A stretch of DNA of 64,000 nt from Solidesulfovibrio alcoholivorans DSM 5433 (GTDB lineage: Bacteria; Desulfobacterota; Desulfovibrionia; Desulfovibrionales; Desulfovibrionaceae), in contig NZ_JNJA01000003.1 of NCBI RefSeq assembly GCF_000702665.1, positions 124,001 through 188,000 of the forward strand, read 5' to 3'. Made by a program: the position numbers and the translations under genes. Positions 1 to 64,000 of this stretch are shown one piece after another. Below the pieces are notes generated by a model, which did not search any database, had not been told where the DNA came from, and was given only the letters and a program-made list of their open reading frames with translations. Each line of letters starts with the position of its first letter. Position 1 is the first letter of the stretch.

Positions 1-1761
1 CTTGCACGACCCGCCAAGCTCCTCGATGAGCGCGCCGAGCTCCCTGGCCTGTTCGGCCAGTCCTTCCACGGTCTGCGTCGAGCGCACCATGGCCTGGGCG
101 GTATCCTCGGACACCCGGTTCACATCGGCGATGGAGCGTTCGATGGTCTCGGCCGCGGCGGACTGCTGCTGGGAAGCGGCGGCGATGGAACGAACCTGGT
201 CGGACGCCGTCTCGATGAGCGACACGATGGAGGACAGGGCCTTGCCCGACTCGTCGGCAAGCCCGGTGGCGGCTTCGATGACGGCCACGGCCTCGCGCAC
301 GCCGGAGACGGTCTTTTGCGTGCCGTCCTGGACGTCGCGGATGGCCCGGCCGACTTCCGAGGTCGCGGCCATGGTCTTTTCGGCGAGCTTTCGCACCTCG
401 TCGGCCACGACCGCGAAGCCGCGCCCGGCCTCGCCGGCACGCGCCGCCTCGATGGCGGCATTGAGCGCAAGCAGGTTCGTCTGGTCGGCGATGTCGGTGA
501 TGACGCCGAGGATGCGGCCGATGCCCTCGGCCTGCCGGCCCAGTTCGGCCATGTCGTCGGTGAGGCGCAGGGCCTTGTCGCGCGCCTGGCCGATGCCGGC
601 GACGGCCCGGCGCACCACGTCCGACCCGGCCACGGCCTTTTCCCTGGCGGCGGCGGCCGTGTCCGAAGCCGTGGCCGCGCTTTGGGCCACGTCAAGCACC
701 GTGGCGCTCATCTCCCCCATGGAGGTCACGGTCTCCGAAAGCCGGGCCGACTGCTCGGCCGCGCCGCGCGTGGCCTGCTCGGCCCGGGCGGCCAGGTCCT
801 CGGTGGCCCCGGTCAGGGCATCGACCACGGCGGTCAGGCGCGTGGCGGCATGGAGCATGCCTTCCTGACGGGCGGTTTCCGCGGCCTGGCGGTGCTCTTC
901 GGCCGCGGCCTGGGCCTCGCGGGCCTTTTGCGCCTCGGCGGCGCACTGCGTGCCGTGGTTTTCCGCGGCCTGGATGTTTTCCTTGAGCGCCTCGAGCATT
1001 TTCCGCAGCGCATCGGCCAGTTCGCCGAGCTCGTCGCGCCCCTTGACGTCGAGGCGCGCCTGCATGTCCCCGCCGGCCACGGCGCGGGCGAAAGCCACGC
1101 CCTTGCGCAGGGGCCGCACGACGGAAAGGGTCACAACCGTGCCCAGGGCCAGGGAGACGATGAGGCAGGCCACGGCGGCGGCGATAAGGATAAGTCCCCG
1201 CCTGTCGGCCTGCTCCCGGGCGGTGTGCGCCAGGGCGTCGGCCTGGACGCGGCTTTGCTCCAGCAGGAAGTTGAGGGCGGCGGCGGCCGTGCGCAGGGAG
1301 AGCATGGAGGTGCCGATGGAGAGCGTCAGGGCGTTGCTGCGCTTGTTCTGGGCCACGAACTCCACGACCTTGGCGTTGGTCTTGCGCCAGTCCGCCAGGG
1401 CGGCGTTGAATTTCTGCCACTGCCCGGCCTCCTCGTCGGAGGTGAAATGCCCGTCCACCATGGCGCGTCCCTGGTCCACCAGGGCCAGGCCCTTTTCCAG
1501 GCTTTCCCGCTGCCGGTCGAATTCCTTGGAATTGGCCAGTTCCGGCACCAGGATGGTGCGCTCGGCCGACTGCGCGGCGAGGAGCCCTTCCTTGACCATG
1601 CCGAGCCCCGCCACCCGCGGCAGCACCGTGGCGACCACCTCGGACACGGCCGCGCTCGTGCCGCGCAGGCTCTGGTAGCCCAAAACGGCGATGCACACCG
1701 TGACGAGCGCCGTGACGCACACGGAAGCGAACAGCTTCACACCGACCTTGAGACTGGCCAT
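1..1761 (-). CDS. Methyl-accepting chemotaxis protein (C-terminus cut by window edge)
   Basis: Transmembrane chemoreceptor that should relay a periplasmic stimulus to a CheA/CheW complex. The reading frame starts with ATG at 1761 and is still open at base 1, so 587 residues are visible and the last part is missing. Residues about 5-28 form a first membrane helix. A periplasmic four-helix-like sensor follows, then a second helix near residue 195, a HAMP segment beginning at VVRPLRKGV, and a long coiled-coil signalling domain. The conserved receptor tip is present ([20 protein letters not shown], then [19 protein letters not shown]). No second chemotaxis gene is adjacent, so it may feed one of several arrays. 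The ligand cannot be predicted from the sensor region. Confidence 0.95.
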
Positions 1762-1965
1762 GAAACGACTCCTTGGCTTGCGCCCGAAAGGGCAAATCCA
1801 CCGAAATACGGCCGCGCAAAAAACGACTGGATGCGGCGTCTTTTTTCACCGGGAAACGACGCTTGTCAAACAGCAGCGATACCGCGCACATCCGGGAGAA
1901 GAAGCAGCGAAATACGCGCGGGGGTCACGCGTGGAGCGGCCATCGTGACATGCCCGCAACAAATG

Positions 1966-2757
1966 CTACTCGGGCGGCAGGTCAGTCGTTTCATCGCCGC
2001 GCAAGCGGGATTCCAGGTAGACCATGAAAGCCTTTCCTTCGGAAAATTCCGCATTGAGACGCAACGCATGGGTCAGCATCGTCCGCGCGCTTTTCATCCG
2101 GCCCTTTTCATACTGGGTCCTGGCGATGTTGTAGAGAAGGTGCTCGTCGGTGTGGCAGAGGCGGTAGGCGCGCGCATAATAGCGCATGGCTTCGTCGTAC
2201 ATGCCGAGCTTTCGCATCTGCATGCCGAAGTCGTTGAACAGGTGTTTGTGTTCCGGCGTGAACGCCGCCTCGATGCGCATGATCTTGCGAAACACGATAT
2301 CCGCGTTCTGCTTCTCCTGGCGCTCGAGGTAGGTCAGGCCGAGGCCGAACGTCGCCTTTACATGGTCCGCGTCCAGGACCAGCGCGTTTTTGTATTCGAA
2401 TTCGGCGGCGAAAAGCTCCTTGCGCTCGCGATGCTTGTCCGCCGCAGCCACGGTATCGTCGAGGCGGCGCATGAGCGGCACGACCTTGTTGATGTAGATC
2501 GCCGGCTCGGGCAGGTATTCGCTGAGGAGTTTCTCCTTGTGTAACAGCCGTTTGTTGCCGCTGGGGATGAAGTTGCGGCTGAGGCGCCACACGGCGATGC
2601 GGCCGTCTTCCTGTTCTTCGGCATAGACGAAGATCCGTTGGGAGACGCGGCCGGAGAAGTGCCTGCCGAGAAAATGCTGGGCGTCCGTGGAGAAAACGCC
2701 CTTGACGGGCTTGGCTCCCGGGAGAGAATTGCGCTGTGTCGCGTCAGGTGGCGCCAT
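1966..2757 (-). CDS. Tetratricopeptide-repeat protein
   Basis: Predicted 263-residue soluble protein of unknown function. The N-terminal third (VFSTDAQHFLGRHFSGR, then RIAVWRLSRNFIP) resembles a domain I recall from Desulfovibrio TPR proteins. It is followed by at least three TPR-like helical pairs, from about residue 115 to 240 (ATFGLGLTYLERQEKQNAD, FNDFGMQMRKLGMYDEAMRY, YNIARTQYEKGRMKSARTM). There is no signal peptide or membrane helix, so it is probably a cytoplasmic scaffold. I chose the ATG at 2757; an in-frame ATG 12 codons upstream is also possible, and neither has a strong ribosome site. It is divergent from the HD-GYP gene. Confidence 0.75.
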   Translation of the reverse strand: MAPPDATQRNSLPGAKPVKGVFSTDAQHFLGRHFSGRVSQRIFVYAEEQEDGRIAVWRLSRNFIPSGNKRLLHKEKLLSEYLPEPAIYINKVVPLMRRLDDTVAAADKHRERKELFAAEFEYKNALVLDADHVKATFGLGLTYLERQEKQNADIVFRKIMRIEAAFTPEHKHLFNDFGMQMRKLGMYDEAMRYYARAYRLCHTDEHLLYNIARTQYEKGRMKSARTMLTHALRLNAEFSEGKAFMVYLESRLRGDETTDLPPE

Positions 2758-2852
2758 GGAATACCATCTTATGGGACGGACAATAGCCATGCGCCGGGCT
2801 TTGGGCAAGACGGCAACGCGAGAAAGCGGAGACTTCCGGCTCCAGGCGCGTG

Positions 2853-2882
2853 TTGACAGGTTTTTTTCCCCACGCCTATACT
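2853..2882 (+). promoter_or_regulatory. Sigma-70-type promoter for the HD-GYP gene
   Basis: A perfect TTGACA box (2853-2858) is followed after 18 bp by TATACT (2877-2882). It lies 74 bp upstream of the HD-GYP start codon, in the divergent intergenic region. It is the best promoter match in the window. Confidence 0.7.
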
Positions 2883-2955
2883 GCCCGGTGCCGTCGCAAG
2901 ACCCGCCGTCCCCTGCGGCGCGTTCCTCGCGCGGCAAGCCCGGAATAAGGCCCCC

Positions 2956-4242
2956 ATGCAGATCGACGAATACCCCATACTGGTGGAACAGCTCTGTCCG
3001 GGGCTTTTCATCCGCATCGACGAGCCGGGAGTGAACCACTCCTTCCCCGCCAAGGGATTCAAGCTCAAGTCCGACGCCGACGTGGCCAAGGTCGTCGCGT
3101 TGGGGCTGTCCCACGTGCTGTGCCTGCCGGAGAAATCCGACCGCCTGCCCATCTCCCTGGAAGAGATCGACGGCATGGCCGGCAAGCGCCAGAAAGGCCC
3201 CTGGAGCACGGCCCGCACCCCGGTCTCGGCCGAGCTCTCCTCGCTCAAGCGCGAAACCATCGAGCGCAACAAGGACCGCCTGGAACGCTTCGCCGCCTGC
3301 GAGCGGCGCTACGAAAAAGCCATGGGCCAGGTGGTCGAGGCTATAAAAAAAGTGTCCTCGCCGAGCCCCGAGGTGCTGGAGGCGGCCGGCGAGGTGGTCG
3401 GTCCCATGGCCGAAACCTTCCTCTCCGACCTCGACGTGCTCGTGAGCGTCATGACCGCCAAGATGCGCGAGGAAGCCAGGCACTACCACGCGCTCAACGT
3501 CGCCGTGCTCGCCATGATGCTGGCCAAGGAGATGGGCCTTGGCAAAAGCGACATCGAGGAAGTCGGCATGGGGGCGCTTTTCCACGACGTCGGCAAGAGC
3601 CGCGTGCCCATCCAGCGCTTCACCAAGGGCAACCTCGTGACCATGAACAAGGTGCTCAAGGAATACTACATGGAGCACCCCAGGGCCGGCGCGCGCATGC
3701 TCTCCGCCGTGCCGGGCTTTCCGCCGGCGGCCCTGCAACTCGTGTTGCAGCACCACGAGTACGCGGACGGCACGGGCTTTCCCGCCCACCTCAAGGGCGA
3801 GGCCATTTCCCTGGGCGGGCGCATCGCCGCCGTGACCAACCTCTACGATCGCTTCCTCAATCCCAAGGAAGGGACGGAGACGCCCACGCCCCACGAGGCC
3901 ATGAAGGCGCTCTACAAACGCCGGGGTCTCTTCGACCCCAAGGCCGTGACCATGTTCATCCGCAAGCTCGGCGTCTATCCGCCGGGCTCCCTGGTCGAAC
4001 TGTCCAACGGCATGCAGGGCCTCGTGGTCTCGGCGAACATGCGCGATTCCATGCGCCCGAGCGTCAAGGTCTACCACCCGGACATCCCCAGGCGCGAGGC
4101 GCTGATCATCGACCTGTGCATCGAAACGGAGCTAACCGTGGTCAAGGCCCTCAAACCGGCGGAGCTGACCCCGGAAGTCCTCCAGTACCTGAACCCCGGC
4201 AAGCAGGTCGCCTACTATGTCGACGCCGCGCCCCGGTCCTGA
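2956..4242 (+). CDS. HD-GYP-domain cyclic-di-GMP phosphodiesterase
   Basis: A 428-residue cytoplasmic signalling protein. The N-terminal ~120 residues resemble the DUF3391 domain that often precedes HD-GYP domains. The catalytic domain spans about residues 170-330. It shows the metal-binding HD pair (ALFHDVGKSRVP), an upstream histidine in HYHALNVAVLAMM, and the motif HHEYADGTGFP. The last motif reads GFP where the family consensus is GYP, a conservative change still compatible with a binuclear metal site. It probably hydrolyses c-di-GMP. The C-terminal 80 residues (PPGSLVELSNGMQGLVV) are the usual tail of these proteins. It has its own promoter and a hairpin after the stop. Confidence 0.9.
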   Translation: MQIDEYPILVEQLCPGLFIRIDEPGVNHSFPAKGFKLKSDADVAKVVALGLSHVLCLPEKSDRLPISLEEIDGMAGKRQKGPWSTARTPVSAELSSLKRETIERNKDRLERFAACERRYEKAMGQVVEAIKKVSSPSPEVLEAAGEVVGPMAETFLSDLDVLVSVMTAKMREEARHYHALNVAVLAMMLAKEMGLGKSDIEEVGMGALFHDVGKSRVPIQRFTKGNLVTMNKVLKEYYMEHPRAGARMLSAVPGFPPAALQLVLQHHEYADGTGFPAHLKGEAISLGGRIAAVTNLYDRFLNPKEGTETPTPHEAMKALYKRRGLFDPKAVTMFIRKLGVYPPGSLVELSNGMQGLVVSANMRDSMRPSVKVYHPDIPRREALIIDLCIETELTVVKALKPAELTPEVLQYLNPGKQVAYYVDAAPRS

Positions 4243-4246
4243 AGCC

Positions 4247-4268
4247 CGCAGCGCGCTGCGTTCTTTTT
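4247..4268 (+). terminator. Short hairpin and T-run after the HD-GYP gene
   Basis: The 14-bp palindrome CGCAGCGCGCTGCG at 4247-4260 is followed by TTCTTTTT. The stem is short, so termination is likely but may be leaky into the adenylate cyclase gene. Confidence 0.45.
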
Positions 4269-4377
4269 CCGGTTCTTGCGTATTTTCAATGGGATGCAGC
4301 GCGTGGCGCATGCCCACTCCGCGCGTGAGGGATAGCCCCTTCGCCCTGGCGGCGCGCGCCGCCCCCCGGAGCCGGCC

Positions 4378-7300
4378 ATGAAACGGCCGGGCTCGCCGGC
4401 CCGGGCCATCATGCGGACCCTGCGCACGGGGCTGTCCCAGCCGCCCGGGTCCGACCTGACGCCGCTCGTGCCCCTGGCCAGGCAGACGCTCGCCTTCATC
4501 GACCGGGGCGCGGTGGACGACCCGGCCACGGCCGGCGAAGCCTCGGAGCTGGCCTTTCTCCTGGCCGCCCTGCTCGAGGCCGGCGACGAGGCCTTCGCCC
4601 GCCAGGCGTTCGCGCTGCTCTTCCGCCTCGGCGTCGAGGGCGAGGTGCTCTCGGTCATCCACCTGGAAAAAATGCCCGAAGACCAGGCGCTGTCCCTGCT
4701 CGGCTGCATCGGGGACGAGGAAAAGCTCCTTTTCGTCAACGCCTTTTTCCGCCGCCCCCGGCCGTCGCGGCCCAAAACCGCCGCCTGGGGACTCGCGATC
4801 CTGGCCGACATCGTCGAGCGCACGCCCGACGAACTGCTCATACTCCTCGACCTGCTCGCCAACCGCCACGAATACCCGGCCCTGCCCGTGCGCAACGCCC
4901 TGGTGCGCGGCCGGCTCGGCATGTGGCTGCACCGTTTGCTCCAGATGGACCTTTCCGCCGAGCAGACACGGTACATGGCCCGGGTCATCGGCCGGCTGCG
5001 CGAACCCACGCTGATCGAGCGGCTCGCCGCGCGCCTGGGCGAACTCGACGAGATCTCGGCCGAGACCGTATGCCGCGCCCTGGCCGAGACCCCGGGGCTC
5101 GATGCGGACGCGGTCGCCCCCCCGGTCGAAGCGCTGTGCGGCGCGCAGGAACCCTCCCTGGCGGCGGCGGCCCTGGCCGCCCTGCGTGGCTGCGACGAAG
5201 CCCGCGCGGGCACGGTGGCGGCGGGCCTTCTGGCCGCAAAGCCCGAACACGCCGAAGCCCTGGCCCCCTTCCTGGCCGGCCTGTCCCTGTCCGCCTTCGG
5301 CCAGGCCCTGCGCGGCCTGCCTCCTGTGCCGCGCAGGCTCGCGCTCGGCGCGGTCTACGCCGTGCTGGCTTCGGCCGCCCCGCGCACCATGGAGGTCGCC
5401 GCCAAGGCCGTGGCCCGGACTCCCGCGGCCACGCCCGAGCTGGTCCGGGCCATGGCCGAGGATCTTGCCCTGCGCTCCCGGGCTGCCTCGCGCCCCTTTC
5501 CGCGCCGCGCCCCCTTGCCGGGGCCGGCCGAGGAAAGCCAGGAGCAGAAAGGCTTGTGGAAACGCGTCAGAACGCTCGTCGCCGCGCCCGGAACAGGCGG
5601 GAACGGCGACGATGCCCTGCGCCGCGAACTGGCCCAGGGCGGAGAACTGCACAAGCGCCAGATCCTCTGGACGAAACTCGAAGGCGCGACCGTGGCCGGC
5701 GTGACGGCCACGCGCTGCGTGCTGCGGGCCGTGGACTTGTCCCAGGCGTCGTTTGCGGACGCGACGTTCACGGAATGCCAGTTCACGGACGTCGCGTTCG
5801 AAGCGTCGCGGCTCACGCGCGTGGCCTTTCACGGCTGCCGCTTCGCCAACTGCCGCTTCAGCGAGACGGTGCTGCAAAACGTGCGCTTCGAAGCCTGCGA
5901 ACTGCGCGGCTGCGGCTTCGAATCCGCCCGGGGCGAGGACGTCGCCTTCACGGGCGTCGAGATGGCGGAAAGCGACTTTTTCGGCGCGGCCATGGTGGGG
6001 GTCGCGCTTGCGGCCTGCCGGTTGCGGGCGGTCAGCCTTGTGCGTGCCGCCTTCCACGATCTTTCCGTGCGGGGCGCGCTTTTTTCCGACTGCCTGTTCG
6101 AAATGGCCGTCTTTCCCCGGGCGCAGCTTGCGGGCGTGCGCACCGAAGGCTGCTATTTCGCCGGCGCGCGCTTCAGCGGCGCAACCGACGAGCCGGATAT
6201 CCTCGGCGCCATGGCCAAAGACGACGCCATGGCCCTGGCCGACGCCGCCGCCGCACGGCCGCTGCCCCCGGCCCTGACCACGGGCGGCGGCCCCAGGCTC
6301 GTCGCCGCCTGCCTGGACGCGGCCCTTTTTTCCCGCGACGTGGCCCGCCGCCGCCGCGCCATGCTGGCGGGCAACAAACGGCGCGCGGCCTGGGCGCGCA
6401 GGCGGCTGGGCGAAGCGGGCGCGGCCTTCCTGGATATGCTCCCCGGGCTGATCGAAGCCGGATTCTCCCGCGACGCCACGGGGGAGCCCTCCCGCGCGCC
6501 AGCCGCACGCGTGGCGGGATTCCACCCGGACCTGCCGACCATGCGGCTGCTCGAACGCCACTTCGGCCGGCCCATGGCCGCCCTGGCCGACGCCGCGCAA
6601 GCCCCCCTGCCCGTGGAGGCGGTCTACACCATCGGCAGCGTGGGCACCGTGGCCCAGGGCGCGGAATCCGACCTTGACGTCTGGGTCTGCCTGCGCCCCG
6701 GATGGGAACGCCATCCCGGCAAGGAAGCCTTCGCCGCCAAGCTCGAGGCCGCGAGCCGTTCCGCCATGCGCGAGGCCGGGCTTGAAATCCACTTTTTTTG
6801 CATGAGCGTACAGGACGTGCGCGACAACGTCTTCGGCTACTCCGAGGACGAAGGCTACGGCTCGGCCCAGGGCAGGCTCCTCAAGGAGGAATTCTACCGC
6901 ACGGCCCTGGTCGTCGGCGGCAAGAAGCCCGCCTGGTGGTGCGTCGCGCCCGGCATCACCCAGGAAGGCTATGCCAAGGCGCTTTCGGCCATGGCCCGCG
7001 TCGCGCCGGAAGCCGCGGCCGACAGCCTGGACTTCGGCTGCCTGCAGCCCATCGCCGGGGACGAATATTTCGGGGCGTCGCTGTGGATGATCGTCAAATC
7101 CCTGACCAGCCCCTTCAAGTCCATCATCAAGTTCGGGCTGCTGGAAAAATACGCCGCCCACCCCGGCGAGCCGCCGCCGCTTTGCGACACGCTCAAGGCG
7201 CACCTCTTCGCCAACCAGGGCGGCCTGTGGCGCTGCGACCCCTACGCCCTGCTCTTTCGCGAGGTCACGCGCCACTACCAGGAGACCGGCCGGGCCGGGG

Positions 7301-8256
7301 CGGTGGAACTGTTGCGCCAGGCCTTCCTGCAAAAAACCGGCTTCGATCCCTGCGAGGAATACGCCAGCCGCTCTGGCGAGACGCTGCTCGACCACTATTT
7401 CCCCTACGCCCCGCCGGCCGGCGGAGCCTGTCCGCCGCCGCCGAAACGCGAGAGCCAATCCGAGGAGGACGGTTTCGCCCAGGTGCAGGCGCTTGGCGAA
7501 TCCATCGCCTCCTATTTCCTGCGCGCCTACGAACGCTTAAAAGACCGCAGCAAGGAGCTGGCCAGCGGCGGCGGCCTGACCGAGCGCGACCAGACCATGC
7601 TCTCGCGGCGTATTTCCGCGAGCTTCGGCCGCAAGGTGGGCAAGATCATGCGCATGCCGTTCGTGCGCCCGGGCCGCGATCTGTTCGCTTCGCTGGAATT
7701 CGCCTACGAGGAGATCGCGCCGCGCGAAAAAGGCTTCGTGGTGCGCGCCGAGCCCGCCGGCGCGGACCGCAAGGCGCGCCGCCGCGAAACCGTGCGCCAG
7801 GACGCCTCCCTGCCCCGCCTGTGCGCCTGGCTCGTGGCCAACGAAATCTACCACCCGGGCATGCACCTCAAGGCCGCGACCCTGCCCGCGCCCCTGACCC
7901 TGCCCGACGTGGCCGCCGTGCTCGAAGCCGTGCACCAGGCTTTTCCGGTCAAGGACACCTTCGCCCCGCCCCTGTCCCTGGGGCTTTCCCGGGAGCGCAT
8001 CACCGCGGCCCTGTGCTTGGTCAACCTGCTCGCCCCGCGCGAGGAGCGGCGCACGACCAGCGTGGACGCGCTCTACGCCACGAGCTGGGGCGAGCTCTAC
8101 CATCTGGAGCGGACCAAGGACCTCGACGTCTTCGACGGCTCGCCTTCGCTGTTTTTAAATGAAACAACCGGTCTCGGCCTGGACCAAGACCTGCGCCTGC
8201 CCCTCCATGCCCCGGCCAAATCCCAATGCCCCACTGCGCGCGATATGCGGCATTAG
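4378..8256 (+). CDS. Class I adenylate cyclase with pentapeptide-repeat domain
   Basis: Large 1292-residue protein predicted to make cAMP from ATP. The catalytic part resembles enterobacterial CyaA. VYTIGSVGTVAQGAESDLDV near residue 750 is the nucleotidyltransferase glycine-serine loop and Asp-x-Asp pair. It is followed by LLKEEFYRTALVVGGKK and GDEYFGASLWMIVKSLTSPF, both close to CyaA segments. Residues 1-400 are alanine-rich helical repeats of HEAT type. Residues about 420-605 form a long pentapeptide-repeat block (for example FHGCRFANCRFSETVLQNVR), which should fold as a right-handed beta-helix. E. coli CyaA is about 850 residues, so the repeat region is extra. The start at 4378 has only a weak CGGAG ribosome site. 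The C-terminus ends shortly before a palindromic repeat. Confidence 0.88.
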   Translation: MKRPGSPARAIMRTLRTGLSQPPGSDLTPLVPLARQTLAFIDRGAVDDPATAGEASELAFLLAALLEAGDEAFARQAFALLFRLGVEGEVLSVIHLEKMPEDQALSLLGCIGDEEKLLFVNAFFRRPRPSRPKTAAWGLAILADIVERTPDELLILLDLLANRHEYPALPVRNALVRGRLGMWLHRLLQMDLSAEQTRYMARVIGRLREPTLIERLAARLGELDEISAETVCRALAETPGLDADAVAPPVEALCGAQEPSLAAAALAALRGCDEARAGTVAAGLLAAKPEHAEALAPFLAGLSLSAFGQALRGLPPVPRRLALGAVYAVLASAAPRTMEVAAKAVARTPAATPELVRAMAEDLALRSRAASRPFPRRAPLPGPAEESQEQKGLWKRVRTLVAAPGTGGNGDDALRRELAQGGELHKRQILWTKLEGATVAGVTATRCVLRAVDLSQASFADATFTECQFTDVAFEASRLTRVAFHGCRFANCRFSETVLQNVRFEACELRGCGFESARGEDVAFTGVEMAESDFFGAAMVGVALAACRLRAVSLVRAAFHDLSVRGALFSDCLFEMAVFPRAQLAGVRTEGCYFAGARFSGATDEPDILGAMAKDDAMALADAAAARPLPPALTTGGGPRLVAACLDAALFSRDVARRRRAMLAGNKRRAAWARRRLGEAGAAFLDMLPGLIEAGFSRDATGEPSRAPAARVAGFHPDLPTMRLLERHFGRPMAALADAAQAPLPVEAVYTIGSVGTVAQGAESDLDVWVCLRPGWERHPGKEAFAAKLEAASRSAMREAGLEIHFFCMSVQDVRDNVFGYSEDEGYGSAQGRLLKEEFYRTALVVGGKKPAWWCVAPGITQEGYAKALSAMARVAPEAAADSLDFGCLQPIAGDEYFGASLWMIVKSLTSPFKSIIKFGLLEKYAAHPGEPPPLCDTLKAHLFANQGGLWRCDPYALLFREVTRHYQETGRAGAVELLRQAFLQKTGFDPCEEYASRSGETLLDHYFPYAPPAGGACPPPPKRESQSEEDGFAQVQALGESIASYFLRAYERLKDRSKELASGGGLTERDQTMLSRRISASFGRKVGKIMRMPFVRPGRDLFASLEFAYEEIAPREKGFVVRAEPAGADRKARRRETVRQDASLPRLCAWLVANEIYHPGMHLKAATLPAPLTLPDVAAVLEAVHQAFPVKDTFAPPLSLGLSRERITAALCLVNLLAPREERRTTSVDALYATSWGELYHLERTKDLDVFDGSPSLFLNETTGLGLDQDLRLPLHAPAKSQCPTARDMRH

Positions 8257-8296
8257 GGGAAATGGGGTAAGGGGAAGAGAGAGAAAGAAGAGAAAG

Positions 8297-8356
8297 AAAT
8301 GCCTCCGGCGTCCAGGAGGGGCCGTGGGCCCCTCCTGGACCACCCCGAAGGGGGAA
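8297..8356 (+). repeat. Palindromic repeat, copy A
   Basis: Contains a perfect 14-bp stem around CCAGGAGGGGCC (arms 8310-8323 and 8327-8340, loop GTG), preceded by GAAATGCCTCCGGCG and followed by ACCACCCCGAAGGGGG and an A-run. The same core and flanks recur at 9115 and 21131. In its position between convergent genes it may also act as a bidirectional terminator. Confidence 0.8.
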
Positions 8357-8366
8357 AAAAGAGGGC

Positions 8367-8831
8367 TTAGTCCCGGGCGCGGGCAGTGGCGAGGGTGCCG
8401 GGGGGCACGCGGTAAAGCCTGTTGCCGTCGAAGCCGTTTACGGCGCGAAACCACAGCCAATAGAACGACGGCTGCACGATGTGGCGGTTGCCGAACCAGT
8501 CGAGGAGCATGTGGCCCGAAATGCCGATGGTCAGCCCCACGCCCCAGGGCGCGGCAATGCCGAAGCCCACGAGCAGCCACAGGAAAATCACGAACTCGAA
8601 GGAATGGAAGACCAGATAGAGCCGGTCGAGTTTGCCTTCCTCGCAGCTTTTGAAAAAATCCTGCACGCCGCCCCAGCCGCGGTTGTAGAGCACGTAATCG
8701 GTGACATGGTCGAGGTCGATGAGCACGCTGGAAAACCCGGCGGCGAACGCGCCCGCCCAGCTGCCGCCGGAAGCGGCATAGCCGGCCGCGGCCAGCGGAA
8801 TGGCGCTCAGACAATGTTGCGCAAGCTTCAC
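8367..8831 (-). CDS. YdjM-like (DUF457-type) membrane protein
   Basis: A 154-residue, mostly hydrophobic protein. It has several membrane helices and conserved polar residues at their ends: DLDHVTDYVL near residue 37, FHSFEF near residue 77, and GHMLLDWFGN near residue 110. These His/Asp pairs match the pattern of the YdjM/LexA-controlled membrane family annotated as metal-dependent hydrolases; actual hydrolase activity is not established. The GTG start at 8831 has a good AAGGAA ribosome site. Its first four bases (GTGA) contain the stop codon of the upstream gene, so the two are translationally coupled. Confidence 0.7.
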   Translation of the reverse strand: MKLAQHCLSAIPLAAAGYAASGGSWAGAFAAGFSSVLIDLDHVTDYVLYNRGWGGVQDFFKSCEEGKLDRLYLVFHSFEFVIFLWLLVGFGIAAPWGVGLTIGISGHMLLDWFGNRHIVQPSFYWLWFRAVNGFDGNRLYRVPPGTLATARARD

Positions 8832-9073
8832 GTCGATTCTTTCCTTGCGGCCGCACGGCCGGCTTCGGTCAACCGGCCGCTGTAGGCCGATATGTCGTAT
8901 TCGTAGTATCCCGCAGCGAAAAGCGCCCGGAAGAGCTTCCAGGCCCGCGCCGGCGAAAACCCCAGGCGCACGGCCACTTCCCCCGGCATGACCCGCCGGG
9001 GAAACGGCGCTTCGGGGGACTTCGCCAGCGCGACGAGCAATCGCCGCGCCGCATCCTCCAGACCGTCTTCCAT
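8828..9073 (-). CDS. Small winged-helix-like protein
   Basis: An 81-residue protein consisting almost entirely of a predicted helix-turn-helix or winged-helix fold. An N-terminal helix (EDAARRLLVALAKS) is followed by MPGEVAVRLGFSPARAWKLF, which looks like a turn-plus-recognition-helix, and then a beta-wing (GYYEYDISAYSGRLTEAG). The ATG at 9073 is chosen because GGAGG lies 8 bp upstream; another ATG at 9079 is too close to that site. It overlaps the downstream membrane-protein gene by four bases. It may regulate this cassette, but no target is visible. Confidence 0.6.
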   Translation of the reverse strand: MEDGLEDAARRLLVALAKSPEAPFPRRVMPGEVAVRLGFSPARAWKLFRALFAAGYYEYDISAYSGRLTEAGRAAARKEST

Positions 9074-9114
9074 AATCATCGCCTCCCCGCGCCGCAACCC
9101 CCTTCGGCTCAACA

Positions 9115-9177
9115 GCCCCCGTCGGGGTGGTCCAGGAGGGGCCCTCGGCCCCTCCTGGCCGCCGGAGGCATTTCTTC
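9115..9177 (-). repeat. Palindromic repeat, copy B (inverted relative to A)
   Basis: Same element as copy A in the opposite orientation: stem arms 9132-9143 and 9147-9158, loop CTC, with the conserved flanks GGGGTGGT on one side and CCGCCGGAGGCATTTCTTC on the other. Copies A and B bracket the two-gene cassette as inverted repeats. Confidence 0.8.
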
Positions 9178-9194
9178 ATCCCCCTTCTCCCCTC

Positions 9195-10847
9195 TCACAC
9201 CCCCGCCGCCGCGAAGGCGGCGTCCACGATCTCGCGGGCTTCGGCTTGCAGCGCCTGCAGGTGTTCGCGGCCGTTGAAGCTCTCGGCGTAGATTTTATAG
9301 ACGTCCTCGGTGCCCGAGGGGCGCGCGGCGAACCAGCCGTTTTCCGTGACCACCTTGAGCCCGCCGATGGGCGCGTCATTGCCCGGGGCGCGGGTGAGCT
9401 TGGCGGTGATGGCCTCGCCGGCCAGGGAAGTGGCCGCGACCATCTCGGGCGAGAGCCTGGACAGCGCGGCCTTTTGCGCCTTGCTCGCCGGCGCGTCCAG
9501 GCGTTCGTAGAGGGGCTCGCCGAAACGCGCGGTCAGCGCCGCGTAGTGTTCCGCCGGGTCCTTGCCGGTCTTGGCCGTGATCTCGCAGGCGAGCAGGTCC
9601 ATGATGATGCCGTCCTTGTCCGTGGTCCAGACCGTGCCGTCCGTGCGCAGGTAGGACGCCCCGGCGCTCTCCTCGCCGCCGAAGCCGAAGGAACCGTCGA
9701 GGAGCCCCGGCACGAACCATTTGAACCCCACCGGCACCTCGCACAGCCTGCGGCCAAGGGACGCGGCCACGCGGTCGATCATGGCGCTCGAAACCACGGT
9801 TTTGCCCACGGCCGCGTCGGCGCGCCAGCCGGAACGCGTGGTGAAAAGATACTCGATGGCCACGGCGAGGTAGTTGTTGGGATTGAGCAGGCCCGCGCCC
9901 TTGGTGACGATGCCGTGGCGGTCGTAGTCCGGGTCGTTGCCGAAGGCGATGTCGTAGGAGGCCTTGTGCTCGATCAGCCGGGCCATGGCGTAGGGCGAGG
10001 AGCAGTCCATGCGGATCTTGCCGTCCTTGTCCACGGTCATGAAGGAGAATGTCGGGTCCACCACGTCGCTTATAAGCGAAAGGTTCAGGCCGTAGCGTTC
10101 GGCCATGGGCTCCCAGAAGGCGATGCCCGAACCGCCCAGGGGATCGACGCCGATACGGATACCGGCATCGCGGATGGCGGCCATGTCCACCATGTTGCCG
10201 AGGTCCGCGACGTACGGCGCGACGTAGTCGTACTCCTCCACGCAATCCGCGCGCAGGGCGGCGGCATAGGGCATGCGCCTGACGCCCGCGAGCTTTTTTT
10301 CCAGGTAGGCGTTGGCCATGTCCTGGACGACGCGGGTGACGTCGGTGTCGGCCGGGCCGCCCGAGGGCGGGTTGTACTTGAAGCCGCCGTCGGCCGGTGG
10401 ATTGTGGGAGGGCGTGATGACGATGCCGTCGGCGCGCGCGTCCTTGTGGTCGCGGTTGCATGTCAGGATGGCGTGGGAGATCACGGGCGTCGGCGTATAG
10501 CCCCGGCCCGTCTGGATGCGCGTGGCCACGCCGTTGGCGGCAAGCACTTCCAGGGCGGTAATGAAGGCCGGCTCGGACAGGGCGTGGGTGTCCATGCCGA
10601 GGAAAAGCGGCCCGGCGATGCCCTGCCCGGCGCGGTAGTCGCAGATGGCTTGCGTCGTGGCCAGGATGTGGGCCTCGTTGAAGGTGGCGTCGAAGGAACT
10701 GCCGCGATGGCCCGAGGTGCCGAAGGAGACGCGTTGCAGGGGGTCGGCCGGGTCGGGCGCGAGGCAATAATACGCGGCGACGAGCCGGGGCACGTTGACG
10801 AGCAGGGACCGGGGCGCCGGCTTGCCGGCCAGGGGGCTGATGGCCAT
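9195..10847 (-). CDS. pgm: Phosphoglucomutase (alpha-D-glucose-specific)
   Basis: A 550-residue cytoplasmic enzyme that interconverts glucose-1-phosphate and glucose-6-phosphate, linking glycogen or exopolysaccharide synthesis to glycolysis. Hallmarks are [19 protein letters not shown] near residue 40, the phosphoserine loop [15 protein letters not shown] near residue 145, the metal loop [11 protein letters not shown] near residue 305, the sugar-binding loop [10 protein letters not shown] near residue 390, and the phosphate-binding loop [16 protein letters not shown] near the C-terminus. The ATG at 10847 has a perfect AAGGAGG site 8 bp upstream. The frame continues upstream without a stop into a regulator-like domain, so an N-terminally extended fusion is also possible. 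It is the last gene of a minus-strand run starting at rsfS. Confidence 0.95.
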
Positions 10848-11240
10848 GGGGAGTCCTCCTTGGGAAGTGCCGGGAGTATAGTGGCCCAAAGGGACGGCGG
10901 CGTCCACATCCGGCGACGGTTCGAGGGAAAATCGGGGCGCTTCGATGCGCGTCGACCGGCAGACCGGGCATTTGCCCGGTTTTTCCAGCCGGTCGCGCTT
11001 GGCGAAGACGTAGCCGCAGGCGAGACAACGGGCGGCATGGACCCGCAGCGGACGCGGCGTGCGGCGCAGGGAACGGCGCAGGTGCGCGAGGGCTTCGAGC
11101 ACGGCCTTCTCGCCGTAACCGGCAAGGCTTGAGAGTTCCAGGGCGGAAAGCGACGCGCCGCTGGCGGCGAGCAGGTCGGCCAGGGCGCGCGCGGCCGTCT
11201 TGTCGCGCCGGGGCGCAATGGGGGCGTTTTTGCGTGGCAT
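10848..11240 (-). CDS. HTH plus zinc-ribbon regulator domain, open into pgm
   Basis: A 131-codon segment with no stop before the pgm start. Residues about 12-75 look like a winged helix-turn-helix ([20 protein letters not shown], then [18 protein letters not shown]). Residues 80-110 form a zinc ribbon ([15 protein letters not shown], then [16 protein letters not shown]), with two Cys-x-x-Cys pairs. This resembles COG3357, predicted regulators with an HTH fused to a Zn ribbon. Such proteins normally end shortly after the ribbon. Here about 30 low-complexity codons continue in frame into pgm, giving a possible 681-residue product. The ATG at 11240 has no clear ribosome site. It lies 26 bp after the M50 gene. 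Confidence 0.6.
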
Positions 11241-11266
11241 GGCAGGGGCCGGCGGGCCGCAACGCG

Positions 11267-11983
11267 TTACGCCAGATAGCGACAGACGTCCTGGATCGTG
11301 GCGTAGAGCATGAGCGCTATGAGCGCCAGCCAGCCGCAGGCCGATACCGGCACGTAATAGCGGGCCAGTCCGGCGCGGCAGCGCACGAGGATGTCGCAGA
11401 CGATCTTGCCGCCGTCGAGCGGCGGCAGGGGCAGCAGATTGAAGACGGCGAGGCTCACGGAGATGTAGCCGCCGAGCATGAGCAGCCGCGAGGCGCTTGC
11501 CCCGACGAAGCGCCCGCCTTCGGCCACGATGCCGACCAGGCTCGAAAGCTCCTGCGCATGGCCGAAAAGGCGCGGGATGGCCGCCAGCATGGCCTGCGCC
11601 GTGCCGAGGGTCCAGGCAAGCGGCTTGACGCAGTAGCCGGCCAGGGAATGCTCCCCGGGGCTGACGGCGTAGACGGCGGCGTAGCAGCACAGGGCGAACA
11701 GGAGGTTGGCGACGGGGCCGGCCAGGGAAAAGGCGATGCGCCGCCAAAGCGGCGCGGCGAGATAGTCCTTCTCGCCGGCAAGCGCCAGCAGCACATAGCC
11801 ACCGAAGGGCACGGCGGACAGACAGCAGCGCGTGCCGCCCCACGTCCGGCTCCAGAGGACCGGGCCCAAGCCCAGGGAAAACCGCACCACAGGCAGGCCC
11901 ACGGCCTTGGCGGCCAGGAAATGCCCCAGTTCGTGGACGAGGATGACAAGGCCCAGGAGCAACGCGACAGCGACGTACGTCAT
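11267..11983 (-). CDS. M50 (site-2-type) membrane metalloprotease
   Basis: A 238-residue integral membrane peptidase. The zinc-binding HELGH motif lies in the first helix ([16 protein letters not shown], residue ~18). The third ligand motif is [12 protein letters not shown] near residue 190. About five hydrophobic segments are visible. There is no PDZ domain, so it is a minimal member compared with RseP. It should cut substrates within the membrane; the substrate is unknown. It lies in a run of small Zn-binding and glycolytic genes, 24 bp after the zinc-ribbon protein. Confidence 0.88.
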
Positions 11984-12007
11984 GGGAGCGCCTCGCTAAA
12001 CGGTCAA

Positions 12008-12253
12008 CTAGATGAAATCCGGGTCCACGGCCGCTTTGCCGCCGGCCAGCATCACCTTGACGAAGCGCACCGAGCGTTCATCCACGGGCACGATGGGAAA
12101 GCGCCCCCGGCAGGCGTCGCAGGCGATCATGGTCGGCTTGACCGGTGCGACCACGGGCACTTCGCGCCGGCAAAAGGGGCAGGGATACAAAAAGACCAGT
12201 TCCACGCCCACGGGCTTGGCCGGCGTCAGGGGCTTGCGCTGTTCGTTGCTCAC
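12008..12253 (-). CDS. Small zinc-ribbon protein
   Basis: An 81-residue protein with two Cys-x-x-Cys knuckles ([13 protein letters not shown] and [13 protein letters not shown]) that should bind one zinc ion. It has no membrane segment. The GTG start at 12253 lies four bases after the gpmI stop, and the GGAG that precedes it sits inside the end of gpmI, so it is probably translated by coupling. Function unknown. Confidence 0.7.
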
Positions 12254-12257
12254 GGGA

Positions 12258-13778
12258 TTACTCCGCCACGAGGTTCGCGCCGGTCATGGCCGCCGGCACG
12301 GGCAGCCCGGCCAGGCGCAGGATGGTCGGCGCGATGTCGCCGAGCTTGCCCGGGACGAGCTTGGCGTTCTTGCGGGCGTCGTCCACGAGCACGAAGCGCA
12401 CGGGATTGAGCGTGTGCGCGGTCATGGGGCCGCCGCCCGGCGCGATCATTTCCTCGGCGTTGCCGTGGTCGGCGGTGACGCACATGCGCCAGCCGGCCGA
12501 GAGAGCCGCCGCGGCGATGCGTCCGACGCAGGCGTCCACGGTCTCGACGGCGGTGATCGCCGCCGGCAGCACGCCGGTGTGCCCGACCATGTCGCAGTTG
12601 GCGAGGTTGACCACGGCCAGGGCATGGCCCTTGGGCAGCGCGCCGATGAATGCGTCGGTCACGGCCCGGGCGCTCATCTCGGGCTTGAGGTCGTAGGTGG
12701 GCACATCGCGCGGCGAGGGAATGAGGATGCGCTCCTCGCCGGGAAAGGGCTCCTCGCGGCCGCAGTTCATGAAATAGGTGACGTGGGCGTATTTCTCGGT
12801 TTCGGCCAGGCGCAGCTGCGTCAGGCCGGCCCGGGAATAGACCTCGCCCAGCACGTCGGAAACGGTTTCCGGGGCAAAGGCCACGGGCAGGCCGAAGGAG
12901 CCGTCGTATTCGGTCATGGTGGCGAAGCCCGAGAGCTTCGGGCGAACGTTTCGGGCAAAGCCGTCGAAATCGTCGCGGGTGAGCGCCGCGGTCAACTCCC
13001 GGGCGCGGTCGGCCCGGAAGTTGAAAAAGAACACGGCGTCGCCGTCGCGAAGCACGCCCTCGCCCCCGGCGAGCACCCGGGGCTTCACGAATTCGTCCGT
13101 CTGGCCCGCGGCGTAGGCCGCTTCCACGGCGGCCACGGGATCGGTGAAGGGCTCGCCCGTCCCTTCGGTCAGGGCGGCATAGGCCTCGGCCACGCGCTCG
13201 AAACGCTTGTCGCGGTCCATGGCGTAGAAGCGGCCGGTCAGCGAAACGATGCGGCCCGCGCCCAGTTCGCGCAGAAAGCTCTCCAGCGCGCCCACGTAGC
13301 CCACCCCGCTCTGGGGCGGCGTGTCGCGGCCGTCGAGAAAGGCGTGGATGCACACGTCCTTCTGGCCCAGGGCGGCGAAGGCCGCGACCAGGGCTTTCAA
13401 ATGATTGAGGTGGCTGTGCACGCCGCCGTCGGAGACAAGGCCCATGAGATGCACCCGGCCGCCGGCGGCGCGCGACGCGGCGGCAAGATCGGCAAGCACT
13501 CGGTTGGCAGCCAGTTTCCCCTCTTCCACGGCGATGTCGATGCGGGTCATGTCCTGGTAGACGACCCGTCCCGCGCCGATGTTCATGTGACCGACCTCGG
13601 AGTTGCCCATGAAGCCGTCGGGCAGGCCCACGGACCGCCCCGAACAGGCGAGCGTCGTGCCCGGGTAGGCGGCAAGCAGCCGGTCCAGGTTCGGGGTCCT
13701 GGCCAGGGTCACGGCGTTGCCCGGGCCGGCCGGGGCCAGACCCCAGCCGTCGAGGATGAGGAGCAAGGTGGGCGTCAT
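12258..13778 (-). CDS. gpmI: 2,3-bisphosphoglycerate-independent phosphoglycerate mutase
   Basis: A 506-residue Mn-dependent glycolytic enzyme converting 3-phosphoglycerate to 2-phosphoglycerate. Alkaline-phosphatase-fold metal motifs are present: LLILDGWGLAP at the N-terminus, the catalytic serine loop GFMGNSEVGHMNIGAGR near residue 60, FLDGRDTPP near residue 150, NLANCDMVGHTG near residue 400, and TADHGNAEEM near residue 440. The length is normal for the family. The ATG at 13778 overlaps the rsfS stop as ATGA, so the two are coupled. Confidence 0.95.
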   Translation of the reverse strand: MTPTLLLILDGWGLAPAGPGNAVTLARTPNLDRLLAAYPGTTLACSGRSVGLPDGFMGNSEVGHMNIGAGRVVYQDMTRIDIAVEEGKLAANRVLADLAAASRAAGGRVHLMGLVSDGGVHSHLNHLKALVAAFAALGQKDVCIHAFLDGRDTPPQSGVGYVGALESFLRELGAGRIVSLTGRFYAMDRDKRFERVAEAYAALTEGTGEPFTDPVAAVEAAYAAGQTDEFVKPRVLAGGEGVLRDGDAVFFFNFRADRARELTAALTRDDFDGFARNVRPKLSGFATMTEYDGSFGLPVAFAPETVSDVLGEVYSRAGLTQLRLAETEKYAHVTYFMNCGREEPFPGEERILIPSPRDVPTYDLKPEMSARAVTDAFIGALPKGHALAVVNLANCDMVGHTGVLPAAITAVETVDACVGRIAAAALSAGWRMCVTADHGNAEEMIAPGGGPMTAHTLNPVRFVLVDDARKNAKLVPGKLGDIAPTILRLAGLPVPAAMTGANLVAE

Positions 13779-14191
13779 GCGTCGCTCGGATCGGGTTCGG
13801 ACGTCGCCGGGGCGGCGGCCCGGGCCGGCAGCGCGATGCGCTCGCCTTCGGACCACAGGCCCTCGACGTTGTAGAAGGGGCGCAGGTCTTCCTGGAAGAT
13901 GTGGACCATGACGTCGTTGAGGTCGAGGAGCACCCACTGGCCGTAGCGGTAGCCTTCCATGCCGAGGTAGGAAAAGCCTTCCTCACCGCAGCGTGCAAGC
14001 ACGTGGTCGGCCAGGGCCTTGGCCTGACGCAGGCTCACGGCCGAGGCCACGACCATGGCTTCGCACACGGGGTTGATGGCGGCCACGTCGAGGGCCAGGA
14101 TGTCTTTTGCCTTTTTTTCGGCCAGCCAGCCGGCCACAATGACGGCCTTGTCCACGGGGGACAGGTTCGCGTCGGATTTTTTCGAGGGCAT
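13775..14191 (-). CDS. rsfS: Ribosomal silencing factor RsfS
   Basis: A 138-residue protein of the RsfS/Iojap family, which binds ribosomal protein uL14 and blocks subunit joining during starvation. Typical segments are AEKKAKDILALDVAAINPVC, VVASAVSLRQAKALADHVL and YGQWVLLDLNDVMVHIFQED. The ATG at 14191 is preceded by GGAGAG. It begins the minus-strand run with gpmI and is divergent from the phenylacetate-CoA ligase gene. The last ~20 residues are a Pro/Ala-rich tail outside the core. Confidence 0.92.
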   Translation of the reverse strand: MPSKKSDANLSPVDKAVIVAGWLAEKKAKDILALDVAAINPVCEAMVVASAVSLRQAKALADHVLARCGEEGFSYLGMEGYRYGQWVLLDLNDVMVHIFQEDLRPFYNVEGLWSEGERIALPARAAAPATSEPDPSDA

Positions 14192-14374
14192 CGTCTCTCC
14201 GGAAAATTTTTGCTTCCCTTCTTGGGAAGACGTCGGACCTTTATCCGATTTGGGGCCGGCCCGCAAACGCCGCCGTGAATCAAGCCGTTTTTTCCCGGTC
14301 CTCTCTTGACGCGGCGGCAGCCTTTCGGCAGGAATCGCCTTTGGACGCGCCACGGCGTCACGGGAGGAAGCCGC

Positions 14375-15676
14375 ATGATTTTCGATATGGATATCGAAAC
14401 CCTGCCCCGGGAAGAACTCGAGGCCCTGCAACTCAAACGCCTCAAGTCGCTGTGCGAGCGGGTGTACGCCAACGTCGCCTTCTACAGGAAGGCCTTCGAC
14501 GAGCGCGGCATTACGCCCGCCGACATCAGAAGCCTGTCCGACGTGCGCTACCTGCCTTTTACCGAGAAGCAGGACCTGCGCAACCACTATCCCTTCGGCC
14601 TGTTCGCCGTGCCCAAGGACAACGTGGTGCGCATCCACGCCTCCTCCGGCACCACGGGCAAGGCCACCGTCACCGGCTACACCCAGCGCGACGTCAGCAA
14701 CTGGGCCACGATGATGGCCCGCTCCCTGACCGCGGCCGGGGCCTCCCGCCGGGACATCATCCACGTGGCCTACGGCTACGGCCTTTTCACCGGGGGCCTC
14801 GGCGCGCATTACGGGGCCGAACGCCTGGGCGCGACCACGGTTCCGGTCTCGGGCGGAGGCACGCGGCGGCAGGCCATGCTCCTGCGCGACTTCGGGGCCA
14901 CGGTCCTTTGCTGCACGCCCTCCTACAGCCTGGTCCTCTACGAAACGGCGCTCGAAGCCGGCATCGATTTCAAGGAATTGCCGCTCAGGATCGGCGTGTT
15001 CGGGGCCGAACCCTGGACCGACGAGATGCGCCGCGACATCGAACTCAAGATGGGCATCAAGGCCATCGACATTTACGGCCTGTCCGAGGTCATGGGCCCG
15101 GGCGTCGGCATCGAGTGCGCCGAGGCCCAGTACGGGGCGCACCTCCAGGAAGACCATTTCCTGTGCGAAGTCATCGATCCCGAAACCCTGGAGCCCGTGA
15201 AGCCGGGCGAACCCGGCGAACTGGTCATCACCACGCTGACCAAGGAAGCCCAGCCGATGATCCGCTACCGCACGCGCGACATCACCCGCCTGGTGACCAC
15301 GCCCTGCAAATGCGGCCGCACCACGGCGCGCATGGTGCGCGTCCAGGGCAGAAGCGACGATATGCTCATCATCCGGGGCGTCAACGTCTTCCCGTCGCAA
15401 ATCGAGAGCATCCTGCTCGAGACCGAAGGCCTCTCCCCCCACTACCAGCTCGTGGTGCAGCGCGAGGGCAACCTCGACACGCTCACCGTGCAGGTCGAAG
15501 TGGACGAGAAGATCTTCTCCGACGAAGTGCGCAAGCTCCAGCGTCTGGAAGGCAAGATCCAGAAGAACATCAAGGAGTTCCTGGGCGTCACCGCCCTGGT
15601 CAAACTGGTCGAACCCCGGGCCATCCAACGCTCCGAGGGCAAGGCCAAGCGCGTTCTCGACATGCGCCACGCATGA
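14375..15676 (+). CDS. Phenylacetate-CoA ligase family enzyme
   Basis: A 433-residue AMP-forming acyl-CoA ligase related to PaaK. The ATP-binding loop is [20 protein letters not shown] near residue 85. Others are [12 protein letters not shown] near residue 210, [19 protein letters not shown] near residue 230, and the hinge motif [12 protein letters not shown] near residue 295. A short zinc-knuckle-like [10 protein letters not shown] precedes the C-terminal ACS-type lid. The ATG at 14375 follows GGGAGG. Next downstream is a tandem-ACT protein, a pairing common in anaerobes, where these ligases are often assigned to aryl-acetate (amino-acid-derived) activation. The substrate cannot be fixed from sequence. 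Confidence 0.92.
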
Positions 15677-15785
15677 TCGCGGTCCCTTGAAAAGATATGA
15701 CATTCCCGTTTCGGGAAGCTAGGATAGCGCATCGCGAAAGTGGACGGGACACGAACTGTCCCAACGCCATCCGGAGGGAAACGCC

Positions 15786-16217
15786 ATGAAAGCCGAACAG
15801 ATTTCCATCTTCCTGGAAAACCGGGCCGGACGCCTGGAGGAAGTGACCCGCGTCCTGGCCGAGGCCGGCATCAGCATCCGCGCCCTGTCCCTGGCCGACA
15901 CCTCGGATTTCGGCATCCTGCGCCTGATCGTCAGCGATCACGAGAAAGCCAAGGCGGCGCTCAAGGAACACGGCTTCACCGTCGGGCGCAACGCCGTGGT
16001 CGCCGTGGAGGTGCCCGACGTGCCGGGCGGCCTGCACTCCATCCTGAGCCTGCTGTGCGCCGGCGGCATCAACGTCGAATACATGTACGCCTTCGTGCAC
16101 CAGTGCGAACGGTCGGCGGTCATCATCGTGCGCTTCGACCGCACGGACCAGGCCATCGAACTGCTCCAGAAAAACAACATCCCCATCATCCCCGGGGACC
16201 AACTCTACAAGATCTGA
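15786..16217 (+). CDS. Tandem ACT-domain protein
   Basis: A 143-residue protein consisting of two ACT domains (SIFLENRAGRLEEVTRVLAE at the N-terminus and VPDVPGGLHSILSLLCAGGI near residue 75). ACT domains bind small ligands, usually amino acids. It is encoded 109 bp after the phenylacetate-CoA ligase, and I expect it to sense an amino acid linked to that enzyme. The start is supported by GGAGGGAAA upstream. Confidence 0.88.
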   Translation: MKAEQISIFLENRAGRLEEVTRVLAEAGISIRALSLADTSDFGILRLIVSDHEKAKAALKEHGFTVGRNAVVAVEVPDVPGGLHSILSLLCAGGINVEYMYAFVHQCERSAVIIVRFDRTDQAIELLQKNNIPIIPGDQLYKI

Positions 16218-16334
16218 CGCCGAGGCGCTTTGGGCGGCCGGAGTACGGCCGCCCAAAGCGCCTTGTCCGGCCTCCCGCGCGCCTTGTCCGGGATTCCCCG
16301 TCCAGGGTGCCGGGCCGCCTTGCCCACACCACGC

Positions 16335-17630
16335 ATGCATACGCCTTTCCCCTTTTATCCGGCCTATTGCCGCCGCCACCGGCTGCGCTGCCTGCTCCTT
16401 TTCGCGGCGACCCTGTATCTGGCGCTGGTCGCGCTCGACGCCTGCGTCTACGGCGTCCTGCCCCGGCTTGCCCTTTTCAGCGAGAAACACCGCGAGCTGC
16501 TCTATTCCTACGGCGTCTACGACCCGGCGACCAACCCGCGCTACCGGCCCTGGCTTCGCGGCTACGTCAACGCGCCCGGCCTGCCGCCGCACCGGGGCAC
16601 GGCCGACGACGCCTACCGCGCCTACGGCATGTACCTGCCCGACGCGCCGACCGTGGACGTGTCCGGCACCGACGCCCTGGGCTGGTGGAACGACCGGATG
16701 CCCCGCGACGCCCAGACGCTTTTTATCGGCGACTCCTTCTGCTACGGCGCGGGCTCGGGCACGGCGCAAAGCATTCCGGCGCTCTATGAAAAACACACCG
16801 GCCAGCCCGTCTACGCCGCCTGCAAAAACGGCTACGGCCTGCCGCAGTACCGCGACATCCTGCGCCGCCTGACCGCGGACGCACCGGCCGGCTCGCCCGA
16901 GCATTTCGCCGGCGGCACGGTCATCGTCCTCATCTACGTCGGCAACGACATGGCCGCCGACCTGTTCGTCTACCGGGGCAGGGTCGCCGAGGAACGCCTG
17001 GGCATCGTCCGGCACTTCCGGCTCACCTCCCTGCGCCGCCTCTGCCACTACCTGCGCGACGCCCTGCGCGGCGAAGGCGCCGCCCTGGCCGCAGCGCCCA
17101 CGCCCGCCGTGGACACCCACGGCTATTACCCGGTGCCGCTCACCACACCCACTGCGCGTGGCCTGCCTTTCGCCTTCCATCCCTTCTACCGCACCTTCCT
17201 CGACACGGCCTGGTTCGGTCCGTCCGAGGAGCGCGACGTTTACGCGGCCCTTGCCGATCTGCGCCAACTGGCGGAGAAGGCCAAACTGCGACTCTTCGTC
17301 GTGGTGCTGCCCACGGCCTTGCAGGTCCTTTATCCGCGCATCGACTGGAACGCCGTGCCCAGGCGTTCGGAATTCGCGGGCAAAGCCGCCGACGCCGTGC
17401 GCAACCTCAACGCCCTGACCGCGACGCTGCTCGGGCAGCTCAAGGAAACGGGCATCGAAACCCTGGACATGGAGCCCCTTTTCATGTCCTCGCCGGATGC
17501 CGGGCGTTTCTACTGGCCCACGGACACCCACCTGACCCCGCGCGGCAATGCGGCCGTGGCGCAGGCCGTCGAGGCCACGCTCTCCGGGGGACATGCCGTT
17601 TTTTCGCCCCCTTCCCCGCCTGCGCCTTGA
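16335..17630 (+). CDS. Membrane-anchored SGNH/GDSL-like hydrolase
   Basis: A 431-residue protein with an N-terminal membrane anchor (residues ~14-37, CLLLFAATLYLALVALDACV). A periplasmic SGNH-fold domain follows. The nucleophile block is LFIGDSFCYGAGSG near residue 130, the glycine/asparagine block is IYVGNDMAADL near residue 200, and the catalytic pair is in TDTHLTPRGNAA near residue 395. This looks like the AlgX/AlgJ-type or general SGNH esterases acting on cell-surface polysaccharides. No exopolysaccharide genes flank it. The start has a poor ribosome site. Confidence 0.75.
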   Translation: MHTPFPFYPAYCRRHRLRCLLLFAATLYLALVALDACVYGVLPRLALFSEKHRELLYSYGVYDPATNPRYRPWLRGYVNAPGLPPHRGTADDAYRAYGMYLPDAPTVDVSGTDALGWWNDRMPRDAQTLFIGDSFCYGAGSGTAQSIPALYEKHTGQPVYAACKNGYGLPQYRDILRRLTADAPAGSPEHFAGGTVIVLIYVGNDMAADLFVYRGRVAEERLGIVRHFRLTSLRRLCHYLRDALRGEGAALAAAPTPAVDTHGYYPVPLTTPTARGLPFAFHPFYRTFLDTAWFGPSEERDVYAALADLRQLAEKAKLRLFVVVLPTALQVLYPRIDWNAVPRRSEFAGKAADAVRNLNALTATLLGQLKETGIETLDMEPLFMSSPDAGRFYWPTDTHLTPRGNAAVAQAVEATLSGGHAVFSPPSPPAP

Positions 17631-17716
17631 CAACGCGCGCCCCTTCTGCGCTACGATGTCGGGATAGGAAGAACCGGCTGTGCGACTCAAACGTCGCCGG
17701 CCCGAAAGGATGGGGT

Positions 17717-19147
17717 ATGGGGCGGCAAGACCTGACGCGCCGTGAGGCGTTCTCCTACGAAATGACCCGAACGGGCGCGATGCGCGTGCCGGCCAGGATT
17801 TTCGGCTCGCCCGCGGCCGTGGCGGCCATGGAGGACGGCGTCTTCGCCCAGTTGCGAAACGTCGCGTCGCTCCCCGGGGTCGCAAACCCCGTGGTCGCCA
17901 TGCCTGACGCCCATGCCGGCTACGGCTTTCCCATCGGTTGCGTGGCCGCCTTCGATCCCGAGGCCGGGGGCGTGGTCAGCGCCGGCGGCGTCGGCTTCGA
18001 CATCGCCTGCGGCGTGCGCACGCTTTTGTGCGACTGCGACCGGGAAGACGTGGAACCCGTGCGCGAGGCCCTGGCCGACGCGCTGTTCGCCCTGGTGCCG
18101 GCGGGGCTCGGCATGCCGGGCGCGCTGCGGCTTTCCGAAAAGGAGATGGAGGGCATGCTCGCCGGCGGCGCGGCCTGGGCCGTGGAACGGGGGTTCGGCG
18201 AAAAGGAAGACCTCGCGCGCATCGAGGACGGCGGCCGCCTGGCCGGGGCCGACCCCGGCGCGGTCTCGCCGAAAGCCAAGGAACGCCAGCGCGATGCCCT
18301 GGGCACGCTCGGCTCCGGCAACCACTACCTCGAAGTCCAGTACGTGGAAGAGGTCCGCGACACCCGCGCGGCCACGGCCCTGGGGATCCGCCCCGGGCAG
18401 GTGGCGCTCTCCGTCCACTGCGGTTCCAGGGGCCTGGGGCACCAGACGGCCACGGAGCACATCGCGGCCATGCTCGCCGCCGCGCCAAGGCACGGCCTTG
18501 TCCTGCCGGACCCCGAACTGGCCTGCGCCCCGGCGGACTGCGCCGAAGCCCGGCAGTACCTGGGGGCCATGCGCGCCGCGGCCAACTGCGCCCTGGCCGG
18601 CCGGCAGGTCATCACCCACCTGTGCCGCGAGGCCTTCGCCCGTTTCTTCCCCGGCGCGCGCCTGCGCCTGCTCTACGACGTCTCCCACAACCTGTGCCGG
18701 CCGGAACGCCATACCGTGGGCGGACGCGACAAGACCCTGCTCGTGCACCGCAAGGGCGCGACCCGCGCCCTGGGGCCGCACCACCCCGACCTGCCGGCCG
18801 CCTTTCGCGGCGTGGGCCAACCCGTGATCGTCGGCGGCAGCATGGGCACGGCTTCGGCGATCCTGACCGGCACGGACGCCGCCGAAACGCTTTCCTTTTC
18901 CTCGGCCTGCCACGGGGCCGGCCGGGCCATGAGCCGCAAGCAGGCGCTCAAGCGCTTCAATGGCCGCGGAGTGCTCGACGCCCTCGCCGCACAAGGCGTC
19001 AGCATCCGGGCCCACGACCTGCGCGGCCTGGGCGAGGAAGCGCCCGGGGCCTACAAGGACATCGATGACGTGGTCGCCGCCGTCCACGCACTGGGACTGG
19101 CCACGACAACCGCCAGGCTGCGCCCCCTGGCCTGCATCAAGGGATGA
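17717..19147 (+). CDS. rtcB: RtcB-family RNA ligase
   Basis: A 476-residue GTP- and Mn-dependent RNA ligase that joins 2',3'-cyclic phosphate (or 3'-phosphate) and 5'-OH ends. Motifs in order: MPDAHAGYGFPIGCVAAF, GGVGFDIACGVRTLL (metal Asp and Cys), LGSGNHYLEVQYVEE, SVHCGSRGLGHQ, YDVSHNLC, GGSMGTASAIL and SSACHGAGRAMSR, the last carrying the histidine that accepts GMP. No archease or RtcA gene is beside it. The ATG at 17717 follows AAAGGATGGGGT. Its stop overlaps the start of the hybrid kinase (ATGA). Confidence 0.92.
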   Translation: MGRQDLTRREAFSYEMTRTGAMRVPARIFGSPAAVAAMEDGVFAQLRNVASLPGVANPVVAMPDAHAGYGFPIGCVAAFDPEAGGVVSAGGVGFDIACGVRTLLCDCDREDVEPVREALADALFALVPAGLGMPGALRLSEKEMEGMLAGGAAWAVERGFGEKEDLARIEDGGRLAGADPGAVSPKAKERQRDALGTLGSGNHYLEVQYVEEVRDTRAATALGIRPGQVALSVHCGSRGLGHQTATEHIAAMLAAAPRHGLVLPDPELACAPADCAEARQYLGAMRAAANCALAGRQVITHLCREAFARFFPGARLRLLYDVSHNLCRPERHTVGGRDKTLLVHRKGATRALGPHHPDLPAAFRGVGQPVIVGGSMGTASAILTGTDAAETLSFSSACHGAGRAMSRKQALKRFNGRGVLDALAAQGVSIRAHDLRGLGEEAPGAYKDIDDVVAAVHALGLATTTARLRPLACIKG

Positions 19148-21063
19148 CCCACATGCTCACGCGCCTGATCCGTGAAACCGATGCCCTGGCCGCTCTTACC
19201 GGCGACGCCCTGCTCCTCGTGGACAACGACGGCATCATCGTGCACGCCACGAGCGAGGCCGGCGTCCTTTTCGCCACGCCCCCCAACCAGCTGACGGGCA
19301 CGGTTTGCGGCATTCCCCTGGCCGGCGCTGGCGACGCCGAAGTACGCCTGGAGCAAAGCGGGCGCAGGGTCGCACCCCGCTTCGAGCGCTTGAGCGACCA
19401 GGGGCTGCCGCTGACCCGCGTGCTCCTGCGCGACGTCACCGCCCTGCGCGACGCCCAGGAGGAACTGGCCGCGGCCAGGAAAGCGGCCCTGGCCGGCGAA
19501 CGCGCCAAAAGCCATTTCCTGGCCAACATCACCCACGAGATCCGTACGCCCATGATCGGCATCCTGGGCATGACCGAGCTGACGCTCGCCACGGAGCTGA
19601 CGGACAAGCAGCGGGAATACCTGGAAATGGCCCGGCATTCGGCGGCCTCGCTTCTCACCGTCCTCAACGACATCGTGGACTACGCCCGCATTGAGGTCGG
19701 TGCGCTGGATCTGGCCAAAACCCCGTTCGACCTGCGCGCGACCCTGGAGGAGGCGGTCAGCGTCTTCCGGCCCCTGGCCGTGAAAAAGGGGCTGGCCCTG
19801 GAGTGCCGGCTCGTCGGCGACGTGCCGGAAGCCCTTGTCGGCGACGCCAGCCGGCTGCGCCAGATCCTCATCAATCTGGTCGGCAACGCGGTCAAATTCA
19901 CCGACTCCGGCAGCGTGATCCTGGCCGTCTCCCCGGCCGGGGGCGAGTCCCAGCCGGACACCGTGCGCCTGCGCTTCGCCGTGCGCGACACGGGCATCGG
20001 CATTCCCCGGGACAAGATCCGGGCGATTTTCGACAGCTTCACCCAGGCCGACGTCTCCCCGGCCCGGCGCTACCAGGGCGCGGGCCTGGGCCTTGCCATC
20101 GTGCGTCATCTCGTGGCCATGCAGGGCGGCACGTACGGCGTGGAAAGCGAGGAAGGCCAGGGAAGCGTGTTCAGCTTCAGCCTCGTCTTCGCCCTGCCCG
20201 CCGCGCGCGCCGAGGCGCAAGGGCTTGCGGCCGCGGACGGGGAAGTCGCCAAAGCGCGGCCCCTGACCGTGCTTCTGGCCGAAGACAATCCCATCAACCA
20301 GATCTACGCCCGGGAACTCCTGGAAACCGACGGCCACGAGGTGGTCACCGCCCATACCGGGCGCAGGGCGCTGGAAATGCTGCGCCGCCGCCATTTCGAC
20401 GTGATCCTCATGGACATCCAGATGCCGGAGATGGACGGCCTGGAAGCCACACGGGCCATCCGGACCGACGAGAGCGGCGATTTCGACCCGGCCATCCCCA
20501 TCGTGGCCCTGACGGCCCACGCCCTCAAGGGAGACCGGGAGGCGTTCCTGCGCGCCGGCATGAACGAATACCTGAGCAAACCCGTCAGCCCCGAAGCGCT
20601 CGCCGCCGCCCTGGCCCGGGCCATGGGCGAAGCGGCGTCGGCGGAAACGGACGCTTCGCCGTCCGGGAGCGCCCCCGCGCCCTGCGACGAAACGCCCGAG
20701 GTTCTCGTCTGGGCGGAACTGCTGACCAAGGCGCGCGGCAACACGGGCTTTCTCATGAAACTTTTTGCCGCGTTCGTGGCCGAACAGCCGGGCAACCTGG
20801 AAATCATCCGCGAGGCCCTGGCCCGTAGCGACCACGGCCAGCTGGCCTTTCTCGCCCACACCCTCAAAGGGGCCGCCGCCACCATGTGCGCGCCGTTCTT
20901 GCGCCAGGCATGCCTGGACCTGGAACGGGCGGCCAAGGAAAACGACGCAGCCCTGGAAGTGATGGCGTTCGAGGCCATGGAAACGGCCATGCGCGAGGTG
21001 ATGCAGGCCATGCGGGAACGCCTGGAGAACGACGCGACCGCCGGAACGCCCTGCGCGCGTTGA
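19144..21063 (+). CDS. Hybrid sensor histidine kinase (PAS-like, HisKA, HATPase, receiver, HPt)
   Basis: A 639-residue cytoplasmic kinase organised like the C-terminal half of BarA-type tripartite kinases. An N-terminal PAS-like fold (LLVDNDGIIVHATSEA) precedes the phosphoacceptor FLANITHEIRTPMIG (His about 131). The ATP-binding domain has INLVGNAVKFTDSG, RDTGIGIP and GAGLGLAIVRHLV. The receiver has VLLAEDNPIN and the phosphoacceptor Asp about 422 in ILMDIQMPEMDG. The HPt has HTLKGAAATMCA (His about 573). No membrane helix is present, so it senses an internal cue or a partner. Its start overlaps the rtcB stop, suggesting a functional link to RNA repair; this is inference. Confidence 0.93.
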   Translation: MTHMLTRLIRETDALAALTGDALLLVDNDGIIVHATSEAGVLFATPPNQLTGTVCGIPLAGAGDAEVRLEQSGRRVAPRFERLSDQGLPLTRVLLRDVTALRDAQEELAAARKAALAGERAKSHFLANITHEIRTPMIGILGMTELTLATELTDKQREYLEMARHSAASLLTVLNDIVDYARIEVGALDLAKTPFDLRATLEEAVSVFRPLAVKKGLALECRLVGDVPEALVGDASRLRQILINLVGNAVKFTDSGSVILAVSPAGGESQPDTVRLRFAVRDTGIGIPRDKIRAIFDSFTQADVSPARRYQGAGLGLAIVRHLVAMQGGTYGVESEEGQGSVFSFSLVFALPAARAEAQGLAAADGEVAKARPLTVLLAEDNPINQIYARELLETDGHEVVTAHTGRRALEMLRRRHFDVILMDIQMPEMDGLEATRAIRTDESGDFDPAIPIVALTAHALKGDREAFLRAGMNEYLSKPVSPEALAAALARAMGEAASAETDASPSGSAPAPCDETPEVLVWAELLTKARGNTGFLMKLFAAFVAEQPGNLEIIREALARSDHGQLAFLAHTLKGAAATMCAPFLRQACLDLERAAKENDAALEVMAFEAMETAMREVMQAMRERLENDATAGTPCAR

Positions 21064-21089
21064 CGCGCCCCTCTCCATCACAACGGAAA

Positions 21090-21127
21090 AGGCGGCGCTG
21101 GTTTCTCTCCAGCGCCGCCTCTATTTT
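21090..21127 (+). terminator. Strong intrinsic terminator after the hybrid kinase
   Basis: Perfect 12-bp stem AGGCGGCGCTGG / CCAGCGCCGCCT with a 7-nt loop (21090-21120), followed by CTATTTTC. It lies between convergent genes. Confidence 0.85.
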
Positions 21128-21130
21128 CTC

Positions 21131-21187
21131 CCCCTTATGGGGTGGTCCAGGAGGGGCCCCCGACCCCTCCTGGCCGCCGGAGGCGTC
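21131..21187 (-). repeat. Palindromic repeat, copy C
   Basis: Third copy of the palindrome in the same orientation as copy B: arms CCAGGAGGGG (21147-21156) and CCCCTCCTGG (21164-21173), with the shared flanks GGGGTGGT and CCGCCGGAGGC. It sits between the kinase terminator and the end of dapB. The loop differs from copies A and B. Confidence 0.75.
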
Positions 21188-21199
21188 CTTCCCCCCAAC

Positions 21200-21988
21200 C
21201 TACGCAAGCATATCGGCCATGGCGTAGAGCTTGCCGGCCGGTTGTTTCCTGATCCAGGCCGCCGCGCGCAACGCGCCCTGGGCGAAGGTCTCACGGTTGC
21301 CCACACGGTGGGTCACCTCGATGCGCTCGCCCGGGCCGAAGAAGTAGACCGTGTGGTCGCCCACCACGTCGCCGCCGCGAAGCGCGGCCACGCCGATCTC
21401 TTCCCTGGTGCGCGGGCCGATGATGCCGTCGCGGCCGTGGCGCTTGACCGCGTCGTAGTCCACGCCCCGGGCCTCGGCCAGGCACTGGCCGAGCTTGATG
21501 GCCGTGCCGCTCGGCGCGTCGGCTTTTTTATTGTGGTGGATTTCCATGATCTCGAGGTCGTAGGCCGGGCCGAGTTTGCGCACGAGGTCCGGCAGGACCG
21601 TGAGCAGCACGTTTAAGCCCACGCTCATGTTGGGCGCGAAGAAGATCGGGGTCTTGGCCGCGGCCGCGCCCAGGGCGGCGATCTGGTCCGGGGAAAGGCC
21701 CGTGGTGCCGATGACAATGGGGTTGCCGGCCGCGGCGGCCGCGGCGGCGGAGGCCACGGAACTGGCCGGGGCCGTGAAGTCGATGACCACCGCGCCCGGA
21801 CATTTGGCCAGCACCGTGGGCAGGTCGTCGCCGACGACGCACTCGAGCCCCGCAAGCCCGTCCGTGCAGCCGCTACGCTCCAGCGCGCCGGCCAGGCGGT
21901 AGTGTTCCGGGTCGGCCTTGGCCAGCCGGATCAAGGTCGCGCCCATGCGCCCCAAGGCGCCCATGACGACCACATCGCATACGCTCAT
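21200..21988 (-). CDS. dapB: 4-hydroxy-tetrahydrodipicolinate reductase
   Basis: A 262-residue lysine/diaminopimelate biosynthesis enzyme reducing the DapA product with NAD(P)H. The nucleotide loop [16 protein letters not shown] opens the protein, GTTGLSPDQ lies near residue 95, and the catalytic block is [20 protein letters not shown] near residue 150. The ATG at 21988 follows GGAGCGCGAAC. It lies downstream of hypE, an unrelated pathway. lysA for the final step is also in this window, at 55240. Confidence 0.95.
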
Positions 21989-22032
21989 GTTCGCGCTCCC
22001 TGTGTCGTAAAAGTGTTTGCGCCCGCTGCCTG

Positions 22033-23034
22033 TCAGCAGATGCGGGGCAGCTGCTCGCCCTCGAGCATGCCCAGAAGCCGCTTGCCACCAAGGGGCGTGA
22101 CCAGGGCCACCTTGCCCGGATGGTCCGCGACCACCGTGCCGACGACCGCCGCGCCCGCGCCGAGGGGATCGGCGCGCAAGGCCGCCAGGGCCGCATCCCT
22201 CGAGGCTTCGGGCACGATGCAGATGCACTTGCCTTCGTTGGCGAGGTACAGCGGATCGAGCCCGAGCACGGCGCAGCCGCCAGCCACGGCCGGGTTCACG
22301 GGAATGGCCTCCTCGACCAGCTCGATGCCCACCCCGGACTGTCCGGCGATCTCGTTGATGGTGGTGGCGAGCCCGCCCCGGGTCGGGTCGCGCAGCACGT
22401 GCACGTCCGGCACGGCGGCAAGCAGCCTTGCCACGAGACCGCCGAGGGCCGCGCTGTCACTGACGACCGGGGACTCGAAGGAAAGCCCCTGGCGCGTGGA
22501 GAGGATGGCCAGGCCATGGTCGCCCATGGAGCCGCTGACGAGCACCACGTCGCCCACTGCCGCCCGGTGCCCGGCCGGCGCGGGATCGGCCGTGATCTCA
22601 CCCACGCCCGTGGTGTTGATGAAGATCTTGTCCGCCGCGCCCCGGGGCACGACCTTGGTGTCGCCGGCGACGATGCGCACCCCGGCCTTGCGCGCCGCCT
22701 CGCCCATGGAGGCGACCACGCGCTCGAGGTCCGCCATGGGCAGCCCCTCCTCCAGGATGAAGCCGCAGGTGAGGTAGAGCGGGCGCGCGCCCATCATGGC
22801 CACGTCGTTGACCGTGCCGTGCACGGCCAGGGAGCCGATGTCCCCGCCCGGAAAAAAAATGGGGTCCACGACGAAGCTGTCCGTGCTCATGGCCACCGGG
22901 CCGTCGAGCGAAAGCACGGCGGCGTCGTCCATGCGCGCCAGGATGTCGTTGCCGAAATGGCGGAAAAAGAGTTCGTTGACGAAGCGGTGGGAAGCCCGGC
23001 CGCCACTGCCGTAGTCGAGAAGCACCTTGTCCAT
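22033..23034 (-). CDS. hypE: Hydrogenase maturation factor HypE
   Basis: A 333-residue enzyme that dehydrates the carbamoyl group handed over by HypF to the thiocyanate that supplies CN ligands for [NiFe]-hydrogenases. The PurM-like ATP-binding fold is visible ([12 protein letters not shown] at the N-terminus, [20 protein letters not shown] near residue 65, [17 protein letters not shown] near residue 218). The chain ends in the diagnostic PRIC, whose terminal cysteine carries the ligand. No other hyp gene is adjacent, although hyp genes are often clustered. Confidence 0.95.
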
Positions 23035-23205
23035 GCTGTGAAATCCTCAAGGCGGGTAAAAGGCGCGACCGGCCCCGTCAAGCGGCGTCGCCGGTTCTCC
23101 CGCAACGGCTCGCCCCACCGGGCCGGCGCGCCGCATCCCATGCCGGAGTCCCGTTATAGGGCCAAACGCGGATTGTTTCCAGAGGGATTGCCCCGGGGGG
23201 CGCAA

Positions 23206-24279
23206 TCAGTTGGCGCAGGCCCGCACCACTTCCTGGGCGATGTGGCCAAGCGACATGACCTTGTCCACGCCGCCGAGCTTGATGGCTTCCTGGGGCATGC
23301 CGAAGACCACGCAGGAAGCCTCGTCCTGGGCGATGGTGTAGGCCCCGGTCTCGTGCATCTCCTGCATGCCGGCCGCGCCGTCGTCGCCCATGCCGGTCAT
23401 GATGACGCCCACGGCGTTTTTGCCGGCGTAGCGGGCGGCGGAGCGGAAGAGCACATCCACGCTCGGCCGGTGGCGGCGCACCAGCGGGCCGTCCTTGACC
23501 TCGACGAAATAGCGCGCGCCGCTACGCTTGAGCAGCATGTGGCGGTTGCCCGGGGCAATGAGCGCCTGGCCGCGCAGGATCGTGTCGTTGTCCTGGGCCT
23601 CCTTGACGGTGATGCGGCAGATGCCGTCGAGGCGCTTGGCAAAGGCGGCGGTGAACTGTTCGGGCATGTGCTGCACGATGACGATGCCAGGGCAGTTTTG
23701 CGGCATGGCTTCGAGGAATTCGCGCAACGCCTCGGTGCCGCCCGTGGACGCGCCCACGGCCACGACCTTTTCCGTGGTCTGGAACATGGCCTTGCCCGTG
23801 GGACCGGGCAGCATGGCGTCGGCCGAAAGCTTGGGCGCGACCTTGATGGGCGCGATGGGCGCGAACTTTTTCAGCTTGGCCCGGGCCGCGGCCTTGACCG
23901 CGTCCACCACCCGGATGCGCGACTCCTCCAGGAACTGCCGCGTGCCGAGCTTGGGCTTGAGGATGATGTCCGTGGCCCCGTATTCCATGGCCCGCAAGAG
24001 CGTCTCCGAGCCGGCCTCGGTCAGGGTCGAGCAGACGACCACCGGGATGGGATGCTGGGTCATGATCTTGCGTAGAAAGGTCAGCCCGTCCATGCGCGGC
24101 ATCTCGATGTCCAGCGTGATCACGTCCGGCGCCTCGACCTCCATGCGCTTGACCGCCGCGTACGGGTCGCCGGCGGAACCGATGACCTCGATCTCGGGGT
24201 CCGAGGCCAGGATTTCGGTCAATGTCTGGCGGACCAGGGCGGAATCATCGACAACGAGAACCTTGATGCGATTGCTCAC
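23206..24279 (-). CDS. cheB: Chemotaxis response regulator and protein-glutamate methylesterase
   Basis: A 357-residue CheB that demethylates chemoreceptors when phosphorylated. The receiver domain covers residues 1-125, with the acidic pocket [12 protein letters not shown] and phosphoacceptor Asp57 in [12 protein letters not shown]. The C-terminal methylesterase has the catalytic Ser in [17 protein letters not shown], the His in [11 protein letters not shown], and the Asp in [15 protein letters not shown]. It is the last gene of the minus-strand chemosensory operon. Confidence 0.96.
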
Positions 24280-24312
24280 GAGCGACCTCTGCGCGGGAAT
24301 TGGAACGGCGAG

Positions 24313-25176
24313 TTAAATTTTCTTATATACCGTGGGTGCGTGTTGGCGCAAGGGCAAGTCCATCCCCGTGAGGCTTTCGGAATGGCCGATGAAAAGGAAT
24401 CCGCCCGGGCGCAGCTGCATGCAGAACTTCTGCAACAGTTGCTCCTGGGTCGCCCTGTCGAAGTAGATCATGACGTTACGACAGAAGATGGTGTCGAGGG
24501 GCTCAGGAAAGCTGAAGGGCTCCATGAAGTTGAGGCGCCTGAAATCGATGGCCCTGCGCAGTTCCGGGACCAGGCGCACGAGTTTGCGCGACTTGTCCTT
24601 GCTGCGCAGAAAATAGCGGCGCTTGAGCTCCATGGACATCTTGGCCAGCCGTTCCTCGGGATAGACGCCGTTCTTGGCCAGGGACAGGACCCGCGTGGAA
24701 ATGTCCGTGGCCATGATGGTAAAACGGAACCCCTGCATGCGCTGGGCGAATTCGGAGAGCACGATGGAGAGGGTGTACGGCTCCTCGCCCGTGGAGCAGC
24801 CGGCGCTCCAGAGACGAAAGGGCCGGGCTGGACCGTAGGCGGCGCGCCAGGCCGGCAGGACGTCCTGGGTCAGGACCTCGAAATGGCGCGGTTCGCGGAA
24901 AAATTCCGTGGTGTTGGTGGTGATGACGTCGATGAGGTGGACGAGCTCCTCGTCCAGGCCCTTGGGGCTGAACAGGAATTCGTAGTACTGGCGGTAGCCC
25001 GGCATGCCGAGAGTGCGCAGGCGTTTTTGCAGCCGCGCCTCCACCATGACTTTTTTCGAGGACGGCAGCTTGATGCCGACCTCGCTGTGAATGAAGTCGC
25101 TTAACCGCTTGAATTCCTTGTCTGTCATGGAGGCAAGGCCGCTTGCCCGGATTGTCGCTGCGCCGACCGCCGTCAT
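24313..25176 (-). CDS. cheR: Chemotaxis protein methyltransferase
   Basis: A 287-residue SAM-dependent methyltransferase for receptor glutamates. An N-terminal helical domain (FKRLSDFIHSEVGIKLPSSK) is followed by TTNTTEFFREPRHFEVL, the SAM loop LWSAGCSTGEEPYTLSIVL, and the motif DTIFCRNVMIYFDRATQ. It ends with the typical FLFIGHSESLTGM. Another in-frame ATG (MTDKEFKRL) 16 codons in could be the true start. It lies 5 bp after cheW. Confidence 0.95.
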   Translation of the reverse strand: MTAVGAATIRASGLASMTDKEFKRLSDFIHSEVGIKLPSSKKVMVEARLQKRLRTLGMPGYRQYYEFLFSPKGLDEELVHLIDVITTNTTEFFREPRHFEVLTQDVLPAWRAAYGPARPFRLWSAGCSTGEEPYTLSIVLSEFAQRMQGFRFTIMATDISTRVLSLAKNGVYPEERLAKMSMELKRRYFLRSKDKSRKLVRLVPELRRAIDFRRLNFMEPFSFPEPLDTIFCRNVMIYFDRATQEQLLQKFCMQLRPGGFLFIGHSESLTGMDLPLRQHAPTVYKKI

Positions 25177-25181
25177 GGGGA

Positions 25182-25694
25182 TCAGGCCTCCGCGTTCTCG
25201 GGCGCGGTTTCACCCAGGCTTTGGGCCAGGCCGGCCAGTTCCAGGGAGGTGAAGACCTTGTTGATGTCCAGGATGATGATGAACTGCTCCCCGGACTTGC
25301 CCATGCCCCGGATGAAGTCGGCCTTGATCGGGGTGCCCATGCGCGGCGTGGGTTCGATCTGGGCGCTTTCCATCTCGTAGACCTCCTGGACCGAGTCGGC
25401 CAGGGCCCCGAGCACCGTGGATTCGCCGTCGAGGTTCACTTCGACGATGATGATGCAGGTGTTGACCGTGCGCTCGGTAGCGCCCATGCCGAACTTGAGC
25501 TTGAGATCCACCACGGGCACGGCGCGGCCGCGCAGGTTGATGACGCCGCGGATGTAGTCCGGGGTGCGGGGCACGCGCGTGATGTTGACGAGCTCGAGGA
25601 CTTCGCGCACCGAGCCGATGTCCAGGGCGAAAAGCTCCCGTTCCAGGGTGAAGGTCAGGTATTGGTTGTCGTTGCTGCTTGCGGCCTCGGCCAT
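25182..25694 (-). CDS. cheW: Chemotaxis coupling protein CheW
   Basis: A 170-residue adaptor that links receptors to CheA. Typical features are LTFTLERELFALDIGSVREV, VPRTPDYIRGVINLRGRAVP and IIILDINKVFTSLEL. The start at 25694 is chosen for GGAGGA upstream. It is located between cheA and cheR. Confidence 0.95.
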   Translation of the reverse strand: MAEAASSNDNQYLTFTLERELFALDIGSVREVLELVNITRVPRTPDYIRGVINLRGRAVPVVDLKLKFGMGATERTVNTCIIIVEVNLDGESTVLGALADSVQEVYEMESAQIEPTPRMGTPIKADFIRGMGKSGEQFIIILDINKVFTSLELAGLAQSLGETAPENAEA

Positions 25695-25811
25695 GACAGT
25701 CGTCCTCCCGGTTCCGGGCGTTTGGCAGTGTTGTGTTCCTTCGAAATACGGCCGTGTCGTCAAAAAAAGCTTTCCGATAAACCGGCATAGGCCGGTATCG
25801 CGGGCGAGTCC

Positions 25812-27938
25812 CTAGCCGACGAAAGCCGCCGGTTGCGGCCCGTCCGCCTCGGCCGCCCGACGCACGAGCGCGGCCACGTCCAGGATCAGGGCCATGCGGC
25901 CGTCTCCCCGGATGGTGGCCCCGGAAAATTCCTCGATGTCGCGGTACAGCGGCCCCAGGCTCTTGATGACGGTCTGATGCTCGCCCACCACCCTGTCCAC
26001 GGCCAGGCCTACCCTGGCGCCGTCCACGGTCACGATGACGATGGGCTCGATGGCCGGATGGGGGCCGTCTATGGCGAAGGCTTCGCGCAGCCGCACGCAG
26101 GGCACGGCCTGGCCGCGCATATTGAGCACGCCGGCCTGCGCCCCGTCGCCGCCGCGGGTCATCTCCACGCATTCCTCCACGAGTCCGAGCGGCACGACAT
26201 AATACTCCGCCCCCACCTGCACCTGCAAGCCGTCGATGATGGCGAGCGTGAGCGGCAGGCGCACGGTGATGGTCGTGCCGCTGCCGGGCACGGAGTCGAT
26301 CTCCACCGTGCCGCGCAAGGCGTCGATGGCGCGCTTGACCACGTCCATGCCCACGCCACGCCCGGAAATGTTCGTCACGGCCTTGGCCGTGGAAAAGCCG
26401 GGCAGGAAAATGAGGTTGTAGAGCTCCTTGGCCGTCATTTCGATGCCGGGAGCGATAAGGCCCCGCTCCTCGGCCCGCCGCCGGATAGCCTTGGCATCGA
26501 GGCCAGCACCGTCGTCGGCCACGGTGATGACCACCTCGCCGCCGGCATGGGCGGCGTTTAAGCGGATGACGCCCGTCGCGGGCTTGCCGGCGTCCTGGCG
26601 CGCGGCCGGGGCCTCGATGCCGTGGTCGATGCTGTTGCGCAGCAAGTGGACCAGCGGGTCGCCCAGGCGCTCGATGACGGTCTTGTCCAGTTCCGTTTCC
26701 TCGCCCTGGGTGACGAGTTCGATCTCCTTGCCGAGTTCGGCGGTGAGGTCGCGCACCAGACGGCGGAACTTGGCGAACGTGGCGCCGATGGGCAGCATGC
26801 GGATGGAGAGCGTGGAATCGCGCAGGCTCTCGGCCAGGCGCTCCAGGTGTTCGGCCAGCCCGCGCAGGGCCGGATCGCCCCGGTCCTCCACGGCCTGACG
26901 GATCTGCGCCTGCACGATGACCAGTTCACCCACGAGGTCGACCAGGGCATCGAGCTTGTCGGCCGCCACGCGGATGCTCGCGGCCTTTTCGCCGCGCTCC
27001 GTCGCTTTCTGGGCCAACTCCTGCACGGCGTGCTGTTCGCACAGGGCCGAGGCCACGGCGTCCGGAGAGGCCAGGCCCTTCTCGGACAGGATGTCGCCCA
27101 GGCGGCGCTGGGAGGACAGGGCCGCTTCCAGGTCCTCGGCCGAAATATCGCCGCGCGCGACGAGGATTTCCCCCAGCTTCCTGTGAATCGCCTCGCCGTT
27201 GGCGGTGGCACCGCTGTCCAGGACGTCGAGGCGCAGTTCGCAGTCGTCCTCGGCGAAGAGAAACACGTCGGTGATGGTCGCGGCGTCGGCTTCGCTGCGC
27301 AACACGCAGTCCCACCAGACGAGGCAGGCCTCGGGATCGCATTCGGACAAGCCGGGGACGGCTTCGGTGTGGACGTAGAGCCGGCAGTCGCCGAGGGCCT
27401 GGACGTCTTCCAGAAGATGCAAGGGGTTGTTGCCGCTGGCGAGCATGCCGGCATGGGGCTTGAACCGCAGCCGGTAGATGCGCGCGACGCCGGGCCTGGT
27501 TTCCTCCGGGGCGGGAGCGGCCTTTGCCGGCGGGGCCGCCTCGGGCTGCGCCGCGCCGCTCACGGCCCGGAAACCGTCCAGGATCACGCGGCCGGCGGCG
27601 GCCAGCTGCGCCTCCTGCTCCCCGCCCGGGTCAAGCAGGGCGCGGATGTGGTCGCAGGCCTGGAAGGACAGGTCGAGCAGACGGCGGTCCACGCCGAGCT
27701 GGCCGTTGCGCACGCGGTCGAAAATGGATTCCACGTCGTGGGTGAAGGCCGCGATGTCGTCGAAGCCGAACATCGCGCCCGAGCCCTTGACCGTATGCAG
27801 GGCGCGAAAGATCTTGTGCAGGAGATCGACATTCCCCGGCGAATCCTCGAGTTCGAGAAGCGAGGCCTCGAGATCGGCCAGCAGGTCGCGGGCTTCTTCG
27901 ACATAGGCGGCGCGGTGGGCGTCTTCCTGGTTTCTCAT
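25812..27938 (-). CDS. cheA: Chemotaxis histidine kinase CheA with MshEN-like insertion
   Basis: A 708-residue kinase. P1 (1-105) has the phosphoacceptor His48 in FRALHTVKGSGAMFGFDD. Residues 150-245 form a regulator-binding-like alpha/beta domain (YRLRFKPHAGMLASGNNP). Residues about 250-302 hold two consecutive 24-residue repeats, KLGEILVARGDISAEDLEAA and RLGDILSEKGLASPDAVASA with their tails. These resemble the repeats of type II secretion ATPase N-terminal (MshEN) domains. The dimerisation helices, ATP-binding domain (LLRNSIDHGIE, ADDGAGLD, GRGVGMDVVK) and CheW-like P5 follow. It is encoded directly after the soluble receptor and before cheW. Confidence 0.96.
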   Translation of the reverse strand: MRNQEDAHRAAYVEEARDLLADLEASLLELEDSPGNVDLLHKIFRALHTVKGSGAMFGFDDIAAFTHDVESIFDRVRNGQLGVDRRLLDLSFQACDHIRALLDPGGEQEAQLAAAGRVILDGFRAVSGAAQPEAAPPAKAAPAPEETRPGVARIYRLRFKPHAGMLASGNNPLHLLEDVQALGDCRLYVHTEAVPGLSECDPEACLVWWDCVLRSEADAATITDVFLFAEDDCELRLDVLDSGATANGEAIHRKLGEILVARGDISAEDLEAALSSQRRLGDILSEKGLASPDAVASALCEQHAVQELAQKATERGEKAASIRVAADKLDALVDLVGELVIVQAQIRQAVEDRGDPALRGLAEHLERLAESLRDSTLSIRMLPIGATFAKFRRLVRDLTAELGKEIELVTQGEETELDKTVIERLGDPLVHLLRNSIDHGIEAPAARQDAGKPATGVIRLNAAHAGGEVVITVADDGAGLDAKAIRRRAEERGLIAPGIEMTAKELYNLIFLPGFSTAKAVTNISGRGVGMDVVKRAIDALRGTVEIDSVPGSGTTITVRLPLTLAIIDGLQVQVGAEYYVVPLGLVEECVEMTRGGDGAQAGVLNMRGQAVPCVRLREAFAIDGPHPAIEPIVIVTVDGARVGLAVDRVVGEHQTVIKSLGPLYRDIEEFSGATIRGDGRMALILDVAALVRRAAEADGPQPAAFVG

Positions 27939-27977
27939 CGAACCGGCGGCCTCCCTCTCCGTGCGGGGCGCTTCGCG

Positions 27978-29780
27978 TCAAAACAGTTCGACATTGTCCC
28001 CGAACTCTCCGGATGCTTCGCCCGTCGGCCCGCCGGCCGACGCCGTGGCCGGCGCGGCGCCTCCCTCCAGGCCGAAGGCCGCTTCGTGCACGGCCCGTTC
28101 CGCTTCCATGGTGTAGCGGTCGTAGAGCTGGCGCAGCCGGGCACTGCGTCCGCTGCCCCCGTCCGGGGCGAATTTCCTTGCCATGGCCACCTGGTCGTCC
28201 AGGGTCCGGCGGATGGCCGCGAGCCGCTGGCCGATGTCCCGGTCGAAATCGATGCCCGCGCCGACCTGGGCGGCGCGGTCGCCGACCGAGGCGCTGGCCG
28301 ATTGCAGGGACGCGAAAAGCGACAGGCAGCGCTGCGAGGATTCCCGCGCCTCGGCGAGCACCCCGTCGAGGCCCTCGACCACGCGCCAGGCCTCGGACTG
28401 GTCGTTGTGGCGGCCGGCGTTGGCTTGCAGCGTCTCGGAGGCCTGGGCGATGTCCCTGAGGATGGCGGCCACGGCGTCGGTCTGCCGCCTGGCGTCGACG
28501 GACAGGCGCTGGATGGCCAGGGCCAGGACGCCGAGCGCCGCCCCGGCCTCGCCGGTATGCGCGGCCTTGATGCTCGCGTTGATGGCGATCAGTTCGATTT
28601 CCGCGCCGACTTCCTCGATTGCCTCGATGGAGCCGCCCATGCCCGAAATGGTGGCGGCCACGGAGTCCATGATGCCGCCCAGCGCCTCGCCCTGGGCGGC
28701 GAAATCGCCGAGTTCGGCCTTGACCGTGGCGATGCCGGCCTCGACGCGCGACAGCGGATTGTCCGCTCCCGTGTCGCCGATGACGCCGGTGATGGCCGCG
28801 CCGATCTCGCGGATGCGGGTGGCCAGCGACGTCAGCGAGGCGCGCAGGTGCCCCGCGGCCTCGGAAAAATGGGTATCGGCGCTTCGCAACTGGGAGTCTT
28901 GCAGGGTCAGCACGTCGGCCACGAAGGCGGCCAGTTCCGTGACTTCCTCGCCGGAGGCCCGCTGCGCGTCGTCGTCGAGCACCTGCGCCACCTCGGCCAG
29001 GGCATGCTCGGCGTGTTCGATCTGCTGGCGGACGATGTCGTGGGATTGCAGGGAGCGCACGGCCTGGCCGATATCGGCGCGGATGACCTCGGCGTTTCGC
29101 GCCAGTTCGCCCGACAGGTCGGCCGAGCATTGGGACATGGCGGCAAGCCCGGCGATGTTGGCAGAGAGCTCCCGGGAAACGAGATCGAAGCACTGCTCCT
29201 GGCCGCGGATGATGCCCTTGGTGCTCTCCCTGGCCGAGGCCACATGGCCGCGCAGGGATTCGACCTTGGCGGCGATGCCGGCGCAGTGGTCCACGATGAG
29301 GTGGGCGAGTTTTTCCACGTCGTCGGCCAGGGTGGAAAAGCCGCGGCCGTCGGCGCCCAGGCGGGCGCTTTCGATGCGCGTGGCGATGCCGAGCATGGAG
29401 AGGTGCTTGACGATCTTGGAGAAGGCCGAAACGACGCCCGAGAGTTCCTCGACGATGCCGGCCACGGCGTCGATGTCGTGCAGGCTCTCCTGGCCGGCCG
29501 CGGCCGTCGCGCCACCGGTGAGCCCGGCCAATTCCCCGGACAGCCGTTCCAGGACCACGTGCATGCCCTGGCCCGAGGTGCATGCCGCCAGTTCGCGGGC
29601 ATCCTGGGAAATGGCCTCGCAGGCGGCCTCAAGGGACATGAGGCTCTCGCCCAGGGAGAGAAAGTCCTTTTCGCGGCCGTGCATGACCACGGACAAGCCG
29701 TGCTCCATGCCGCCGAGCGCCCGGCGACATTCCCGCAATGCCGCATTCGCCCCGTGCGTTTGTTGGGTGCTCTCGGCCAT
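27978..29780 (-). CDS. Soluble receptor-like protein with two signalling hairpins
   Basis: About 600 residues, almost all coiled coil, with no membrane helix and no HAMP. Two separated stretches resemble the MCP tip. One is near residue 135 (MLGIATRIESARLGADGRGF, followed by STLADDVEKLA), the other near residue 395 (IELIAINASIKAAHTGEAGA, followed by ALGVLALAIQRLS). The normal MCP motif has [20 protein letters not shown] at this place, so both copies are divergent. The ATG at 29780 has GGAGA upstream; an ATG four codons earlier is an alternative. It begins the operon with cheA, cheW, cheR and cheB and is presumably the dedicated cytoplasmic sensor. Confidence 0.8.
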   Translation of the reverse strand: MAESTQQTHGANAALRECRRALGGMEHGLSVVMHGREKDFLSLGESLMSLEAACEAISQDARELAACTSGQGMHVVLERLSGELAGLTGGATAAAGQESLHDIDAVAGIVEELSGVVSAFSKIVKHLSMLGIATRIESARLGADGRGFSTLADDVEKLAHLIVDHCAGIAAKVESLRGHVASARESTKGIIRGQEQCFDLVSRELSANIAGLAAMSQCSADLSGELARNAEVIRADIGQAVRSLQSHDIVRQQIEHAEHALAEVAQVLDDDAQRASGEEVTELAAFVADVLTLQDSQLRSADTHFSEAAGHLRASLTSLATRIREIGAAITGVIGDTGADNPLSRVEAGIATVKAELGDFAAQGEALGGIMDSVAATISGMGGSIEAIEEVGAEIELIAINASIKAAHTGEAGAALGVLALAIQRLSVDARRQTDAVAAILRDIAQASETLQANAGRHNDQSEAWRVVEGLDGVLAEARESSQRCLSLFASLQSASASVGDRAAQVGAGIDFDRDIGQRLAAIRRTLDDQVAMARKFAPDGGSGRSARLRQLYDRYTMEAERAVHEAAFGLEGGAAPATASAGGPTGEASGEFGDNVELF

Positions 29781-29893
29781 GCTGGTCTCCATCCCTGCCG
29801 CACCATCGCGGCGCGTGCCGAAGCGCTCCGCGCGACCGCGCCCCGTTCCCGCCCCCGACGACATGCCGGGATCATGGTGAAACTACACTTTTT

Positions 29894-29928
29894 CCCGCTA
29901 AAGACAAAGGTTTTCCTTTTGCAGCGGG
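29894..29928 (-). terminator. Hairpin between the DedA gene and the chemosensory operon
   Basis: Nested stem CCCGCT/AGCGGG enclosing AAAGG/CCTTT (29894-29928), followed in the minus-strand direction by AAAAAG rather than a T-run. It may end the DedA transcript or lie in the leader of the receptor gene. Confidence 0.35.
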
Positions 29929-29965
29929 CGACGGGGAAAAGCGGGCGAGGAGGGGCGATGGAGAA

Positions 29966-30544
29966 TCAGCGACGCCGCAGACGCTTGACCAGCCAGAACC
30001 CCGCGACGACGACGGCGGCAAGGCCGAGAACAAGCATCTCCGCGTTGTGGACGTTGTCGATCACGCGGGTCAGGACGTTTTCGAGCAGGCTGCCGAAGGC
30101 GTAGCCCGTCAGGGCGAAAACAACGGCCCAGATCAACGCGCCAAGGGCGTTTAAGAGGAAGAACTTGCGGATGGATATCTCGGCCGTGCCGAGGACGAAG
30201 GGCGTGAGGTTGCGCAGGCCGTAGAAGAAACGGAAGCTCAAGATGAGGATTTCATGGTATTTTGAGAGCATGCGGTGCACGCGTTCGGCGCGTTCCCGCC
30301 ATTTCTCGCTGCGCGCGACCAGCTTGCGCCCGTAGTGGCGGCCGATGAAAAAGGCCGTCTGGTCGCCGGCGAGGCTGCCGGCGAAGGCGGCGAGGATGAC
30401 GAAGCGCAGGTCCAGGCCGAATTGGGGCGAATGGGCTGCGAATCCCGCCAAGAGCAGAATGGTCTCCCCTTCGAGAAACGTGCCTATGAAAAGCGCCAGA
30501 TAACCGTACTGCTCGATGACGTGCTTGAGGAATTCGATGGACAT
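29966..30544 (-). CDS. DedA-family membrane protein
   Basis: A 192-residue polytopic inner-membrane protein of the DedA/VTT superfamily, several members of which act as lipid-carrier flippases or affect envelope homeostasis. Family motifs: FIGTFLEGETILLLAGFAAH near residue 20, GDQTAFFIGRHYGRK near residue 60, FRFFYGLRNLTPFVLGTAEI near residue 105, and NALGALIWAVVFALTGYAFG near residue 130. It is divergent from cheD. Confidence 0.9.
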   Translation of the reverse strand: MSIEFLKHVIEQYGYLALFIGTFLEGETILLLAGFAAHSPQFGLDLRFVILAAFAGSLAGDQTAFFIGRHYGRKLVARSEKWRERAERVHRMLSKYHEILILSFRFFYGLRNLTPFVLGTAEISIRKFFLLNALGALIWAVVFALTGYAFGSLLENVLTRVIDNVHNAEMLVLGLAAVVVAGFWLVKRLRRR

Positions 30545-30658
30545 CGTCCGCTCCGCTTTGGCCGCCGGCCGGCAATCCTTGCTTGCGTGAAAGCCGGGGA
30601 AACGTATGCGCTTGCGGGGCTTCTGTCCACAGCCAAACGCCGCCGGGAGACGTCGAAC

Positions 30659-30687
30659 TTGTCCTGTGCCGCATTTCCGGCTAGGTT
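30659..30687 (+). promoter_or_regulatory. Candidate sigma-70 promoter for cheD
   Basis: TTGTCC (30659-30664) and TAGGTT (30682-30687) are separated by 17 bp and sit 72 bp before the cheD start. The match is moderate. Confidence 0.35.
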
Positions 30688-30758
30688 GCCGCTTCGGGCG
30701 TCCCTCGGCGTCCGCCCTCCAAAGCCGCAAGCCGGGAAGCATCACGGAACACACCCCC

Positions 30759-31232
30759 ATGGAGATCATCGTCAGCATCTCCGACATGAAGGTCACGAAC
30801 AGGGCCAAGGACGTGCTTGTCACCCACGCCCTGGGGTCGTGCCTGGGGCTTGCCGCCTACGATCCCGTGGCGGGCGTGGCCGGGCTCATCCATTGCCTGC
30901 TCCCCCTGGCCAGGGAAAACAGGGGCCCGGCCAAAAATCCCTATATGTACGTCAATATCGGCGTGCCGCAGATGATGCGCGCCCTGTTCAATCGTGGGGC
31001 CACGCGCGAGAACCTCATCCTCAAGGCGGCCGGCTGCGGCCGCATGATGCACATTTCCAACCAGTTCGACACGGGAGCCAACAATTTCGCCGCACTCAAG
31101 AAGCTCTTGCAGGTCAACGAAATGCGCCTGGCCGCCGAGGACGTCGGAGGCACCATCCCCCGCACCATGCGCGTTTACGCCGAAACGGGCAGGGTCGTGG
31201 TTTCATCTTGCGGGAGGTCCTGGGACTTATGA
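30759..31232 (+). CDS. cheD: Chemoreceptor glutamine deamidase CheD
   Basis: A 157-residue enzyme that deamidates glutamines on chemoreceptors. The catalytic cysteine lies in VTHALGSCLGLAAYDP and the histidine in VAGLIHCLLPLA; a conserved GGCGRMM-like block appears as AAGCGRMMHI. The ATG at 30759 begins the first gene of a long plus-strand run. Its stop overlaps the HDOD start (ATGA). Confidence 0.93.
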   Translation: MEIIVSISDMKVTNRAKDVLVTHALGSCLGLAAYDPVAGVAGLIHCLLPLARENRGPAKNPYMYVNIGVPQMMRALFNRGATRENLILKAAGCGRMMHISNQFDTGANNFAALKKLLQVNEMRLAAEDVGGTIPRTMRVYAETGRVVVSSCGRSWDL

Positions 31233-32083
31233 GCAGACGCGAGGATATTCTCCAAAAGGCCTTCGCCATCCCCCAAATGCCCATGCCCGTGCAGAAGGTG
31301 CTGGCCTACATCGGCAATCCCGAGGCCGACCTGCGCCAGCTCTCCCGCATCATCGAGTATGACCCGGGGTTGACGGTCAATGTGCTGCGCATGGCCAACT
31401 CGTCGTTTTTCGGCGGCGGCGGCAAGGTGACCACCGTGCGCGAGGCCCTGATGCGCCTGGGTCTCAACCGGGTCTACCAGCTCGTCATCGCCTCGGGCGT
31501 GGCCCCCATGACGCGCTACGAGATCAAGGGCTACGGTCTGCGCCCGGGCGAACTGCTCGAGCATTCCGTGGCCGTGGCCACGGCCTCGGAAACGCTCGCC
31601 AAGGAACTCGGCCGCGTCGCCCCGCCCCACACCTTCACCGCGGGGCTGCTCGTCAACATCGGCAAGACCGTCATGGGCTCGTTCCTGGAAGTGGACGCCG
31701 GCCCCATCCTCTCCCTGGCCCACGAGCGCCACATTTCCTTCGAACAGGCCGAGGAGGAGATCCTCGGCATCAACCATGCCGAACTCGGGGCCATCCTGCT
31801 CGAACGCTGGTCCATCCCCGTCCCCATCGTCAACGTGGTGCGCTATCGCCTGCGCCCCGACGACTGTCCCGAACCCGACCTCGCGCTCGACCTCGTGCAC
31901 GTGGGCGACGTCATCGCCAAGATGACGGGCATCGGCATGGGCATCGACGGCATGCAGTACACTCCATCGGAAGCGGTGTTCACCCGGCTCGACATCAGCC
32001 CCGAACAGATGGAGGCGGTCATGGAGGCGATTTTGGAACAGATCGCCGAAGTCCGCGAAATCCTCATTGAAAGCACGCTATAA
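31229..32083 (+). CDS. HDOD-domain signalling protein
   Basis: A 284-residue protein with one HDOD domain, a catalytically dead relative of HD phosphodiesterases. Typical parts: IPQMPMPVQKVLAYIGNPEA, LSRIIEYDPGLTVNVLRMAN, ALMRLGLNRVYQLVIASG, EHSVAVATASETLAKELG, and FTAGLLVNIGKTVMGSFL in place of the active HD pair. Members regulate motility and signalling. Coupling to cheD by ATGA overlap supports a chemotaxis or motility role; the exact partner is unknown. Confidence 0.88.
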   Translation: MSRREDILQKAFAIPQMPMPVQKVLAYIGNPEADLRQLSRIIEYDPGLTVNVLRMANSSFFGGGGKVTTVREALMRLGLNRVYQLVIASGVAPMTRYEIKGYGLRPGELLEHSVAVATASETLAKELGRVAPPHTFTAGLLVNIGKTVMGSFLEVDAGPILSLAHERHISFEQAEEEILGINHAELGAILLERWSIPVPIVNVVRYRLRPDDCPEPDLALDLVHVGDVIAKMTGIGMGIDGMQYTPSEAVFTRLDISPEQMEAVMEAILEQIAEVREILIESTL

Positions 32084-32096
32084 GGACGATTTTCCA

Positions 32097-32882
32097 ATGA
32101 CGCGCGAGAAGCATCCCCTGCGCGCCAGGGACCTCGGCTACGCCCAGCGGATCTGCGTGGCCAAGGCCGGCAAGCTCATGATGGAGACGGGCCAGCTTTC
32201 CCCGAGGGCCCGTGTGGGCCTCGCCGTGTCCGGCGGCGTGGACAGCCTGGCCATGCTGGCCGTGCTGCACGTCCGCCGCCGCATCGTGCCCTTTCCCGTG
32301 GAACTGATGGTGCTGCACTTAAATCCCGGTTTCGACCCGCACAACCACGCCCCCCTGGCCGCCCTGACCGCGGAACTCGGCCTGGCCGCCCACATCGAGG
32401 TCACGGATTTCGGACCCCGCGCCTTTTCCGAGGAAAACCGCAAGAAATCCCCCTGCTTCTACTGCGCCTGGCTGCGCCGCAAGCGGCTGTTCGACCTCTG
32501 CGCCGCCTACGGGCTCACCCATCTGGCCTTCGGCCACAATGCCGACGACCTGGCCGCGACCTTTTTCCTCAACATGTTCCAAAACGGCCGCGTGGACGGC
32601 CTGTCCTGCCGGGAGTCCTTCTTCGAGGGCCGCCTGACCGTCATCCGCCCCCTGCTCCTCGTGGACAAGAAAACCATCATCCGGGCGGCCAAGGCCTGGG
32701 AGCTGCCGGTTTTCGCCAACCCCTGCCCCATGGCCGGAAAATCCATGCGCCACGAGGCGGAAACCTGGGTCCAGGGCATTTGCGCCGGCGGGAAAAAACG
32801 CGCCGTCAACCTCCAGCACGCCCTGGGGCGCTGGCAGCTGGACCGCGACGCCGTCGGGAAGGCGGAGGACGACGATGTTTAA
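32097..32882 (+). CDS. TtcA/TilS-type PP-loop ATPase
   Basis: A 261-residue PP-loop enzyme, probably a tRNA-modifying thiolase. The ATP pyrophosphatase loop GLAVSGGVDSLAMLAVL lies near residue 42, a CxxC pair in KKSPCFYCAWLRRKRLFDL near residue 120, and the GHNADD motif near residue 145. A third cysteine is in FANPCPMAGKSMRHE near residue 210. The three-cysteine arrangement resembles TtcA, which uses an iron-sulfur cluster to make 2-thiocytidine at tRNA position 32. I cannot separate TtcA from related thiolases by eye. The ATG at 32097 follows AAGGACG. It overlaps the M23 gene by eight bases. Confidence 0.8.
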   Translation: MTREKHPLRARDLGYAQRICVAKAGKLMMETGQLSPRARVGLAVSGGVDSLAMLAVLHVRRRIVPFPVELMVLHLNPGFDPHNHAPLAALTAELGLAAHIEVTDFGPRAFSEENRKKSPCFYCAWLRRKRLFDLCAAYGLTHLAFGHNADDLAATFFLNMFQNGRVDGLSCRESFFEGRLTVIRPLLLVDKKTIIRAAKAWELPVFANPCPMAGKSMRHEAETWVQGICAGGKKRAVNLQHALGRWQLDRDAVGKAEDDDV

Positions 32883-33771
32883 GCACTACCAGATCGTCAT
32901 CTTCCGGGACCATCACGGTGCCTGCCGCAAGCTGCGCTTTCGCGGCTGGCTTTTCGCGCTCATCCTGGCGAGCCTGGCGGCCCTGGTCGCGGCGGACGCC
33001 TATCTGGTGCGATTTTATTACAATTATAAACGGATGCAGCGCGAAGCCGCCGCCTTCGAGCAGCAGGCTACGGACCAGAACGCCCAGCTCGTCGCCCTTG
33101 GCGACAAGGTCAAATCCCTGGAGGCGGACCTGACGCGGCTGCGTGGTTTCGACGCCAAGCTGCGCCTGATGGCGGGGCTCGACCAGGCCCCGCGCGACGT
33201 GGCCCCTTCCGGCGGCGAGGACCAGGATTTCGAGAAAAAATACCTGCCGCTGTACCGGCAGGAGATGCTCACCCGCAAGCTCCACCAGTTCCTGAACGAA
33301 CTCGGCGAGGATGCGGCCCGGGAACGCCTGCGCCAGGGAGAACTGCTCGGCGTCCTGGCCGACAGCAAGGCCCGGCTCGCCTCCATGCCCAGCTCCTGGC
33401 CCGTGGAAGGCTGGATTTCCTCGCCCTTTGGCGAGCGCGTCTCGCCGTTTACCGGGAAAAAGGAATTCCACAAGGGCATGGACATCGCCGCGCCGGTCGG
33501 CACGCCGGTGGTCGCGCCGGGGGACGGCGTAGCGACGTTTTCCGGAGAGGTCGACGGCGGCGGCTTCGGCGTCGTCCTCGACCACCAGGCCGGGCTCGTC
33601 ACCAGCTACGGCCACCTGCGCGACGTGGCCGTGACCAAGGGCCAGGCCGTGGGCCGGGGGCAGCTCCTCGGCCATGTGGGCGATTCGGGGCAGGGTTCGG
33701 GGCCGCACCTGCACTACGAGGCGCGCCTGGGCGGCGTGCCCGTCAATCCCATGCGCTACATCCTGGAATAA
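32875..33771 (+). CDS. M23/LytM-type peptidoglycan endopeptidase
   Basis: A 298-residue membrane-anchored protein. One N-terminal helix (LFALILASLAALVAADAYLV) is followed by a coiled coil (about 50-95) and a C-terminal lysostaphin-fold domain. Zinc ligands are in KEFHKGMDIAAPVGTPV and GPHLHYEARLGG, so the active site looks intact. The position directly before fliR suggests a role in opening the wall for the flagellum or in division; that is inference. Confidence 0.9.
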   Translation: MFKHYQIVIFRDHHGACRKLRFRGWLFALILASLAALVAADAYLVRFYYNYKRMQREAAAFEQQATDQNAQLVALGDKVKSLEADLTRLRGFDAKLRLMAGLDQAPRDVAPSGGEDQDFEKKYLPLYRQEMLTRKLHQFLNELGEDAARERLRQGELLGVLADSKARLASMPSSWPVEGWISSPFGERVSPFTGKKEFHKGMDIAAPVGTPVVAPGDGVATFSGEVDGGGFGVVLDHQAGLVTSYGHLRDVAVTKGQAVGRGQLLGHVGDSGQGSGPHLHYEARLGGVPVNPMRYILE

Positions 33772-33810
33772 CCGTCCCGGCCCGTGGCCCGGAATTTGCT
33801 GACGACGGGC

Positions 33811-34590
33811 ATGGACCTGTTCCACTTCGATCCCAACCAGATTTTCGGTTTCTTCCTCACCCTCATGCGCGTGAGCGTCCTGCTGTTTCTGCTGCCGTTT
33901 TTCGGGGGCACCTTGCTGCCCAACATGGTCAAGGCCGCCTTGTGCTTCATCATTGCCCTGGCCATCTACCCCATGCTCTCCTTCCCCGGAACCCTCATGC
34001 CGGCCAACCCCTGGATGCTTATCCTGATGTTCCTCGGCGAAGTGCTCCTGGGGCTATTGCTCAACATCCTCGTCTCGTTCCTTTTCGCCGCCGTGCAAAG
34101 CGCCGGCTCGATCATGGGCTTTTCCATGGGCTTTACGCTCATGAACAGCATCGACCCCATGACCGGCGCCTCGGAATCCGGGCTCGGACACCTGATGAAC
34201 CAGGTGACCACGATGCTTTTTTTAAGCCTCAACGGCCACCTCGTCCTCATCGGCGCGCTGGCGCAGAGCTTCAGGCTGGTCCCGCCGGGAGGGCTGCTCA
34301 TCAACCCGGTCCTCGGCGAACACCTCGTCGCTTTCTCCAGCCAGATTTTCGTCATGGCGCTCAAGATCGCCGCCCCCATCATGGCCTCGATCTTCATGGT
34401 CGATCTGGCCTTGGCCCTGGTCGCCCGGGCCGCGCCGCAGATGAACGTGCTGTTCGTGGGCTTTCCGCTCAAAATCGGCGTGGGCTTTTTGTTCATGACC
34501 CTGGTCTTCGCCGCCATGGCCCTGTATGTCGGCCGTTTCCTCGACGAGCTCGTCCCCATGTACACCCTGGTGCTCAAGGCGTCGGGATAA
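33811..34590 (+). CDS. fliR: Flagellar export gate protein FliR
   Basis: A 259-residue polytopic component of the flagellar type III export gate (FliPQR). Recognisable segments are FFLTLMRVSVLLFLLPFFGG, VSFLFAAVQSAGSIMGFSMG, NSIDPMTGASESGLGHLMNQ and the C-terminal FPLKIGVGFLFMT. I place the start at ATG 33811 (MDLFHFDPNQ), which fits the family length; a GTG at 33784 would add nine residues. Neither has a clear ribosome site. Confidence 0.95.
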   Translation: MDLFHFDPNQIFGFFLTLMRVSVLLFLLPFFGGTLLPNMVKAALCFIIALAIYPMLSFPGTLMPANPWMLILMFLGEVLLGLLLNILVSFLFAAVQSAGSIMGFSMGFTLMNSIDPMTGASESGLGHLMNQVTTMLFLSLNGHLVLIGALAQSFRLVPPGGLLINPVLGEHLVAFSSQIFVMALKIAAPIMASIFMVDLALALVARAAPQMNVLFVGFPLKIGVGFLFMTLVFAAMALYVGRFLDELVPMYTLVLKASG

Positions 34591-34611
34591 CGCCGGAAAG
34601 GGACGGCTGCC

Positions 34612-35685
34612 ATGGCCAGAGACCCGAGTAAAACAGAAAAAGCCACCCCGAAACGCCGCGACAAGGCGCGCGAAAAGGGGTCGGTGCCCCGCAGCCAGGA
34701 ACTGCCCAAACTGACCGTGCTCATGACCGGGCTGTTCGTCCTGCGTATCCTCATCGGCGACCTCGGCGACGATCTCAAGAGCGTATTCATCACCTTTCTG
34801 GGCCAGAATCTGCGCTTCGAAGCCACACCCGACGGAGTGACCGCGCTGCTGTGGATGCTGTCCGGAAAACTCGCCATGATGCTCCTGCCGCTGCTTGTCG
34901 TCATGGCTATCGTCGCCTACATCACCCAGAGGTTGCAGGTCGGCAAGATCTGGCATTCCCAACTCTTCAGTCCTGACTTCAGTAAACTGTTCAATCCCAT
35001 GGGAGCCGTGCAAAAACTCCTGATAAACCCGAGAACACTGTTACAACTCGGCAAGCAGGTGGCGATGGCTGCCGCCATTGCCGTTGCCCCATACCTCATT
35101 TTGAAAAATAAGTTCAATGAATTCCTCCCTCTTTTTTATCAACCGACCGATGCATTCATCGCATTTATTCTGGAAAATGGTTTCACACTTGTTCTTTATA
35201 CCCTTGGGCCCATGCTGCTCATCGCGATCATCGACGTGTGGTATACGCGCTGGGATTACGAAGAGAACCTCAAGATGAGCAAGGATGAGATCAAGGACGA
35301 AACGAAGCAGGCCTTGGGCGACCCCGTCATCAAGAACAAGCAGAAGCAAAAGATGATGGAGGTCATGCAGCGGCGCATGCTCCAGGACGTGCCCAAGGCC
35401 GACGTGGTCATCACCAACCCGACCCACTTCGCCTGCGCCCTGCGCTACGATCCCAAGGAGACGCCGGCACCGATGCTGCTGGCCAAGGGCGCCGACCACC
35501 TGGCCGAGAAGATCAAGGAAATCGCTCGCGAGAACCGCATTCCCATCCGTGAGAACAAGCCACTGGCACAGGCCTTGTATAAGCAGGTGGAAATCGGCCA
35601 GGTCATCCCCGAGGACCTCTACCAGGCGGTGGCTTCGATCCTGGCCCAACTCGACAAGTTCAAGCGTCCCGGACGACCCCGCTGA
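34612..35685 (+). CDS. flhB: Flagellar export switch protein FlhB
   Basis: A 357-residue substrate-specificity switch of the flagellar export apparatus. The N-terminal cytosolic tail (KTEKATPKRRDKAREKGSVP), four membrane helices and the cytosolic self-cleavage motif VVITNPTHFACALRYDPKE (near residue 268) are all present. A striking feature is an AT-rich patch at about 34965-35215, where GC falls to about a third over 100 bp while flanks are near two-thirds. The protein reads continuously through it (LKNKFNEFLPLFYQPTDAFI). Confidence 0.96.
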   Translation: MARDPSKTEKATPKRRDKAREKGSVPRSQELPKLTVLMTGLFVLRILIGDLGDDLKSVFITFLGQNLRFEATPDGVTALLWMLSGKLAMMLLPLLVVMAIVAYITQRLQVGKIWHSQLFSPDFSKLFNPMGAVQKLLINPRTLLQLGKQVAMAAAIAVAPYLILKNKFNEFLPLFYQPTDAFIAFILENGFTLVLYTLGPMLLIAIIDVWYTRWDYEENLKMSKDEIKDETKQALGDPVIKNKQKQKMMEVMQRRMLQDVPKADVVITNPTHFACALRYDPKETPAPMLLAKGADHLAEKIKEIARENRIPIRENKPLAQALYKQVEIGQVIPEDLYQAVASILAQLDKFKRPGRPR

Positions 35686-35717
35686 TCGGGCGGCCCCCGG
35701 GAAAGGGCGTCAAAATC

Positions 35718-37820
35718 ATGGCGAAGCAAGCGGATCCGGTCAAATTCAACTACGAGCAGTTCACCAAGCAGGGCGACATCATGCTGGCCGCCGGCGTGGT
35801 CGTCATCCTGTTCGTGATGCTCGTGCCCATCCCGTCGGCGTTCATCGACCTGATGCTCACCTTCTCCATTTCCATCAGCCTCGTGGTGCTCATCACCAGC
35901 ATGTTCATGAGTTCGCCGCTGGAATTCTCCATCTACCCGTCCCTGCTGCTCGTCACCACCATGCTGCGCCTGTCCATGAACGTGGCATCGACCCGCCTGA
36001 TCCTGCTGCACGGCGACGAAGGCCCCTCGGCCGCCGGCCACGTGATCCAGGCCTTCGGCCAGTTCGTCGTCGGCGGCAACTACGTCGTCGGCTGCGTCAT
36101 CTTCCTCGTGCTCTTCGCCATCAACAAAAAAGTCATCGTGGCCGGCACCACCCGCATCGCCGAAGTGGCCGCACGCTTCACCCTCGACGCCATGCCGGGC
36201 AAGCAGATGGCCATCGAAGCGGACTTGAACGCCGGGCTCATCAACGAGAAGCAGGCCACGGAACGCCGCGAGACCATCCGCAAGGAAGCCGACTTCTACG
36301 GCGCCATGGACGGCGCGGGCAAGTTCGTTTCCGGCGACGTCACCGCCACCATCATCATCACCGCCATCAACATCCTCGGCGGCTTCCTGATCGGGGTCAT
36401 GCAAAAGGGCATGGACTGGAAGGACGCCGCCCAGACCTACACCCTGCTGACCATCGGCGACGGCCTGGTTTCCATCATCCCCTCGATCATCATCTCCACG
36501 TCCGCGGGCATGATCGTGTCCCGGGCCGCGGCCGAGGCCAAGATGGGCGAGGAATTCCTGGCCCAGCTGACCTTCCACCCCCGGGCGCTGCGCCTGGTGT
36601 CGGGCATGCTGCTCCTGTTCGGCCTGGTGCCGGGCCTGCCGACCCTGCCCTTCCTGGTCATGGCCGCCCTGTTGTTCGTGGTCAGCCGCTTGTCGGCCAG
36701 ACAGCAGGAACTGCTCGCGGCCGAAGGCGAGGCCAAGGACAAAAAGCCCGCGCCGGAGCTGGAAACGCCGGAAGAGGTCCAGACCCTGCTGCCGCTGGAC
36801 GCCCTGGAACTCGAGGTGGGCTACGGCCTCATCCCGCTCGTGGACGAGGAGCAAAACGGCAACCTGCTTTCGCGCATCCGCTCCATCCGCCGCCAGTTCG
36901 CCCTGGACATGGGCGTGGTCATCCCCTCCCTGCACCTGCGCGACAACCTCCAGTTGCGCCCGGGCCAGTACGTGGTGCTCATCAAGGGCAACGAGGTGGC
37001 CTCGGCGGAAATCCTCATCGACCACTATCTGGCCATGGACCCCGGCGACGCCAAGCACCGCATCAAGGGCGTGGAAACCCGCGAGCCCGCCTTCAACCTG
37101 CCCGCCCTGTGGGTGCCGGAGCTGCAAAAGGACGAGGCCATGCTCGCCGGCTACACCGTGGTCGATCCGGCGACGGTCATCGCCACGCACCTGACGGAAG
37201 TCTTCAAGCGCCACCTGCACGAGTTCCTGGGCCGCCAGGAAGTGCAGGCCCTGCTCGACAACCTGGCCAAGCGCGCGCCCAAGGCCGTGGAAGACCTTGT
37301 GCCCGGCGCGATGACGCTCGGCGGCGTGCAGAAGGTCCTGCAAAACCTCGTCAAGGAAGGCGTGTCCATCCGCGACCTGCTGACCGTGGCCGAGACCATG
37401 GCCGACTACGGGGCCTCGGTGAAGGATCCCGACCAGCTGACCGAATACGTGCGCTCCCGCATGGGCCGCACCATCGTCAAGCCCTACCTCACGGCCGACG
37501 GGGCGCTGCCTATTTTGAACCTCACGCCGAAGATCGAAGGGGCGATCCAGGAAAGCGTGCGCCAGACCGACCACGGAGCCTACCTGGCCATGGAGCCGGG
37601 CCTGGCCCAGCGCATCATCCAGGCCATCCAGCGGGCCATGGACAAGGCGCTTTTGAGCGACGGCCAGCCGGTGCTGCTGACCACCCCGCTCGTGCGGCCG
37701 CACCTGGCCCAGCTCCTGGCCCGGTTCATCCCCAATCTGCCGGTCATCTCCCAGGCCGAGATCCCGGCCGAGATCAAACTGCAATCCGTCGCCAACATAG
37801 GACTGAGCAATGCGGGTTAA
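35718..37820 (+). CDS. flhA: Flagellar export component FlhA
   Basis: A 700-residue protein forming the export-gate ring. About eight helices occupy residues 20-340, including LVVLITSMFMSSPLEFSIYP and NVASTRLILLHGDEG. The conserved FHIPEP-type cytosolic loop reads TTRIAEVAARFTLDAMPGKQ, then MAIEADLNAGLINE. The C-terminal cytosolic domain (from ~370) is complete (LEVGYGLIPLVDEEQNGNLL onward). It overlaps flhF by 11 bp. Confidence 0.97.
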   Translation: MAKQADPVKFNYEQFTKQGDIMLAAGVVVILFVMLVPIPSAFIDLMLTFSISISLVVLITSMFMSSPLEFSIYPSLLLVTTMLRLSMNVASTRLILLHGDEGPSAAGHVIQAFGQFVVGGNYVVGCVIFLVLFAINKKVIVAGTTRIAEVAARFTLDAMPGKQMAIEADLNAGLINEKQATERRETIRKEADFYGAMDGAGKFVSGDVTATIIITAINILGGFLIGVMQKGMDWKDAAQTYTLLTIGDGLVSIIPSIIISTSAGMIVSRAAAEAKMGEEFLAQLTFHPRALRLVSGMLLLFGLVPGLPTLPFLVMAALLFVVSRLSARQQELLAAEGEAKDKKPAPELETPEEVQTLLPLDALELEVGYGLIPLVDEEQNGNLLSRIRSIRRQFALDMGVVIPSLHLRDNLQLRPGQYVVLIKGNEVASAEILIDHYLAMDPGDAKHRIKGVETREPAFNLPALWVPELQKDEAMLAGYTVVDPATVIATHLTEVFKRHLHEFLGRQEVQALLDNLAKRAPKAVEDLVPGAMTLGGVQKVLQNLVKEGVSIRDLLTVAETMADYGASVKDPDQLTEYVRSRMGRTIVKPYLTADGALPILNLTPKIEGAIQESVRQTDHGAYLAMEPGLAQRIIQAIQRAMDKALLSDGQPVLLTTPLVRPHLAQLLARFIPNLPVISQAEIPAEIKLQSVANIGLSNAG

Positions 37821-38907
37821 GACCTTTCGCGGCGAGTCCATGGCGGCCTGCCTCGGCCAGATCCGCCAGGAGCTCGGAAAAGAGGCCGTGATCCTCGGCA
37901 GCCAGAGCGTCCGCGAAGACGGCCGGTCGCTGTGCGAGGTCATGGCCGCCCTGGAGCAGCCCGACACGCCGCCGCAGCCGAACGGCGCGGCGAAGCGCCC
38001 GGCCGGCGGCAACGGCAGCGCGCCGGCCGCGGCGTCCGCCCGGCCCGCCGCGCCCCAGCCCGGCGACTGGAACCGGGAATGGGGCGAGATCAAGGGGCAC
38101 CTGCTGGCGCTTTTGCGCCCGCGCATGGATTTTTCCGCCCTGTCCCCGCGCCAGCGCCTGGCGCTCGAATACCTGGAGCGCGAGGGTGTGGACGAGGCCT
38201 CGGTACTGGCACTGTACCGCTCCATCGTGGAGCGCGGCGAGGACACGGTCATTCCGGCGCTCTCGCGCATCGTGCGCGTCAAACCCCTGACATCCGCGGA
38301 CTGGCCGCACACCGTCCATCTGTTCGCCGGCCCGAGCGGCGTGGGCAAGACCTCGGTCCTGCTGCGCCTGGCCCTCGAGGCGCGCGCCGCCACGCCGGAA
38401 GGGCGCGTGATCGTCGTCAACGCCGACGGCGGCCGGGCCAAAGGGAGAATGCTCCTGCGCCACTACGCCGCGCTCTCGGGCCTCGAATACGCCGAGGCCG
38501 ACGGGCCCGGGGATTTCCGCCGGATTCTTGACGAAGCCGCCTCCGGGAGCGTGGTGTTCGTGGACACGCCGAGCCTTCGCGGCGAAGGGGCCATGGAGGC
38601 CTGGTGCGCGTCCATGGGGCTGGCCGCCGGTCCCGGCCTTCGCGTCCACCTCGTGCTCTCGCCCCTTTTCGCCCCTGCGCAGATGGAGCATTACCTGCGG
38701 GTGTACCGCTGTCCCGCGCTTTCCAGTCTGATCTGGACGAAGCTCGACGAAGCCTGTAATTACGGAAGCCTTGTCACTATGGCGCACGCCTCGTCCCTGC
38801 CCGTCTCGGCCCTGGCCCACGGGCCGGAGCTGACCCAGGGCATGACGCCGGCCTCGGGCAAGGCTGTTTGGAAACTGCTCTTCAAACACCAGTTGCCCGG
38901 CGAATAG
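37810..38907 (+). CDS. flhF: FlhF, SRP-type flagellar GTPase with altered G-motifs
   Basis: A 365-residue protein that sets polar flagellum position. Its start MRVKTFRGESMAACLGQIRQ and helical B-region are typical. The NG domain has a good P-loop (LFAGPSGVGKTSVLLRLALE, about 171) and IWTKLDEACNYGSL (about 308). However, the usual DTYR segment of FlhF/SRP GTPases is replaced by VNADGGRAKGRMLLRHYA, and the DTAG motif by VVFVDTPSLRGEG. It may bind nucleotide but hydrolyse poorly, or this may be a lineage variant. The flhA stop lies inside its first codons. Confidence 0.92.
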   Translation: MRVKTFRGESMAACLGQIRQELGKEAVILGSQSVREDGRSLCEVMAALEQPDTPPQPNGAAKRPAGGNGSAPAAASARPAAPQPGDWNREWGEIKGHLLALLRPRMDFSALSPRQRLALEYLEREGVDEASVLALYRSIVERGEDTVIPALSRIVRVKPLTSADWPHTVHLFAGPSGVGKTSVLLRLALEARAATPEGRVIVVNADGGRAKGRMLLRHYAALSGLEYAEADGPGDFRRILDEAASGSVVFVDTPSLRGEGAMEAWCASMGLAAGPGLRVHLVLSPLFAPAQMEHYLRVYRCPALSSLIWTKLDEACNYGSLVTMAHASSLPVSALAHGPELTQGMTPASGKAVWKLLFKHQLPGE

Positions 38908-38937
38908 CGCGCCCGACGCCGGAGCCCAAGGACGACC

Positions 38938-39804
38938 ATGACAAGCCGTTTCGCCGATACGCCCGCAACCGCCCGCCCCGTGACGGAAATCCCCCAGGTG
39001 CTCTCCGTCACCTCGGGAAAAGGCGGCGTGGGCAAGACAAACCTCTCGGTCAACCTGGCCTATTGCCTGTCCCGCCTGGGGCGCAAGGTGGTGCTGCTCG
39101 ACGCCGACCTCGGGCTTGCCAACGTGGACATCCTGCTCGGGCTCACCCCCAAGATGAACCTGTTCCACCTGTTCCACGAAGGTGTGGACCTCAAACAGGT
39201 GCTCATGGAAACGCCCTTCGGCTTCTCCATCCTGCCGGCCTCCTCCGGGGTCAGCGACATGCTGGCGCTGTCCACGGGCCAGAAGCTCGACCTGCTCGAG
39301 GCCATGGACTACCTGGAAGGGCGCATCAATTATTTGATTGTGGACACCGGGGCCGGAATCAACGACAATGTGATTTATTTCAACCTGGCGGCGCGGGAAC
39401 GGCTGCTCGTGCTCACCACCGAGCCCACGTCCCTGACCGACGCCTATGCGTTGATCAAGGTCATGCACATGCAGCACGACGTGCACCGCTTCCGGGTGGT
39501 GGTCAACATGGCCCCGAGCCTCAAGGCTGCCAAGGCGGTCTATGAGAAGCTCGCGACGGCCTGCGACCATTTCCTGTCGGGCATCTCGCTCGACTTCACG
39601 GGCGTCGTGCCGGCCGATCCTGCGGTGAAAAACGCGGTCATCCGCCAAAAACCCTTCTGCTTCCTTTCGCCAGAGGCTCCGGCCAGCAAAAAGCTCATGG
39701 AGCTGGCCCAAACGATCGACTCCTGGGACGTGGACGCCAAGCTCGATGGAAACATCAAATTCTTCTGGAAAAAGCTCCTCTTCCAGGAACAGCCCCTGGC
39801 TTAG
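38938..39804 (+). CDS. flhG: FlhG/FleN-type MinD-like ATPase
   Basis: A 288-residue ParA/MinD-family ATPase that limits flagellar number together with FlhF. The deviant Walker A is VTSGKGGVGKTNLSVNLAYC, followed by VVLLDADLGLANVDILLG and the Walker B-like YLIVDTGAGINDNVIYF. The C-terminus ends WKKLLFQEQPLA. fliA starts within its last 59 bp in another frame. Confidence 0.93.
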   Translation: MTSRFADTPATARPVTEIPQVLSVTSGKGGVGKTNLSVNLAYCLSRLGRKVVLLDADLGLANVDILLGLTPKMNLFHLFHEGVDLKQVLMETPFGFSILPASSGVSDMLALSTGQKLDLLEAMDYLEGRINYLIVDTGAGINDNVIYFNLAARERLLVLTTEPTSLTDAYALIKVMHMQHDVHRFRVVVNMAPSLKAAKAVYEKLATACDHFLSGISLDFTGVVPADPAVKNAVIRQKPFCFLSPEAPASKKLMELAQTIDSWDVDAKLDGNIKFFWKKLLFQEQPLA

Positions 39805-40540
39805 GCTCGAGTCCGGCGCCTCGCGGTGGGAGGAGTTCGACGCGCGCGATCGGCAGGAGATCGTGCGTCATTACTCGCCCAAGATCAAAATCGTGGCCAG
39901 CCGGCTCAAGGCCAAGCTGCCGCAGTCCGTGGAACTCGGGGAGCTCCTGAGCGCCGGAGCCATGGGGCTGCTCGAGGCGTTGGGGCGTTTTCGTCCCGAG
40001 CTCGGCATCAAGTTCGAGACCTATGCCGAGTCGCGCATCAAGGGTGCCATGCTCGACGACCTGCGACGCATGGACTGGTTCTCCCGCGGCCAGCGCCATC
40101 GGGTGCGCACGCTCGAGGAGGCCTCGCGCCGCATCGAGGGCGACTCGGGCAAGCCCGCCACCCTGGAACAGCTGGCCGAAGCCACGGGGCTCACCGAGCG
40201 CGAAGTGTCCCAAGGCCTGGAGGCGCTCCAGAACCAGCTGTGCCTGAGCCTCGACGCCATCACCGAAAACATTTCCTCCTATCAGAAGAACCAGCTGGAA
40301 AACGAGCCCTACAAATCGGCCGAATTCAAGGAGCTGGTCGACAAGCTCGCCTCCCTCATCGACGATTTGACTCCCCGGGAAAAGCTGGTATTGTCGCTCT
40401 ATTACGGTGAGGAACTGAACATGCGGGAGACATCCGAGGTCATGGGCATCACCGAGGGACGCGTATCACAGCTGCATTCCCAGGCCTTGTCCCGGCTGCG
40501 GCAGAAATTCAAAGCCCAGTTCAATATCGAACAGCACTGA
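39746..40540 (+). CDS. fliA: Flagellar sigma factor (sigma-28)
   Basis: A 264-residue sigma factor for late flagellar genes. Region 2 reads GAMGLLEALGRFRPELGIKF and ESRIKGAMLDDLRRMDWFSR, region 3 follows, and region 4 is LTPREKLVLSLYYGEELNMR, then VMGITEGRVSQLHSQALSRL. The start at 39746 lies inside flhG and gives a leader (NSPWLRLESGASRWEEF) that fits the group as I recall it, so the 59-bp overlap is probably real and ensures coupled translation. Confidence 0.94.
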   Translation: METSNSSGKSSSSRNSPWLRLESGASRWEEFDARDRQEIVRHYSPKIKIVASRLKAKLPQSVELGELLSAGAMGLLEALGRFRPELGIKFETYAESRIKGAMLDDLRRMDWFSRGQRHRVRTLEEASRRIEGDSGKPATLEQLAEATGLTEREVSQGLEALQNQLCLSLDAITENISSYQKNQLENEPYKSAEFKELVDKLASLIDDLTPREKLVLSLYYGEELNMRETSEVMGITEGRVSQLHSQALSRLRQKFKAQFNIEQH

Positions 40541-40622
40541 TGCGCGCGGCCGCCGGGGACACCAGAACGCACGACCCAGGCGCGCAGGCTGACGCGCACA
40601 TTGGAACAACAGGAGAAGAGCC

Positions 40623-41006
40623 ATGGCCGCCAACAAGGAAATGCGCATCCTGGTCGTCGACGACTTTTCCACCATGCGCAGGATCATAAAAAATATCCTC
40701 AGGCAACTGGGCTTCAACAATATCATCGAGGCCGACGACGGCAGCACCGCCTGGGAAACGCTCAACAAGGACAAGATCGACTTCATCATCTCCGACTGGA
40801 ACATGCCGAACATGCCTGGCATCGAACTGCTGCGCAAAGTCCGTTCCAGCGAGGAGTTCGCCACGCTCCCCTTCCTCATGGTCACGGCGGAAGCGCAACA
40901 GGAAAACATTATCGAGGCCGTCCAGGCCAAGGTGTCCAACTACATCGTCAAGCCGTTCACGGCCGAGACGCTGGGCCAGAAGATCGACAAGATTTTCGAC
41001 AAATAG
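40623..41006 (+). CDS. cheY: Chemotaxis response regulator CheY
   Basis: A 127-residue single receiver domain. Acidic pocket residues lie in RILVVDDFSTMRRIIKN, phosphoacceptor Asp58 in FIISDWNMPNMPG, and the conserved Lys in NYIVKPFTAETLG. The DFSTMRRI and DWNMPNM segments closely match classical CheY that acts on the flagellar motor. The ATG follows AGGAGAAGAGCC. It sits next to fliA rather than in the cheA operon. Confidence 0.95.
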   Translation: MAANKEMRILVVDDFSTMRRIIKNILRQLGFNNIIEADDGSTAWETLNKDKIDFIISDWNMPNMPGIELLRKVRSSEEFATLPFLMVTAEAQQENIIEAVQAKVSNYIVKPFTAETLGQKIDKIFDK

Positions 41007-41052
41007 CCGGCCGCCCGGGGCCGCACCCCGGACGTCGGGGCGGCCGGACGGC

Positions 41053-41096
41053 ACGACGCCGCCGCCACGCCGTCCGGCGTCGTTTCTCCGCTTTTT
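41053..41096 (+). terminator. Terminator after cheY
   Basis: Stem ACGACGCCG (41053-41061) and CGGCGTCGT (41075-41083), followed by TTCTCCGCTTTTT. A second GC-rich hairpin (CCGGCCGCCC with GGGCGGCCGG) lies just upstream. Confidence 0.6.
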
Positions 41097-41175
41097 CACG
41101 CAACCGTAACGCGTCGCCGCCTCCCTGCGGCGCGGCCGGGACAAGATCTTTCCCGGCGTCCGTTACGAGGGTTCC

Positions 41176-41883
41176 ATGGTCGCCGACGACAGTCTCGATT
41201 CCCAGGTCAAGGCCAAGCTTGACGACAGCGAGCTGTCCGATGACCTGCCCAAGGCCCTGCAAAAGGTCGATCTCGACCTTGACGACGCGCCGTTTCTCGA
41301 GGACGAGGCAGAAGAGGAAGCCCCGCCGCCGGCCGATGCATCCGCCGCCAGTCCCTTCGATGAACCCGAAGCCCCGGCCAAGCCCTCCCGCAAAAAACTG
41401 TTCATCCTCATCGGCGCCGTGGCGCTTGTCCTCGTCGCCGGCGTCGCCGCCTATTTCCTGTTCCTGAAAAAACCACCCCCCCCCCCGCCGCCCCCGGAGT
41501 CGCCCGCACCGGCCGAAGAGGCCCCGCCGCCGCCCGTCGCCCCGACGCCGCCGCCCCCGGAACCGCCCGCGCCCAAACGGGAAATCGTCATGCCCATGGA
41601 GCCGTTCCTCGTGGAGCTGACCGACGCGGGCGGCCGCACCCGCTTCCTGACCATCCGCTTCACGGCCGTGACCCAGGAGCCGGCCGTGGAACTCGAATTC
41701 AAGCGCAACCGCATTGTCGTGCGCGACGCCGTGTATTATTATCTCAAGAATAAGAATCTGGCCTTTCTGACCGATAAGAACAATGCCGAGGCGCTGAAAA
41801 AAGACGTCCTGTCCGTGATCAACCAGTTTGTCGGGGCACAACCGTTGGATAACCTGCTTATCGAGGACTACCTGGTGAAGTAG
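41176..41883 (+). CDS. fliL: Flagellar basal-body protein FliL
   Basis: A 235-residue single-pass membrane protein of the flagellar stator region. An acidic N-terminal tail (about 75 residues) precedes the helix LFILIGAVALVLVAGVAAYF. A long proline-rich linker with an uninterrupted run of seven prolines follows, then the periplasmic FliL domain (MEPFLVELTDAGGRTRFLTI, then LEFKRNRIVVRDAVYYYL). The C-rich stretch encoding the linker is a possible slippage site. Confidence 0.9.
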   Translation: MVADDSLDSQVKAKLDDSELSDDLPKALQKVDLDLDDAPFLEDEAEEEAPPPADASAASPFDEPEAPAKPSRKKLFILIGAVALVLVAGVAAYFLFLKKPPPPPPPPESPAPAEEAPPPPVAPTPPPPEPPAPKREIVMPMEPFLVELTDAGGRTRFLTIRFTAVTQEPAVELEFKRNRIVVRDAVYYYLKNKNLAFLTDKNNAEALKKDVLSVINQFVGAQPLDNLLIEDYLVK

Positions 41884-42198
41884 ATGTCCATCGATTTGAC
41901 CACCATCTTCCAGACGATGCCCTACGTGCAAAACGTGGCGCACGCCGAGCTCGTCCAGCCCGAGGCCGCCCTGGCCGCCTCCCAGGAGATGGCCCGCCAG
42001 CTCCTGGCCGACCAGGCCAAGCAGCCTCAGCGCATCGAGCAGCAGGACGCCATGGAGTCCGTCGGCGACCAGCGGGAACGACAGTCCCCGGGCCAACAGC
42101 GGCAGCAACGCCGTCGCCGCGCGGCCCCCGAACCCGAGGAAACGCAGGCCAGCAACCCTTCGCCCTTTGCCGGACACATCATCGATCGCAAGATTTGA
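41884..42198 (+). CDS. Small Gln-rich protein after fliL, function unknown
   Basis: A 104-residue soluble protein starting directly after the fliL stop (TAG then ATG), so presumably co-translated. The N-terminal half is helical (TTIFQTMPYVQNVAHAELVQ), the middle is rich in Gln and Arg, and the end reads FAGHIIDRKI. I do not recognise a domain. Position alone suggests a flagellum-linked role. Confidence 0.65.
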   Translation: MSIDLTTIFQTMPYVQNVAHAELVQPEAALAASQEMARQLLADQAKQPQRIEQQDAMESVGDQRERQSPGQQRQQRRRRAAPEPEETQASNPSPFAGHIIDRKI

Positions 42199-42236
42199 AA
42201 CGGGCCCGGCGGGAAATGGGGAGGAGGGGCGCTTCC

Positions 42237-42277
42237 GGAGTCCAAAGGGCTGCGCCCTCTGGACTCCGTTAAAAAAC
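42237..42277 (+). terminator. GC-rich hairpin after the fliL operon
   Basis: Stem GGAGTCCAAAGGGC (42237-42250) and GCCCTCTGGACTCC (42254-42267), loop TGC and one mismatch, followed by GTTAAAAAAC. It resembles the Desulfovibrio-type palindromes in layout but not in core sequence. Confidence 0.5.
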
Positions 42278-42393
42278 TACAACGCATCGTTCTCTTTTCC
42301 GCGTCGGCTTTTTGGAACTCCCGTCGCAAGCGGCAAGACCATCGCCGCTCTTGCCTTGGCACGCCCGGACGGCGTATGCTGCGGGCATCCAAC

Positions 42394-42813
42394 ATGAACG
42401 GCTATTCCCTCCTCGTCATCTTCCTCACCGTGTGCGAACTCGCGCTCCTGCTGCTTGTGGTGCTCTTTTTCTCGCGCCTGCGCCGCTCCGAGGACCTGCT
42501 CTCCAAGCTCCAAAAAAATCAGGACGCGCTGCTTAACAAACTCGACTTCAACGCCAAGCTCGAGCAGGAGCTCGTGGGCAGCTTCACGCGTCGGCAGGCC
42601 GAACTGGCCGAACTGGACCAAAAGCTCGAGCAGCGGCGGGCGGAACTGGAAAAGCTCGTCAAGAAAGCCCAGGAATTCAGCCGGTCTCCGGATTTCCTGC
42701 GCCAGATCATCGTCAACGGTTCCCGGCGCGGCCAAAGCCCCCTCGCCCTGGCCAAGGCCACGGGGCTGTCCCTGGACGAGGTGGAGCTCATCCTCGCCCA
42801 GAACAAGGGCTGA
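42394..42813 (+). CDS. Single-pass membrane protein with coiled coil
   Basis: A 139-residue protein. One N-terminal helix (VIFLTVCELALLLLVVLFFS) is followed by a long charged coiled coil and a C-terminal segment (SPLALAKATGLSLDEVELIL) that resembles a small helix-turn-helix. An ATG at 42376 is in frame six codons upstream; neither has a clear ribosome site. Location between fliL and the next gene suggests a flagellar or envelope role. No family assigned. Confidence 0.65.
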   Translation: MNGYSLLVIFLTVCELALLLLVVLFFSRLRRSEDLLSKLQKNQDALLNKLDFNAKLEQELVGSFTRRQAELAELDQKLEQRRAELEKLVKKAQEFSRSPDFLRQIIVNGSRRGQSPLALAKATGLSLDEVELILAQNKG

Positions 42814-42872
42814 CGCACGCCCGAGCGCGACACTTTTTCCCGGAACTTCCCGGAGCGTAGCGGACAGGCAAC

Positions 42873-43748
42873 ATGCGGATATCCGGTCAGGGAGGCGGCG
42901 GCGCGCAAACGCCAGGCGAAGGCAGGGACCGTTCCGATCCCGAGGCCTTCCGGCGCGGCCGGCGGCCCGGCCAGATCGTGCGCGGCCGGCTGGTTGCGCC
43001 GGGGCCGGACGGGCTTTACTGGATCGTCGTCGCCGGCCACAAGCTGCTCGCCAGCCTCGACCACGAGCCCGTCGCCGGCCGGGAGCTCGTCTTTCGCATC
43101 GAGCGCCTGGAGCCGGACCTCGTGCTCAAGGACATCACGCCGCCGCCCACGGCCGGCACGGACCCGGCCCTGCTTCTGGCCGCCCTGACCGAAGCCCGTT
43201 CCCGCTTCGAGCGCCGTTTGGCCCGGTTTTCCCCGCCCGCGCCGCCGCCCCTGGACCTGACCGCCGCGCGCCGCGCCTTTGCCGCCTTTCTCGCCGCAGA
43301 TGCCGCGGCCGGGGAGGATTACGCGGCCGCGCGCCACCTCCTGGCCCAAGCCCGGGGCTTCCTGCCGCAAAACGCAGGCACGGCGCATTACGTCCCCTGG
43401 ATGTTTCCCGGGCTGGCCCAATCCGAGCTTTTATGCGTACGCCTGCGCCCCGAAGACGGCGGCCCTGGCTGGTCGCTGCGGGCCTGCGGCAGGCTGGAGG
43501 AAGCGGGGCTCGTGGCCGCGATCGATTCCGTGCGGCCCGGGCAGGTGCTGTACCGGCTGCTGTGCGACCGCCGCGAGCAAGCCGAGGCGCTTCTCCCCGG
43601 CCTCGGCGCTGTCCGCTTCGGCCGGGCGACGCTCGCCCCGGCCTGCCAGGGCGTGGGGCCGCTGCCCACGGAGCTCGCCTCGGGCTTCCTGGCCCGGCTG
43701 CTGGCCGCCACGGCCCGGCCCTTTACGGGGCTGCGGCTTCGGGTATAA
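42873..43748 (+). CDS. Protein of unknown function; target gene of the downstream insertion
   Basis: A 291-residue soluble protein with a polar glycine-rich start, a small beta-rich domain ([20 protein letters not shown], then KLLASLDHEPVAGRELVFRI) and an alpha-rich middle. The chain ends LAATARPFTGLRLRV. It may be a flagellar hook-length or assembly accessory protein by position, but I cannot name it. The last 56 bp are repeated beyond the AT-rich insertion, so its present end may come from the inserted DNA. Confidence 0.7.
   Translation: MRISGQGGGGAQTPGEGRDRSDPEAFRRGRRPGQIVRGRLVAPGPDGLYWIVVAGHKLLASLDHEPVAGRELVFRIERLEPDLVLKDITPPPTAGTDPALLLAALTEARSRFERRLARFSPPAPPPLDLTAARRAFAAFLAADAAAGEDYAAARHLLAQARGFLPQNAGTAHYVPWMFPGLAQSELLCVRLRPEDGGPGWSLRACGRLEEAGLVAAIDSVRPGQVLYRLLCDRREQAEALLPGLGAVRFGRATLAPACQGVGPLPTELASGFLARLLAATARPFTGLRLRV
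43693..43748 (+). repeat. 56-bp direct repeat, left copy
   Basis: Begins CCCGGCTGCTGGCCGCCACG and ends CTGCGGCTTCGGGTATAA. It covers the 3' end, including the TAA stop, of the upstream gene. It is identical to 45231-45286 at 55 of 56 positions; the one difference changes Ala (GCC) to Thr (ACC). The sequence diverges directly after the stop. Confidence 0.92.
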
Positions 43749-44009
43749 ACTCTTAGCTGGGCCGTGGCACTGGGGATTGCCGAGGGCTGCGGGTATCCAG
43801 CGAGCTCACGTGACTTGTCTTTATTGTTTAACGGTTCGGATAACGTGATCATTTTTCTAGTATGAAGCATTTCCTGACACACCAGCAGAGACTGTTCTCA
43901 CTACGAAAGAGAGAATTAAGATAAGTCGGCAGAGTTCTCTCTTCATACGAGACACAATACCGCCTACACATCTTGGCGAGAAAAACATTTCACATTTGCG
44001 GAGGCTATT

Positions 44010-44909
44010 TTGGCACATAAAATCCGTATAGCAATAACAACATACAATAGATTTAACTACTTATCAAAATTGATTTCTTCACTAGACCGACTTGAAAGCG
44101 ATGTTGAAATATTTGTATTTGACAATGGTTCAACGGACAACACGCTTTGTTACATGGCTTCGATTTGCGCATCCAACAGAAGGATATTCTATCATCGAAA
44201 CTCGATAGGTCACAGTTTTGACCATAACTTTGAATCCGTAGTAACAACTTTTTCTGAAATGCCAAATGATTACACTATTCTCCTCGCCGACGACGATCGT
44301 ATTGACACTAATGTCATAAGAAATATCAAAGCAATCATCAATCAGCACGAGCCTGATTTTATCCAATTCAACTTTGCTACGTATAATTATATTGACGAAG
44401 TATTCAAAGTAATAACAAGATGCGGTCCTGAAAATGACAAAATAGTTTTTTACTCCTCTCCTGTTGAATACTTTAAAGATAGCTTCAAATCGATTCCTTG
44501 GTATTGTGGGCTTGTTGTTAAAAACAATATACTTGACATAAACAACACAAAAAAATTTAGAGGAACATATCATTCTTATATCGGAGGCCCCCTCGAATGG
44601 CTCGCAAATAAGTATTGCGAAACCGCATCATGTTCTATCATAAAAGTTTCATTAAAAGATGAAATGTTCTTTCTCAATCATGTAGACAGCATTAGAACCT
44701 GGACAAGCGAAGAAGGAAAGGTGTTTTCTTCAATTATTAATTTCTTTGAACACATACACCCGCTTTACAGAACAGCGTTTAAAGAAATGTTTATTGAGAA
44801 CTATTACAATAAGGGATATTATTCTATGCCAAAAAGACGCATTTACCTCGACGAGGCATCAAGAAACAGAAAACTTTATTTTTTTGACCAAAGCGATACA
44901 AGCATCTAG
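44010..44909 (+). CDS. Family 2-type glycosyltransferase (horizontally acquired)
   Basis: A 299-residue GT-A-fold transferase. The nucleotide-sugar-binding start is RIAITTYNRFNYLSKLISSL, followed by IFVFDNGSTDNTLCYMAS near residue 37 and the metal-binding LLADDDRIDTNVIRN near residue 95. The rest (FLNHVDSIRTWTSEEGKVFS) resembles sugar-transferring proteins of surface-glycan clusters. The start is a TTG with GGAGG five bases upstream. Codons are strongly AT-rich, unlike every neighbour. It adjoins the flagellar cluster, so flagellin or surface glycosylation is a reasonable guess, not shown. No acceptor can be read from sequence. Confidence 0.85.
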   Translation: MAHKIRIAITTYNRFNYLSKLISSLDRLESDVEIFVFDNGSTDNTLCYMASICASNRRIFYHRNSIGHSFDHNFESVVTTFSEMPNDYTILLADDDRIDTNVIRNIKAIINQHEPDFIQFNFATYNYIDEVFKVITRCGPENDKIVFYSSPVEYFKDSFKSIPWYCGLVVKNNILDINNTKKFRGTYHSYIGGPLEWLANKYCETASCSIIKVSLKDEMFFLNHVDSIRTWTSEEGKVFSSIINFFEHIHPLYRTAFKEMFIENYYNKGYYSMPKRRIYLDEASRNRKLYFFDQSDTSI

Positions 44910-45230
44910 TCTCCATTGAAGAGTATTTTTTTATTTATTATTGCCCTTACACGCTTTTATGAAGTCACTGCGTTATTACCAAACCGTTATCTATTTTGTG
45001 TCACTCTCTTGTGTCCACAAGAGAGATAGGCTATGCGCTCATGCTTGTCTTGCCGCGCATCTGTATCGATACCGGCACACTCCTTAATCTATTTATCCAC
45101 AGAGCATTGGCAGCCGTACTTGCCAACAGTCATATCGTATTGCACTTCTTCAACAATACAATGGTGTCTGGTTTTTTTTCGAGACATACTATATCGAAGG
45201 CTCATCATTCCTTCATCAACGCGATCCGTT
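44910..45230 (+). other. AT-rich gene-free flank of the island
   Basis: No convincing gene. A frame from GTG 44996 runs 96 codons into the right repeat and ends with the same C-terminus as the upstream gene (RPFTGLRLRV), but shows no recognisable protein before that. Contents seen: a T-rich stretch after the glycosyltransferase stop, a perfect 10-bp inverted repeat CTCTCTTGTG/CACAAGAGAG with a 2-base centre (45004-45025), and one TTATCCACA DnaA-box sequence (45093-45101). Confidence 0.6.
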
Positions 45231-45286
45231 CCCGGCTGCTGGCCGCCACGACCCGGCCCTTTACGGGGCTGCGGCTTCGGGTATAA
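45231..45286 (+). repeat. 56-bp direct repeat, right copy
   Basis: Matches 43693-43748 at 55 of 56 bases. It adjoins the native ubiD leader, so it is probably the original chromosomal 3' end of the upstream gene. Confidence 0.92.
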
Positions 45287-45287
45287 T
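45260..45287 (+). promoter_or_regulatory. Promoter-like sequence for ubiD inside the right repeat
   Basis: TTTACG (45260-45265), 16 bp, then a perfect TATAAT (45282-45287), 53 bp before the ubiD ATG. The last T of TATAAT lies just outside the repeat; in the left copy the hexamer reads TATAAA. Confidence 0.55.
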
Positions 45288-45339
45288 GATTCGGATCGGC
45301 CTGTGCCGGACCAAGACCGACAGCTCTGGAGCATTCTCG

Positions 45340-46785
45340 ATGGCATACAAGGACTTGCAGGATTTTTTGAAGCTGCTGGAGAAGAAAGGGGAACTGAAAC
45401 GCATTGCCGCTCCCCTTGCCCCCTACCTGGAGATCGCCGAAGTCACGGACCGGGTCTCCAAGGCCGTGGGGCCGGCGCTTCTCTTCGAAAAGCCCAAGGA
45501 CGCACGCTTTCCCGTGCTCACCAACATGTACGGCTCCTACCCGCGCATGCACCTCGCGCTCGAGTGCGACGACCTCGACGCGCTCGGCCGGCGCATTGAC
45601 GCCGTGCTCGAGATGGAAAAGCCGGAAGGCCTCATCGACAAGCTCAAACTGCTGCCCAAGCTCGCCAAGATGGCCGGCATCTTTCCCAAGACCGTATCGA
45701 CCGGCCGCTGTCAGGACGTGGTGCTGACCGGCGACGCCGTGGACCTCTCCATCCTGCCCGTGTTGACCACCTGGCCCGGCGACGCCGGGCCTTTCATCAC
45801 CCTGCCCGTAGTCATCACCAAGGACCCGGTCACGGGCAAGCGCAATGTGGGCATGTACCGCATGCAGGTCTACGACAAGAACACCACCGGCATGCACTGG
45901 CACCGCCACAAGGGCGGCGCACACCACCATGCGCTGTCGAAAAAATCCGGCGAACGCCTGCCCGTGGCCGTGGCCCTGGGGCCGGACCCGGCCTGCACCT
46001 ATGCCGCAACCGCCCCCCTGCCCGACGACATCGACGAATTCCTTTTCGCCGGCTTCCTGCGCCAGGCTCCGGTCGAGCTCGTGCGCTGCAAGACCGTGGA
46101 CCTCGAGGTGCCGGCGTCCAGCCAGTTCGTGCTCGAAGGCTACGTGGAGCCCGGCGAACTGCGCTGGGAAGGCCCCTTCGGCGACCACACGGGCTACTAT
46201 TCCCTGGCCGACGACTACCCGGTCTTTCACGTGACCGCGCTGACCCACCGCAGCGACGCCATCTATCCGGCCACCCTGGTCGGGCCGCCGCCCATGGAGG
46301 ACAGCTACATCGGCAAGGCCACCGAGCGCCTGTTCCTGCCGCTGATCAAGAAGCAGCTGCCCGAAGTCGTGGACATGAGCCTGCCGCTCGAAGGCGTCTT
46401 CCACAACTTCTGCTTCGTCTCCATCGACAAACGCTATCCCGGACACACGCGCAAGATCATGTACGCCATCTGGGGCCTCGGGCAGATGATGTTCACCAAG
46501 TTCATCGTGGTCGTGGACGCGAACGTCAACGTGCACAACACGGCCGAGGTGCTGTGGCGGCTCGGCAACAACGTCGATCCCCGCCGCGACGTGGTCATCG
46601 TGGACGGCCCCCTCGACGTGCTCGACCATGCCGCGCCCCTGCCCTGCTACGGCGGCAAGATGGGCATCGACGCCACGAAAAAGGGTCCCGAGGACGGCCA
46701 CATGCGCGACTGGCCCGACTCCCTGACCATGTCCGCGGACGTCAAGGCCCGCATCGACGCCCTGTGGGGCGAGCTGGGACTGTAA
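45340..46785 (+). CDS. UbiD-family (menaquinone-type) decarboxylase
   Basis: A 481-residue prenylated-FMN-dependent decarboxylase. The signature GKRNVGMYRMQVYDKNTTGM near residue 167 is followed by HWHRHKGGAHHH. The E-R-E catalytic set appears in NVGMYR and in FVLEGYVEPGELRWEGPFGD with HTGYYS (near residue 265). It probably acts in quinone biosynthesis, where anaerobes use UbiD relatives for menaquinone; the exact substrate is uncertain. The ATG at 45340 follows GGAG by nine bases; an upstream frame from 45286 would start at the promoter and is less likely. tag follows after 3 bp. Confidence 0.88.
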   Translation: MAYKDLQDFLKLLEKKGELKRIAAPLAPYLEIAEVTDRVSKAVGPALLFEKPKDARFPVLTNMYGSYPRMHLALECDDLDALGRRIDAVLEMEKPEGLIDKLKLLPKLAKMAGIFPKTVSTGRCQDVVLTGDAVDLSILPVLTTWPGDAGPFITLPVVITKDPVTGKRNVGMYRMQVYDKNTTGMHWHRHKGGAHHHALSKKSGERLPVAVALGPDPACTYAATAPLPDDIDEFLFAGFLRQAPVELVRCKTVDLEVPASSQFVLEGYVEPGELRWEGPFGDHTGYYSLADDYPVFHVTALTHRSDAIYPATLVGPPPMEDSYIGKATERLFLPLIKKQLPEVVDMSLPLEGVFHNFCFVSIDKRYPGHTRKIMYAIWGLGQMMFTKFIVVVDANVNVHNTAEVLWRLGNNVDPRRDVVIVDGPLDVLDHAAPLPCYGGKMGIDATKKGPEDGHMRDWPDSLTMSADVKARIDALWGELGL

Positions 46786-46788
46786 ACC

Positions 46789-47370
46789 ATGTCCGCCGAA
46801 CCCGTGCGCTGTCCCTGGTGCGGGAGCGATCCGCTGTACGTGCACTACCACGACGCGGAATGGGGCGTGCCGCTGCACGACGACCGGGCGCTTTTCGAGC
46901 TGCTCCTCCTCGAAGGCGCGCAGGCGGGGCTGTCCTGGTACACCATCCTCAAGCGCCGCGAGGGCTACCGCGCGGCCTACGACGGCTTCGTTCCCGAGGT
47001 CGTTGCCGGGTACGGCCCGGACAAGCTGGCCGCCCTGGCCGCGGACGCGCGCATCGTGCGAAACCGCGCCAAGATCGCGGCTTCGGTGGCCAATGCCAAG
47101 GCGTTTCTGGCCGTGCGGGAAGCCTTCGGCTCCTTCGACGCCTATCTCTGGCGCTTCGTGGACGGGACCCCCATTGTCGGCAATTTCGCCGCCCTGGGCG
47201 AGGTGCCGCCGACCACGCCCCTGGCCGAGACGCTCAGCCGCGACCTGAAATCCCGCGGCTTCGGCTTCGTCGGCCCGACCATCGCCTACGCCTTCATGCA
47301 GGCGGCGGGGCTCGTCAACGACCACTTGCAGGGCTGCTTCCGCTTCCGGGAGCTCGCCGGGGCGCGGTAG
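46789..47370 (+). CDS. tag: 3-methyladenine DNA glycosylase I
   Basis: A 193-residue zinc-containing base-excision repair enzyme removing 3-methyladenine. The N-terminal CPWCGSDPLYVHYHDAEWGV, the aromatic block EGAQAGLSWYTILKRREGYR, and the C-terminal GFGFVGPTIAYAFMQAAGLV with NDHLQGCF contain the Cys/His zinc ligands and the base pocket. The stop overlaps the next GTG start (TAGTG). Confidence 0.95.
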   Translation: MSAEPVRCPWCGSDPLYVHYHDAEWGVPLHDDRALFELLLLEGAQAGLSWYTILKRREGYRAAYDGFVPEVVAGYGPDKLAALAADARIVRNRAKIAASVANAKAFLAVREAFGSFDAYLWRFVDGTPIVGNFAALGEVPPTTPLAETLSRDLKSRGFGFVGPTIAYAFMQAAGLVNDHLQGCFRFRELAGAR

Positions 47371-47870
47371 TGTTCCGCGAACCCCTGGCGCGCGGGCCGA
47401 TCTACACCATCGGCCACGGCAGTCTCGAGCGCGTGGCGTTCCTGAGCCTGCTCGCCTGCCAGGGCGTCAACATGCTGGTGGACGTACGCAGCCACCCTGT
47501 TTCGCGTTACCAGCCGCACTTTTCCAAGGACGCCCTGGCAGGGGCCTTGCGTTCCTGGGGCGTGGGCTACCTTTTCCTCGGCCGGGACCTGGGCGGCCTG
47601 ACACCGGGACGCGGCATCGAGGACGCGGTTTCCTTCGCCCGGGGCGTGGACCGGATCATGGACGCCTGGCGGCAGGCCCGGCGGCTGGCGCTTTTTTGCG
47701 CCGAGGAAGACCCGCGCAACTGCCATCGGGCCAACCGCATCGCCCCGGCGCTGCTCGCCCGGGGCGCGAAAGTGGTCCATATCCGGGGCGACGGCCGACT
47801 GGAGCCCCATACCGCGGCCTGGACCGACTTCGTCCAGGCCTGCCTTACCGGCGACAAGGAGCCGCGCTGA
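47370..47870 (+). CDS. DUF488-family protein
   Basis: A 166-residue protein with the DUF488 pattern: PIYTIGHGSLERVAFLSLLA at the start, VDVRSHPVSRYQPHFSKDAL, FLGRDLGGLTPGRG, and LALFCAEEDPRNCHRANRIA. The last block has the conserved cysteine and histidine. Function is unknown, though members often lie beside DNA-repair genes as here. The GTG start overlaps the tag stop by one base. Confidence 0.85.
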   Translation: MFREPLARGPIYTIGHGSLERVAFLSLLACQGVNMLVDVRSHPVSRYQPHFSKDALAGALRSWGVGYLFLGRDLGGLTPGRGIEDAVSFARGVDRIMDAWRQARRLALFCAEEDPRNCHRANRIAPALLARGAKVVHIRGDGRLEPHTAAWTDFVQACLTGDKEPR

Positions 47871-47954
47871 CGCGGCACGGGCACGACTGCAACGAAAAAG
47901 ACCGTCGGCCATGCGCTCCTGGGCGCGTGGCGTGCGGAAGGGAGGACGGGAGGC

Positions 47955-48209
47955 ATGGGCCAACCCGAGGAAGCTGACGCGACGTGGGTGGAAGTCTCGA
48001 GTTTTTGCCGGCCCTGCCGGCCCGAGCCGGCATTCGAGGAACTCGTGGCCGAGGATGTGGAACGCTGGCGCGGCATCGCCGTCGAGGCGGGCCTTGTCCC
48101 GGAAGACAACATCCGGGTGCGGCGCGGGGACGAGGAAGTGGCCGTGGAAGTGAGCCCCGCCCTCGACGCCTACTTCACGCCCGTGCAGACCCTGTGGAAG
48201 GCCGAGTGA
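47955..48209 (+). CDS. Small conserved-looking protein, function unknown
   Basis: An 84-residue acidic protein with a CxxC pair (FCRPCRPEPAFEELVAED) and no membrane segment. The ATG follows GGAGG. No family recognised. It converges on the YwbE-like gene. Confidence 0.5.
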   Translation: MGQPEEADATWVEVSSFCRPCRPEPAFEELVAEDVERWRGIAVEAGLVPEDNIRVRRGDEEVAVEVSPALDAYFTPVQTLWKAE

Positions 48210-48413
48210 TCACGCCCCGCCCTCGATTTCCCTGACCCGGCCGATCTGCCCGTCGGCCAGGCGCACCTTGATGCCGCGCGAATGGCGCGGCGCCTTGGTC
48301 AGGATGTCCTTGACCACGCCATGGGTGAGCGCGCCCGTGCGCTGGTCCTTTTTGAGCACGATGGCCACACGCAGCCCAGGGCGGATGTCGGCGCGCACCG
48401 TACCGTCAGGCAT
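48210..48413 (-). CDS. YwbE-family small protein
   Basis: A 67-residue protein matching the YwbE (DUF2196) family: IRPGLRVAIVLKKDQRTGAL, then THGVVKDILTKAPRHSRGIK and VRLADGQIGRVREI. It is a small beta-barrel-like fold of unknown role. The methyltransferase gene overlaps its start by eight bases, so the two are coupled. Confidence 0.8.
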   Translation of the reverse strand: MPDGTVRADIRPGLRVAIVLKKDQRTGALTHGVVKDILTKAPRHSRGIKVRLADGQIGRVREIEGGA

Positions 48414-49107
48414 GGCTGTGCTCCGGCGTGAAGCGCAGGAATTTGCGCGGCTTCTCGTAGCCTTCGGCCATGGGCGAAAGCGCCTCCATGCGCCAGCGCG
48501 GGGCGAAGAAATCGCGCACGTAGTCAAGCAGCAGAAAATCGCCGCCGTCCACGTACCGCGGCGCGTACCTCTCCCGCATCCGCCGCGGCGTCGTGCCGAG
48601 CTCCTTCCTGATCCAGTAGATCTTCTGCACCGAAAGAATCAACTCACGGTTCGAGAGGCGTTCCAGAAACGCCAACGCCGAGGCGACGCGATTTTCGGCG
48701 ACGAACGTCTTGCCGATAAATTCCACGAGCATGGCGATATCGAAGCGCCGCGCCAGCAGAGGGGATGCGGCGTCATCGAGATCGTGGCGTTCGAAGGAGA
48801 CGTGCGGCAGGCCGAAATGGCGCTTGAGCAGTTCGCAGCCCTCGAGCACCCGGGGTTCGCAGTCCACGCCGAGCACGTGCGCCGCGCCGCGCCGGCTGGC
48901 CTGGAAGGCGAAAAAGCCGAAATTGCAGCCGAGATCGACAACGGTGCGCCCGGTGAACGCGATGCGGGAAAAGGCCTCGAGGGTGTCGGCGTCGATGGGC
49001 TCCTTGCCGGGCATGAGCACGTGAAGATCCGTGTCGTACACGGTCCGGTAACGGTGTTCCGGCGCGATGGCGGCGGCCAGATCCAGAAACTGCTGCAACG
49101 GGGGCAT
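48406..49107 (-). CDS. SAM-dependent methyltransferase-like protein
   Basis: A 233-residue Rossmann-fold protein. Motif I is TVVDLGCNFGFFAFQASRRG near residue 55, the acidic loop is VLGVDCEPRVLEGCELLKRH, and DIAMLVEFIGKTFVAENRV lies near residue 125. Methyl transfer is likely; the substrate is unknown. The ATG at 49107 has GGAG six bases upstream. Confidence 0.75.
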   Translation of the reverse strand: MPPLQQFLDLAAAIAPEHRYRTVYDTDLHVLMPGKEPIDADTLEAFSRIAFTGRTVVDLGCNFGFFAFQASRRGAAHVLGVDCEPRVLEGCELLKRHFGLPHVSFERHDLDDAASPLLARRFDIAMLVEFIGKTFVAENRVASALAFLERLSNRELILSVQKIYWIRKELGTTPRRMRERYAPRYVDGGDFLLLDYVRDFFAPRWRMEALSPMAEGYEKPRKFLRFTPEHSHA

Positions 49108-49159
49108 TTGGACTCCGCGGGAATGGGATGGATAAGATTGCCCCAGAACGTCCGCAAGA

Positions 49160-51037
49160 TCAATCCGGCAACTGCGATAACACCGTTGCAATGCTTACGG
49201 CACGTTTCGGTCCCAGTCCCGTCCGGGCAGCGATCTCCGCGGCTCCGGCCGCTTTCATTGCGGCCACCGAGCCGAAGGCTTCCCACAACAGCTTCGCCGT
49301 CTTTGGCCCCACGCCCGGGCTGGCCAGCACGTCGCTGGCCAGCCCGGCCTTGTTGCGGGCCCGGCGCTGGCGGCCGATGGAAAATTCGTGCACCGCGTCG
49401 CGCACGCGTTGCAGGAAAAGGAGCTCCGGCGACCCCGGGCGCAGCGCCAGGGGGTTCTTGCGGCCCGGCACATGCACCACGTCGTGCATCTCGTTCTGGG
49501 CGCGCGTGTCGCCCTTGGCAATGGCGGCCAGGGCGAAAGCCCCGCCCGCGCCGGCCGCGTCGAGGGCCCGGGCGACGGCTTCGAGCTGCCCCTTGCCACC
49601 ATCGATAAGGAGCAGCTCCGGCCAGGGAGGGCCGGTGGCTGCGCGTTTGGCCGCAAAGGACGCCAGCGCCAGATAGTCGTCGGATGTGCCTTCGAGCTCG
49701 GGGAAGGCGTAGGCGCGGTAATCGCGCTTTTTCGGCGCGCCGTCCTCGAAGACGACAAGGCCCACGCGCACGCCGCGCCCACCCAGGTGGGAGACGTCCA
49801 CGGCCTCGATGCGCGAAAGCAGCGGCAGGCCGAACTTGGCCGCAAGCGAAGGCAGCACGTCGCGCTCGGCAGCCTTGGCCGCCTCCTCGGCGGCCCGGCG
49901 GGCGTTGACCTCGGCCAGGGCGAGGAGCTTGCGTTCCTCGCGGCCGCGCGGCGCGCCAAAGCGCACGGCCGCGCCCCGGCGCTCCTCCAGGATCTCGGCC
50001 AGGGCCTGGGCGTCGCCCTGCCCTTCGCCGCCGCCGTCGTCGGGACTTTCGTCCGCGCCGGCCGCATCGCCGCCGGCCTCCGGAGCCAGGGCTTCGGGCA
50101 CCACCACGCGGGGCGGGATGAAGCTCTCGGGCCGGTAGAACTGCGTCAGCGCGCTGCCTGCCGCCCAGACGGCCTCGCCGGCCTCCAGACCCGGGAAAAA
50201 GAAGGTCTTGCGGTCAAGCAACCGCCCCTGGCGCACGAACAGGATGCAAAGCCCCACACCCTGCGCCGTGGCGGCGAACCCGGCCACGTCCATGTCGACC
50301 AGGCGCGTGAGCACGGTCGCCTGGCCCTCGACGGTGCGGCGCATGGCCTTGAGCAGATCGCGCAGCCCGGCCGCCTTCTCGAAGGCGAGCGCCTCGGCCG
50401 CCTCGGCCATCTCCTTTTCCACGTTCTTGATGACCTCGGCCGAACGGCCCGTCAGGAACGCCTCCACCCGGCGCACGAGCGCCATGTATGCCTCGGCGTC
50501 CACGGCCTTGACGCACGGGGCCAGACACTGGCCGATGAAATGGTACAGGCACGGCCGCACGCGGTTGGCCATGGCCCGGTCGCCGCACTTGCGCAGGGGA
50601 AAGACGCGGCCGAGTTCCTTCCAGGTGGCCCTGGCGGCGGCGGCCGAGGTGAAGGGGCCGAAATAGGCCGCGCCGTCGCGCACCACACGCCGGGTGAAGG
50701 CGAGCCTGGGAAAGGGCGAGCGCTTGTCGAGCTTGAAAAGAATATAGTTCTTGTCGTCCTTGAGCACCACGTTGTAGCGCGGCCGGTACTTCTTGATCAG
50801 GCTCGACTCGAGGAGCAGCGCCTCCTTTTCCGAGGCGGTGAGCAGCACCTCCACGGCCTCCACCCGGGCGACCAGGGCGGCGGTCTTGACCGTATGGCCG
50901 GCGTCGCCGCGAAAATAGGAACCGAGGCGGGCGCGCAGGTTCTTCGCCTTGCCGACGTAGAGAATTTTCCCGCGCGGGCCTTTCATGAGATAAACGCCCG
51001 GGGAAGTTGGATAATTTTGTGTTTCGAAGACGAACAT
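49160..51037 (-). CDS. uvrC: Excinuclease ABC subunit C
   Basis: A 625-residue nucleotide-excision nuclease making both incisions with UvrB. The N-terminal GIY-YIG domain (PGVYLMKGPRGKILYVGKAK) is followed by a cysteine-containing block (CGDRAMANRVRPCLYHFIGQ, then CLAPC), a UVR motif near residue 210, and the RNase H-like domain (AVDVSHLGGRGVRVGLVVFE, LLLIDGGKGQLEAVARAL). A C-terminal helix-hairpin-helix pair (ASPGVGPKTAKLLWEAFGSV) closes the chain. It contains an acidic Gly/Asp-rich insert near residue 330. Confidence 0.97.
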   Translation of the reverse strand: MFVFETQNYPTSPGVYLMKGPRGKILYVGKAKNLRARLGSYFRGDAGHTVKTAALVARVEAVEVLLTASEKEALLLESSLIKKYRPRYNVVLKDDKNYILFKLDKRSPFPRLAFTRRVVRDGAAYFGPFTSAAAARATWKELGRVFPLRKCGDRAMANRVRPCLYHFIGQCLAPCVKAVDAEAYMALVRRVEAFLTGRSAEVIKNVEKEMAEAAEALAFEKAAGLRDLLKAMRRTVEGQATVLTRLVDMDVAGFAATAQGVGLCILFVRQGRLLDRKTFFFPGLEAGEAVWAAGSALTQFYRPESFIPPRVVVPEALAPEAGGDAAGADESPDDGGGEGQGDAQALAEILEERRGAAVRFGAPRGREERKLLALAEVNARRAAEEAAKAAERDVLPSLAAKFGLPLLSRIEAVDVSHLGGRGVRVGLVVFEDGAPKKRDYRAYAFPELEGTSDDYLALASFAAKRAATGPPWPELLLIDGGKGQLEAVARALDAAGAGGAFALAAIAKGDTRAQNEMHDVVHVPGRKNPLALRPGSPELLFLQRVRDAVHEFSIGRQRRARNKAGLASDVLASPGVGPKTAKLLWEAFGSVAAMKAAGAAEIAARTGLGPKRAVSIATVLSQLPD

Positions 51038-51153
51038 GGCCCCCCACGATAGCCCGGCGGCGACGCGGACTCAAGCCCAAGCATGACAACCTTTCGCCTT
51101 CGGGCTAAGGCTCCCTTGCTCTTGGAGAAAGACGCGTGTAGGAACAGGCGGAC

Positions 51154-51624
51154 ATGACAGCGACGCGACCCAGGCGGATTTCGGTCATCGGCGCGGGCTC
51201 CTGCGACGCGGCCACGGCCGCGCAGGCCCGACGGCTGGGTGCGCTGCTCGCCGCGCGTGGCTTCGAGGTCGTCTGCGGCGGCGGAGGCGGCGTCATGGAG
51301 GCCGTGTGCCTCGGCGCGCGGGAAGCCGGCGGCCGGACCATCGGCATCCTGCCCGGAAACGACCGGGAGGCGGCCAATCCCCACGTCGAAGTGGCCATCG
51401 CCACCGGCATGGGTATCGCGCGCAATGTTTTGGTGGTAGTAAACGGCGACGCGGCCGTCGCCGTGGCCGGCGGGGCCGGCACCCTGTCGGAAATCGGCCT
51501 GGCGCTCAAGCTCGGCCGGCCCGTGGTTGCCCTTGGCCACTACGGGACCCTGCCCGGGGTCGAAGCGGCCGCAAGCCCGGAAGAGGCGGCGCAGACCGTC
51601 GCCGCCCTGCTCGACGGCGCGTAA
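51154..51624 (+). CDS. LOG/TIGR00725-type Rossmann-fold protein
   Basis: A 156-residue nucleotide-binding-fold protein. VCGGGGGVMEAVCLGAREAG and AVAVAGGAGTLSEIGLALKL match the GGGxGxM and PGGxGTxxE-type motifs of the lysine decarboxylase-like/LOG superfamily and of the TIGR00725 group. Function is not established. It is divergent from uvrC. Confidence 0.8.
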   Translation: MTATRPRRISVIGAGSCDAATAAQARRLGALLAARGFEVVCGGGGGVMEAVCLGAREAGGRTIGILPGNDREAANPHVEVAIATGMGIARNVLVVVNGDAAVAVAGGAGTLSEIGLALKLGRPVVALGHYGTLPGVEAAASPEEAAQTVAALLDGA

Positions 51625-51644
51625 CGGTTGGGAGTTTTATCCGC

Positions 51645-52148
51645 ATGGTTGAAGTGTTGTGGGCGCCCTGGCGCATGGATTACATCCTCGGGCCCAAGCC
51701 CGACGCCTGCGTGTTCTGCCTGCCCGAGGACACCCATGACGACAGGGCGCGGCTGGTCCTGGCCCGGGGCCGGTACACGTTCGTCATCATGAACAAGTTT
51801 CCCTACAATTCCGGGCACCTGATGGTGACGCCCTTTCGCCACGCCAGCTGCCTCACCGAGCTCACGCCCGGGGAGGCGCTGGAAATGACCCGCGGCCTCA
51901 CCTATTGCACCAAGGCGATGCAGGAAGCCATGCGGCCCCAGGGCATCAACATCGGGCTCAATCTCGGCGAGGCGGCCGGAGCCGGCATCGCCGCCCATCT
52001 GCACTTCCAGATGGTGCCGCGCTGGAACGGCGACTCCTCGTTCATGGCCGTATTCGGAGAAACGCGGGTCGTGCCGCAGCTTCTGCTCTCCACGTATGAC
52101 CGGCTGTTACCGTTCTTCAAGGGTTACCACGCAACCGTTACGTCGTGA
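51645..52148 (+). CDS. HIT-family hydrolase or phosphorylase
   Basis: A 167-residue protein with the HIT histidine motif in the form AAHLHFQMVPRW near residue 123. Other family parts are LWAPWRMDYILGPKPDACVF and MNKFPYNSGHLMVTPFRH. A Gln replaces the last His, as in some Ap4A phosphorylase and GalT-like members, so a dinucleotide polyphosphate phosphorylase is a plausible guess. The ATG at 51645 follows GGGAG. Confidence 0.88.
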   Translation: MVEVLWAPWRMDYILGPKPDACVFCLPEDTHDDRARLVLARGRYTFVIMNKFPYNSGHLMVTPFRHASCLTELTPGEALEMTRGLTYCTKAMQEAMRPQGINIGLNLGEAAGAGIAAHLHFQMVPRWNGDSSFMAVFGETRVVPQLLLSTYDRLLPFFKGYHATVTS

Positions 52149-52161
52149 CAAGGAGGCCTCC

Positions 52162-52560
52162 ATGCGCGTGATCAAGGTGCTTTTCCTGCTCGTGTTCTTT
52201 TTCGTCTGCATGCTCTTTTTCGTGCAGAATACCGCCATTCTGGAAACGCCCCTGCTGCTCAAGCTCGGCGCGTTCGGCTACATGGTGCAAAGCCCGGCCG
52301 TGCCCTTCTACGTGGTGCTCCTGATCGCCTTCGTGGCGGGCGGGCTTTTCTGCACCCTGTACTTCCTGGCCGAGAAGGTCCGCCTGGCCACCAGCGTGCG
52401 CAGCCTGCAAAACAAGGTCAACGCCATGGAAAAGCAGCTCGCCGCCCAGAAGAAGTCCACGGTCGCCTCGCCCCTCGTGGCCCCGAGCTACGCCGCCGCG
52501 GCCCCGGCGACCCCGGCTCCCGCCGCCGCCCCGGCCACGGACAAAAAGGCCGACGCCTAG
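52162..52560 (+). CDS. LapA-domain membrane protein
   Basis: A 132-residue protein with two membrane helices (VLFLLVFFFVCMLFFVQNTA and VPFYVVLLIAFVAGGLFCTL), a short coiled coil and an Ala/Pro-rich tail. This is the LapA/YciS-type (DUF1049) layout, linked to LPS assembly in enterobacteria. AAGGAGG precedes the ATG. Confidence 0.85.
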   Translation: MRVIKVLFLLVFFFVCMLFFVQNTAILETPLLLKLGAFGYMVQSPAVPFYVVLLIAFVAGGLFCTLYFLAEKVRLATSVRSLQNKVNAMEKQLAAQKKSTVASPLVAPSYAAAAPATPAPAAAPATDKKADA

Positions 52561-52596
52561 CCGTCGCCGCGCTTTTCCGCCGTGGGGGAAATCAAG

Positions 52597-55236
52597 ATGA
52601 CCCCCATGCTGGAGCAGTATCTGCGCTTCAAGGGAGAGCATCCCGGCGCGTTGCTGTTCTACCGCATGGGGGACTTCTATGAAATGTTCTTCGAGGACGC
52701 CGTCACGGCGGCCCGGGAACTCCAACTGACGCTCACCTCGCGCAATCCCGACGCCGAGGCGCCCATCCCCATGTGCGGCGTGCCCCACCACGCCATCGAG
52801 GGGTATCTGGCCGAACTGCTGGACAAGGGCTTCAAGGTCGCGGTGTGCGACCAGATCGAAGACCCCAAGCAGGCCAAGGGCCTCGTCAAGCGGGCCGTCA
52901 CCCGCGTGCTCACCCCGGGTACGGCCGTCGAGGAAGGCAACCTGCGCGCCAAGGAGCACAACTTCCTGGCCGCGCTCTACTACGACGCCGACGAACGCGC
53001 TGGCGGCCTGGCCTGGGTCGATTTCTCCACCGGCGAATGGTCCGGGCTCTTTTCCCGCGATGCCGCCCGCCTCTGGCAGTGGATGGTCAAGATCGGCCCG
53101 CGCGAGCTGTTGCTGCCGGACGGCCTGGAGCCGCCCCGGGACATCCCGCACGAGGGCGTGCACATCAGCCGCTTTCCCGTAAAGCCCCACTTCGATTTCG
53201 CCGGCGGCCGGGACAAGGTGCTCAAGGCCCAGTCCGTGGCCGATCTCGACGCCCTGGACGTGGGCGACAAGCCGCAGCTCGTGCGGGCCATGGGCGCGCT
53301 TTTGACCTACCTGACCGCCACGCAGATGCGCGACCTCGGGCACCTGCGCCCGTTTAGGCCCGTCAACCTCGGCCGGCACATGCTCCTCGACGAGGTGACC
53401 GAGCGCAACCTGGAACTTTTCCGCCGCCTGGACGGACGCAAGGGCAAAGGCACGCTCTGGCACGTGCTCGACCGCACGGTCACGGCCATGGGCGGCCGGT
53501 TGCTCGAATCCACGCTGCGCCAACCCTGGCTCGACCTCGCGCCCATAAACGCGACCCAGGAGGCCGTGGCCTGGCTCGTGGAGGACGTGGACCGCCGCGA
53601 GGCCCTCGGCGCGGCGCTGGCCGACGTCCACGACCTGGAGCGGCTGACCACGCGCATTTTTTTAAACCGCGCCGCACCGCGCGACTTCACCGCCCTGCGC
53701 CAGTCGCTGCGCGTCCTGCCGGCCCTGCGCGAACGGGCCGACGCGGGCGAGGCCGCGCCCGGGGCCGCGCGGGAGCTTTTTTCCGGCTGGGACGACCTGG
53801 ACGACATCCGCGAGCTGCTTGACCGGGCGCTGGTGGATGCGCCACCGGTCCTCGTCACCGAAGGCGGGCTGTTCCGGCCGGGCTACCATCCCGAACTCGA
53901 CGAGCTCATGGAGCTCACCGAGCACGGCGAGGCCCGCATCCAGGAACTTTTCGCCAGCGAACGCGAGGCGTGCAGCCTGCCCAAGCTCAAACTCGGCTAC
54001 AACCGGGTGTTCGGCTACTATTTCGAGCTCTCCAGGGCCGGCGGCTACCCGCCCGAGCATTTCGAGCGCCGCCAGACGCTGGCCAACTGCGAGCGCTACG
54101 TGACTCCGGCGCTCAAGGAGCTGGAAGAAAAACTCACCGCCGCCGGGGATAAGCGCAAGAGCCTCGAATACAACCTCTTCACCGAACTGCGCGGCCGCAT
54201 CGCCGCCGTGCGCGACCGCATCATGGAGACCGCCGCCCGCGTGGCGCGCCTGGACGTCTGGCAAGGGCTGGCCACGGCCGCGGCCGCGGGCGACTGGACC
54301 CGGCCCGTGCTGCGCCAGGACATCTCCATCGCCATCAAGGCCGGCCGCCATCCCGTGGTCGAGGCCGTGCAGGGCGTGGGCAACTACGTGCCAAACGACG
54401 TGACGCTTGGCGACGCCGCCAAGCTGCTGCTCATCACCGGCCCCAACATGGCCGGCAAATCGACCGTGCTGCGCCAGACGGCGCTCATTGCCATCCTGGC
54501 GCAGATCGGCTCCTTCGTACCGGCGGCGCGGGCGGAAATCGGCCTCGTCGACCGCGTGTTCTGCCGCGTCGGCGCTTCGGACAACCTGGCCCAGGGGCAG
54601 TCCACGTTCATGGTCGAGATGATGGAGACCGCGCGCATCCTGCGCCAGGCCGGCCGGCGCAGCCTCATCATCCTCGACGAGATCGGCCGGGGCACGGCCA
54701 CGTTCGACGGACTGGCCCTGGCCTGGGCCGTGGTCGAGGACCTGTGCGGCCGCGACGACGGCCTTGGCGTGCGCACGCTTTTCGCCACGCACTACCACGA
54801 GCTGACGGCCCTGGAAGGCCGGCTGCCGGGCCTTCGCAACGCCAACATCGCGGTCAAGGAATGGAAGGGCGACATCGTGTTCCTGCGCCGCCTGCTGCCC
54901 GGCCCCGCCGACCGCAGCTACGGCGTGGAAGTGGCCAAGCTCGCCGGCGTGCCGCGAAACGTGGTGAAACGCGCCCGGGAGATACTGACCGAACTCGAGC
55001 GCAGCCGCGAACCGGGCAAGGCGGCAAGCAGCGGACGCGAACTGGGCCAGCCCGCCCTGCCCGGCCTCCTCGGCGGCCTTGCAGCACCGGCGGAAACCGC
55101 GCCGCCGCACGCGGAAAGCCTGCTTCTTGACGAACTCTCCCGCCTCGAACTAGATCGAATGACGCCGCTCGAGGCCCTGACGAAACTGTGCGACTGGAAA
55201 AATCGCTTCGGCGGCCCCGCATCCCAAGGAGACTGA
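52597..55236 (+). CDS. mutS: DNA mismatch repair protein MutS
   Basis: An 879-residue mismatch-recognition ATPase. The mismatch-wedge Phe-x-Glu lies in FYRMGDFYEMFFEDAVTAAR at the N-terminus. The connector (GVPHHAIEGYLAELLDKGFK), the Walker A loop LITGPNMAGKSTVLRQTAL, and the Walker B region SLIILDEIGRGTATFDGLAL are intact. ATHYHELTALEGRLPGL follows. The length is close to E. coli MutS. A GTG at 52582 would add five residues; GGGGGAA before ATG 52597 supports the chosen start. No mutL is near. Confidence 0.97.
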   Translation: MTPMLEQYLRFKGEHPGALLFYRMGDFYEMFFEDAVTAARELQLTLTSRNPDAEAPIPMCGVPHHAIEGYLAELLDKGFKVAVCDQIEDPKQAKGLVKRAVTRVLTPGTAVEEGNLRAKEHNFLAALYYDADERAGGLAWVDFSTGEWSGLFSRDAARLWQWMVKIGPRELLLPDGLEPPRDIPHEGVHISRFPVKPHFDFAGGRDKVLKAQSVADLDALDVGDKPQLVRAMGALLTYLTATQMRDLGHLRPFRPVNLGRHMLLDEVTERNLELFRRLDGRKGKGTLWHVLDRTVTAMGGRLLESTLRQPWLDLAPINATQEAVAWLVEDVDRREALGAALADVHDLERLTTRIFLNRAAPRDFTALRQSLRVLPALRERADAGEAAPGAARELFSGWDDLDDIRELLDRALVDAPPVLVTEGGLFRPGYHPELDELMELTEHGEARIQELFASEREACSLPKLKLGYNRVFGYYFELSRAGGYPPEHFERRQTLANCERYVTPALKELEEKLTAAGDKRKSLEYNLFTELRGRIAAVRDRIMETAARVARLDVWQGLATAAAAGDWTRPVLRQDISIAIKAGRHPVVEAVQGVGNYVPNDVTLGDAAKLLLITGPNMAGKSTVLRQTALIAILAQIGSFVPAARAEIGLVDRVFCRVGASDNLAQGQSTFMVEMMETARILRQAGRRSLIILDEIGRGTATFDGLALAWAVVEDLCGRDDGLGVRTLFATHYHELTALEGRLPGLRNANIAVKEWKGDIVFLRRLLPGPADRSYGVEVAKLAGVPRNVVKRAREILTELERSREPGKAASSGRELGQPALPGLLGGLAAPAETAPPHAESLLLDELSRLELDRMTPLEALTKLCDWKNRFGGPASQGD

Positions 55237-55239
55237 CGC

Positions 55240-56478
55240 ATGCATCATTTCGAGTACCGCGGCGGCGAACTCTACGCCGAGGACGTCCCCGTTTCCACCC
55301 TGGTCGCCGCCTACGGCACCCCGCTTTACATCTACAGCGCCGCCACCTTGCGCCGCCACTTCACGGCCTTCGACTCGGCCTTCGCCGCCCTGCCCCACCT
55401 CACCTGCTTTTCCGTCAAGGCCAATTCCAACCTGTCGGTACTCAAAACCCTGGCCGCACAGGGCGCGGGCGTGGACATCGTCTCGGGCGGGGAGCTTTAC
55501 CGGGCGCTGGCCGCCGGCGTCGATCCGGCCAAGATCGTCTATTCGGGCGTGGGCAAACGCGCCGTCGAGATCGAGCAGGCGCTCTCCGCCGGCATCCTCA
55601 TGTTCAACGTCGAGTCCATGGGCGAGCTGGAGCGCATCAGCGCCATCGCCGCGCGCCAGGGCAAAAACGCGAGCGTCAGCCTGCGCATCAACCCCGACGT
55701 CGATCCCAAGACCCATCCCTACATTTCCACGGGACTCAAGAAAAACAAGTTCGGCCTGGACATCGAAACGTCGCTTGCCGCCTACGCCCGGGCCAAGGAA
55801 CTGCCGGGTGTGACGCCCGTCGGCATCGACTGTCACATCGGCTCCCAGCTCACCTCCATCGACCCGTTCCTGGAGGCCCTCAAGAAGATACTGGCTTTCC
55901 GCGAGAAGCTTTGCGCCATGGGCATCGAGACGCATTACCTCGACCTCGGCGGCGGACTCGGCATCCAGTACAACGAGGAGGAGCCGCCCCATCCGCGCGA
56001 ATTCGGCCAGGCGCTGACCCAGGCCCTGGGCAAGCTGCCGCTCACGCTCATCCTCGAGCCCGGCCGCGTCATCGTCGGCAACGCCGGCATCCTGGTCACG
56101 GAGGTCGTCTACACCAAGAAGACCCCGAGCAAGGATTTCGTCATCGTGGACGCGGCCATGAACGACCTTATCCGGCCCTCGCTCTACGATTCCTACCATG
56201 CCCTCGGCGAAGTCCGCCCGGCCGGGCGCGAAACGCTCAACGTGGACGTGGTCGGCCCCATCTGCGAATCCGGCGATTTCCTGGCCCGGGACCGCGACCT
56301 GCCGGCCATGGCCCCCGGAGAACTCCTCGCCGTGTACTCGGCCGGGGCCTACGGCTTCACCATGTCCTCGAACTACAACTCACGGCCGCGCGCGGCCGAG
56401 GTGCTCGTGGACGGCGACAAGGTCACCCTGGCCCGCCGCCGCGAGACCTACGAGGATCTCGTCGCCCTGGAACGCTGA
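55240..56478 (+). CDS. lysA: Diaminopimelate decarboxylase
   Basis: A 412-residue PLP enzyme making lysine from meso-diaminopimelate. The PLP lysine is in [20 protein letters not shown]. Further motifs are [43 protein letters not shown], the active-site cysteine in [16 protein letters not shown], and [15 protein letters not shown]. It starts three bases after mutS. A more divergent paralogue lies at 61656. Confidence 0.95.
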
Positions 56479-56700
56479 AGCCGCCTGCGCGTCCGCACGG
56501 CGAAAAAACATGAGACGCCCTCACGGCCGCGTCGCGTTGCAGGCAGTCCTGCGCGCCGCGGCCGTTTTTCCTTGCGCCGTCAAGCGCCTTCCGGCTTGAC
56601 CGGAGCGGAGCGCATTATTACGTAAGGTATTCGCACAGCCCGCGGCGCGGCGGACTGTGCGGCGCTTTCCCTCAAGAATCCATCCCGGAGGTCGCCGGTC

Positions 56701-57237
56701 GTGAATGCCGCCCTGCCCGTGCTTCTGGCCATGCAGATCGTCTTTTGCGGCGACAGCATCACCAAGGGTTGGGAAATCTACAACCTGTTCGACCAGCCGC
56801 GCAAAGTGTTCATCAATGGCGTCGAATCCTGCACCAGCGCGGACATCTTAAAGCGCATCGAGCCCATCGCCCGCAAGAAGCCGCACAAGCTCTTCCTCAT
56901 GATCGGCATCAACGAGATCAGCGCGCGAAAGCGCATCATCGACAACTACGACAAGATCATCAAGAAAATCCAGGAGCTTTCACCCTACACGCTCATCTAC
57001 GTGCAAAGCATCCTGCCTACCCGCACGGATACCATCGACAACGCCGACGTCATCGCCACCAACGACCGCCTCAGGGAACTGGTGGCCCGCCAGAACCATT
57101 TCGTCCGCTACCTCGACCTCTACGCCTCCTTTCTCGCCGACGACGGCAAGCTCGGCCCCAATTTCACCGAGGACGGCATCCACCTGACCAAGAATGGCTA
57201 TTCGCTCTGGAAAAAACTCATCGTCAGCCAGATGTGA
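56701..57237 (+). CDS. Small SGNH-type esterase
   Basis: A 178-residue SGNH hydrolase. The nucleophile block is IVFCGDSITKGWEIYNLFDQ near residue 17, the Gly/Asn block is FLMIGINEISARKR near residue 65, and the Asp-x-x-His pair is in TEDGIHLTKNGYSLW near the end. GGAGG precedes the GTG at 56701, giving a short leader (NAALPVLLAMQ) before the first strand; an ATG 11 codons later is possible. Substrate unknown. Confidence 0.82.
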   Translation: MNAALPVLLAMQIVFCGDSITKGWEIYNLFDQPRKVFINGVESCTSADILKRIEPIARKKPHKLFLMIGINEISARKRIIDNYDKIIKKIQELSPYTLIYVQSILPTRTDTIDNADVIATNDRLRELVARQNHFVRYLDLYASFLADDGKLGPNFTEDGIHLTKNGYSLWKKLIVSQM

Positions 57238-57256
57238 CGCGCCGCAGGAAACCGCC

Positions 57257-57583
57257 ATGGGAATGGAAGCCCCGCCCCCCTACGCCATCGCCGGCAAGGA
57301 ACTGCTCCTCGACACGCCCGAGGCGCGCGCAACGATCATGACGCTCTCGCCCGGCCAGCGCATCCCGCCCCACCGCCACACGCACGTGACCGACCACACG
57401 TTCTGCCTCGCCGGCACGGCCGTGGTCACGCTCCACGATCCCGAGGAAACCCTGCCCCTTGGGCCCGGGGACGCCTCGCGCGTGCCGCCCGGGCGCGTGC
57501 ACGAAGTGGCCAATGCCGGCGAGACGCCCGCGCGGCTGCTCTTGCTCCAGGGGCCCGGGGCCTACGATTTCCTGCCGGCCTGA
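57257..57583 (+). CDS. Cupin-domain protein
   Basis: A 108-residue single-cupin protein. PGQRIPPHRHTHVTDHTFCL and the later PPGRVHEVANAGETP carry the metal-binding His/Glu positions of the two cupin motifs. It could be a metal-dependent enzyme or a binding protein. AGGAA precedes the ATG, 19 bp after the SGNH gene. Confidence 0.8.
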   Translation: MGMEAPPPYAIAGKELLLDTPEARATIMTLSPGQRIPPHRHTHVTDHTFCLAGTAVVTLHDPEETLPLGPGDASRVPPGRVHEVANAGETPARLLLLQGPGAYDFLPA

Positions 57584-57705
57584 AAGGCACGTCGTCCGGA
57601 CGCAGCCGTTTTTTCGCGCAGTCGTCATGACAACGGCGGGAAAGATGGTTATGAGAGTCGAATATTCCCCGTGCAACCCAAATGCCATCCTAAAAGGAGC
57701 GCATC

Positions 57706-57963
57706 ATGAGCGAAAAATCCGATCTGTTCCACTGCGACGAAAAAATGCTGACCTACGACGCCGCCGTCGTTCTGGAAAAAATCGTGGACGGCCTGCGCCA
57801 GCGCAAGCTGGCCGCCACCACCGAGGACGGCCCGGTCTGCATCGACCTGCCGCTTCTGACCCAGTTGGAGATCAGCTTCAAGCAGAAGGTCAAACCCGGC
57901 AAGTCCAAGCGCAAGCTCTCCATCGAGCTGGCCTGGAAGGAAGAAGAAACGGCCGGCGAATAA
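57706..57963 (+). CDS. Amphi-Trp-domain protein
   Basis: An 85-residue protein of the amphi-Trp family: CDEKMLTYDAAVVLEKIVDG at the start and the amphipathic strand KSKRKLSIELAWKEEETAGE at the end. Function unknown. AAAAGGAGC precedes the start. A very strong hairpin follows. Confidence 0.8.
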   Translation: MSEKSDLFHCDEKMLTYDAAVVLEKIVDGLRQRKLAATTEDGPVCIDLPLLTQLEISFKQKVKPGKSKRKLSIELAWKEEETAGE

Positions 57964-57980
57964 CCTGCCGCGCACGACCG

Positions 57981-58029
57981 CCAATGCAAACGCCCTCCCC
58001 GGGCTACCCGGGGAGGGCGTTTGCATTGG
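57981..58029. terminator. Perfect 23-bp bidirectional hairpin terminator
   Basis: Arms 57981-58003 and 58007-58029 pair perfectly around the loop CTA. It lies between two convergent genes. An A-rich segment in the left arm and T-rich in the right could serve termination from both sides. Confidence 0.85.
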
Positions 58030-58042
58030 CGCCGGTGTGTGT

Positions 58043-59071
58043 TCAGCGCACGGGCGCGGGGCGCAGGATGCGCGGGGAAACCGCGCGCACCGAGGCCGTG
58101 CCTGTCAACAGCATGGCGGACGTCAGTTCGCTTTTGAGCTTTTGCAGCAGCGTCGCCACGCCCTCGGCCCCGCCGCCGAAGGCCCCGACCACCAGGGGAC
58201 GGCCGATGAGCACAGCATCGGCGCCCAGGGCCAGATATTTGAGCACGTCGGCTCCGGTGCGCACCCCGCCGTCGGCCAGGATCACCCCCCGGCCCCGGAC
58301 GGCGCTTGCGATCTCGGGCAGCACCTCGGCCGCGCCCGGAGCGTGGTCGAGTACCCGGCCGCCGTGGTTGGAGACCACGATGGCCGCCGCGCCGGCGTCG
58401 AAGGCGATGACGGCCTCGTCCGGGGTCATGACGCCCTTGACGATAAAGGGCAGTCTTGTCGCGCCCACGAGCTCGGCCAGTTCGGCAAACGATTTCGGGG
58501 AGACCGGCTGGCCCTTGAGCGCCATGACGAGCAGGCCCGCGCCGTCCACGTCCACGCCCACGGCCGCGGCCCCGGCGGCGTCGGCCTTGGCCAGCATTTC
58601 CTTGACCGCTTGCTGGGCGCGGGGCTTGACGATGGGGATGCCGCAGCCGCCCTGCGCCTTGATGGCCTCCACGCCGCTGCCGTACATGGCCGGGTCGGCC
58701 CCGTCGCCGCACATGCCCATGGTGCCGGCGGCGTCGGCCCCTTCGATGATCATGCGGATGAAGACGTCCTCGGACAGTTTGCCGCCCATGTTGTAGAGAA
58801 CGCCCGTCATGGGCGCGGCGAGCACGGGCATGGAGAGCGTGCGCCCGAAAAGCGTCACGGACGTGTCCGCGGTCTTCACGTCGTGCAGGGTGCGCATGTT
58901 GAGCCGCCAGGCGTCCAGGGCGGCGAGGTTGGCCATGAAGGAAGAGCCCGTGCCCATGCCGCCCATGCCCGGGGCCTCGCCGGCGCAGACCCGGCCGTTG
59001 CACACCGGGCAGACCCGGCAAAATCCCTTGAGTTCCTCCCTGGCCTTCGTGCGTAGCGCCTTGATATCCAT
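58043..59071 (-). CDS. FMN-dependent alpha-hydroxy-acid dehydrogenase-like protein
   Basis: A 342-residue TIM-barrel flavoprotein of the lactate oxidase/glycolate oxidase type. The catalytic histidine lies in AAIVVSNHGGRVLDHAPGAA. FIVKGVMTPDEAVIAFDAGA supplies the FMN-contacting lysine, and VILADGGVRTGADVLKYLAL with GADAVLIGRPLV the phosphate site. An unusual N-terminal cysteine cluster (GFCRVCPVCNGRVCAGEAPG) could bind metal or an iron-sulfur cluster. The substrate is unknown. The ATG at 59071 has GGGAGG upstream. Confidence 0.85.
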   Translation of the reverse strand: MDIKALRTKAREELKGFCRVCPVCNGRVCAGEAPGMGGMGTGSSFMANLAALDAWRLNMRTLHDVKTADTSVTLFGRTLSMPVLAAPMTGVLYNMGGKLSEDVFIRMIIEGADAAGTMGMCGDGADPAMYGSGVEAIKAQGGCGIPIVKPRAQQAVKEMLAKADAAGAAAVGVDVDGAGLLVMALKGQPVSPKSFAELAELVGATRLPFIVKGVMTPDEAVIAFDAGAAAIVVSNHGGRVLDHAPGAAEVLPEIASAVRGRGVILADGGVRTGADVLKYLALGADAVLIGRPLVVGAFGGGAEGVATLLQKLKSELTSAMLLTGTASVRAVSPRILRPAPVR

Positions 59072-59296
59072 CGCGTGCCTCCCGTGGCGAAAAGTGAGAA
59101 CGGTCCCGGGCCGCATCCCGGCAGTCCGGCCATCCGACGTCCTATCCCCGCCGCCCTCCCGGGGCAAGCCCGCCGGCAACGGCCGTCCGGCCGAAACACA
59201 CTTTTTTTTCACGTGACTTGGCCGTTACCCCCATGGTAAGCGGCTGCTTCGAATGCGGCGTTTGCGTCGTCCTTCCAATGCCCAAACGAGGAGCCT

Positions 59297-59905
59297 ATGC
59301 GGCCTATCATCGTCTGCGCGGCGCTTGGCTTATTTGCCGCGCTTTGCGCCTGTTCCGGAGGGGACAAAGATTCCTTCCGCAATGTCGATCACGATAAAAA
59401 CGGCAAGATTTCCTACGAGGAACTGCTGTTCGTCTTTCCGGACGTGCGTCCGGAGATCTATGCCCAGATGGACACGGACGGCGACGGCAGCCTTTCCGAA
59501 ACCGAGTACAAGGCCTTTCTCAAAGGCGAAGCCGCCGCGCCGGCCAAGGCAGCTCCCCCGGCGGCCGCGAGGCCGCCTGCGGGCCAGGCCCGGCCGGGTG
59601 ACCCCGGCCAGCTCGCCGTGCCCTACCGCGGCGAGGAGGTCATCGAGATACCCGCGCCAGGGAGCGAAACCCCGGCCAAGGGCAAACCCGAAAAAGGCAA
59701 GAAAGACGCCAAGGAAGCCAAGGGCAAGGCCGAGACGCCCAAAAAGGGCGAAGCCACCCAGTACACGGTGCAGCGCGGCGACCACCTCTCGCGCATCGCC
59801 CACAAGTTCGGCATCAGCGTCGAAGACATCACCCGGGCCAATGGCAACATGAACCCGGACACCCTGCGCGACGGGCAGGTGCTCAACATCCCGGCGCGGC
59901 AGTAA
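59297..59905 (+). CDS. Lipoprotein with EF-hand and LysM domains
   Basis: A 202-residue predicted lipoprotein. The signal ends at a lipobox-like LCAC (residues 16-19). Two EF-hand loops follow (DHDKNGKISYEE and DTDGDGSLSETE). A Lys/Pro/Ala-rich linker leads to a C-terminal LysM domain (YTVQRGDHLSRIAHKFGISV). It should bind calcium and peptidoglycan. The function is unknown. It is encoded just before the TPR repeat protein. Confidence 0.85.
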   Translation: MRPIIVCAALGLFAALCACSGGDKDSFRNVDHDKNGKISYEELLFVFPDVRPEIYAQMDTDGDGSLSETEYKAFLKGEAAAPAKAAPPAAARPPAGQARPGDPGQLAVPYRGEEVIEIPAPGSETPAKGKPEKGKKDAKEAKGKAETPKKGEATQYTVQRGDHLSRIAHKFGISVEDITRANGNMNPDTLRDGQVLNIPARQ

Positions 59906-59962
59906 CCCGGCGTTAACCCGGTGCGACAACGCGGCATGCGGTTACGGAAAGGACGAGGCGTC

Positions 59963-61006
59963 ATGCGATGGATTGCTTGCGCGGCTGCGGCCGTGCTGCT
60001 TGCGGGCGCGGCCATGCCGGCCCATGCCCTGACCCAGGAGGAGATCCTCAAGCGCCGGCTGGAAAAGATGCAGCAGGCCGAGCCCGCCATGCGCACCGAG
60101 GAACAGGAGCGGGACGAGCTCAACCGCCGCAACGCGGCCGATGTGGCCATGCCCGCGCCCAAGCCAGACACCGCGCCCCTGACCATGCCCGATCCGGTGC
60201 GGCATCCTCCCGCCACGCCCGAACCCAAGGGCGGCCTGTGGCAACAGCCTGCCCAAGGTCAGGCCAAACAGGCGGCCACGCCCACCGCGCCGCAGCCGGC
60301 TCCGGTTGCCGCGCCCGCGCCACAGCCACAGCTTCCGGCGTCCCGGAACGCCGACGCCGGCGCGGCGTCGGCTCCCCAGGGCATTCCGATCAATGTTCCG
60401 GCACCCGCAAAAGGCACGCCGATCAACGCCCCGACTGCCGCCGCCGCAACACCGATCAATGCCCCAAGCCCCGCGAAGGGCACGCCCATCAACGCGACGC
60501 CTGCCCCGGGCGGAACCCCGATCAACGCGCCGACAGCGTCGCAGAGCACGCCGATCAATGCGCCGGCCGTTGCGAAGAGCACACCGATCGACGCCCCGGC
60601 TCCTTCCGCTGCAACGCCGATCAATGCGCCGGCCGCCGCGCAGCGCGATCCGGCCACCGCCGCCGCCCTGTCCGCCCAGGCCGCCAAGGCGGCCAAAGCC
60701 GGCGACGAGAAAACCGCGCTGACCCTGCTTGGCGAAGCCCTGGCCGCCGATCCCAACGATTCCGACCTCTACAACAACCGGGGCAATATCTTAAGCAACA
60801 TGGGCAAGCCCCGCGAAGCCCTGGCCGACTACGACAAGGCCATCGGCCTGCGCGCCGGCGATCCCGCCTCCTACACCAACCGCGGCCTGGCGTATGAACG
60901 TCTCGGTAACCAGGACAAGGCTTGCGCCGACTACAAAAAGGCGTGTGACCTGGGCGACTGCGACTTCTACAAGAGCTTCAAGGCCGAGGGACATTGCCGC
61001 AAGTAG
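59963..61006 (+). CDS. Exported TPR protein with TPINAP repeats
   Basis: A 347-residue protein with a signal peptide (MRWIACAAAAVLLAGAAMPA). A polar region is followed by eight tandem TPINAP-type repeats (residues 140-228), then a three-motif TPR block (SDLYNNRGNILSNMGKPREA, ASYTNRGLAYERLGNQDKAC). It ends with a cysteine-bearing DCDFYKSFKAEGHCRK. The ATG at 59963 follows AAGGACGAGG. It is probably periplasmic and protein-binding. Confidence 0.8.
   Translation: MRWIACAAAAVLLAGAAMPAHALTQEEILKRRLEKMQQAEPAMRTEEQERDELNRRNAADVAMPAPKPDTAPLTMPDPVRHPPATPEPKGGLWQQPAQGQAKQAATPTAPQPAPVAAPAPQPQLPASRNADAGAASAPQGIPINVPAPAKGTPINAPTAAAATPINAPSPAKGTPINATPAPGGTPINAPTASQSTPINAPAVAKSTPIDAPAPSAATPINAPAAAQRDPATAAALSAQAAKAAKAGDEKTALTLLGEALAADPNDSDLYNNRGNILSNMGKPREALADYDKAIGLRAGDPASYTNRGLAYERLGNQDKACADYKKACDLGDCDFYKSFKAEGHCRK
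60380..60646 (+). repeat. Tandem coding repeat (TPINAP), eight copies
   Basis: Eight units of 10-12 residues each, matching G/-TPINAP plus a variable tail (for example GTPINAPTAAAA, TPINAPSPAK, TPIDAPAPSAA). Unit length varies, so copies have diverged and are not recent duplicates. Confidence 0.85.
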
Positions 61007-61166
61007 GCCGGCAGAACTTTCCCTCCTTCGACGCGGACCGCGTCCAACCCGTCGCCATTGCAGACACGGCACGGCATTTGCTTGACGTTATTGCGAGCCC
61101 AGCAACGAAAGCACTGCCGCCATGCGACGGTCCGTTTGCGCGCGGCGTGACGGAAAGGAGGTCGCC

Positions 61167-61643
61167 TTGCCCCAGAGCGTGCTCATACTCTCCCCCCGGG
61201 CAAGCGCGCGGGCGTTTCTGACCCGGGCGCTCGGCGGCTCCTTTGCCGTGCTGCCGGCCGCGAACCGGGAAGAAGCGCTCTGCCTGATGCGGGAAAGGCC
61301 GGGATGCCGGGTGGCGCTCTGCGAAATGGGGGCGGACGCGGCCGGGGAACTGGCGACCGTGCAGGATCTGAAGACCTTGCGCCCCGGCCTCGCGGTCGTT
61401 GCTCTCCTCCGGCAGCCCTGCGGGGACACCTTGCCGCTCCCCGTGCGGCAGGGCCTGTGCAGCGCCGTGTGCACGCTGCCCATGCGCGCGTCCGCCTTGC
61501 AGGAGGAAATTCGCCACCTGCTGCGCGACGCGCCCGCGCCCCGGGCCAAACGTCACGTGGGCATCCTGACCCGCGAGGAAATCGATTTTCTGCTCGGCCG
61601 CGGCGACGCTTTCGCCGATGCCGCCTGCCAGCCCGCCCAGTGA
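61167..61643 (+). CDS. Degenerate receiver-domain protein
   Basis: A 158-residue protein with a receiver-like fold: first strand SVLILSPRASARAFLTRAL, strand 3 VALCEMGADAAGELATVQDL, strand 4 LAVVALLRQPCGD. The acidic pocket of strand 1 is absent and the position of the phosphoacceptor Asp is Glu, so phosphorylation is unlikely. The TTG at 61167 is chosen for AAAGGAGG just upstream; an ATG at 61122 gives a longer version. Role unknown. Confidence 0.6.
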   Translation: MPQSVLILSPRASARAFLTRALGGSFAVLPAANREEALCLMRERPGCRVALCEMGADAAGELATVQDLKTLRPGLAVVALLRQPCGDTLPLPVRQGLCSAVCTLPMRASALQEEIRHLLRDAPAPRAKRHVGILTREEIDFLLGRGDAFADAACQPAQ

Positions 61644-61655
61644 CCGCCAGCCGGG

Positions 61656-62921
61656 TCAGTCTCTCCCAGTCGGTGTATCGGTCGCCCCGCGCCAGAAGCG
61701 AACCACGTCCGCCGGAGTCTCCCGTTCGCGCAGCACCGTGAACCGCCCGCCCCGCGCCGCGATCACCCGGGGCATCTGCCGGCTGTTGTAGCGCGACCAC
61801 ATGGCCAGGGTGTAGGCACCCACGTCTTCCAGAACCACGAGGTCCCCGGGCGCAAGTTCCGGCAGCCGCGCCCGCCAGACCGGAAAATCCCCGGAGAAGC
61901 ACAGCGGCCCGGCCAGATGCCAACGGTACGCGCGGCCGCCCTTGTCCCGTCCGTCCGGGGTCAGCGCCCGCGTACGGTGGGGCCAGTTTCGGGGATTGTA
62001 GCACTCGCGCACGAACATGTCCGCGCCGAGGTGCAGCACGGCCGTCCTGTGTCCGGGCTGGCGCTTGACGTATTCCACCCGGCTTGCGGCCACGGCGCTG
62101 GGCGCGTGGAGAAAACGCCCGAATTCCGTGACGAGGCGGAAGCGGCCGGAAAAGAGCTCCGGGCAGCGCGCCGCCAGGGCGGCGGCGTAGGCTTCGGGAG
62201 TCGGCGGCGCGTCCGTGTCGCGGTAGGCCACGGGCAGGCCGCCGCCGAAGTCGAAGCAGCGCACCCGCCGCGCTCCCAGCGTGCGGTCGATTTCCCCGGC
62301 CAGGTCGTAGACCGCGCCCACGCCCGCAACGAGCAGGTCCAGCGGGCAGCCCTGGGACCCTATGTGCACGTGCAGCCCGTCGAGCCAGGGGAAACGGGCA
62401 AAGGCCGCGAGAATGGCCTCGCGCTGCGCCAGGGGCACGCCGAATTTGGAATAGTCCCCTGCCACGCTCGTGGCCCGGATACGGCCGAGGCCGACCTGCG
62501 GATTGACGCGAAGCCCGGCCTGCGGCGCGATGCCGAGCGAAGCCGCCAGATCGCCCAGGCGGGCAAGTTCCTCGAAATTGTCGGCATTGACGCGGATGCC
62601 GCACGCAAGCGCCAAGCGCAGCTCCTCCACGGTCTTGGCCGGCGAATCGAACACGATGTGCGAGGACTTCACTCCCGCCTCCAGGGCGAGATGGATTTCC
62701 GGCAAGCTCGCGGCCTCGGCCCCGGCGCCGAGCCCGGCGAGAAAGGCCAGGACCGGTGGCAGCGGGTTGGCCTTGACCGCGGCCGCGGCCAGCGCGTGCG
62801 GCCCGAAAGCCGCGACCACCTCCGCGAGCCGGCGTTCCAGCAGGTCCAGGTCGTAGAGCACGAAGGCCGTGTCGTCTTCCCGGACCATGCCGGCAGCAAG
62901 CGCCTTGCGCACGAGTTCCAT
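61656..62921 (-). CDS. Fold-III PLP-dependent decarboxylase (LysA-like)
   Basis: A 421-residue relative of diaminopimelate/ornithine decarboxylases. The PLP lysine is in AAAVKANPLPPVLAFLAGLG near residue 50. HVHIGSQGCPLDL, FDFGGGLPVAYR, TEFGRFLHAPSAVAAS, GPLCFSGDF and VGAYTLAMWSRYNSRQMPRV are family blocks. It differs from lysA at 55240, notably TEFGR in place of LEPGR, so its substrate is probably different. The gene upstream is a permease, 32 bp away. Confidence 0.85.
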   Translation of the reverse strand: MELVRKALAAGMVREDDTAFVLYDLDLLERRLAEVVAAFGPHALAAAAVKANPLPPVLAFLAGLGAGAEAASLPEIHLALEAGVKSSHIVFDSPAKTVEELRLALACGIRVNADNFEELARLGDLAASLGIAPQAGLRVNPQVGLGRIRATSVAGDYSKFGVPLAQREAILAAFARFPWLDGLHVHIGSQGCPLDLLVAGVGAVYDLAGEIDRTLGARRVRCFDFGGGLPVAYRDTDAPPTPEAYAAALAARCPELFSGRFRLVTEFGRFLHAPSAVAASRVEYVKRQPGHRTAVLHLGADMFVRECYNPRNWPHRTRALTPDGRDKGGRAYRWHLAGPLCFSGDFPVWRARLPELAPGDLVVLEDVGAYTLAMWSRYNSRQMPRVIAARGGRFTVLRERETPADVVRFWRGATDTPTGRD

Positions 62922-62953
62922 AGATCCGTCCTTCCTCGGGGCAGCGCCCAGTG

Positions 62954-64000
62954 TCATCCCCGGAACAACCAAAACCCCGACACCACGAGGGTGGCGAGCG
63001 TCACGGGCACGCCGACCCGGGCGTGTTCGCGAAAACCCAGGCGCACGCCGAGCGCCGCCGCCTGGTCGGCCACGATCAGGTTGGCGAGGCTGCCGGGGAG
63101 CAGCAGGTTGCCGGCCAGGGTGCTCGAAACGGCCAGAAGCGTCGCCTGCTGCGGGCTTTCGTGTCCGGGCAGCAGCAGCATCACGGCCGGCACGTTGGAG
63201 ACGATGTTGGAAATGGCGGCCGTGGCCGCAAAAAGCCAGCCGGGGCGGGCGAGGTCGATGCCGGCGCGGCCCAGGCCGTCGTGGAGATCGGTCAGGAACC
63301 CTGCCGCAGCCACCTCGCGGTTGACCACGAAAAGCCCCAGAAAAAGAAGCAACAACTGCCAGTCCACAAGCGATAGCGTCTCGCGCGAGGTCATGCGCCG
63401 GCTGAGGAGCAGCGCTCCGGCGCAGCCAAGGGCCACGTTCTCGCGCGGCGCGCCGCCAAAGCAGAAAAAGGCCATGCACACGCCAAGAGCCGCCAGCCCC
63501 TTGGCCGACTGCCAGGCGTGAAACGGCGGCGCGGCAACGGAGAGCGTCAGGCGCGGGCCGGCGAAACGCCCCCGGTAGGCCACGACCACGCCCGCGAAGG
63601 CCAGCGCCAGGGACGCGGCCACACAGGGCCAGACTGCCGCGAGGTAGCCGAGGAAGGGAAGCCCGGCAACCTGGCCGATGAGCATGTTCTGCGGGTTGCC
63701 GATCAGGGTCGCGGCCGAGCCGATGTTGGCGGCGAGCGCCAGCCCGACGAGGTACGGCAGCGGGGAAAGGCCCCGGGCGAGGGTCGCCTCGACCAGGATC
63801 GGGGCCATGGCCAGGCAGACGATGTCGTTGGCGAGAACGGCCGAAAGCAGCGCGGCGGCGAGCATGACGCGGGCTAAGAGTCCCGCGGGTGAGGCCGTGG
63901 CGGCGATGATGCGGCGGCTGACGGCGGTGTAGAACCCGCCCAGGCGCAACTGCGCCGAAACGACCATGAGCCCGAAGAGCAAGGCCAGCGTGGGGGCGTC
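62954..64000 (-). CDS. ArsB/SLC13-like membrane permease (N-terminus cut by window edge)
   Basis: About 348 residues visible, continuing beyond base 64000. It is a polytopic transporter with helical-hairpin motifs: AAALLSAVLANDIVCLAMAP and GLALAANIGSAATLIGNPQN in the first half, AATAAISNIVSNVPAVMLLL and VSSTLAGNLLLPGSLANLIV in the second. This repeated SNP/Asn-Asp pattern is typical of the ion-transporter superfamily (ArsB, CitM, NhaD, SLC13). The substrate is uncertain. It likely forms an operon with the PLP decarboxylase. Confidence 0.85.
   Translation of the reverse strand, partial: DAPTLALLFGLMVVSAQLRLGGFYTAVSRRIIAATASPAGLLARVMLAAALLSAVLANDIVCLAMAPILVEATLARGLSPLPYLVGLALAANIGSAATLIGNPQNMLIGQVAGLPFLGYLAAVWPCVAASLALAFAGVVVAYRGRFAGPRLTLSVAAPPFHAWQSAKGLAALGVCMAFFCFGGAPRENVALGCAGALLLSRRMTSRETLSLVDWQLLLLFLGLFVVNREVAAAGFLTDLHDGLGRAGIDLARPGWLFAATAAISNIVSNVPAVMLLLPGHESPQQATLLAVSSTLAGNLLLPGSLANLIVADQAAALGVRLGFREHARVGVPVTLATLVVSGFWLFRG

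Follow-up and report, generated by a model that had tools for sequence, protein, structure and literature searches.

How did a single AT-rich glycosyltransferase gene come to lie between two unbroken genes of a GC-rich chromosome, enclosed by long direct repeats? We refer to the repeat-bounded segment as the islet, and to the whole stretch of DNA that was analysed (64,000 nucleotides) as the window. The features are listed below in window positions.

42873–43748, + strand: upstream ORF, 291 aa, whose last 56 bp are repeat 1 (from the ORF list, Pfam/NCBIfam and congener orthologues)
43693–43748, + strand: repeat 1, candidate attL; gene 3' end including the stop, plus a promoter-like block TTTACG-16-TATAAA (with the next base)
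43749–44009, no strand: left arm of the islet; no gene recognised
44010–44909, + strand: glycosyltransferase family 2 gene, 299 aa, TTG start, GGAGG five bases upstream
44910–45230, no strand: right arm of the islet; no gene recognised; hairpin at 45004–45025
45231–45286, + strand: repeat 2, candidate attR; second copy of the gene end, with the native promoter-like block
45260–45287, + strand: sigma70-like promoter TTTACG-16-TATAAT, 10/12 consensus bases, probably that of ubiD
45337–46785, + strand: ubiD-family gene, starting at an ATG conserved in congeners

Layout of the islet

A sequence-only reading of this locus had described two 56-bp direct repeats, 55/56 identical and 1538 bp apart, around an AT-rich glycosyltransferase gene, and had taken the repeat to be the 3' end of the upstream gene. 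Coordinates and composition bear this out. The repeats at 43693–43748 and 45231–45286 differ at one base only (G at 43713 in copy 1, A at 45251 in copy 2), and 1538 bp is their start-to-start distance. Copy 1 closes exactly at the TAA stop codon of ORF 42873–43748, the product of which has no match in Pfam or NCBIfam, while copy 2 ends 50 bp upstream of the ubiD-family gene start. The interior (43749–45230, 1482 bp) has 38.1% GC, compared with 66.6% for the whole window. As a chance control we looked for direct-repeat pairs of at least 30 bp, at least 90% identity and 0.2–12 kb spacing in 464 kb of the same genome (9% of it, in three contiguous blocks). Four pairs were found, and only the islet pair encloses an AT-rich interior.

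The arms have some features of their own. The first 71 bp of the islet (43749–43819) are 63% GC while the remainder of the left arm is AT-rich, which hints at a patchwork or at an element end. Each arm also contains a hairpin of 9–10 pairs with an AGAGAG-type stem (43907–43943 and 45004–45025); these fold mildly better than shuffled sequences (z about -1.5). Neither arm could be traced to the neighbouring genes: of 14 comparisons that tried to derive the left arm from the native ubiD leader, the best was equalled by 34 of 300 shuffles, and 197 of 300 shuffles did as well as the right arm when compared with the gene upstream of the repeat.

Occurrence in relatives

The relatives were sampled at one genome per species, and the upstream protein was found in 38 of the 59 genomes, the islet's own included. 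In all 12 readable congeners (G001 and G003–G013) the site holds one repeat copy and no insert, with 47–51 bp between the stop codon of the upstream gene and ubiD. (The alignment has 13 rows for these 12 distinct congeners, as row L036 is the same sequence as G009.) Empty sites of this kind are what the sequence-only reading had proposed to look for, and since they occur in every readable congener the islet is a lineage-specific foreign insertion, a recent one judging by its composition. Two contrary pictures had been named as well. One was that relatives would all carry the glycosyltransferase with both repeats; a search of the 58 other genomes returned no match to the protein at E<=1e-8. The other was a long island decaying beside an integrase, and the readable congeners show none between the upstream gene and ubiD.

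The idea of a family of cassettes with shared ends fared less well. With up to three mismatches allowed, a 33-bp core of the repeat has a single occurrence in each of 13 congeners and none in 45 other relatives, and no other cargo is seen at the site in the readable congeners. We find no sign of sister copies or of ongoing movement of the islet in the genomes examined, as far as sequence comparison can indicate.

The nearest relative, G002 (95% DNA identity downstream; genome 69% complete), gives no information as a possible carrier: one contig breaks inside the upstream gene and another begins inside the repeat. Elsewhere, opposite window positions 48205–48225, G002 has a 1.8-kb insertion (contig C404, 2961–4782; GC 0.70) with reading frames that by eye look LysR-like and EamA-like. 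Since its GC is normal and the only repeat near its ends is 15 bases long, it was set aside as an ordinary indel. In G013 the ubiD match consists of two overlapping pieces, as from a frameshift.

The repeat as gene end and probable promoter

Where the amino acid is conserved, the codon too is unchanged in 119 of 132 comparisons over the final 12 codons of the upstream gene, against 1098 of 1892 elsewhere in it. Among the 76 twelve-codon stretches with enough comparisons, the top three (0.86–0.92) all fall within the last 15 codons, and the next best (0.83) starts at codon 21; the very last stretch was calculated separately. Protein constraint contributes to this conservation, since the amino acids of the last 12 codons are also conserved (132/144). 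The sigma70 match alone proves little, because the 3-kb region contains four sites of the quality of TTTACG-16-TATAAT and shuffles average 2.1. It is the synonymous conservation across the genus, together with the position, from which we infer that the 3' part of the repeat is probably the ubiD promoter, overlapping the end of the upstream gene. This role was not part of the sequence-only reading, and neither was the probable artefact described in the last section. The sixth base of the -10 element is A in 12 congeners and also after repeat 1, and T in the native copy of the window and in G002. The one repeat base that differs between the copies is G in copy 1, in G002 and in G009, so the A of copy 2 is derived or imported.

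Gene end and promoter-like block are duplicated as one piece. The insertion appears in this way to have spared both neighbours: repeat 1 leaves the upstream gene complete and could drive the glycosyltransferase gene, and repeat 2 would retain the predicted ubiD promoter. Such a duplication would explain how the insertion was tolerated. The islet illustrates how a single foreign sugar-transfer gene can enter a tight gene border with neither neighbour broken, since the duplicated piece serves as a gene end and, probably, as a promoter too.

The glycosyltransferase cargo

The product of ORF 44010–44909 matches Pfam Glycos_transf_2 (PF00535) over residues 7–129 (E 6.9e-12) and carries the motif DDD at residue 94; among PDB entries it shows weak similarity to SpsA (4.3e-6). 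Its gene has 34.6% GC and a GC3 of 0.35, compared with a GC3 of 0.89 for ubiD. Within family 2 the protein is an orphan among the relatives sampled; at E<=1e-12, a search of 395 genomes of the phylum returned only its own genome and one match of 27%. A phage or plasmid source was considered and rejected. The protein has no phage match, no PHROG and no relative among viral contigs, the islet DNA matches neither phages nor plasmids, and the single plasmid match of the protein is partial (31.5% identity over 41% of the query). In the relatives' genomes the islet DNA gave two short matches only, one of 25 bases in G031 and one of 29 bases to the left arm in G042, an order relative (E 0.003, in one of the 59 genomes searched); both were treated as chance. 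Our literature search returned no publication on the islet, and absence there is no proof that none exists.

Mechanism of insertion

The explanation we favour, and to which we give an even chance, is site-specific integration with the recombinase absent from the islet, which is CIME-like by anatomy. Foreign DNA with the glycosyltransferase gene, in the form of a small circle or of a larger element later cut down, would have entered this lineage in one integration event, at a single site where the upstream gene's 3' end overlaps the probable ubiD promoter. The most likely mechanism would be integration of the tyrosine-recombinase type. The attachment core of the element would reproduce the gene end as far as the stop codon. 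Integration would then restore the gene on the left, while the native gene end, with its promoter, would stay on the right; the recombinase would have worked in trans or since been lost. What argues for this is the single site copy, free of any insert, in all 12 readable congeners, and that the identity ends exactly at the stop codon, as for an att core that restores a gene end. The repeats would then be att sites produced by a recombinase, and their 56 bp fit the range of 8–60 bp given for tyrosine-recombinase att repeats in passages of one paper (PMC5704250).

No recombinase is recognised inside the islet. The sequence-only reading had noted that none is encoded, and indeed none of the genome's matches to tyrosine (PF00589) or serine (PF00239) recombinases falls within the 64-kb window. 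The genome has 29 of the former, of which two are a mirrored pair and several are partial, and 13 of the latter. On the islet's contig, C3, the nearest match begins at 235776, some 66 kb away from the islet. It is possible that these recombinases act on the islet in trans. If a resident one can move it, the islet would be a cargo unit of very small size, well suited to testing mobilisation in trans.

Site-specific integration has several weak points. In the readable congeners no integrase-bearing element lies at the site, and the exact repeat core is absent from viral contigs. The 56-bp repeat showed no strong dyad symmetry when scanned crudely without gaps. Similarity between the two arms, direct or inverted, is no better than in shuffles (219 of 300 and 49 of 300 equally good, respectively). 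The inverted comparison, together with a direct repeat that at 56 bp is not short, also led us to reject a DDE transposon or MITE. Finally, bases 1–20 of the repeat differ from species to species yet are identical in both copies of the window, so a duplication of host sequence suits the data at least as well as an imported att site.

This last observation points to the main rival, illegitimate capture. Here the gene end would have suffered a staggered double-strand break or a replication fault, and a stray foreign fragment would have been used in the repair, with 56 bp of the host duplicated; there would be no recombinase and no att site, and the islet would be immobile. We consider capture possible, if on the doubtful side. 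It would account for the host's own allele in the species-variable bases of both copies, and it agrees with our finding no relatives of the islet, no other cargo or integrase at the site and no recognisable element ends. On the other hand, capture would make it mere luck that the identity halts exactly at the stop codon. Furthermore, the genome has no match to Ku, in a search run with 14 control genomes and giving a match in Bacillus subtilis, which makes classical end joining less likely, though other routes remain. If the islet is not movable, it is an instance of capture accompanied by a long duplication, in a genome with no Ku match.

The host-allele identity of both copies would also follow from a two-step origin, in which gene end and promoter were first duplicated in tandem, or a circle with a copy of the host sequence arrived first, and homologous recombination across the 56 bp then inserted the cargo. 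We regard this as improbable. None of the 13 congeners has a second core copy, and 56 bp is scant homology for RecA.

Returning to site-specific integration, a further form of it would make the islet a minimal one-gene cassette that uses a host promoter overlapping a gene end as its attachment core and depends on another resident element for the recombinase. Although we think this very improbable, it would mean that every integration gives the cargo a ready promoter and leaves both neighbours still working.

Comparison with known element classes

According to passages of PMC5704250, a CIME is an element without an integrase that has kept attL and attR. The islet shares with CIMEs and other integrase-less islets the direct repeats at a gene 3' end, the cargo between them and the lack of any recognised recombinase or transfer gene: only the glycosyltransferase gene is recognised inside, and eight short frames in the arms have no Pfam match at E<=1. 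Its anatomy also fits a flanking attL and attR of which one restores the end of the target gene, with the att function putative. It differs in being only 1.5 kb long with one gene between candidate att sites, in having no integrase-bearing relative at the site and in showing no tandem element between the flanking genes. As for an ICE, IME or prophage at the same site, all 12 readable congeners (one genome per species) are empty and viral contigs lack the exact core. By anatomy we place the islet among integrase-less islets, as a putative CIME.

The ssrA genomic islands of Dehalococcoides offer a second comparison. In the parts of the source that we draw on (PMC3146451), these islands are bounded by a repeat of a gene 3' end and 15 have no integration module, so that cargo within a duplicated gene end, and no integrase, are common to both. 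Those islands are many and in tandem at one RNA gene, with a 20-bp repeat and, when complete, a serine recombinase (PMC3146451); the islet, in contrast, is single, lies at a protein gene and has a 56-bp repeat. The serine recombinases reported there weaken the parallel for an event of the tyrosine type. Of what the sequence-only reading had called a small cassette with boundaries typical of site-specific integration, the foreign insertion, the integration-like ends and the missing recombinase stand, and the family with shared ends is not supported. The islet is of an ordinary kind, and its instructive detail is the duplication of a gene end together with a probable promoter.

A second copy in the assembly

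The genome-wide search for the repeat that the sequence-only reading had suggested did reveal an extra copy: the assembly contains a second exact islet at C3:500031–501631. The 33-bp core, with up to three mismatches, has four matches in this genome, two of them in a mirrored part of C3. The last 13,845 bases of C3 are window positions 55321–41477 reversed, and the 20 kb before them are mirrored as well (8,680 bases against the window and 11,320 against C3:188001–199320). Altogether the mirrored region C3:470001–503844 matches window 41477–64000 and beyond. In addition, the 12,999 bases on each side of the C3 midpoint (334660/334661) are exact reverse complements. C3 is thus an exact palindrome in all stretches tested, with arms that we infer to be about 169 kb, and is probably an assembly error; perhaps it forms part of the 7.78% contamination estimated for this genome. 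The second islet is then probably an artefact of the palindrome, and no other true copy turned up.

The same error and contamination rating raise the suspicion that the islet itself was wrongly joined into the chromosome. We find this hardly credible, as both junctions are clean, both flanks continue as in congeners, and a false join would require identical 56 bp on both sides, though the assembler could have merged in a free circle with the repeat. We count one islet. A 32-base GC-rich match on contig C1 was read as chance. One pair of integrase matches is mirrored as well.
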